Positions 1-27,124 of a stretch of DNA of 27,124 bases are shown piece by piece; position 1 is the first letter of the stretch, and each line of letters begins with the position of its first letter. This stretch comes from a virus: positions 1 through 27,124 of IMG/VR virus record IMGVR_UViG_3300046529_000732, one strand, 5' to 3'. The position numbers were made by a program, and so were the translations under genes. The notes below the pieces were generated by a model that ran no database searches, was not told the DNA's origin, and saw only the letters and a list, made by a program, of their open reading frames with translations.

Positions 1-377
1 CCCGTATCCGATTGCAGCAACATTGCCAACCCTTCAGCCGGCTCAACACCCATAAAAAGATACGGCAATCCATTACTATCCCGACTATTCGAGAGCGTTC
101 CAGAATAATCCCCCTCATAAATAAAATCTGAAATAACTTCTCCAATAGTTGCCTTATAAACCCTGCCCACAACCAACCCATCAACGCTTCGCATATTTGT
201 AGCTTCGGTAACTTTCCTCCGCCAATTAATGCTTGGTAAGAAGTCCGCTGTGGTTTCTAACTTACCCGCCCAAATTTGACAAACCACTTCTGCCGATCCG
301 CCCCATATATCACCAACCGTTACCAAATCAAACGCTGGTATTGGGGTTCCTCCAACCCAAGCGAAATAAAACGTCAT
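1..377 (-). CDS. Phage tail-tip protein, partial (C-terminus beyond window)
   Basis: The frame opens with ATG at 377 and stays open to base 1, giving about 125 residues, so the C-terminal part lies outside the window. Its ATG overlaps the stop of the preceding gene in an ATGA arrangement, which indicates translational coupling and fixes the start. The N-terminus reads MTFYFAWVGGTPIPAFDL and looks like a beta-rich domain rich in aromatic residues. Its position two genes after the tape measure is where siphophages encode distal-tail, hub or baseplate proteins, so a tail-tip structural role is inferred from context. I do not recognise a specific family. Confidence 0.75.
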   Translation of the reverse strand, partial: MTFYFAWVGGTPIPAFDLVTVGDIWGGSAEVVCQIWAGKLETTADFLPSINWRRKVTEATNMRSVDGLVVGRVYKATIGEVISDFIYEGDYSGTLSNSRDSNGLPYLFMGVEPAEGLAMLLQSDT

Positions 378-832
378 GGACTTGTGCTCAACGTCTGTTC
401 CTCGAACTCATACGACCATGAAACAGCCGCGCCGTACTCATCGGTTGATGTATTAAATCCCGTACAAACCATCACCAAGATTGGCTTATAGAATGTAAAA
501 TCCCCTTCAGTCCTAGTGCTGCCCGAAACCGCGTTCCTCTCCTGCAACCCAGGGCTTCCAGTTGGATAACAGAGTTCCGCAACACAATCGATTGTAACTT
601 CCATCCCCGGCCACAAACCCCCAATTGCAGGAGGATTGAGATCATTGCATGAGATCCTACTCTTATACAACTTCATCGACGGAATTGACATATCAATTAA
701 TCTTCCATTCACCGCCCGTTCCAATTTAATAGCCGGAGCGATCGGTTCAATGGTTTGCGTCAGCCCGCGCGCCGAGAACGGCGGAACTTCTGCTCCCGAA
801 ATCCGTAATTCCGTAAAGTCATTAACTTCCAT
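374..832 (-). CDS. Tail-tip (distal tail-like) structural protein
   Basis: This 152-residue protein follows the tape measure by 6 nt. A GAGG Shine-Dalgarno-like run lies just upstream of ATG 832. The sequence is beta-rich with conserved-looking stretches (FSARGLTQTIEPI, GGLWPGMEVTIDC, GDFTFYKPILVMVCTGF) and no signal peptide or membrane segment. Proteins of this size and position, directly after the tape measure, are commonly distal tail or tail-completion proteins. That role is inferred from gene order, because no catalytic motif is visible. It is coupled to the next gene by an ATGA overlap, so both are probably made in similar amounts. Confidence 0.7.
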   Translation of the reverse strand: MEVNDFTELRISGAEVPPFSARGLTQTIEPIAPAIKLERAVNGRLIDMSIPSMKLYKSRISCNDLNPPAIGGLWPGMEVTIDCVAELCYPTGSPGLQERNAVSGSTRTEGDFTFYKPILVMVCTGFNTSTDEYGAAVSWSYEFEEQTLSTSP

Positions 833-838
833 CCTCTA

Positions 839-2749
839 CTACCTCTTCCAACTTGGCGATTTTCCCAAACTTATTAAATCACTCGTTCGGGCATGTTGAA
901 GAAGACTATTCGCCGTTGCATCCGGGGCTACAAGATCAGCGTACGGTCGCCCTTCGATAAACAACGTAAATTTGGTTCGAGAATCAACCAATCCACCAGA
1001 ACCCACCAAACCACCCGCAGCAAATCCCCTACTATTGCTTCGGATTGGCCGCCCAATTGAATTAATCGCTTCCAACAGAGGAAAATTTGCGCGGGTTCCA
1101 ACTGCGTTTACAATGTACTCTCCATCACTAATCCGAATGGAATTACTATCGCTCGTTCCACTCCCGGCCCCCTTAAATAACCCGCCACTAGAAAACCCAT
1201 CTGGAAGTGTGCCGAAGTTGGTCGAGCCGGTATCGAAAGAACCGCCACCCGTTGCCGGCGGGATAGCCGCTGACGCCACCACCCGACTTCCCGGAGCTTG
1301 AATATTAGTACCAAGAACATCATTAATAGCATTTGCAATACTTGTATAATAACTTAATATACTATTTCCAGTTTCTTTCGCTGAAACTTCCAACTCGGCA
1401 AACGGGTTCTCCGCAGTAAATACTTTTGTAATATCATCCACAATTCCCGTCGCAAGAGCAAAACCTCCTACGGGATCAGTTGCTTGAATTTGTTGTTGAA
1501 TTGGTGGCCCCTGAGTGCCGCCGAGCATCCTAGGAATTCTATCTTCAACCCCCTTAGCAATATCAGCAACACCCTGAACTGTGCCTCCAAAAGTAGATTC
1601 TTTAATTTGTTTTTTCGTCTCAGCCAATGCACGATTTAAACCATCAACATCACCTCTATTAAAAGCTGCCGATATTGCTCTTCCAAGATCATTAAACGCA
1701 CCGATAGTTTCACCAAAATTTACCACCCCTTCTTTAAAGAATTGAGCAAGCCTATCCTGAAAGCCTTGAAATTCTGTATTAACTTCCCGAAGCCGCCTAC
1801 TAAATGGATCAAGTGCATTTACATTTGCATCGCCCATTTTATTCTTAAACGCTTCCAAAAATCCCGCTGCATTCCCAAGGCCATTTGCAGCAAGATTTGA
1901 ATTTTGCCCAATAAGGCCAACTTGTTTTGCAAGCTCAGTTGCGGGCGCAACATTTCCTTTTAATAGTTCAGCTATAGCAGAAGTAAGCTTATCAGACGAA
2001 CCTGCTCCCAGAGCAGTATTAAGATTTTCTCCTGCCCGAACAAGCTTTCCAAAATCCACTTGCAACGGCAAAATACCTTCACGACGAATTTGTTCAAATC
2101 TTTTAGCAACCTCTGCCGGAGCAAGTGCTAAATCACGAAATTTAGTAGTAAGGTCTGTTAATTCTTGTGCGGTTTGTGGACCAACAGCAGTTGGGAAATT
2201 AAGCCGTTGAGCATTGTCCTCACCCCCACGAAGAACCGTCGGCCCTCCTCCAAGCGTATTTAATATAACTCCAAATCTTCTAACTCTATCAGAGCTTTCT
2301 AATACCTTTTCACCTAAAACTCCCGCTTCGGCACCAATAGCTACAATTCCACCAAGCGCCAACTTTGATGGCGATATCACTCCACTGAAACGACTTGCCA
2401 ATTCCCTTAAAACATTCCCAACGCCGCCACCTTGCTGGAACAACTGAACAAACTGACCGCCCTGTTGAGTAAAGGTTCGAAATGGACTAATCCCACTCGC
2501 CAAGCTCGTAACAACGTCATTAATTTGGAATGTAAGGTTTTGCGCCGCATATCGAGTTGCTTTAGCGCTAACTTCAACCTGATTTAATCCGGTCTCAAAC
2601 GTCTTTAACCCTTGGTTGGCTCTCTCCGCCCCTTTCTGGATATTTACTCCTAACTGTTCCCCAACCTTTGCAACCCCCTCCAACTGCCGCCTTGCATCAT
2701 CGCCACCGATTATAACAATTCTTTGATTTATATTAACGCCCTGTGCCAT
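839..2749 (-). CDS. Tail tape measure protein
   Basis: This 636-residue protein sets tail length and occupies the tail tube lumen. The N-terminal 120 residues contain a predicted helical stretch with the pattern NLTFQINDVVTSLASGISPF and QGGQFVQLFQQGGG, typical of tape measures in proteobacterial siphophages. The middle is long, helical and Ala/Glu/Lys-rich. The C-terminus has the familiar Gly/Ser segment with SDSNSIRISDGEYIVNA followed by GFAAGGLVG. Applying the usual rule of about 0.15 nm per residue gives a tail near 95 nm (inference). No muralytic or peptidase motif was seen. It sits just after the chaperone and DUF6441-like genes, as in canonical siphophage order. Confidence 0.93.
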   Translation of the reverse strand: MAQGVNINQRIVIIGGDDARRQLEGVAKVGEQLGVNIQKGAERANQGLKTFETGLNQVEVSAKATRYAAQNLTFQINDVVTSLASGISPFRTFTQQGGQFVQLFQQGGGVGNVLRELASRFSGVISPSKLALGGIVAIGAEAGVLGEKVLESSDRVRRFGVILNTLGGGPTVLRGGEDNAQRLNFPTAVGPQTAQELTDLTTKFRDLALAPAEVAKRFEQIRREGILPLQVDFGKLVRAGENLNTALGAGSSDKLTSAIAELLKGNVAPATELAKQVGLIGQNSNLAANGLGNAAGFLEAFKNKMGDANVNALDPFSRRLREVNTEFQGFQDRLAQFFKEGVVNFGETIGAFNDLGRAISAAFNRGDVDGLNRALAETKKQIKESTFGGTVQGVADIAKGVEDRIPRMLGGTQGPPIQQQIQATDPVGGFALATGIVDDITKVFTAENPFAELEVSAKETGNSILSYYTSIANAINDVLGTNIQAPGSRVVASAAIPPATGGGSFDTGSTNFGTLPDGFSSGGLFKGAGSGTSDSNSIRISDGEYIVNAVGTRANFPLLEAINSIGRPIRSNSRGFAAGGLVGSGGLVDSRTKFTLFIEGRPYADLVAPDATANSLLQHARTSDLISLGKSPSWKR

Positions 2750-2752
2750 CTT

Positions 2753-3508
2753 CTATACCGCTTTCCCTACTGTACTGAAGATCAGCTGTGCTAGCCGAGC
2801 ATTGTATAACTCTGGCAAATCATCCCGTCCTTGCTCGTATATTGCAGAAATATTAAACTTCCTCCTAATCTCAACCGAACTAACACCAACAAAAAGTGGT
2901 ATCGAAACAGTCTGATAGCCACCTGCAACACCAAACGCGCGCCGAACCTGGGTCCGCCTAATATTCCTTTGTGCATTCAACAGTTGCGCCAACGTAACCT
3001 TGCCCGACTGTACAAACCGGCCCCGCGCCAACTTAACAAGCGTTCTCTTCTTCGACCGTGCGCTTGGCCGAATAATGTTCCCAACCAAGATGTTCTTTCC
3101 ACCCCGAGTAATTTTATGCAACCGCACCCCCGCCGCAATAAGCCTCGCCGGAGTTGTTGCTTTTCCATTAACCGAATTTGGCGCTGTTGCAAGAGGAATC
3201 CACAACAACGGTTTCCCCACAGCATTTGCGCCTCGTTCAAAAACATTCGCTATATTATAACTATGAAACCCCCGCATAGTCAACTCAGTTACATCATTTG
3301 GCCCTGGAACCCTCGGAAAAATATAAGTCTTAAATCCCGTAACCCATTTTCCTTTAAACCCAGCCCCAGCAATCTCTGCCCGAGCTTTAGATTGGACTTG
3401 GGCCGCTAAGTCCTGAAACGCACCCCGAGCCGCGCCAAAGATTGTTCCTTCAATCTGCTTCGCCGCATCCTTCCAATCTTGGTTTCGTGATTCAACTTTA
3501 ATTTGCAC
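2753..3508 (-). CDS. DUF6441-like minor tail protein
   Basis: This 251-residue protein lies between the tail chaperone and the tape measure. It starts with GTG at 3508, 1 nt after the stop of the frameshift extension. The N-terminal half is helical (FGAARGAFQDLAAQVQSKAR), followed by a region with WVTGFKTYIFPR and NVFERGANAVGKPLLWIPLA. The C-terminus has SIPLFVGVSSVEIRRKFNI, resembling the PLFxLVPQVRLxKRLD-type ending of DUF6441 phage proteins. That assignment is by pattern memory only. DUF6441-like proteins are found next to tape-measure genes in alphaproteobacterial phages. The function is unknown; a role in tail assembly or the tail-head interface is an inference. Confidence 0.72.
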   Translation of the reverse strand: MQIKVESRNQDWKDAAKQIEGTIFGAARGAFQDLAAQVQSKARAEIAGAGFKGKWVTGFKTYIFPRVPGPNDVTELTMRGFHSYNIANVFERGANAVGKPLLWIPLATAPNSVNGKATTPARLIAAGVRLHKITRGGKNILVGNIIRPSARSKKRTLVKLARGRFVQSGKVTLAQLLNAQRNIRRTQVRRAFGVAGGYQTVSIPLFVGVSSVEIRRKFNISAIYEQGRDDLPELYNARLAQLIFSTVGKAV

Positions 3509-3509
3509 C

Positions 3510-3803
3510 CTACTTCACCATCTTCATAACTTCTTTCGGATCACCATGAACCGCAAGAACCTGGATCCTTAGTTGGTCCCTAAGTCCTTTACGATATTCC
3601 CGATCAATTATCTTCAACACCGCCTGAGTTTGCCTCATTGTCATATTCCAGGCAACTTCCCAGCCAAGATGTTTTGCTACTACAAAAATGGCTGCGGCGA
3701 AATCATCTGCGGAATTGGTTCTAGGCTTCCGTTGGCCGTGCCCGGTTTGTTCGTTCCCGGGCTTTCTAACAAAGGGTTTACTTTCCTTCTCGCCTCCGCT
3801 TTC
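3510..3803 (-). CDS. Tail assembly chaperone C-terminal extension (gpT-like, made by -1 frameshift)
   Basis: Immediately downstream of the short chaperone, the -1 frame is open from after a TGA at 3804-3806 to a TAG at 3510-3512. It lacks a convincing start of its own. Its translation includes AAIFVVAKHLGWEVAWNMT, LKIIDREYRKGLRDQ and ends HGDPKEVMKMVK, a helical sequence of the kind that follows the chaperone in lambda-like gpGT fusions. It fills the otherwise empty interval up to the next gene at 3508. A ribosome slipping back one base within 3755-3779 would join it to the upstream chaperone, giving a longer gpGT-like product. The existence of the coding frame is clear; use of frameshifting is inferred from family behaviour. 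Confidence 0.75.
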   Translation of the reverse strand, partial: ESGGEKESKPFVRKPGNEQTGHGQRKPRTNSADDFAAAIFVVAKHLGWEVAWNMTMRQTQAVLKIIDREYRKGLRDQLRIQVLAVHGDPKEVMKMVK

Positions 3804-4129
3804 TCAGCAGAGCCCAATTCCATTATAGACTCAAAGATTGCAAACTGCTCCGCCTCGCTCAATCTCTCTAGTATCAAATCTTCCGTCGCTTTATCTCCAC
3901 AATTACCCATTCCGGTAGCAATAACCGCGGGTATAAGCCCATCCGAAGTAGACTCATACACATCGACAATATTCATCCCGGTTCCGTCAATCAGCTTCTT
4001 TATATCCGGGAACCGTTGTATCAACTGCACCCATTCAAGGTTCTTAATACCCCGCACATTCAAGTCGCCACCACGAATTGTTATTGTTTTTGCCATAACT
4101 TCGGGCGGCGCGATATCAGGAAGTCCCAC
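3680..4129 (-). CDS. Tail assembly chaperone (gpG-like, short form)
   Basis: This 149-residue acidic helical protein is encoded between the tail tube gene and the tape measure, the standard place for the siphophage tail chaperone that binds the tape measure and recruits tube subunits. The GTG start at 4129 is preceded by AGGAG with 6-nt spacing, which is better than the internal ATG at residue 12. The body (GGDLNVRGIKNLEWVQLIQRFPDIKKL, shown here in part) is followed by a low-complexity Pro/Gly tail from about residue 120, as expected for sequence read past a frameshift site. Two canonical X XXY YYZ heptamers occur in its last third. Confidence 0.82.
   Translation of the reverse strand: MGLPDIAPPEVMAKTITIRGGDLNVRGIKNLEWVQLIQRFPDIKKLIDGTGMNIVDVYESTSDGLIPAVIATGMGNCGDKATEDLILERLSEAEQFAIFESIMELGSAEKAEARRKVNPLLESPGTNKPGTANGSLEPIPQMISPQPFL
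3755..3779 (-). promoter_or_regulatory. Candidate -1 ribosomal frameshift (slippery) sites
   Basis: On the minus strand the chaperone frame reads AGC CCG GGA, giving the heptamer C CCG GGA at 3755-3761. A second heptamer, A AAC CCT (frame GTA AAC CCT), lies at 3773-3779. Both fit the X XXY YYZ rule in the zero frame, and slipping back one base at either enters the open gpT-like frame, which has no stop until 3510. Which site is used cannot be decided from sequence alone. Confidence 0.55.
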
Positions 4130-4165
4130 CGGTAACTCCTATTTAAGGTGAACTTACGCTCTGGA

Positions 4166-4708
4166 TCAGATTGGCGGCGATCCCATTGGAATTTCAGCGC
4201 CCGCCGTAATCGGCTGGATATCACCAAACTTCCCTGTAACCGTATCCGCGTTGGCCGTTCCTTCCAAGATCATTTCAGACCAATCTGCATCAGCAAGCCA
4301 TGCAAGCGCGCCGTTCGGACGTAGGCTTACATCATACAAATCAAGCTGGAAAGTTTGGCCGACTGTATTTTCCCCGATTACTCGAAGGGCGCCCCGAACT
4401 TCCGCATCGCTTCCAATCGGCGTCACCGGCGGGGAACCAACATTAGTTCCCATTGCCCACATTTCGAAATTCTCCGGGGAGAATTCGCTCATAGTCAACG
4501 CAACCACCAACGTCTTTCCGAGGTTAATAATCTTAACCGGAATCCGGGTCGAATGCCGGCGGGATTGATATTCCAACGTTTGCACTGTCATGGTGGTGGT
4601 GAAAGTCAAACATTCCCCAAGATCGCGGTAGCTTCCACTACCGGCTTTCATGTACTTGACAATTCCTTTGAACAGAGAGATGTTGTCAACATTTGGAGAA
4701 GCAGGCAT
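4166..4708 (-). CDS. Major tail (tube) protein
   Basis: This 180-residue beta-rich protein starts at ATG 4708 behind a strong GGAGG Shine-Dalgarno (CTTGGAGGTATGTT ATG), fitting a high-copy structural product. Features include LTFTTTMTVQTLEYQSRR near residues 34-51, LGKTLVVALTMSEFSPENFEMW around 63-84, and QTFQLDLYDVSLRPNGALAW around 118-137. This succession of strands is typical of tail tube proteins in which NF/EMW-like segments report on subunit modification. Position between tail terminator and tail chaperone matches the tube gene of siphophages. Confidence rests on gene order plus fold-like pattern; no catalytic residues are expected. Confidence 0.85.
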   Translation of the reverse strand: MPASPNVDNISLFKGIVKYMKAGSGSYRDLGECLTFTTTMTVQTLEYQSRRHSTRIPVKIINLGKTLVVALTMSEFSPENFEMWAMGTNVGSPPVTPIGSDAEVRGALRVIGENTVGQTFQLDLYDVSLRPNGALAWLADADWSEMILEGTANADTVTGKFGDIQPITAGAEIPMGSPPI

Positions 4709-4723
4709 AACATACCTCCAAGT

Positions 4724-5179
4724 TTAGGTTAAGTCCGACAGCCGCAAGGGATAGGTAAACACGAACGTAAGATCGAGCCGTGGTTCTTTCGTCTGAGGGT
4801 CCGGCTCGGGAACTGAACAACCCCCATATCTTATTATTCCATTAGCTCCCATTATAGCTTGGAGCGCAGCATCATTGAGAATTGACGAAATAACTCTCCG
4901 TCGAAACAAACTAGTAACAGCCCCCGCATCCGTTCCATCATCGGCGCGAAGCAAAATTCTAATCTCCGGCGTCAATTCCATAAATTGAATTTGACTAAAC
5001 CTCTTTATTCCTCCTGCAGGCCGATCCAAAGATGTCTCTTCGACCCCATCCATTATCAAAACTGCCGGTCGAGTCAATCCTGGAACATCAAGCCGATTTC
5101 GTGCAACCGCACCAATTCCAGTAACTCCCGCACAAACAACTGGCAACCGTTCTAAGATTTGTTCTCGAACATCTATCAT
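4724..5179 (-). CDS. Tail terminator / minor tail protein (gpU-like position)
   Basis: This is a 151-residue protein if started at ATG 5179; a GTG at 5185 would add two residues. The N-terminus MIDVREQILERLPVVCAGV forms an amphipathic helix, then come strands (PAVLIMDGVEE, FMELTPEIRILLRA) and a C-terminal strand pair (LDLTFVFTYPL). The helix-strand pattern and placement between the head closure protein and the tube protein match tail terminators, which cap the tube and bind the head connector. There are Cys at about 16 and 122, but no enzymatic motif. Identification is by synteny and general pattern. Confidence 0.72.
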   Translation of the reverse strand: MIDVREQILERLPVVCAGVTGIGAVARNRLDVPGLTRPAVLIMDGVEETSLDRPAGGIKRFSQIQFMELTPEIRILLRADDGTDAGAVTSLFRRRVISSILNDAALQAIMGANGIIRYGGCSVPEPDPQTKEPRLDLTFVFTYPLRLSDLT

Positions 5180-5187
5180 AACCACTA

Positions 5188-5565
5188 CTACCCACGCGCC
5201 AATAGATTAACCCGAACCAATGCCCCACCCCAATAGATCGGCATTATATCTTGAATATTCGCGGAACTTCCTTGCACAATAATCCGATCATCCCGCTGCG
5301 GAAGCCCAAACGCCATTGGCGGCGAACCAATGTTCGCTTCCATCAAAATTGTTGGACTTACCACAATTCTAATGTCCCTAACCCCATCCCCAGCTAACAA
5401 GTCCTGCGGTTCACTCGACCGAACCCACGCAGGCAACACAACCGACATAACAACAACCGACGCCCCGGTTGTCGGATCGGTGGCCAGACGTTCCAAAACA
5501 ATACTTTCTCCAGTCCTTCCAATCGACCGTTCCAGCCGAGCAATCTTTCCCCCCGCGGTATCCAT
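5188..5565 (-). CDS. Head-tail adaptor / head closure protein
   Basis: This 125-residue protein begins at ATG 5565, whose A is the last base of the preceding gene's TGA (TGATG). A CCAGG lies 9 nt upstream. The longer GTG/TTG starts at 5568 and 5574 are less likely. The sequence has an N-terminal helix (GGKIARLERSIGRTGESIVLER begins here), then strands with VLPAWVRSSEPQDLLAG, DIRIVVSPTILMEAN and QRDDRIIVQGSSANIQDI, ending in VRVNLL. This SH3-like beta pattern resembles small head-completion or stopper proteins that sit under the portal-connector ring. Gene order (connector, closure, terminator, tube) supports the call. Confidence 0.73.
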   Translation of the reverse strand: MDTAGGKIARLERSIGRTGESIVLERLATDPTTGASVVVMSVVLPAWVRSSEPQDLLAGDGVRDIRIVVSPTILMEANIGSPPMAFGLPQRDDRIIVQGSSANIQDIMPIYWGGALVRVNLLARG

Positions 5566-6191
5566 CACGCCCAACCTGGATCAGAATAAACATCGAGCAA
5601 ATCCATAACCGCTTTCTCAACATCCGTTTGATCGCGATAAGTTACCGAATCAATCTCAAACGTAGTTTCGCTCCGTACTGTTGGATCGCGCGAACCATAC
5701 CAATATGCCTTTGACAACAACAGTGTTGCCCGAACCAATCCGCCAGGAAGCTTGTCAGGTGGTGGGCTTCCAGACAAATCATATCCTCCCGTGAAATCCA
5801 CAACAATACTTGGCGCACCGATAATTCCACTAATAAAACCAGTATAATTAATTCTATATAACATCCCCTTTCTCGCATCATTGGCAAAATCAACATCTTC
5901 AACCAACACTACCCCGTTCTCAACCACTGAAGCAATATTAGAAACTGGCCGTCGGGCCAAAACCAACGTTGGAACGTTTTCCCAAAAACCAATATAATAT
6001 GTCTGATTTATACCTTCGCTGACCCAAACCCGCCCAGTTAGATCCTCCACAACCCCGCTCGCCTGACTAATAATTTCGCTCAATCGGACATCGGAAGCGT
6101 TGTTGGTAATATTCAATTCTGATTTAAGCGTATCCAATGTAATAAGATCATGGCTAACCGCGGGGGTGGTTACTTTGATAATTGAGCGCAT
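5565..6191 (-). CDS. gp6-like head-tail connector protein
   Basis: This 208-residue protein starts at ATG 6191 with AAGGA 8 nt upstream. The N-terminal half is helical and typical of HK97 gp6/DNA-packaging connectors: LITLDTLKSELNI, then DVRLSEIISQASGVVEDLTGRV. The middle is a beta insertion (LVLARRPVSNIASVVENGV, DFTGGYDL). A C-terminal helical part includes LVRATLLLSKAYWYGSRDP and VEKAVMDLLDVY. Such proteins form the adaptor ring beneath the portal. It heads the head-tail joining block, but here it is separated from the portal by about 8 kb of fibre and repeat genes, which is an uncommon arrangement. Confidence 0.85.
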   Translation of the reverse strand: MRSIIKVTTPAVSHDLITLDTLKSELNITNNASDVRLSEIISQASGVVEDLTGRVWVSEGINQTYYIGFWENVPTLVLARRPVSNIASVVENGVVLVEDVDFANDARKGMLYRINYTGFISGIIGAPSIVVDFTGGYDLSGSPPPDKLPGGLVRATLLLSKAYWYGSRDPTVRSETTFEIDSVTYRDQTDVEKAVMDLLDVYSDPGWA

Positions 6192-6195
6192 CTTA

Positions 6196-6618
6196 TTATT
6201 CCTTCACTTTTCCGTCGCGACCGTCCGCGCCCCGTTTAACCGCGAGCGTCCAAGCCTTCGACCCGCCACCAGGCTTGTCTTTTGTTGGTTCATTACAATG
6301 ATACAGGCTTCCGCCCCAAGTTACTGTATCCCCCCGAACATATTCGTTATTCTCTACATACACTCCCCGATAAATTTGCATAGGAAAATTAATTTCCCAA
6401 GCTTTCGGCGGAATCCCATTCCGAGCCAACGTGAACGTAACTTTACGTTCCCCGTCATACTTTATATCATAATCATCAAACCCCAAGCCGGGCGGCCCTG
6501 GCTTACCGCCTTCTCTTATAAACGCTCGAACTTCTTCCAGTGCGCGGGACGCAAGGTTTATTGCAACTCCCACCCCTTGCCAAACCGAATAGCGCGGAAG
6601 CGGTATTTTATCAGACAT
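6196..6618 (-). CDS. Virion-associated protein with putative carbohydrate-binding module
   Basis: This is a 140-residue protein; ATG 6618 is preceded by AGAGGCGG with about 7-nt spacing. Residues 20-45 contain an N-terminal helix and a short Gly-Pro-rich hinge (GGKPGPPGLGF). Residues 83-135 read RGVYVENNEYVRGDTVTWGG then SLYHCNEPTKDKPGGGSKAW, matching the Y-x-x-GD-x-V-x-(W/Y)-x-G-x-x-(Y/W) pattern of ChiA-type chitin/cellulose-binding modules (CBM5/12-like). It ends with GRDG. Together with the neighbouring fibre genes this suggests an adhesin or accessory fibre protein that contacts host-surface glycans. The binding-module call is by motif; the role is inference. Confidence 0.7.
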   Translation of the reverse strand: MSDKIPLPRYSVWQGVGVAINLASRALEEVRAFIREGGKPGPPGLGFDDYDIKYDGERKVTFTLARNGIPPKAWEINFPMQIYRGVYVENNEYVRGDTVTWGGSLYHCNEPTKDKPGGGSKAWTLAVKRGADGRDGKVKE

Positions 6619-6619
6619 T

Positions 6620-7780
6620 TTAAGCCGCCTCTAACAGAATTAACAACTCGTCATCGTTTAGGTTTTGTTCACCAACTGCGCCGCCACCGATAATCGACAC
6701 CTTGGCCGCAACCAAATCCGTTGAACCAAATTCACCATCAATCGAAATAGAACCTAAAGAATTCCCACCTATTAATTGTACTGTTACAACAAATACCGCG
6801 CCGGGCGCTTCACCATCGATTATTACAATAGGTGGAATTTGCGGTAGCGGAATGCCGCTATTACCCGCAGAAAATCTAATCGACGCCCCAACAGCCGCAG
6901 CCGTTGACGTTCCCTGGGCAGCACCATCAGCAGTAATAGTTTCAAAATTATTATTTGCATGTGCTGTGCTAGTTCCGGCTGCACTTCCAGCCGCACTCGC
7001 TACACTTGATCCAACCGCAACATTTGTTGAAGATCCAACAATCTCACCGTCAAACGTTGCAATTGATGTACCAACACCATCAACCGCCGAAGTCCCATCG
7101 GAACTTCCTGCGCCCCAATGAATTTCAATAGAAATTGCAGAAACTAAACTAGAACCGACTGAACTTCCATCGCCGGCGAATTCTGCGACACCTGTTGCTT
7201 CTACATTGCTTGTCCCGACCGAGGCTCCCAAACCCCAATGAACAGTAACACTATCCGCTGAAACAGAACTGGTACCGTTTGAACTACCGACACTTGCGGC
7301 GACCGAACCACCAACCGCTTGAACAACGCTTGTACCAAATGAACTACCGGCCCCGCTTGCAACGCTGGCCCCAATTCCTGCTACAGTTGAAGTTCCATTA
7401 GAATTTCCAGCCGCCGCCGCAACCGATGCACCGTTCGCAATTACTGAACTAGTACCAGTTGAATTTCCACTTGATGCTGCGACCGATCTTCCACCCGCAA
7501 GTACAACACCAATACCGACCGAACTCCCCACAGCCGCTGCAACACCAGCCCCAACTGCAACAACCGTAGCAATTCCAGAACAGCTACCAACCGACGCTAC
7601 AGTCGATCCACCAATCGCTGTTACGCTGACGGTTCCCGAAGAACTTCCAATACCCCAATGAATCGTAACACTGGTTACAGAAACCGTTGCAATACCAATA
7701 GACGCACCAGCAGACGCACGAATACCTGATGGTATTTGGCCTAATGCCAGTTCGCCTACTGCACCGAAACCGTTACTCAT
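6620..7780 (-). CDS. Ser/Gly/Ala tandem-repeat structural protein (fibre-like)
   Basis: This is a 386-residue protein. From about residue 20 to 300 it consists of imperfect repeats of about 20 residues, e.g. SVAAAAGNSNGTSTVAGIGA, with recurring SxGTS, SVAA and VTVHWG units. The C-terminal ~80 residues are non-repetitive (IPPIVIIDGEAPGAVFVVTV begins it) and end in an acidic helix, DDELLILLEAA. No signal peptide or membrane segment is seen. Repeats of small residues and alternating hydrophobics would suit a beta-solenoid or beta-helical fibre; this is inference. Its ATG overlaps the stop of the 54-residue coiled-coil gene (ATGA). Underlying DNA repeats are diverged, so the duplication is not recent. 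Confidence 0.75.
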   Translation of the reverse strand: MSNGFGAVGELALGQIPSGIRASAGASIGIATVSVTSVTIHWGIGSSSGTVSVTAIGGSTVASVGSCSGIATVVAVGAGVAAAVGSSVGIGVVLAGGRSVAASSGNSTGTSSVIANGASVAAAAGNSNGTSTVAGIGASVASGAGSSFGTSVVQAVGGSVAASVGSSNGTSSVSADSVTVHWGLGASVGTSNVEATGVAEFAGDGSSVGSSLVSAISIEIHWGAGSSDGTSAVDGVGTSIATFDGEIVGSSTNVAVGSSVASAAGSAAGTSTAHANNNFETITADGAAQGTSTAAAVGASIRFSAGNSGIPLPQIPPIVIIDGEAPGAVFVVTVQLIGGNSLGSISIDGEFGSTDLVAAKVSIIGGGAVGEQNLNDDELLILLEAA

Positions 7781-7941
7781 TCGGGCGGAACTATTGGCTT
7801 ATCGCGTTCAGCGATCTCGGCTTTCAGTTTATCAATCTCCGTTTGAAGCTGAAAGTTTTGTACCTTCAGATTCACACACATGGCCAACGCCGCATTACGT
7901 TGTTCTTCTAGTGTGGTTATAATTACATCAATTTCCGTCAT
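7777..7941 (-). CDS. Small coiled-coil protein (54 aa)
   Basis: A short frame, ATG 7941 to TGA 7777, fills the gap between two longer genes. It overlaps both by exactly 4 nt: ATGA with the upstream stop at 7938 and ATGA with the downstream start at 7780. This double coupling is strong evidence for a real gene. The product starts MTEIDVIITTLEEQRNAALA, continues with heptad-like leucines and glutamates (LQTEIDKLKAEIAERDK) and is predicted to be one long helix or coiled coil, with no membrane segment. Small coiled-coil proteins next to tail-fibre genes are frequent in phages, possibly as assembly factors. The function is unknown. Confidence 0.75.
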   Translation of the reverse strand: MTEIDVIITTLEEQRNAALAMCVNLKVQNFQLQTEIDKLKAEIAERDKPIVPPE

Positions 7942-8255
7942 GACGTTTTGGTTACCGGTGCTACTGGATCAGCAGCTACGACTGTGGTTGCACTTGCCGC
8001 TTCCACATACACCGCGCGTAAAGCGTCAAATTTACTGAAATCACCAGTCAATGCCGCTCGATGCGCCACCGCCAAATCTTCGTTGTCTTTCATATCGGCA
8101 TTTACTTTTGCAACGCCCATAATGAGTTGCGTAACATAGTCCTGGTCGGTTTGCACACTTTGCTCTGCAAGCGGTAGATAGAAATTCGACTTTTCGCGAG
8201 CATAGGTGATGCCAGCCAAAAGCCGCGGATCATCGATTTCGATTGTGAACTGCAT
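7938..8255 (-). CDS. Conserved small phage protein downstream of tail fibre
   Basis: This is a 105-residue protein. I prefer ATG 8255, which has AGGAG 8 nt upstream and lies 2 nt after the tail-fibre stop, over the longer frame that starts inside the fibre gene at 8303. It begins MQFTIEIDDPRLLAGITYAR, is mostly helical (DYVTQLIMGVAKVNADM) and ends in an Ala/Val/Thr/Pro-rich tail. Similar short proteins beginning with a strand and an ITYAR-like helix are common beside fibre genes of proteobacterial phages. No function can be given. It may belong to fibre assembly because it is coupled to both the fibre and the coiled-coil gene. Confidence 0.72.
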   Translation of the reverse strand: MQFTIEIDDPRLLAGITYAREKSNFYLPLAEQSVQTDQDYVTQLIMGVAKVNADMKDNEDLAVAHRAALTGDFSKFDALRAVYVEAASATTVVAADPVAPVTKTS

Positions 8256-8257
8256 TT

Positions 8258-11200
8258 TCAAGCTCCTGCTACTCGCCATTGTGCCGCAAATCCGTTGTAC
8301 CAAGCCAGAACATGATTGCTACCGCCACCAGCCGTAATGTTTGCTCCCCAAACAGCGGTGTTAGCATCATAAAACATGCACATCATACCGTCTACACCAG
8401 TAGGACGACTCGCGAAAGCGATCGGGGTTATAACTACCGATTTGTTTAAATTAACCGAGTCTGCATATACGCCATTCAAAACAGTAAGAGTGCCGGTCCC
8501 TCCGGGTGAAACGCCAGAACCAATAGCTACGCGGTCATCAAAATGAACGGTACCCGCATTAGTCCAAATCGCATAATCGTTCCCGCCACCAGCCGCGGTT
8601 TGGCTCGCTACATAAAGCGCGATATTTGTTCCGATCACTCCGCCGCCTGTCTTTCCTGCGGAGTCGATATAAACACCGTAGCCGCTGTTTAATGTGCCCG
8701 AATGCCCATAAGTGTACTGGTGATAAGACGCTATAAGGTTCTGTACGTTTACATTGCCGCCTACAGTGCTGGCTTTCGTAACAGAGGCGGCGATTGATCC
8801 GGTAGTGTTGTTTGATGTCGGCGTATATGAAAATGTAGTTGTAAACGAAGTGGTCAAAGCGGATAGCGTTGGGCTACTGGAAACCCCCGTAGCTGAAAAA
8901 TTCGATGATTGGCCCCCAACAATTAAAGGCGTGGTTATCGTGGGCGAACTATCGAAAACAAGCTTGCCAGTGCCAGTCGCTCCGGTACTAGTAACACCCT
9001 CAACCGTTAGATGGCCACTTAAATTCGTGGCACCACTTACAGTGAAATCAACGGTGCTGCCGCCACCTATATAAACTCGCTGGTTTGATGTCCCGGTACC
9101 ATATGGAAAAATGTATTGATTTGCACCATCGTTATACAGCGCTTCCTTTTGCGTTGCCCCGCCAACATACATATACAGAACATCAACAGCCATCCCAAAA
9201 TATGTTGAAGCTCCGTTAACACTCCCGAAAGTATGCAAGGTATTACGATAATAATTTTGCTGGTCGCCTGCTCCGCCAAGGTATATTGCAACGTGGCCAG
9301 CATCGTCCCAAAGACGGGTGTAGCCGCTACCATTATCAACGACAACTTTATTGTTTGACGAATATGATCCCAACACACCAATATTGCCGCTAGTATCTAC
9401 CCCCAACTTATTACCTGTCGAACCTGTAGACGTGTTTGCTGTGGCCAGACGGAAAATTCCGCTTTGCGAAAACGCCAGCCAGCCGCCGTCTGTTGTGTCT
9501 ACAAGAGCAAGCAGTGGAGAACTCGAAGCCGATGTAATAATTGCAACTTCGTTGGGTACCTGTAAAGTACCCAATAATAGAGTATTTTTACTAGCGTTAA
9601 TCGAGAGTGCATCGGCCCCGGCGATTTGAAGTGTAACCGTCGAGCCGTTGATCCCAATATCTTTGTAAGCACCGGTGCCAGTATAATCCACTCCTTCGAT
9701 CTTTACACCGTTTGTTGAATTGGTTAAACGAAAAGTTGCATTGCTGGCATTATCGCTTGGGTTTATCAAAAGTCCAGTTGCACCAGCCCCAGCCGCAACC
9801 TTTGGATATGCAGATGCTCCGAAAAGACTAACTGCATAAGTATTACCTGAAGACACATGCAAACCAGAAGCATCGAATTTTCCAACATGAACTGTCGAGC
9901 TAGATCCAACGTCAAATCCTATATAATTACCAGTATCGACCTGTATGAACAGTGGAGTATCATTGGTATATAGATAACCAGCGAGATTGTCAGACCCCAT
10001 AGCCATGTAACGCGCAGAGGATGTTGGATAATCTCCATAGACAGCGATTTCGTTGTAGACGGACCTGAGCGAGGCTATACCCTGATAACTGGCATTCGGG
10101 TTGGCCGATCCATCATAGCTTTGAGCAATAACTCCGGTCGTAATAAGACTGCCACTGAACTTGCCCGTGCCGGTCACGTCGAGAGTAGCTGACGGGTTGA
10201 TCGAGGTGCTGCCGATCCCGACATTACCACCAAGTGGATTTATTAGTAGTCTACTTGGACTTCCACCAGCGGTATCTTGGATGACGCCAGTATATCCATA
10301 AGTGCTATCGTTGTAGTAACCCAACGAGAGCCGGTAAGCCGTATTGTCTGTTGCCTCACCTATCTGGACCTGCTTTGCAGTCGCAGCGGTCGTGGGGGTT
10401 GTCGCCGAATAGAAAACAGAGTTATTGCTATTGACAAGTATATCGCCCGAAGTGCTGATCGAAAATTTGGATGCGCTAGAGATTTGAAAGTCGAGACTGC
10501 TGCCGCCAATAATTAAAGGTTGATAACTTAACGCTCCGGTATTATCTACACCTTCAATATAAGCGCTACCGCTCGCTGTGGTCCACATACGAATGGCTCT
10601 ATTAGAGCCGTGTATTAATGCAGAAGTTGTAACACCATCTGTTGCAGCAATATCAAGACTTCCTGCCACATGCAAGCCAGCAGCATCAAACCTTCCGATC
10701 TCAGTACTAAATCCAATGTCAAATGCTATAAAGTTCCCGGTATTGACCTGCAAACGAAGCTGACTACTATTGCTATATAAATAACCAGCGCCATCTTGAT
10801 GCCCTATGGCTGTAAAGTCTGTGCTGCTGGTCGGGTAGTTTCCATAAACGGCTATCTCGTTGTAGACGGAATTGAGCGAAGCAATACCTTGAGTGTTGCC
10901 AGCATTTGGATTAACCGATCCATCATAACTTTGAGAAATAGCTCCGGTCGCAATCGTCGTACCGCTTAGCGTCAACGAGTTTATAGTAGCAGCGGTCCCG
11001 CCCAACGAAACAGTAGTCGAGCCAATTGTCAACGACGAATTAGTTAGCGAGAATTGGTTTCCCGTCAACGTTAAACCAGCACCAGCCGAATAGGTGCCCG
11101 CTCCCGAAATCTGCGCGAAAGTCAACGCGGTAGTTCCAAGTGTAATACTAACGGTTGAGCAGGTCCATTGAGTGTTAGCGTTAACCGTGCCTTGTTGAAC

Positions 11201-12289
11201 AAATAAAGTTGCTTGAGTAATCTCGGGTGCAGTGTCGGCATCGGTTGATCTGGTCCAAGCACCAGCCGCCGAGACATAAATACCATTCTGTGAGCCAGTG
11301 GTTTGATTTTTAACTAAAACTCGTGAAGCAGAAGTCAACACCCCATCGATCGTCTGTTCACCAGATAATGTTATATTCGCGGTGGTTGCAACTACGACCG
11401 GCAGTTTCCACTTCAAACCCGTACTAAAATTATCAACATAAGATTTGATCGCGCTCTGGGCAGGAACCAACGTTGCACTATTTGCGGCAAGTGTAGCATC
11501 AGTATCTATAACCGATGCAAGAAGGACCGCGCCAGTTCCGCTAACACCATTCGACAGATCACTCGCCGCCAACGCTGACGAACCACCCAGGGATATCGCG
11601 TGGCCGGCTACCGTTACTGACGAATTAGCCAGCATCGTATTAGTAACAGACCCAGTATCGCCAGAAGAGATTAAGTTAAACGAACCTGCCGCTACATTCG
11701 GCAACTGAAAACTAGGTCTATTTGAATTAGGTATAGTTGTAATGATTTGTGCATAATGATTAGCAACGCCATCGCCCGAAAGAATCCTTATACCACCTGG
11801 TGTAGATGCTGAACCGGCGGCTATAAGACCACCACTCGCGAAAATTGACCCATTTACTATAAGATTATTAGAAGTACCACTACCAATCGTAACCGTCGTG
11901 CCGTCGTCAGTAATTAAACTATCAACTAGCCCAACAGCGCCGCTTGCTTTTGGAACTTGATTTAACGTCATCCCACCGGATAACGTCGTATTTTCTGCAA
12001 GTGGTGTAAAGATAATCTGCGCGCTACCGGACAAGCTAATCGGCGTACCAACACCAGCCGTTGAAAGAAATACCGTGGTGCGAGTTAGTGTTGGTCCCGT
12101 TGAACTATAAGTTCCGCGCCCCGTCTCGCTGTTTGCACCGTCCTGGATTGAATAAGTTCCAACATCCCCATTAACTGCACCGGCACCAGCAGGCGTAAAA
12201 AACCCAACAACCGCTGCACCAATAGCAATCGCGCCGGTTCCCGTCGTTGCTGTCGTAAACCGGCAGAGATTAAAGGACTTATCGGCCAT
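8258..12289 (-). CDS. Large tail fibre / host-recognition protein
   Basis: This 1343-residue protein is the largest in the window; ATG 12289 follows GAGGA with 7-nt spacing. The first ~95 residues form a typical fibre N-terminal virion-anchoring domain (GRGTYSSTGPTLTRTTVFLS). Around residues 275-390 is a second recognisable fibre module (FSTGLKWKLPVVVATTANIT, RVLVKNQTTGSQNGIYV, WTRSTDADTAPEI). Much of the remainder is Ser/Thr/Gly-rich beta sequence with two copies of a ~95-residue module. The end reads VLAWYNGFAAQWRVAGA. No GLU-type S74 intramolecular chaperone was recognised at the C-terminus. It presumably mediates adsorption; trimerisation is inferred from the family. Confidence 0.88.
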   Translation of the reverse strand: MADKSFNLCRFTTATTGTGAIAIGAAVVGFFTPAGAGAVNGDVGTYSIQDGANSETGRGTYSSTGPTLTRTTVFLSTAGVGTPISLSGSAQIIFTPLAENTTLSGGMTLNQVPKASGAVGLVDSLITDDGTTVTIGSGTSNNLIVNGSIFASGGLIAAGSASTPGGIRILSGDGVANHYAQIITTIPNSNRPSFQLPNVAAGSFNLISSGDTGSVTNTMLANSSVTVAGHAISLGGSSALAASDLSNGVSGTGAVLLASVIDTDATLAANSATLVPAQSAIKSYVDNFSTGLKWKLPVVVATTANITLSGEQTIDGVLTSASRVLVKNQTTGSQNGIYVSAAGAWTRSTDADTAPEITQATLFVQQGTVNANTQWTCSTVSITLGTTALTFAQISGAGTYSAGAGLTLTGNQFSLTNSSLTIGSTTVSLGGTAATINSLTLSGTTIATGAISQSYDGSVNPNAGNTQGIASLNSVYNEIAVYGNYPTSSTDFTAIGHQDGAGYLYSNSSQLRLQVNTGNFIAFDIGFSTEIGRFDAAGLHVAGSLDIAATDGVTTSALIHGSNRAIRMWTTASGSAYIEGVDNTGALSYQPLIIGGSSLDFQISSASKFSISTSGDILVNSNNSVFYSATTPTTAATAKQVQIGEATDNTAYRLSLGYYNDSTYGYTGVIQDTAGGSPSRLLINPLGGNVGIGSTSINPSATLDVTGTGKFSGSLITTGVIAQSYDGSANPNASYQGIASLRSVYNEIAVYGDYPTSSARYMAMGSDNLAGYLYTNDTPLFIQVDTGNYIGFDVGSSSTVHVGKFDASGLHVSSGNTYAVSLFGASAYPKVAAGAGATGLLINPSDNASNATFRLTNSTNGVKIEGVDYTGTGAYKDIGINGSTVTLQIAGADALSINASKNTLLLGTLQVPNEVAIITSASSSPLLALVDTTDGGWLAFSQSGIFRLATANTSTGSTGNKLGVDTSGNIGVLGSYSSNNKVVVDNGSGYTRLWDDAGHVAIYLGGAGDQQNYYRNTLHTFGSVNGASTYFGMAVDVLYMYVGGATQKEALYNDGANQYIFPYGTGTSNQRVYIGGGSTVDFTVSGATNLSGHLTVEGVTSTGATGTGKLVFDSSPTITTPLIVGGQSSNFSATGVSSSPTLSALTTSFTTTFSYTPTSNNTTGSIAASVTKASTVGGNVNVQNLIASYHQYTYGHSGTLNSGYGVYIDSAGKTGGGVIGTNIALYVASQTAAGGGNDYAIWTNAGTVHFDDRVAIGSGVSPGGTGTLTVLNGVYADSVNLNKSVVITPIAFASRPTGVDGMMCMFYDANTAVWGANITAGGGSNHVLAWYNGFAAQWRVAGA
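9850..10945 (-). repeat. Internal duplicated module of the tail fibre gene
   Basis: Two homologous segments lie at about 10660-10945 and 9850-10137. They encode modules starting with (I/V)(S/A)QSYDGS, sharing SVYNEIAVYG(N/D)YPTSS, GYLY(S/T)N, and ending with (R/K)FDA(A/S)GLHV. They are about 270 residues apart and clearly diverged at both DNA and protein level. The arrangement is a duplicated beta-structural unit in the fibre shaft. Confidence 0.75.
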
Positions 12290-12292
12290 AAG

Positions 12293-12733
12293 TTAATCCT
12301 CAGTAACCAAACCGGCCGCAGTTGTCAACTGGGGAGTAACCCCGTTCCCAGTTACGATATTTGGTGTCACGGTTCCCGAATATAACAAAACACCAGCACC
12401 GCTCAATGCCGTACCAATTCCAAAATGAGTAACAGTCCCAGAGCCACCAGTACCAGCAGGAAAATTAACCGCTGAGGTCAAATTAACACTATTCCCACTT
12501 ACCGTAAACCCAGACCCCGATCGGGCTACTGCAATTCTTGCATAACTCGTATAGGCCGCCTCACTGGTAGTTTGATCTCCCGCTTCACCGGGATCGGCGG
12601 TATGCAATGACAAATACAAACTTCCCGCAACAGTGCTTCCCCGCAACCCGGTCGCATCGCCGATATTAGCTGCATTCGTATTATTAAACAAAAGTAACAG
12701 AAGGGCATTTTCCCAAGAATTTGACTTACTCAT
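12293..12733 (-). CDS. Conserved phage virion / fibre-associated protein
   Basis: This 146-residue beta-rich protein starts at ATG 12733 with GGGAG about 8 nt upstream. It contains the conserved signature SLYLSLHTADPGEAGDQTTS, followed by AYTSYARIAVARS and GGSGTVTHFGIGTALSGAG. Proteins with this LHTADPGEAG signature are widespread in tailed phages and are often annotated as tail fibre or tail-collar-like structural proteins. The exact role is unsettled. It lies directly before the large fibre gene with a 3-nt gap, so an association with fibre attachment is reasonable. Family recognition is good and function is uncertain. Confidence 0.78.
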   Translation of the reverse strand: MSKSNSWENALLLLLFNNTNAANIGDATGLRGSTVAGSLYLSLHTADPGEAGDQTTSEAAYTSYARIAVARSGSGFTVSGNSVNLTSAVNFPAGTGGSGTVTHFGIGTALSGAGVLLYSGTVTPNIVTGNGVTPQLTTAAGLVTED

Positions 12734-12736
12734 TCC

Positions 12737-13150
12737 CTAGCTCCCATTTTGGAAACGTAACGTTGAAGTGTTGAGTAGGAATTGCCCATTAATAGAAACC
12801 ACATCGCGACCAAAATCCACAAACGCAACTAATTCGTCCAACATAGCCAAACTATCATGCGACCTATAATAAACCGCGCCCGCACCTGTTATTGTAGACA
12901 ACGACCAAGCAACCAATCCAAATAAAACCTCCAAATTATTATTCTTCTTAACCGACACTGGAACCAACAACCCGCCCGGCTTATAACCAATACCAGATAC
13001 TTCATAACTAATATTCGATCGCCGACTATGGGCTTCTTTATTTGGCACATAGTTGGAAGTCACCAGCATCACCTTAAACGCATCTTTAGTAAAATCAACA
13101 TTCCCGCCAAGGGTGTCTTCAAGTATGGAATTATAGATCACTGATGGCAT
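12737..13150 (-). CDS. Conserved phage structural protein (DAFKVMLVTS family)
   Basis: This 137-residue protein has the N-terminal signature VDFTKDAFKVMLVTSNYVPN followed by SRRSNISYEVSGIGY. I recognise this pattern from many proteobacterial tailed phages, where such genes sit near fibre or decoration genes. The protein is beta-rich with AVYYRSHD and VAFVDFGRDVVSINGQF near the C-terminus. No membrane segment or enzymatic motif is present. ATG 13150 is adjacent to the preceding TAA, so translation probably continues by re-initiation. Function is unknown; a small virion-surface or fibre adaptor role is inferred from neighbours. Confidence 0.75.
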   Translation of the reverse strand: MPSVIYNSILEDTLGGNVDFTKDAFKVMLVTSNYVPNKEAHSRRSNISYEVSGIGYKPGGLLVPVSVKKNNNLEVLFGLVAWSLSTITGAGAVYYRSHDSLAMLDELVAFVDFGRDVVSINGQFLLNTSTLRFQNGS

Positions 13151-14215
13151 TTAATTTTCAACAACATTTGCAACCAGATTCCCCGCCCCGTCCCGGCTTG
13201 TAGTAATTGTCTTCGTTCTCGGAACCGTTGCACCGTTATCAACAATCAAATTAATCGGCGGTAAAACAGTTTCCTTTTTCCATTCAGGAATAGCCGCCGA
13301 CTCTGCCAGCAACGATATCCCTCTACCAATAACCGGAGCAACATCATCTGGTGCAACAAGTGGAACCGCAGCCGCCAACAATCCCCTATCAACGCAGTCT
13401 GCAACCAACTTAGCGATTGTATCTGAATTTGGTGGTTCCCCCGGCGGCCCACGTTCGCCATCCCTTCCAACCAACACCCCAAGCGTTATAGTCTTACCGT
13501 TAGTTAACGTTAGAATCCCATTACCTTCCCTATCAACAAATCCACCAACTACGTCCGCTCCATCAGTTCCATTCTTGCCAGCAATACCCGGTTCCCCAGG
13601 ATTTCCATCCTTGCCATCAATTCCGTCTTTACCGTTTATACCGTCTTTACCATCAATACCATTAATACCATCTATTCCATCCCTACCGTCTTTGCCATTC
13701 AAGCCGTCTTTACCGGCTAAACCAATTTCTCCATCTTTTCCATCTATTCCATTTTCGCCGTTCTTCCCGTCAACGCCATTTATTCCATCTTTTCCATCCT
13801 CTCCATCAATTCCATCTTTACCATCTATTCCTGAAATTCCCTGAATACCTTGTTCCCCCTGCAAACCTGCTTCTCCATCTTTACCGGGCAATCCATCAAT
13901 ACCCGCAATTCCTTGTTCGCCTGTAAATCCACGTTCACCTTGAATGCCTGGTGCACCTTCTTTTCCTTCCGGCCCCGGCTCACCATCCTTAACATGCTCA
14001 ATTACAATCTCTGCCCGAGCCAAAAACCCGTTCACAATATCCCTAAGCTCAACTCGAAGTTCAGTATTCTCTCTCTTTATATCCGCAATGATTGCGTCGC
14101 GATGAGCTAATGCAAGCTCATGCTCTCGCTGCCACTCGCGGCGTTCATTCTTAATAATACCTCCCAACGCTTCTGCAAGCGCCTCAGGAAGCAGATCGTC
14201 AATTGTTGTTGGCAA
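13151..14215 (-). CDS. Collagen-like (Gly-X-Y) fibre protein
   Basis: I prefer TTG 14215 (AGAAGG 9 nt upstream, 354 residues) over GTG 14242; either way the gene overlaps the portal 3' end. The first ~75 residues are helical and charged (LLPEALAEALGGI, REWQREHELALAHRD), likely a trimerising coiled coil. Residues 78-219 are 48 uninterrupted Gly-X-Y triplets. The early triplets contain proline; the middle is dominated by GKD, GID and GIN units, a charged, low-proline composition typical of bacterial and phage collagen-like proteins. A second short GERGPPGEP stretch follows a beta segment. Such proteins form trimeric fibres on phage heads or tails. Its place right after the portal leaves head or neck location open. 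Confidence 0.88.
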   Translation of the reverse strand: MPTTIDDLLPEALAEALGGIIKNERREWQREHELALAHRDAIIADIKRENTELRVELRDIVNGFLARAEIVIEHVKDGEPGPEGKEGAPGIQGERGFTGEQGIAGIDGLPGKDGEAGLQGEQGIQGISGIDGKDGIDGEDGKDGINGVDGKNGENGIDGKDGEIGLAGKDGLNGKDGRDGIDGINGIDGKDGINGKDGIDGKDGNPGEPGIAGKNGTDGADVVGGFVDREGNGILTLTNGKTITLGVLVGRDGERGPPGEPPNSDTIAKLVADCVDRGLLAAAVPLVAPDDVAPVIGRGISLLAESAAIPEWKKETVLPPINLIVDNGATVPRTKTITTSRDGAGNLVANVVEN

Positions 14216-15629
14216 AGCGAAGCAACCTTCTAGAAAGATCACCTACAAGAGAATTGTTTGTAGTTTGATCTGGATTTGGAACAGAACTTGGGGCCGGATT
14301 TGGGTCCGAAGTCGAATTCGGGGCCGGGTTTGGCGGCGAACCTTTACTAAACGGATCAGCGGATTGATCCCGCTTTGCAAGGGCTGCAAGACTATAATTC
14401 TGTTGCTGCAAGTAAAGGGCATCGCCGCCAGTTTTCGGCGCAAGCCCAATTCTTCCTCTTGCTTCATTCGGTTCAATAATCGCCGAACTAACCCCATCGC
14501 TAAGATACTTCATCATCGTTGCTGCGTCCATACGCAGCAAACCATCTAAATCAAACTCAACAGTCCAGTCATTCGGTAAATTCAATCCTTCATCGAGGCA
14601 CAACTCAATTGCTTCAATGTGGATTTGCAAACAAGATTGGTAGTATTGAGTTTCCAGCGCGTCGATATTGGTATTTGTTGGAAGCGCGCCCACTCCCGCT
14701 TTATAGGCTGGAACCCCATAACTAGCGGCAATTGTTTCCGCAGTCCACTTCAATTGGTCTATCAATTGTGCATCAATCGGCGTAACTGACATTGGGTTAT
14801 AAGTAAGCCCATCCCCCAGAACCGCCACAAATCCAACATTACTTCCCGTAAACCGTTGTTGCCAATCAGCCTTAAGCCGTTCAGCGGTATCGTTGTCGAT
14901 TTTTCCAGGGGCCGTCAAAATCCCCCCAGGATTTGCCCCATTTCTAAAGAACTGTGCCGAATGCTCCTGAATTCGAAGCCCTTGGGTTGCAACCAATCCA
15001 TTTGCAACAATCGGACCTAGGCCACAAAGAGGATGAAAGAAACAATTCCAACGATCGTGGATGATTTCGCTCGCCGGTACATTTACATTTTCTAAAATCC
15101 CCGCCAAGTTATCGGTATGAAGTTCATAGAAAACATCCCCACTATCCGCAACGAGCGGGCGAACCCGGCGGGGATCGAGAATATACAAACCAACAACAAC
15201 ATTGCGATTGTCACGTTCTTTTAGAATATACGTATTCCCCGCGTTCAGTTTACTATTCAACCAATTCTCGAAGAACTGGATTCTATTCTGGAAATGGTTT
15301 GGTTTTGATAAAACTGGCGACCAAGCGGGGTTCGATGCTTCTTCCCAAATATTAGCATCCGAAGTTTGCGTCATCAGCTTCATTCGCATCTTGGCAATAT
15401 CGGAGCAAATCAAACTTATGCACCGAAAAACCGTTACATTCATAACGACATGATCGGCGCGAACTTCCAAGTTCCGTTGCCAAGCCCCAGCAAAAGGTTC
15501 TCGGATCAACGGCCACCAGCCACCACTACCCGCGCCATAGCCAACAATATTACTTGCGACCATTGGCGCGACGGGAGCTTTAGTAACCGGAACCAATGCA
15601 TTCCGAACGCGAGCTAGAAGATTTGCCAC
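14199..15629 (-). CDS. HK97-family portal protein
   Basis: This 476-residue protein starts with GTG 15629, 8 nt after the previous stop. It forms the dodecameric portal through which DNA is packaged. Visible family features are VFRCISLICSDIAKM near residue 70, then LSKPNHFQNRIQFFENWLNS and LNAGNTYILKERD around 107-142, GLGPIVANGLVAT, FFRNGANPGGILTAPG around 226-241, and SYGVPAYKAGVGALPTNTNI around 304-323. The C-terminal ~60 residues are disordered, Pro/Asn/Ser-rich (PNPAPNSTSDPNPAPSSV). Length is normal for the family. Portal genes usually lie directly between terL and protease/capsid; here it follows the capsid and a 4-kb glycan cassette. Confidence 0.93.
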   Translation of the reverse strand: MANLLARVRNALVPVTKAPVAPMVASNIVGYGAGSGGWWPLIREPFAGAWQRNLEVRADHVVMNVTVFRCISLICSDIAKMRMKLMTQTSDANIWEEASNPAWSPVLSKPNHFQNRIQFFENWLNSKLNAGNTYILKERDNRNVVVGLYILDPRRVRPLVADSGDVFYELHTDNLAGILENVNVPASEIIHDRWNCFFHPLCGLGPIVANGLVATQGLRIQEHSAQFFRNGANPGGILTAPGKIDNDTAERLKADWQQRFTGSNVGFVAVLGDGLTYNPMSVTPIDAQLIDQLKWTAETIAASYGVPAYKAGVGALPTNTNIDALETQYYQSCLQIHIEAIELCLDEGLNLPNDWTVEFDLDGLLRMDAATMMKYLSDGVSSAIIEPNEARGRIGLAPKTGGDALYLQQQNYSLAALAKRDQSADPFSKGSPPNPAPNSTSDPNPAPSSVPNPDQTTNNSLVGDLSRRLLRFANNN

Positions 15630-15637
15630 AGGCTTAT

Positions 15638-15916
15638 TTACTCTTCCGGTTGCATATCGCGGCGAGTATACCGGCCAAATTGATTTTCACCAATAGTCCC
15701 AGTAACTGTAACATCCTGGGTATCCGCAGCCGGCTCAGATTCTTTTAGCGGTTGCATAACCCGAGTTGTGGTTGTCCGGACCGGCTTTTCAACGTAATTC
15801 TCTGCCGTTCCAAGAGCAATAAGCGCTCGGGCTTCGTGCGATCGAACCTCGATAACATCCCCAGCATTATCCCTATACAGCTTCTTCAGTAACGTCACCT
15901 TAACCTTGTCAGCCAT
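15638..15916 (-). CDS. Small conserved protein upstream of portal
   Basis: This is a 92-residue protein. ATG 15916 is preceded by AGGAGAAG with 7-nt spacing and is clearly preferred over the longer frame starting at 15958. It begins MADKVKVTLLKKLYRDNAGD and continues VIEVRSHEARALIALGTAE, a short beta-helix unit of a type often seen in phage structural regions, where an ALI-LGTAE helix ends the domain. The C-terminal half is polar and probably disordered, with many Thr and Glu. It overlaps the end of the KpsC-like gene by 8 nt and precedes the portal by 8 nt. Function is unknown; it may be a small virion component or a scaffold-like factor. Confidence 0.75.
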   Translation of the reverse strand: MADKVKVTLLKKLYRDNAGDVIEVRSHEARALIALGTAENYVEKPVRTTTTRVMQPLKESEPAADTQDVTVTGTIGENQFGRYTRRDMQPEE

Positions 15917-16718
15917 AGCTAACTTCTCCTGCTTTGGTGTTGTCCACGATTTCTTCAATCGTCTTCATCCAGAACTGCGCCGTCCCGCTTTTCATTTCAT
16001 CCAACGTAAAGTGTTGGCTTGCAAGCGATCTAATCCAACGATTGCGCCCCGGAGTAATCGGATTTTCCAAGTCTAAATCCAATCTTCCAACTGGGGCCGC
16101 CGCGCAGGTTCTTTGCACAAACACTGGAATTCCAGAAATAACTGCATCCACAGCAACGTTACTCGAATGCGTAACAACAGCCCACGCTCCAAGCAAATCA
16201 TTCCGAAGGGGCCGTTGCGCATCCCGTTCCCGAATTCGAAGCGGACGATCAATTCTACTGCACGCAAATATCATTTCCGGAATAATCTTCGCACACCAAC
16301 CCGCCACGTCAATTCCCAATGCCATTCCAAAATGAACCCCAGGCATTGCCAACAGAACATGACCACCGACTTTTCGCCAAGGAATAAGACTGGCAGTTGG
16401 AGCCTTGAGGTTCATTCCCTCCGACAAATAAATCGGGGTCATTGACCTATAAGTCATCCGATAATAGCCCCGACTTGTTCCCCGAGCCGGGTCCCAAAAT
16501 CCGTTGTCGATGTGCCAAAATGGTCTATTCTGTTTGATTGCGTTTGGAATTGCTTCAAGGGCTGTCCACTCTTGGCCCCAAACAACAAACGGATGCTCAT
16601 CTTCCGGTGGAACACCAACAACCACCTTTCTCACTTCATTCTTAAAACCCGCATTCAAGGCTTCCATTATCATACTTGTCTTAATAGTCCGATCTGGTGT
16701 AATACATAAATAATACAC
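15909..16718 (-). CDS. Capsule-polysaccharide-type glycosyltransferase-like protein (KpsC/KpsS-like)
   Basis: This is a 269-residue protein with a GTG start at 16718, one base after the FkbM stop. The N-terminus MYYLCITPDRTIKTSMIMEA suggests a Rossmann-like strand-helix start. The clearest signature is HSSNVAVDAVISGIPVF at residues 184-200, the nucleotide-sugar-site-type motif seen in KpsC/KpsS capsule enzymes and related GT-B folds. It is followed by DLENPITPGRNRWIRSLA and QHFTLDEMKSGTAQFW (216-250), an arrangement familiar from phage and capsule homologues. It likely transfers or handles a sugar; donor and acceptor are unknown. It is the last enzyme of the glycan cassette before the portal block. 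Confidence 0.68.
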   Translation of the reverse strand: MYYLCITPDRTIKTSMIMEALNAGFKNEVRKVVVGVPPEDEHPFVVWGQEWTALEAIPNAIKQNRPFWHIDNGFWDPARGTSRGYYRMTYRSMTPIYLSEGMNLKAPTASLIPWRKVGGHVLLAMPGVHFGMALGIDVAGWCAKIIPEMIFACSRIDRPLRIRERDAQRPLRNDLLGAWAVVTHSSNVAVDAVISGIPVFVQRTCAAAPVGRLDLDLENPITPGRNRWIRSLASQHFTLDEMKSGTAQFWMKTIEEIVDNTKAGEVSYG

Positions 16719-16719
16719 T

Positions 16720-17373
16720 TCACCAAACCATTATAAAATCGCCGGCCATTTCCGCAGCAACCCGCATTCCCATCTTCTGCAATAGGTTCCTTGCTCCAAA
16801 CTGTTTCAATCCATGCAGTTCTGCATTATTTGGCTTCTGTTCGATAATAATCGTCGGTTTATATTTGTTAATTGTCTTAATCGCACCCTTGATTACATTA
16901 TGTTCCCAACCCTCAACGTCAATCTTAATGAAATCAACCTGTTCAAATTTATAACTATCCAATGTTTCTTGCGTAACATAATAATCACCACTCTCGTCAA
17001 TTCTGGTAAATCCTGTGCTACGTAATCTTGTATTCAAACAAACATCACGTCTTTCTTCACCGAGCGCAGAGGTATATAAATCAATCTTACAATCGCCGCC
17101 ATCCGTATTTTTCAGAAATGCTTCATGGCACTCAGGGTTCGGCTCAAAACAACTAACCTGATCAAAGCACCGCGCCATTACTCTAGTCCAAATTCCCAAA
17201 TTTGCCCCAATATCAATAGCATGACGCCAATTCTTAATCTCCGGAAACGCCCGAGCAAATTTCTTAAACTGAATGGTTGGCTTTCCCGCAAACATCGGCG
17301 AGACATCAATATCTTGCTTAAGATACTCTTCCCGATCTGGGAGCCAAATGCCTTTGTAATTCTGAATTGTCAT
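16720..17373 (-). CDS. FkbM-family SAM-dependent methyltransferase
   Basis: This is a 217-residue protein from ATG 17373, which lies 2 nt after the stop of the 46-residue membrane protein. A longer TTG start at 17424 would overlap that gene and is less likely. SAM-binding motif I is AIDIGANLGIW (52-62), followed by the acidic ribose-binding position in CFEPNP (75-80). The FkbM signature VDFIKIDVEGWEHNVIKGA spans about 146-164, then KYKPTIIIEQKP. FkbM enzymes O-methylate sugars or polyketides, and phage copies are usually found beside glycosyltransferases. Here it probably methylates a glycan made by the neighbouring enzymes; the substrate is unknown. Confidence 0.88.
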   Translation of the reverse strand: MTIQNYKGIWLPDREEYLKQDIDVSPMFAGKPTIQFKKFARAFPEIKNWRHAIDIGANLGIWTRVMARCFDQVSCFEPNPECHEAFLKNTDGGDCKIDLYTSALGEERRDVCLNTRLRSTGFTRIDESGDYYVTQETLDSYKFEQVDFIKIDVEGWEHNVIKGAIKTINKYKPTIIIEQKPNNAELHGLKQFGARNLLQKMGMRVAAEMAGDFIMVW

Positions 17374-17375
17374 TC

Positions 17376-17516
17376 TTACACCAAAGTTGATAAAATCCAA
17401 ATAGTAATTCCCAACCAACCCCAATGAACCTTAAACCAGGGCGGCGAAGAAACATTAATTGCAGCAAGCCCCGCAAATACCATTGCCAACAACACAAGAA
17501 TCAAATGTGCCGTCAT
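17376..17516 (-). CDS. Small two-helix membrane protein (46 aa)
   Basis: This short frame runs from ATG 17516 to TAA 17376. CAGGAG lies 8 nt upstream of the ATG, the best ribosome-binding site in this cassette. The ATG overlaps the GT9-like stop as ATGA, and the stop lies 2 nt before the FkbM start. The product has two hydrophobic segments, LILVLLAMVFAGLAAI (5-20) and WGWLGITIWILSTLV (32-46), separated by NVSSPPWFKV, so it is predicted to be a hairpin inner-membrane protein. Short phage proteins with a very similar hairpin and PP-turn are common, but their role is not known. It could be a membrane anchor for the glycan enzymes (inference). Confidence 0.8.
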   Translation of the reverse strand: MTAHLILVLLAMVFAGLAAINVSSPPWFKVHWGWLGITIWILSTLV

Positions 17517-18322
17517 GCAAAAACTCCTGTTTCAACTGGATAGCGAATTCTATTCACCGCTGCACTCAAAACCCGCTCAACCGAGATTGATTCCATTGCT
17601 TCCTTACAATGCAAACATCTCCCTATACTTCCACACGGTTCGCCAACCGAAATGTTTTCATGCATTTCATATCCGGTTGATCTTGGACTATTAAATCCCC
17701 CAAATATTACCACTGCATTGGTTCCAACCGCAGCCGCTCCATGATGAAGGCCACCTTCCGGACCAATATAAAGCACCGCCCGAGCAAGTACCGCCAGTGC
17801 CAAACGAAAGTCCGATGTCTCAACCCCTTCAATCAGTGGAAGTATTTTCTTAGAATTCGGCGGCACCAATTGGACAACTCGAATTCGGCGCGCAATTAAA
17901 CTTTGAGCCACTTCCGTATATCGATCTACCGGCCACTGTTTATTCGCACCAGCACAAGCCCCAGACAATTTTACTCTCGGCTCAATAACGACAAACGGCC
18001 AACCATCACTTTGACACTCAAGGCCAAAACGCTTTTCAGTCTCACTAAAGAAGATTTCCCCTTGTGGACACTTCCAATCCTTAAATTTCCACTTTCCTTT
18101 TTCTGCTTTTCCATACATCCGATTTCCACGATAATGAGAAATCCACTCCAAATTATCCAGCTTCTCATTCCCCGGCACCGCAATGTTTGGATTATCTTTA
18201 AACACAATTCTCGATTGGTCGGACCAAATTATTCTATCACCATTTCCAAACGCAATAAGTTTGCCACGTTTCATCGCCCCTCGGGCCAAACCCGTTGCAA
18301 TGATTTCGTCACCAAAGCCCAA
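17513..18322 (-). CDS. GT9-like (ADP-heptose:LPS heptosyltransferase-type) glycosyltransferase
   Basis: This is a 269-residue protein. An in-frame TAA just upstream leaves TTG 18322 as the start, with GGAAG about 6 nt before it. The N-terminus GFGDEIIATGLARGAMKR is the Gly-rich loop after the first strand of GT-B folds. The C-terminal domain has ARAVLYIGPEGGLHHGAAAV (181-200), GTNAVVIFGG (200-209) and SPRSTGY, typical of GT9 donor sites. CGSIGRCLHCKEAMESIS (230-247) carries three cysteines and a histidine, perhaps a metal site. It is shorter than cellular heptosyltransferases (about 320-350). The sugar and acceptor are unknown. It is coupled to the membrane-hairpin gene. Confidence 0.77.
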   Translation of the reverse strand: MGFGDEIIATGLARGAMKRGKLIAFGNGDRIIWSDQSRIVFKDNPNIAVPGNEKLDNLEWISHYRGNRMYGKAEKGKWKFKDWKCPQGEIFFSETEKRFGLECQSDGWPFVVIEPRVKLSGACAGANKQWPVDRYTEVAQSLIARRIRVVQLVPPNSKKILPLIEGVETSDFRLALAVLARAVLYIGPEGGLHHGAAAVGTNAVVIFGGFNSPRSTGYEMHENISVGEPCGSIGRCLHCKEAMESISVERVLSAAVNRIRYPVETGVFA

Positions 18323-18379
18323 AGCTATCTTCCAACAAAGTTATTTGGTGGCAAGAGAGAATCATCCGGTCCCTATGCC

Positions 18380-19171
18380 TCATGTCGGATATCTATTAAG
18401 CGTATATTTGCCAAACTCTGGCCGAATATAATCTTCCGGTTGAAAGCCGGCTTCAATCGCTTCCACAAGCAACTCATCAAACAAAACCTGAAGCTTGGCA
18501 TTTGGGTTGCTTCGGGGAATACCAGTAAACCAATGCCTCTTACCCTGTGCCGCCAACCTTGGGATTGCATACTTCAATCCAAGATGGGTTGGAATTCCAG
18601 TATAATGAATTGCCTGAATGCTCTCATCTTCCAAATCCAACGGCTCGATATCCAATGCGTTCCAATTGCCCAATTCCCCGAACGGCTGAACCAACTTTAC
18701 ATCGGTTGCAATCCGCCGCATCAAATACCGATGACAATTTAGATCAGATCTAATATTACTTAATCTTGGAAGCCAATTCTTGGCGGCTGCACAGTTCCAC
18801 TTAGAAACACACAGTCGTTGCGGGTGCGGACTTCCTTTAGCAATTACAATCTTCCCCGGCTCAAACTCCCTGTTCCAAAGCCGCGCGATGTCCCCGCGAA
18901 CAATAACATCGCTATCCATATAAATAGCTGATCCTTCAAATCCACAAAGCTCTGGAACAGCCCACCGAAATCCAGAAAACGGAGTTGTCCATTCAGAAAT
19001 CTGCCACCCAGCCTTCCCATCGCTATAGAATAGCGAATCAGGTTCTTTCGAAAGCTGCATAAACGAAATCACAAACGGCTCAGAAGCATTCTTCTGCAAA
19101 CTCCAATGCAACACAGCCTGCGACTCAAGGTCTTCGTTATTCCCCGCACAACCGACAAAGATTTTAATCAT
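18380..19171 (-). CDS. GT8-like glycosyltransferase (GT-A fold, DxD motif)
   Basis: This is a 263-residue protein starting at ATG 19171, overlapping the end of the upstream 35-residue membrane-protein gene by 8 nt. It begins with the strand MIKIFVGCAG. Around residues 67-100 is the diagnostic segment SGFRWAVPELCGFEG then SAIYMDSDVIVRGDIARLW, with the metal-binding DxD motif as D86-S-D88. A later AIHYTGIPTHLG (187-198) holds His189, which may be the second metal ligand seen in GT8 enzymes. It should use a nucleotide sugar with a divalent metal. The acceptor cannot be read from sequence. It is part of the five-enzyme cassette between capsid and portal. Confidence 0.83.
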   Translation of the reverse strand: MIKIFVGCAGNNEDLESQAVLHWSLQKNASEPFVISFMQLSKEPDSLFYSDGKAGWQISEWTTPFSGFRWAVPELCGFEGSAIYMDSDVIVRGDIARLWNREFEPGKIVIAKGSPHPQRLCVSKWNCAAAKNWLPRLSNIRSDLNCHRYLMRRIATDVKLVQPFGELGNWNALDIEPLDLEDESIQAIHYTGIPTHLGLKYAIPRLAAQGKRHWFTGIPRSNPNAKLQVLFDELLVEAIEAGFQPEDYIRPEFGKYTLNRYPT

Positions 19172-19271
19172 AAACCAGTGCCAAAATAAATAGAATTAAA
19201 ACAATACAAATAAAACAAATTGCTAGTTCTTGAAATCGTTTTATCAAACGTTGATCGTTGACAATTATCAT
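19164..19271 (-). CDS. Small single-pass membrane protein (35 aa)
   Basis: A 36-codon frame, ATG 19271 to TAA 19164, fills the only gap between two cassette genes. Its ATG overlaps the upstream stop (ATGA), TTGAGG lies 7 nt before it inside the upstream gene, and its end overlaps the GT8-like start by 8 nt. The product has a basic N-terminus, DQRLIKRFQEL, followed by one hydrophobic segment AICFICIVLILFILALVY (18-34), so it is predicted to span the membrane once. There are two cysteines in the segment. The function is unknown. Together with the hairpin protein at 17376 it gives the cassette two tiny membrane proteins. Confidence 0.68.
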   Translation of the reverse strand: MIIVNDQRLIKRFQELAICFICIVLILFILALVYD

Positions 19272-19930
19272 TCCGCGGCCTCAACGTGCACAAAACCCCC
19301 ACCGCTCCGCAGGGCTTCTTCTAGCGGTATCATCGGAAAACACTTCAAGGCGCTGTTGGGAGTTGCGTTTGTTATTTGTATTCTTTTATCCAGCATTTTG
19401 CCGGCATTCGCAAATTCATTAATCCAAGTCAAATACGAGTTCGCCGCACGAAGCGGAACTTTATGGTTCCCGAAGAAATGCGACTTTTCCCCAACAACCC
19501 GCATATCAAACCCAATTAAAACAATCTCTGTCGCCCCGAACAAAATCGCCAAATTTACCGCTTGGAACCCAGAGTTATTTCCATAACTAACAAAACCTGG
19601 ATCAGTCGAAAACCCTGATTGAGTTCTTCCACCGATAATATGAAAAAGTTCCCGATTCTTCAGCCCAGTCTTATCGTTCCTCGGCGATGTTGAATGACTT
19701 GTCCATCGTTCACCGGAGAATTCTGGAACAAAGTTATTAACTTCCCACCAAACAGCATCGCAAGCATACAAAACCGCTGCGTTGGGAAATAACTTATACG
19801 CATCATTAACTGCTAAAACAATCTCGCCATCGCAAACCGCCGCTACCTGAGCACTCAGGCTTGGTCCAGACGCCGCAACAACAACACGGCATCCATTCCA
19901 ACGACGATCTGCAATGGCGAGATTTAACAA
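19268..19930 (-). CDS. MptE-like / DUF115-like phage protein
   Basis: This is a 220-residue protein; TTG 19930 has AAGG about 10 nt upstream and lies 12 nt after the capsid stop. The Rossmann-like N-terminus is CRVVVAASGPSLSAQVA (14-30), with a GPSL loop. Next is VLAVNDAYKLFPNAAVLYAC then DAVWW (38-62). A signature GNNSGFQAVNLAILFGATEI then VLIGFDMR (117-144) follows, then NATPNSALKCFPMIPLEEAL near the end. I recognise this set from phage proteins named after MptE (6-hydroxymethylpterin diphosphokinase) or DUF115, a fold related to some sialyltransferases. The phage activity is not established; context suggests glycan or nucleotide-sugar handling. Confidence 0.75.
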   Translation of the reverse strand: MLNLAIADRRWNGCRVVVAASGPSLSAQVAAVCDGEIVLAVNDAYKLFPNAAVLYACDAVWWEVNNFVPEFSGERWTSHSTSPRNDKTGLKNRELFHIIGGRTQSGFSTDPGFVSYGNNSGFQAVNLAILFGATEIVLIGFDMRVVGEKSHFFGNHKVPLRAANSYLTWINEFANAGKMLDKRIQITNATPNSALKCFPMIPLEEALRSGGGFVHVEAAE

Positions 19931-19942
19931 CGTTCGGCGCCC

Positions 19943-22267
19943 TTACGCGACGTAATGAACACCGGTCAAGTATTGTACCGCTGCATCCCGGCGGCGCGCC
20001 CAGTTGATGAACCTTTCCGCCCGAATAGCAATGCTATTGGTTTGGAACATGCTCACCACTTGGGTTGCAGTCGGAGTGGCGGGACTTCCGCTCGTGCTTG
20101 CCATTGTCGGGGCGCTGTCCATCTGCAAGCTTGCTTCGGTGCTGGCATCCACAACAACCTGCCCGTCATCCGACAGATAGACTTCTTGCGGAATCATCAG
20201 AACCATAATGCTCGTTCCGGGCGAACCGGTAAGAGAAATATGATCCGAGACAATAACCGGGCGGCCCATGAAAGTGCCACCGTCGGCCAACAACCCCGGA
20301 AACTCGGGCTGCCCCAAAGCATTCCGCATCAAGAACAGCGAAATAGCAGTCGTGGAATTCATGATCCAGACCGCTTGGGAATACGGCAAGAAGTTTGTAG
20401 CCAACGCGGTCATCAAAACACCCGCATCAACCCGAGCCGCATTTGCATCAGTGCCCGAACTGGCGTGCGCCGTTGCACCATTGGTAATGGCCGCTGGTCG
20501 CGTATCGGCAATTGCCGTAACACTCGGGTCGATAAAAGTGATATCTTCCCGCGCAACAATCGCGTCGGCGAGCGCGCTCCGCACCGCTTGTTCTGCACTC
20601 GGCGTCGAGAACCGAACCTGCTCCGCGGTAAGGACTGCAATGTTTGCAATCTTCGCCCAACGAAGCAAAATGGTATCGAAGTCGAAGAACGTCAGCGGCT
20701 TGGGCTGGCCTTCTCCAACCCAGTAGGCTTCACCACCGGTCGTTTGCTTCTTGATCCGAACATTGAACGGAATGGCCCGAAGCGAGGGAATTCCATTCGT
20801 ACCGAACTTCCCGATGATCGTTGCCGGTCGCAGGAAGTCGATAAAGTCGCCCGCGAAGTTGGTGTATTGTACCAACGCGCCGGCCCAATTCGGATCGGTA
20901 GTGGTTCCGGCTGCAACAGCCGCCCGAAGAACATGATGCACTCGCTGTTCATCGGGATACCGTGCTTCTGCGATCTTAAGAGCCGCATCGGCATTACCGC
21001 GCGCACTCATCAGACACATGGCATACCGGGTAAACTCAATTCCCGGAAGAGTATTCCGGCGCGAATGAATCGGTGTCGCCGGAACCGTACCACTGCGCGA
21101 ATTGCTTCCATCGTCAATAGTGCTTCCGGCAGCGGGCTTCGCGGAGCTTTGAGCCAACTTTTCCATCATCCGAAGCCGAGTCAGATGTTGGTCGATTGTC
21201 TCGATTTCTTTCTGAAGCCCGTCAAACTCTTCCTGCTTTGCGGCGTCGAGAGTTTCGCCTTTCTCGGCGGCCTCGTCCATGACCACTTGCATCCGAGAAG
21301 CTTTCTCTCCTCGAACAGCAATGAAGTCAGCAATCTGTTCATTCAACGGCTTGGGCATAGTGGTGTTTCCCTTCAATGCGGGTTTGACAGTAGAAGTTGG
21401 AGCGGGATTGCTCCGATTGCCCGCACCGCCGGGCTTCAGCGTGACAACCATACTATTCCTAACGCGGGTGTTCTGGTTGTCAAAGGAACGAATAGCAGAA
21501 ATTGTTGCTTCGGTGTTCGCAGGAATTGTGACCAAACTTAATTCCAACCAATCCCAAGCAGTATACCGAAGCCCAAAGGTCGATTTACCTTCAGCATCCT
21601 TAATTACTTCATAACTAATCGGCTTAAACCCAATCGAAACGCCCCGAACCAAACCAGCCTTGACGGTTTGCCAAGCTTCGTCAATTCGGTCCTTTAGAAT
21701 TCCCGGCTCCGTAATCCTTGGTAGTGTTGCCCGAAACGAAATTCCCTTACTGGTCGCGTTTGCAACATCAACCAATCCAACCGGTTGTTCGGGATTGTGT
21801 TGCCAAAGCAATGGCATCGGCAAACTAAACGCAGCGCCCATCGGTTCAACAATATCATCGTACCGATCGGTCGCCGGCGTTGTTGCAATCCCTTCAATTA
21901 TCCGTTCTTCTTCATTGATGCTCTTAACTTCAATAATACTATAGGCGCGGGTCTTTGGTTCCGGCGCGGCTTTCTGGTTATCGTTCCAAGAAATTGTGCA
22001 AGCCGATAGCTTTTCCGCCGATGATGCTGCATCCATCGCAGGATCAGCCATACAACGATCCATAAAATCGCTTTGAGTTTCGCCGGCATTGGGAGTTGGG
22101 CAGGGACCATCATACGCCATTGTACCATCCTTATTTCTATCGCGCCACTGGGTAAAGCAAACACCCAGGCGTTGATCTTGGTCATACTCTTGCATGTTTG
22201 GATCGGACATGCACCGATCAATAAAGTCGCTTTGATTTTCATTCTTATGCGGCTTTGGAACTGGCAT
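19943..22267 (-). CDS. Prohead protease - major capsid protein fusion (HK97-like)
   Basis: One 774-residue frame from ATG 22267 (GGGGA upstream; MPVPKPHK is a usual start) or TTG 22327 contains three parts. Numbering is from ATG. (i) Residues 1-95: two Cys motifs, SDFIDRCMSDP...GVCFTQW and SDFMDRCMADP...SACTISW. (ii) About 105-265: an HK97-type S78-like protease with LLWQHNPEQP (His157) and GLVRGVSIGFKP (Ser211), then WDWLELSLVTIPAN. (iii) From about 305: a delta-domain-like coiled coil (residues 320-372), then the capsid domain with ATIIGKFG, AYWVGEGQPKPLTFFDF, FLPYSQAVWIMNSTTA and GRPVIVSDHI. Protease and capsid are commonly separate; fusions are known in some phages. It probably self-assembles and then cleaves itself. 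Confidence 0.93.
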   Translation of the reverse strand: MPVPKPHKNENQSDFIDRCMSDPNMQEYDQDQRLGVCFTQWRDRNKDGTMAYDGPCPTPNAGETQSDFMDRCMADPAMDAASSAEKLSACTISWNDNQKAAPEPKTRAYSIIEVKSINEEERIIEGIATTPATDRYDDIVEPMGAAFSLPMPLLWQHNPEQPVGLVDVANATSKGISFRATLPRITEPGILKDRIDEAWQTVKAGLVRGVSIGFKPISYEVIKDAEGKSTFGLRYTAWDWLELSLVTIPANTEATISAIRSFDNQNTRVRNSMVVTLKPGGAGNRSNPAPTSTVKPALKGNTTMPKPLNEQIADFIAVRGEKASRMQVVMDEAAEKGETLDAAKQEEFDGLQKEIETIDQHLTRLRMMEKLAQSSAKPAAGSTIDDGSNSRSGTVPATPIHSRRNTLPGIEFTRYAMCLMSARGNADAALKIAEARYPDEQRVHHVLRAAVAAGTTTDPNWAGALVQYTNFAGDFIDFLRPATIIGKFGTNGIPSLRAIPFNVRIKKQTTGGEAYWVGEGQPKPLTFFDFDTILLRWAKIANIAVLTAEQVRFSTPSAEQAVRSALADAIVAREDITFIDPSVTAIADTRPAAITNGATAHASSGTDANAARVDAGVLMTALATNFLPYSQAVWIMNSTTAISLFLMRNALGQPEFPGLLADGGTFMGRPVIVSDHISLTGSPGTSIMVLMIPQEVYLSDDGQVVVDASTEASLQMDSAPTMASTSGSPATPTATQVVSMFQTNSIAIRAERFINWARRRDAAVQYLTGVHYVA

Positions 22268-22339
22268 ACTTCCGTCCCCTGGAAATATTGGAATCTCTAC
22301 AGGCGGAACTGGATCACGAGTTTTCAACGCCGCGCGCCG

Positions 22340-24028
22340 CTAGGCCACATTAAGAAAGAAAGCTTGATATTCTTTCTTTGCACTCGTCGGGTTCATATTC
22401 ATCAATGCAATACAATTAAACATCGCCATCAACGGATCAATCTTCGCGGCACCCGAAACCTGCTTGGTAACTAAGACTGCATTTCCCTTCGGTTCTACCT
22501 TGGCATTGGTCACCGCATAATCCATAAGCGGTTGGCCGCCATGAACCAGGTTCATCGATGCCAGTTCTCGCTCCGCAGTCTTAATAGCTCCGCTCAACTT
22601 CCAACCTTGGGTAATTGCAACAACCCGTGGATGCTCAAATCCATCCAACGCAAGTTGGTTCGGCAGTTGTCCAATCCCCACTTGATCCAACCCGATTGCA
22701 TTCTTCTCAGGAAACAAATCAGCCACTTCTATCCGCTTAACAATCTCAATAATCTGTTCAATGTCTTCGCCAAGATTTTCTACAACCGTCAAATCACCGG
22801 CTGTCTCCAAATCTTTCCACTTACTCACTTCCCCCTTCCGCCGTTCAAGTGCAATCTTATGAACCCATGCATGAGTCCAAAGCATCCAACGGCCATTCCC
22901 AGCTTCCCGACCCAAAACCGCCAACCCCAACATATCATCCAATCCGCCGCCATCAACCCCAGCAACAACCACTTCGCTGTTTGTTAGAATAAAATTCAAA
23001 TCAACGTCCGGTTCAGCCGCCGCATTCCAATACTCGGCCCCGATCCAGCCATCACTCCGAAGCCCGAGTCCAATTTCAACATTAAGATGCTTTGCTGCAA
23101 ATCCAGCGAAACTCACAGCCCCGTTCCGCTCGGCCTTCGTATATTCTTCGTCCAAAAACTCCGGATCAACACTCGCACCCAGGTTTGGATTTGTAATGTA
23201 GAAATTCTTCCGAAGCTTGTATTCTCCCGAATCAATCATCCGTTGCGGGAACTCATATAGAATTCCCATCCTCTTGGGATCAACCAACTTTCCGTCCCGA
23301 ATATCCCGATAGTCATTCAAGGTTTGCTTCCAAACTCCCACCGGTTGTTCATCTGAATGGGTACTTAAATAAACTGTAAACCCTTCGGGCCGGGATGCTC
23401 GCCCACCAAGGGCTTCCCGCAACATACTCTCCGCCTTCTGTTGTTTTCCAAACAGCCACATTTCATCAACCAAAACAAAACTACCCTTCTTACCGCCAAC
23501 CGTCTCGTTGTCGGCAGCAATTACCTTAAGAGTTGCTTTGGTTTTTCGGTGGGTAATAACCCGCAGGTGCTCCTGCACATGGAACAAATCCCGCAAAACA
23601 TCATCTGCTGCAATCATATCGCGAGCAGGAATAAAAGAATTGTTAGCAATCTCTTTGGTTGGGGATAAAATAAAAAGCTCGGCAGAATGTCGCCAATTAA
23701 GAATGATCGCCGTGAGCATAATGCCCGCTGCAATCGTACTCTTAGCGTTCTTCTTGCTTACAAGTAGTAGGAATTCCCGGATCGCCTGTCGGCCTGTCTC
23801 ACTATCGTAAGAACCGAAAATTGCAGAAACAAAGTCAAAGACCCAAGGCCGGGCCACATCGCCCATCTTCGGCTGCCCCGGAGCATCAACAATCTTAAGC
23901 TCTTTAAATACACTTAAAGCGCGGGCCGCGTAGTCGGGAAACAGGGGCGGACACGGAACAAGCGAAGAACCCGAAAGCAGTCTTTCTTCCCAATCTGGTA
24001 ACGCGGTGGTCCAGACGGGTACAGCCAT
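22340..24028 (-). CDS. terL: Terminase large subunit (HK97-like, TerL)
   Basis: This 562-residue packaging motor starts at ATG 24028, sharing one base with the small-subunit stop (TGATG). The ATPase domain has a variant Walker A, SKKNAKST (91-98), Walker B FVLVDEM (184-190, Asp188/Glu189), and LSTHSDE (221-227) as coupling motif. The nuclease domain carries the RNase-H-like acidic residues D359 (VVVAGVDGGG), D448 (IGLDQVG) and D531 (KIDPLMA). The SKKNAKST form is typical of the HK97/Terminase_1 group, whose phages often package from cos ends. Length is normal. It should pump DNA through the portal into the fused-protease capsid and cut at each genome end. Confidence 0.95.
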   Translation of the reverse strand: MAVPVWTTALPDWEERLLSGSSLVPCPPLFPDYAARALSVFKELKIVDAPGQPKMGDVARPWVFDFVSAIFGSYDSETGRQAIREFLLLVSKKNAKSTIAAGIMLTAIILNWRHSAELFILSPTKEIANNSFIPARDMIAADDVLRDLFHVQEHLRVITHRKTKATLKVIAADNETVGGKKGSFVLVDEMWLFGKQQKAESMLREALGGRASRPEGFTVYLSTHSDEQPVGVWKQTLNDYRDIRDGKLVDPKRMGILYEFPQRMIDSGEYKLRKNFYITNPNLGASVDPEFLDEEYTKAERNGAVSFAGFAAKHLNVEIGLGLRSDGWIGAEYWNAAAEPDVDLNFILTNSEVVVAGVDGGGLDDMLGLAVLGREAGNGRWMLWTHAWVHKIALERRKGEVSKWKDLETAGDLTVVENLGEDIEQIIEIVKRIEVADLFPEKNAIGLDQVGIGQLPNQLALDGFEHPRVVAITQGWKLSGAIKTAERELASMNLVHGGQPLMDYAVTNAKVEPKGNAVLVTKQVSGAAKIDPLMAMFNCIALMNMNPTSAKKEYQAFFLNVA

Positions 24029-24381
24029 CAGTTAACGTGTACTTCCGTAGGAGTCTTGGGGGGTTGAGTCGGTATAAACATACCATTGCTCGATGCTTCA
24101 TCGGCAGCTTGAGCTTGCTCTTCTTTCTTTGTTTTAGCCGCTTCTTTCACATCGGCCTTAACATGCATATATTGCGCAGCCGCTATGGCCATCTTATCGC
24201 GCCGATCTCTCTCTGCATTCGGATCGTTCATAACCCGAAGCATATATTCCAGCGGCGTCAATTGTTCTTGCTTAACTGGAATGCCATCTTCCAAATCGGC
24301 ACCCAAGTTAAGCGGCATCGCCGCGCGGGCTTTGAGCCGCGCCATATAGTCCCGTTGAATCTCCGCGTTTGACTTTGCCAT
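24028..24381 (-). CDS. terS: Terminase small subunit-like protein
   Basis: This 117-residue protein, ATG 24381, sits directly before terL with a one-base overlap. It begins MAKSNAEIQRDYMARLKAR and has the segment LTPLEYMLRVMNDPNAERDR then RDKMAIAAAQYMHVK, a sequence recognised in small terminases of alphaproteobacterial HK97-like phages. The C-terminal ~35 residues are Lys/Glu/Ala- and Pro-rich, likely flexible. The small subunit binds packaging-site DNA and presents it to TerL. The repeat-rich DNA just upstream (24471-24653) is a candidate binding site. No strong Shine-Dalgarno was seen, only AAGTGA about 8 nt before the ATG. Confidence 0.85.
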   Translation of the reverse strand: MAKSNAEIQRDYMARLKARAAMPLNLGADLEDGIPVKQEQLTPLEYMLRVMNDPNAERDRRDKMAIAAAQYMHVKADVKEAAKTKKEEQAQAADEASSNGMFIPTQPPKTPTEVHVN

Positions 24382-24601
24382 TACATTATTTCACTTGTTA
24401 CTGATTAGACAATGGTGGACGGAAAGTTCTCGCATGAGCACCCCGGCGGCGAGATGGCCCCACATGGTACAACTACAAACCCTCCCCCCGGAACTCCAAC
24501 ATCCCGACGGTCAACTACAAACCGCCCCAACAAACCGCGCGCCCAACTAACAAGTCCAACATTGGAGCAATGAACCGCGCCAAGTTGAATGGACTTGTAG
24601 T
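24382..24601 (-). repeat. Spacer with phased AACT(A/C)CAA repeats (candidate packaging site)
   Basis: This spacer has no convincing gene. AACTACAA occurs at 24471-24478 and 24513-24520, with the variant AACTCCAA at 24492-24499, so three direct copies are spaced exactly 21 bp apart. Inverted TTGTAGTT copies lie at 24595-24602 and, inside HNH, at 24646-24653 and 24828-24835. There is also a second AACTCCAA at 24615-24622. Small dyads occur at 24555-24566 (TCCAACATTGGA) and 24617-24629 (CTCCAATATGGAG). The 21-bp period equals two helical turns, as expected for a protein-binding array. Position between HNH and terS suggests a terminase (cosB- or pac-like) site, which is inference. Confidence 0.5.
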
Positions 24602-24982
24602 TCAACGGATGGTCAACTCCAATATGGAGGAGGCCGGTTTGTACTTTGTAGTTCGCCGATCAATGCCGCTCTTTGCAGTCTTGCGACCGTGGCAAACAGC
24701 ACAACGCAGCAACACGTTTGAAGCAACAAACGGAGCGCCGCCATCGGCAAGCTCAACTATGTGGTCGCCATAGATCCGCCCGAGGCTATCGGGAGCGGGC
24801 AGCGCGTTCTTTAAGCGATGCGTCCGGTTGTAGTTGTGATCCGGGTCTTCGCATATGCGACCGCGTTCCCGTATCAACGCGGCAACTAAGCGCCGCCATT
24901 CCGGGCTATCGTAGATCGCAGCCCCTTCCTTAATAGGCGGTTGTGCGCTCCGTATATCTACCAATGGGACCGCGCTCTGCAT
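24602..24982 (-). CDS. HNH homing-type endonuclease adjacent to terminase
   Basis: This is a 126-residue protein if begun at ATG 24982; the earlier TTG 25009 would lie inside the U-tract of a hairpin and is less likely. It contains a beta-beta-alpha-metal HNH core: DHIVELADGGAP (His74), Asn89 in FVASNVLLRC, and CAVCHGRKT with His98 (94-102). Cys44 (RICEDPDH), Cys94 and Cys97 look like zinc ligands. HNH nucleases beside terS/terL occur in many HK97-like cos phages and are needed with terminase for specific end cleavage in those tested; here that function is inferred. AACTACAAC sits within the gene itself, so repeats continue into it. Confidence 0.9.
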   Translation of the reverse strand: MQSAVPLVDIRSAQPPIKEGAAIYDSPEWRRLVAALIRERGRICEDPDHNYNRTHRLKNALPAPDSLGRIYGDHIVELADGGAPFVASNVLLRCAVCHGRKTAKSGIDRRTTKYKPASSILELTIR

Positions 24983-25008
24983 TGCCTTTAACGCAGCAAC
25001 CACAAACA

Positions 25009-25064
25009 ATCCCCAAAAAGAAAGGCCGGGAGAAAGCTACAAAGAGCCTCCTACAACCGGCCTT
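25009..25064 (-). terminator. Terminator-like hairpin upstream of HNH gene
   Basis: Read on the minus strand, AAGGCCGG (25064-25057) pairs with CCGGCCTT (25029-25022), and the transcript then runs TTTCTTTTTGGGG. The loop is 27 nt, part of which can pair further (GAG with CTC). The long loop makes it weaker than the next hairpin. It lies just before the HNH/terminase genes, so it may attenuate readthrough into them. Confidence 0.5.
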
Positions 25065-25337
25065 AAGTTTCATCCCAACGCAAACAGGAATAGGAAACGC
25101 AACAGCGCCGCCCTATTCTAATAATGAACTATGGGGATCGGAGCGGGGAAGGCAAGCGGAAAGCAACCGGGACCGGTCCCCGACCTTCGGATTCCGCGCC
25201 AACCGCCACCCTTTGGGCAACCGCTATAGAACCGCTACGGAGGCCGCTGAACCGGGAAGCAACCGCTCGCTGTTAGGATATCTGGGCTAGGCAAACCGGC
25301 TATCGGAGCGCCGCCGCTCGCGACCGGAAATTCGGGC
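25065..25337. other. Gene-free GC-rich spacer with short direct repeats and a palindrome
   Basis: No convincing coding frame was found. GGGACCGGTCCC at 25169-25180 is a perfect 12-bp palindrome. GAACCGGGAAGC occurs at 25249-25260 and again at 25458-25469. CGGAGCGCCGC occurs at 25304-25314 and 25400-25410. AACCGCT is repeated at 25219-25225, 25230-25236 and 25261-25267. No clear sigma-70-type promoter was seen. Being between the early-side terminator and the packaging genes, it is the likeliest place for a late promoter or packaging-related site; this is inference. Confidence 0.4.
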
Positions 25338-25363
25338 AAAAGAAAAGCGGCCCAAAGGCCGCT
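25338..25363 (-). terminator. Rho-independent terminator
   Basis: On the minus strand the sequence reads AGCGGCC TTTG GGCCGCT (25363-25346), a perfect 7-bp GC-rich stem with a 4-nt loop, followed directly by TTTCTTTTG. It begins 29 nt after the stop of the 52-residue gene, so it ends the transcript of the small genes to its right and separates it from the packaging and head genes to its left. Confidence 0.82.
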
Positions 25364-25391
25364 AATCTCTAATCGGGACCGGGAGCGGCGC

Positions 25392-25550
25392 TTAGCAACC
25401 GGAGCGCCGCGCGTCAGCCGAAAACAGATACCGCCCGCGGACACTGGTCACTTTGGGGAACCGGGAAGCCAGATAGAAACTACCACCAAACCGGCCAAGA
25501 CGAAAAAAGAACAAACCGCCTATGCGGCGGAATTTGATTTGGTTTGCCAT
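25392..25550 (-). CDS. Small basic hypothetical protein (52 aa)
   Basis: This frame runs from ATG 25550 to TAA 25392 and is preceded by AGGAAAGGAAAG about 6 nt upstream of ATG, an excellent Shine-Dalgarno. It starts MANQIKFRRIGGLFFFRLGR and is rich in Arg, Gly and Phe, with no clear domain. Its stop is followed 29 nt later by a rho-independent terminator, making it the last gene of its transcript. The codon composition is GC-rich, especially towards the 3' end, which overlaps repeats shared with the neighbouring gene-free spacer; that tempers confidence. Function is unknown. Confidence 0.5.
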   Translation of the reverse strand: MANQIKFRRIGGLFFFRLGRFGGSFYLASRFPKVTSVRGRYLFSADARRSGC

Positions 25551-25566
25551 TGTCAACTTTCCTTTC

Positions 25567-25746
25567 CTAGTTTGTTTCGTGCAACGTCATAACGCCAAGG
25601 CGAAACAAAGCAACTTGTCGCCAAGTTTCGCCGCGTTTCAATTGGCGCTTTGCCATAGTTGAAAGCAACGCGCGGTAATCTGAGTCCTGCCGCACAACGT
25701 TGTTATCAATCGCGCGGATCGCTGCGGCAAATTCCAGATACGTCAT
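25567..25746 (-). CDS. Small helical hypothetical protein (59 aa)
   Basis: ATG 25746 lies 5 nt after the preceding stop and follows GGAAGGGG, 11 nt upstream. The product starts MTYLEFAAAIRAIDNNVVRQ and reads through YRALLSTMAKRQLKRG and VALFRLGVMTLHETN. It is predicted to be helical, without a membrane segment. It has no recognised family. It belongs to a set of three small genes (25567-26150) spaced by 3-5 nt, so all are probably translated from one message. Such short proteins upstream of phage terminase genes usually have unknown roles. Confidence 0.7.
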   Translation of the reverse strand: MTYLEFAAAIRAIDNNVVRQDSDYRALLSTMAKRQLKRGETWRQVALFRLGVMTLHETN

Positions 25747-25751
25747 TGCGG

Positions 25752-25919
25752 TTAGTTCCCCTTCCTATTCATCATTTCCGCCAACTTGCGGCGAAAGAAA
25801 GAACCGCCAAATTCCGGCGCTCCGTTCCGTTCGGCAAGTTCGGCGATCCGCGCAAGCTTAGCGGCAAACTCCCGCTGTTGCTGCGTCAATTCGTAAGCTA
25901 CATTTGCATCTGTTTTCAT
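25752..25919 (-). CDS. Small helical hypothetical protein (55 aa)
   Basis: ATG 25919 comes 3 nt after the stop of the preceding gene. The product starts MKTDANVAYELTQQQREFAA and continues KLARIAELAERNGAPEFGGS, ending EMMNRKGN: two amphipathic helices joined by a Gly/Pro-containing turn. There is no membrane segment or cysteine. It is tightly packed between two other small genes, which supports it being real. No strong Shine-Dalgarno was seen, only a weak GAG, so translation is probably coupled to the gene before it. I do not recognise a family. Confidence 0.68.
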   Translation of the reverse strand: MKTDANVAYELTQQQREFAAKLARIAELAERNGAPEFGGSFFRRKLAEMMNRKGN

Positions 25920-25922
25920 GAC

Positions 25923-26150
25923 TCAGTAAGTCTCAGGAAGTTCTTGGCGAATCAGCTTGCCATCGTTGCGGATTATCCGCTTGCCGTTCTTTGTCGCGGT
26001 TGATTGCCAAGCTGCAATTAATTCGTCAAGATTGGCTGCGCTCGCAACCGTCTGCCATTGTTTCGTGCGTTGCTCTAAGCGGTAGATTTTCACGGGACTA
26101 TCCCAACGGCACCATTGCCGAGTCATAAAAATAGGCGCAAACCGCGCCAA
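25923..26150 (-). CDS. Small basic hypothetical protein (about 75 aa)
   Basis: The start is uncertain: TTG 26150 has an AGGGGGG run 6 nt upstream, and ATG 26126 is a later alternative. The latter starts MTRQWCRWDSPVKIYRLEQR. The product is basic and Trp-rich, then helical (LDELIAAWQSTATKNG) and ends RIIRNDGKLIRQELPETY. No family is recognised. It lies 34 nt after the DUF6362-like gene and begins the tight block of small genes. Function is unknown; a role in regulation or packaging is possible but cannot be inferred from the sequence. Confidence 0.6.
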   Translation of the reverse strand: MARFAPIFMTRQWCRWDSPVKIYRLEQRTKQWQTVASAANLDELIAAWQSTATKNGKRIIRNDGKLIRQELPETY

Positions 26151-26184
26151 TTGCAACCCCCCTAACTGTTCAAATTTGATCTAA

Positions 26185-26658
26185 TTAGAAGACTGAAATC
26201 CCCGCAAAGAACCGCGCGACCGCCTCCGATTTAGATTCGGGCAACTTAAATAATACTTCCTGCAATCCTGCCGAATGCAACCGTTTGCTGCGTTCTACTG
26301 AAGTATTGATCCGCTTGGCTACCTTATCCCAAGAATTGATTGGTCGCCCCGAAGTCGGGTTTACTAGCAACCGAAGATGTAATACTCGCCGCCGGAGCAC
26401 AAGCGAGCAATAATTCGGAAATAATAGTATTTCTTCCATTATAGGAATTTCATCTTTACTTGGCGCTGGCACCCGAATCCTATGCTGGGCGCGGAATTCC
26501 AATACTTGCCAAGCATCGATTGCATAATCCGGCCAAAGCGCGCGCGGTTCCGTCGGTTTTATCTTTCCGGTTGGCATTGCAATAAGTTTCGCTCCGGCCC
26601 AATAAAGCCAAGTTTGCAGCAATTCAGTATTTAACTCGCCGCTATTGGCTTCGCTCAT
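26185..26658 (-). CDS. DUF6362-like helical protein
   Basis: This is a 157-residue protein starting at ATG 26658, which overlaps the previous stop as ATGA; a longer start at 26685 is less likely. The middle contains ALWPDYAIDAWQVLEFRAQH and RIRVPAPSKDEIPIMEEILL, and the C-terminal third VLHLRLLVNPTSGRPINSWD then KVAKRINTSVERSKRLHSAG. The overall pattern (WPD helix, PxxxEI.xMEE helix, then a helix-turn-helix-like S-x-x-R end) resembles DUF6362 phage proteins, many of which sit upstream of terminase genes. The HTH-like end suggests DNA binding, possibly regulatory. Family assignment is from memory of the pattern; function is unproven. Confidence 0.72.
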   Translation of the reverse strand: MSEANSGELNTELLQTWLYWAGAKLIAMPTGKIKPTEPRALWPDYAIDAWQVLEFRAQHRIRVPAPSKDEIPIMEEILLFPNYCSLVLRRRVLHLRLLVNPTSGRPINSWDKVAKRINTSVERSKRLHSAGLQEVLFKLPESKSEAVARFFAGISVF

Positions 26659-27113
26659 AACCGGATAGTTCCCGTTCCAATCCATTGTAATAACGGAACT
26701 TCCGAATCCAGGGCAGCACTTAGAGAAAGCTTAGGAAACGGGGAACCGGGAACCAAATTCTTAACTAACACGAGCGGCTTTACTGGCTTGTCAAATACTG
26801 CCCGAACAACGGGGCAATAAAGATCAATCAACTTCTGCATCGCCAACGGGGTGTAAGTGTTCTTTATTTCAACTACTATAATAAAACCCAACTTATTGTC
26901 AAAAATAATCGCGTCTGTAGAGCAAGCGCCGGAACCAAAATCGGAGTCATAATAAAACCACGGATTGTTTTCTAATTTCATTACTTTGGGCAACACTTTA
27001 CGGAGCATTGCTATAGTCGCGCGCTCATACTTCAAACCAATATAGCCGCGACTATTGCTAGCGCGACTTTGATGCACCTTGTCTGGCGCACGGGAGGCGG
27101 AAAGAATTACCAC
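26655..27113 (-). CDS. Putative PD-(D/E)XK-type nuclease (5' end may lie outside window)
   Basis: The frame starts at GTG 27113 but stays open upstream to the window edge, so the true start could be outside; 152 residues are visible. Residues 64-84 read CSTDAIIFDNKLGFIIVVEI followed by K, giving D67 and E82-x-K84, the spacing of a PD-(D/E)XK active site, and E30 in KYERATIAM fits the upstream acidic helix. SRGYIGLKYE precedes it. This is consistent with a small Mg-dependent nuclease such as a Holliday-junction or VRR-like enzyme, but no subfamily can be named. It is coupled to the DUF6362-like gene by ATGA, indicating one transcript. Confidence 0.68.
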   Translation of the reverse strand: MVILSASRAPDKVHQSRASNSRGYIGLKYERATIAMLRKVLPKVMKLENNPWFYYDSDFGSGACSTDAIIFDNKLGFIIVVEIKNTYTPLAMQKLIDLYCPVVRAVFDKPVKPLVLVKNLVPGSPFPKLSLSAALDSEVPLLQWIGTGTIRL

Positions 27114-27124
27114 TAAATTAGGCC

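Follow-up and report, generated by a model that had tools for sequence, protein, structure and literature searches.

A five-enzyme glycan cassette inserted between capsid and portal genes of a tailed phage, with a possible role in virion glycosylation

Results

The window, a stretch of 27,124 nucleotides (positions 1 to 27,124 of the IMG/VR virus record IMGVR_UViG_3300046529_000732), carries five glycan-enzyme genes between the gene of a prohead protease–major capsid protein (MCP) fusion and the portal gene, all on the minus strand, and the same five families recur in one order in five other distinct lineages. We consider it reasonably probable that these enzymes glycosylate virion proteins, late in infection and in the cytoplasm, with donors taken from the host.

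Read along the minus strand, the protease–MCP fusion (19943..22327; Pfam Peptidase_S78 and Phage_capsid, phrog_617 with E 3e-152) is followed after 12 nt by the gene of a DUF115/MptE-like transferase (19268..19930; phrog_4603, E 1e-43). This gene overlaps by 4 nt an open reading frame of 35 aa with a single membrane pass (19164..19271), which in turn overlaps by 8 nt the gene of a GT8-like glycosyltransferase (18380..19171), assigned by profile matches and its DxD motif. The largest gap, 57 nt, separates the latter from the gene of a GT9-like glycosyltransferase of the heptosyltransferase family (17513..18322, with a TTG start; Pfam Glyco_transf_9). A membrane open reading frame of 46 aa (17376..17516) overlaps this gene by 4 nt and is followed after 2 nt by the gene of an FkbM-family SAM methyltransferase (16720..17373; Pfam Methyltransf_21, TIGR01444), if ATG 17373 is taken as its start; the listed TTG at 17424 is the less likely start. 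One nucleotide further lies the gene of a glycosyltransferase with a predicted KpsC fold (15909..16718), overlapping by 8 nt the gene of a phrog_829-like head-operon protein of 92 aa (15638..15916). After another 8 nt follows the portal gene (14199..15629; Pfam Phage_portal, E 2e-80) and then the gene of a collagen-like fibre protein (13151..14242), which matches PHROG tail fibre and collagen-like families. Thus the tight packing within the head operon that had been noted initially is borne out, as eight of the nine junctions lie between −8 and +12 nt. A scan for promoters and terminators found sites no more numerous than in shuffled sequences, and the GC content of the cassette genes (0.41–0.48, against 0.48 for the window) is not decisive on a foreign origin.

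The cassette is an insertion between the capsid and portal genes, as first annotated, with the correction that the small 92-aa gene separates it from the portal; in related lineages the place of this protein is a short gap. The portal position itself had been taken as unusual, which does not hold: capsid before portal is the ordinary order of the lineage, and for 33 of the 40 portal clusters the gap between the two measures 196–769 nt. This gap is also enlarged in three clusters that carry no cassette family (L129, L152, and L153). As to the two tiny membrane-protein genes, both are present, also in the near-identical relative L003 (the 35-aa one as a variant of 42 aa), and among gaps selected from seven further cassettes only one contained another small membrane open reading frame, of 44 aa between the GT8 and GT9 genes of L032. 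We therefore no longer count them as cassette members, and they probably stand outside the conserved gene set.

The enzyme labels hold at the level of family or fold, as judged from Pfam and NCBIfam profiles and structure models. Clearest is the FkbM protein, which scores above the cut-offs of Methyltransf_21 (PF05050; 62.2 versus 22.7 bits) and TIGR01444 (83.7 versus 37.7 bits) and has a profile match to 2py6 (E 1e-8); we propose that it caps a sugar by O-methylation. The GT9-like protein exceeds the cut-off of Glyco_transf_9 (36.2 versus 22 bits) and matches heptosyltransferase II (1psw, E 2.7e-4). An N-terminal GxGD segment, which we take to have a role in GT9 enzymes, is found in five of six aligned GT9-like proteins (A4), the sixth, that of L004, being interrupted by the contig end. 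The GT8-like protein stays below the cut-off of Glyco_transf_8 (21.7 versus 24.3 bits), and matches the GT8 enzyme 5gvv at E 0.004; the DxD metal motif is present in all six proteins of its alignment (A3).

The DUF115-like protein likewise scores below the curated cut-off of Pfam MptE-like (PF01973; 26.3 versus 34.6 bits). Its predicted structure (pLDDT 86.1) contains the central Maf fold, and the nearest solved fold is Maf 5mu5 (Z 16.2, rmsd 3.6 over 188 residues), this match covering the central domain only. The model also resembles CstII (Z 12.3), and the GxGPS N-terminal loop and the SG...G.D segment of CstII (GT42), which presumably have roles in that family, are found in the protein; the profile alignment to CstII, with E 9e-4 for the whole sequence, is built from two weak segments. 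GT42 enzymes such as CstII need a catalytic histidine. In this profile alignment no histidine of CstII is placed opposite the near-invariant H151 of alignment A8. Maf itself is a flagellin Ser/Thr glycosyltransferase (PMC11339370), and from the modelled fold we propose that the DUF115-like enzyme may be the first, protein-priming glycosyltransferase of the cassette.

For the KpsC-like protein no Pfam or NCBIfam match was found at E 1. Its model (pLDDT 92.6) aligns with KpsC 6mgc over 222 residues (Z 12.0, rmsd 4.4), tied with WbbB (Z 11.3) and followed by KrkA (Z 9.8). The overall fold is thus common to the retaining beta-Kdo transferases KpsC, WbbB, and KrkA (GT107, GT99, and GT140), in which a QXXXD motif contains the nucleophile (PMC10148158) and a (K/R)XHP motif binds CMP (PMC12887879), whereas in the window enzyme and its relatives these motifs are not conserved. 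The (K/R)XHP motif is absent from all 23 aligned proteins, the window protein among them; QXXXD is lacking in the window protein and forms no conserved column, as the matches in 10 of the 23 proteins lie in nine cases at a C-terminal QFT[LIP]D segment and are otherwise scattered. Hence "KpsC-like" is right for the overall fold and does not extend to the nucleophile and CMP-binding motifs. We dropped the assignment as a true CMP-Kdo transferase, and because of this failed motif test also the idea that all donors are those of the LPS core. The enzyme may be a candidate for a new glycosyltransferase family.

A neighbourhood search for the same gene set yielded 26 distinct cassettes in which three or more of the families occur together. 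All five families are held by six of them, in one order, and three or four by the other 20. Since the order recurs in five other distinct lineages, with protein identities of 22–53% to the window, the gene set is beyond chance. Structural genes are near 19 of the 26 cassettes: recognised ones lie within 5 kb in 17 cases, and in two giant Caulobacter phages an annotated tail protein is encoded immediately upstream; for six cassettes a structural neighbour was not found. In these 19, the cassette follows genes for the capsid, for portal/fibre, or for the tail, or is placed between those for sheath and tube, and the preceding capsids are of four types (phrog_617 fusion, phrog_1005, lambda gpE, and ClpP-fused). 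This placement strengthens the initial suggestion of late co-expression with virion genes. Named relatives are the giant phages of Caulobacter and, in Bradyrhizobium elkanii USDA 31, a plasmid carrying phage genes, which shares the order portal–collagen–DUF115 with L041 and L043. In genome contigs, scanned with two strict patterns, one relative was found in a Myxococcales MAG (31% identity).

Two possible acceptors were compared among 44 clusters. For the collagen-like fibre, which had been named among the possible targets, 36 clusters were used whose sequence extends 3 kb or more beyond the portal. A GXY run of at least eight was present in 13 of 19 DUF115-positive and 7 of 17 negative clusters (p = 0.18); we rejected the fibre as the specific acceptor, and it is kept as a candidate. 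The longest GXY run in this protein of the near-identical relative L125 comprises 50 triplets. A Ser/Thr loop of the MCP was likewise rejected, as it did not differ between three cassette-positive and 18 other MCPs (p = 0.76); 23 of the 44 clusters dropped out because they had no MCP open reading frame above 250 aa with the anchor motif. Further candidate acceptors in the window are the Ser/Thr-rich proteins encoded at 6620–7780 and 12293–12733.

Discussion

How the cassette might act can be outlined as follows. It would be translated together with the head proteins, and in the cytoplasm the Maf-like enzyme would place the first sugar on Ser or Thr of an abundant virion protein. Extension of the sugar chain would then fall to the GT8-like, GT9-like, and KpsC-fold enzymes, the FkbM enzyme would O-methylate a sugar, and the glycan might shield or stabilise the particle. 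The sugar nucleotides would come from the host, because neither of the synthesis families tested (NTP_transferase and CTP_transf_3) was found in any of 12 carrier records.

GT8, GT9, KpsC-fold, CstII-fold, and FkbM enzymes are all frequent in pathways that make LPS, capsule, or O antigen. The main rival reading, which we regard as unlikely, is that the enzymes alter LPS or another surface glycan of the host late in infection and so prevent superinfection or keep progeny from adsorbing to debris. It agrees with the match of the GT9 enzyme to LPS heptosyltransferases and with a Sinorhizobium prophage glycosyltransferase interpreted as an LPS enzyme (PMC5537653), but a cassette that is translationally coupled within the head operon, rather than standing apart, and that in most lineages lies near structural genes argues against it. 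The insertion site could also be a hot spot for cargo without a common target, as the enlarged gaps lacking any cassette family would suggest, and likewise L035 and L039, which have a different gene in the place of GT9; we think this improbable, as the cassette maintains its gene set and order across its various locations and the various capsid types that precede it.

Phage glycosyltransferases can also target DNA (PMC12619734), and the 58 kb relative of the window encodes Thy1-like, dCTP-deaminase-like, and UDG-family proteins. That the cassette glycosylates modified bases is nevertheless very improbable given its location among structural genes. Among the 12 carrier records, which may be fragments, Thy1 occurs in one, the window's own relative, and ThyA in none, and DNA hypermodification was rejected for this lack of thymidylate synthase families.

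Virion glycosylation, our preferred reading, has a precedent in the mycobacteriophages Che8, Corndog, and Myrna (Freeman et al. 2023, as cited in PMC12363180 and PMC12619734), and phage enzymes are described as glycosylating capsid and tail tube in mycobacteriophages (PMC12363180); within what these sources present, mycobacteriophages are where it has been documented so far. Here as there, phage-encoded glycosyltransferases are proposed to act on capsid and tail proteins. In mycobacteriophages the glycan was measured, whereas here it is a predicted product; the present cassette further differs in that four glycosyltransferase-like enzymes and a methyltransferase travel together, and in its named relatives, which are alphaproteobacterial phages and a plasmid. 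Phage-encoded virion glycosylation is already known and this cassette would be a new form of it; among the matches listed from titles and abstracts, mostly of non-subscription literature, no paper describes the five-enzyme set.

An analogous layout is found in flagellin glycosylation islands, where glycosyltransferases and, in some islands, FkbM proteins are encoded near the gene of an abundant surface protein (PMC4875605) and priming is by a Maf-fold enzyme; these islands lie at the flagellin locus, in contrast to a viral structural operon. We tentatively suggest, at slightly less than even chances for the two statements together, that the cassette is a viral counterpart of such islands and a mobile, modular virion O-glycosylation unit of Gram-negative phages, with Maf-like priming, interchangeable extending transferases, a methyl cap, host donors, and a KpsC-fold enzyme of an undescribed family, moved between phages with different capsid genes. 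If so, a multi-enzyme glycan pathway spreads as a cassette across several tailed-phage lineages, and a candidate new glycosyltransferase family would be among its members. The Caulobacter phages, which grow on a laboratory strain, would offer a direct test system: in CcrSC and CcrColossus a tail gene is followed by genes of the DUF115, GT8-like, and GT9-like kinds, two KpsC-like genes, and a methyltransferase gene (gp126–gp131 in CcrColossus), in permuted order and beside tail and lysis genes, unlike the window. Their methyltransferase has no FkbM profile match, though the one in phage C1 is annotated as FkbM.

DUF115 homologues also lie among head or morphogenesis genes of phage D3 (orf7), phage P1 (pmgO), and Tetraselmis virus S20, in stretches where the profiles found no KpsC-like, GT8-like, or GT9-like members. 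The proposed role, if it holds, could account for the unassigned "morphogenetic" or "sialyltransferase" genes beside the D3 head genes and in P1. Both pmgO and pmgP are matched by the DUF115 profile; pmgO, pmgP, and pmgQ are nonessential for lytic growth of P1 in E. coli (PMC10695390), and therefore any effect would be conditional. Tetraselmis virus S20 carries DUF115 twice, together with annotated glycosyltransferases and methyltransferases, and its homologue is annotated as an alpha-2,3-sialyltransferase.

Gene organization and the capsid–portal site

On the minus strand, the window carries the genes for the small and large terminase subunits (assigned from relatives and position), a protease–capsid fusion (19943–22327), the DUF115-like, GT8-like, GT9-like, FkbM and KpsC-like genes of the cassette (15909–19930), a small head gene, the portal (14199–15629) and a collagen-like fibre. 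Two short membrane ORFs are interspersed among the cassette genes. The GT9-like gene has a TTG start with GGAAG upstream and follows a gap of 57 nt; at every other junction the genes overlap by 4 or 8 nt or lie 1 to 12 nt apart. In a consensus scan of the window, which says little, promoter- and terminator-like sites showed no excess over shuffled sequence. The first membrane ORF encodes 35 aa in the window (19271–19164) and 42 aa in the near-identical phage L003 (5427–5555), an in-frame difference of seven residues.

The initial annotation had described the cassette as an insertion between capsid and portal genes, and comparison of the portal loci bears this out. Portal proteins from 101 loci of all scans, the portal scan taking the best 80 of 369 relatives, were grouped at 90% identity into 44 clusters, and in 40 of these the locus includes both the capsid and the portal gene. 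As the gap between both genes is only 196–769 nt in 33 of these 40, the order capsid, then portal is ordinary for the lineage. In three clusters the gap measures 4.3–5.3 kb: the window's species has all five families there, L141 and L144 have four each, FkbM not being detected. Intermediate gaps hold the DUF115 gene alone (L126, 1.3 kb) or no cassette family (L129, L152 and L153, 1.4–3.1 kb), so the site may accept other cargo. DUF115 is present in 21 of the 44 clusters. Since the same lineage also carries cassettes downstream of the portal and fibre genes (L041, L043, L054, L138, L142 and L143), the cassette is an accessory insert found at two or more sites within a single head operon.

Conservation of the cassette

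A cassette was defined as at least three of the five families within a 7-kb stretch of one strand, and cassettes were counted as distinct when no member protein was ≥85% identical. The profile scan covered the fetched loci other than L001 and L105–L122, the window being represented by its relatives. It yielded 56 loci with 26 distinct cassettes. All five families occur in six of them, invariably in the order DUF115, GT8, GT9, FkbM, KpsC; eleven have four families, with the order kept in eight and permuted in three (L062 and two Caulobacter giants), and nine have three. A different gene occupies the GT9 position in L035 and L039, and its product in L035 weakly matches Glyco_transf_21 (E 0.012). 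This recurrence pattern is that of a modular glycan locus.

Of the 26 distinct cassettes, 17 have recognised head or tail genes no more than 5 kb away. An annotated tail protein immediately precedes the cassette in the two Caulobacter giants, the capsid and portal genes of L138 are located at a greater distance upstream, and in L032 the cassette sits between tail sheath and tail tube. No structural neighbour was seen in six of the 26 (L015, L017, L018, L029, L062, L104). Four capsid types adjoin cassettes, namely the phrog_617 fusion, phrog_1005, lambda gpE with gpD, and a ClpP-fused capsid; since the L035 protein weakly matches Phage_cap_E, phrog_1005 and gpE may be distantly related.

Among L051–L104 many loci are relatives at 25–36% identity, often with several KpsC-like genes on both strands and one or two FkbM genes, an arrangement different from that of the window. 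The contig L029, from a Myxococcales MAG, combines KpsC-like, FkbM and GT8-like genes.

A search of 50,697 phage records, in which some GenBank entries recur in RefSeq, matched the KpsC-like protein of the window in 16 records and the GT9-like protein in 15, of which 14 each are giant Caulobacter phages. The GT8-like protein matched two records. The 70 records matching the DUF115-like protein include those of phage P1 (pmgO), Pseudomonas phage D3 and Tetraselmis virus S20. In D3 the DUF115 gene lies directly behind the capsid gene, and in S20 the stretch from the capsid-side genes to head closure contains DUF115 twice, together with glycosyltransferases and methyltransferases. A Bradyrhizobium elkanii plasmid that carries phage genes has the series portal, collagen, DUF115, GT8, GT9, two methyltransferases, one unknown, KpsC-like, and the FkbM profile matches neither methyltransferase there. 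In a Sinorhizobium prophage an FkbM-like gene is numbered straight after the tail fibre gene (PMC5537653). Among named phages, Pelagibacter phage Mosig encodes a KpsC-like protein.

Identity of the enzymes

Scores of the GT9-like and FkbM proteins exceed the curated cut-offs and those of the DUF115-like and GT8-like proteins fall short of them; the KpsC-like protein has no match in Pfam or NCBIfam. Profiles of aligned relatives, compared with solved structures, led to heptosyltransferase II for GT9-like (E 2.7e-4), FkbM for FkbM (E 1e-8), a GT8 enzyme for GT8-like (E 0.004) and the sialyltransferase CstII for DUF115-like (E 9e-4); the KpsC-like profile found nothing convincing. AlphaFold models of the KpsC-like and DUF115-like proteins are confident (pLDDT 92.6 and 86.1). 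The nearest fold to the DUF115-like model is the Maf flagellin glycosyltransferase (Z 16.2, 188 residues, rmsd 3.6), followed by CstII (12.3), Cst-I (12.2) and an archaeal MptE-type pyrophosphokinase (11.9), which are tied. The KpsC-like model is nearest to KpsC (Z 12.0, 222 residues, rmsd 4.4), tied with WbbB (11.3), then to KrkA (9.8).

Kdo transferases are described as conserving the motifs (K/R)XHP and QXXXD (PMC10148158, PMC12887879). The former is absent from all 23 aligned KpsC-like proteins, and the latter forms no conserved column among them: ten proteins match it, nine of them in the C-terminal segment QFT[LIP]D, with the other matches scattered, and the window protein does not. The name KpsC-like is therefore justified for the fold and not for the motifs: the protein shares the fold of the Kdo-transferase group but not, judging by the motifs, the known chemistry of this group.

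Proposed function

The placement of cassettes near structural genes of several phage lineages, the translational coupling to capsid genes and the Maf-fold enzyme together argue for cytoplasmic glycosylation of a virion protein, at a late stage of infection, as the most likely function of the cassette. Maf enzymes add nonulosonic acids, in one case Kdo, to Ser/Thr of flagellin (PMC11339370), and in mycobacteriophages capsid and tail-tube proteins are glycosylated (PMC12363180). This kind of system is already known; among the matches listed in a literature collection with few subscription journals, no title or abstract described a five-enzyme cassette of such make-up. The capsid gene often adjoins cassettes, yet head operons offer sites there anyway. 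The initial annotation also considered that the enzymes modify the host surface late in infection. We regard this as unlikely, while according it some weight because most of the enzyme families also build LPS.

The evidence speaks against a general role in base modification of the phage DNA: among 12 carrier records, which may be fragments, ThyA is absent and Thy1 occurs solely in the window's own relative, the 11 other carriers tested having none. This 58 kb relative (L105–L107) has Thy1-like, dCTP-deaminase-like, weakly RNR-II-like, UDG-family and family A polymerase genes.

For virion glycosylation the sugar donors would likely come from the host, as the sugar nucleotidyltransferase profiles PF00483 and PF02348 match in none of the 12 carrier records while they match in 14 and 11 of 14 control genomes. 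Reaction order, acceptor and benefit are what we infer. As pmgO, pmgP and pmgQ of P1 are given as nonessential (PMC10695390), the benefit may be visible only outside the laboratory. Neither the collagen fibre (13/19 DUF115-positive vs. 7/17 negative clusters, p=0.18) nor a Ser/Thr loop of the capsid protein (p=0.76) found support as acceptor. A possible candidate for an O-glycan acceptor is a Ser/Thr-rich, repeat-like protein of 386 aa (6620–7780, minus strand; 24% Ser+Thr, 18% Gly, 0.3% Lys) in which GSS-GTS-V-A-G units recur. Another protein, of 146 aa and 25% Ser+Thr, is encoded between the collagen-like and the large fibre genes (12293–12733, minus strand).
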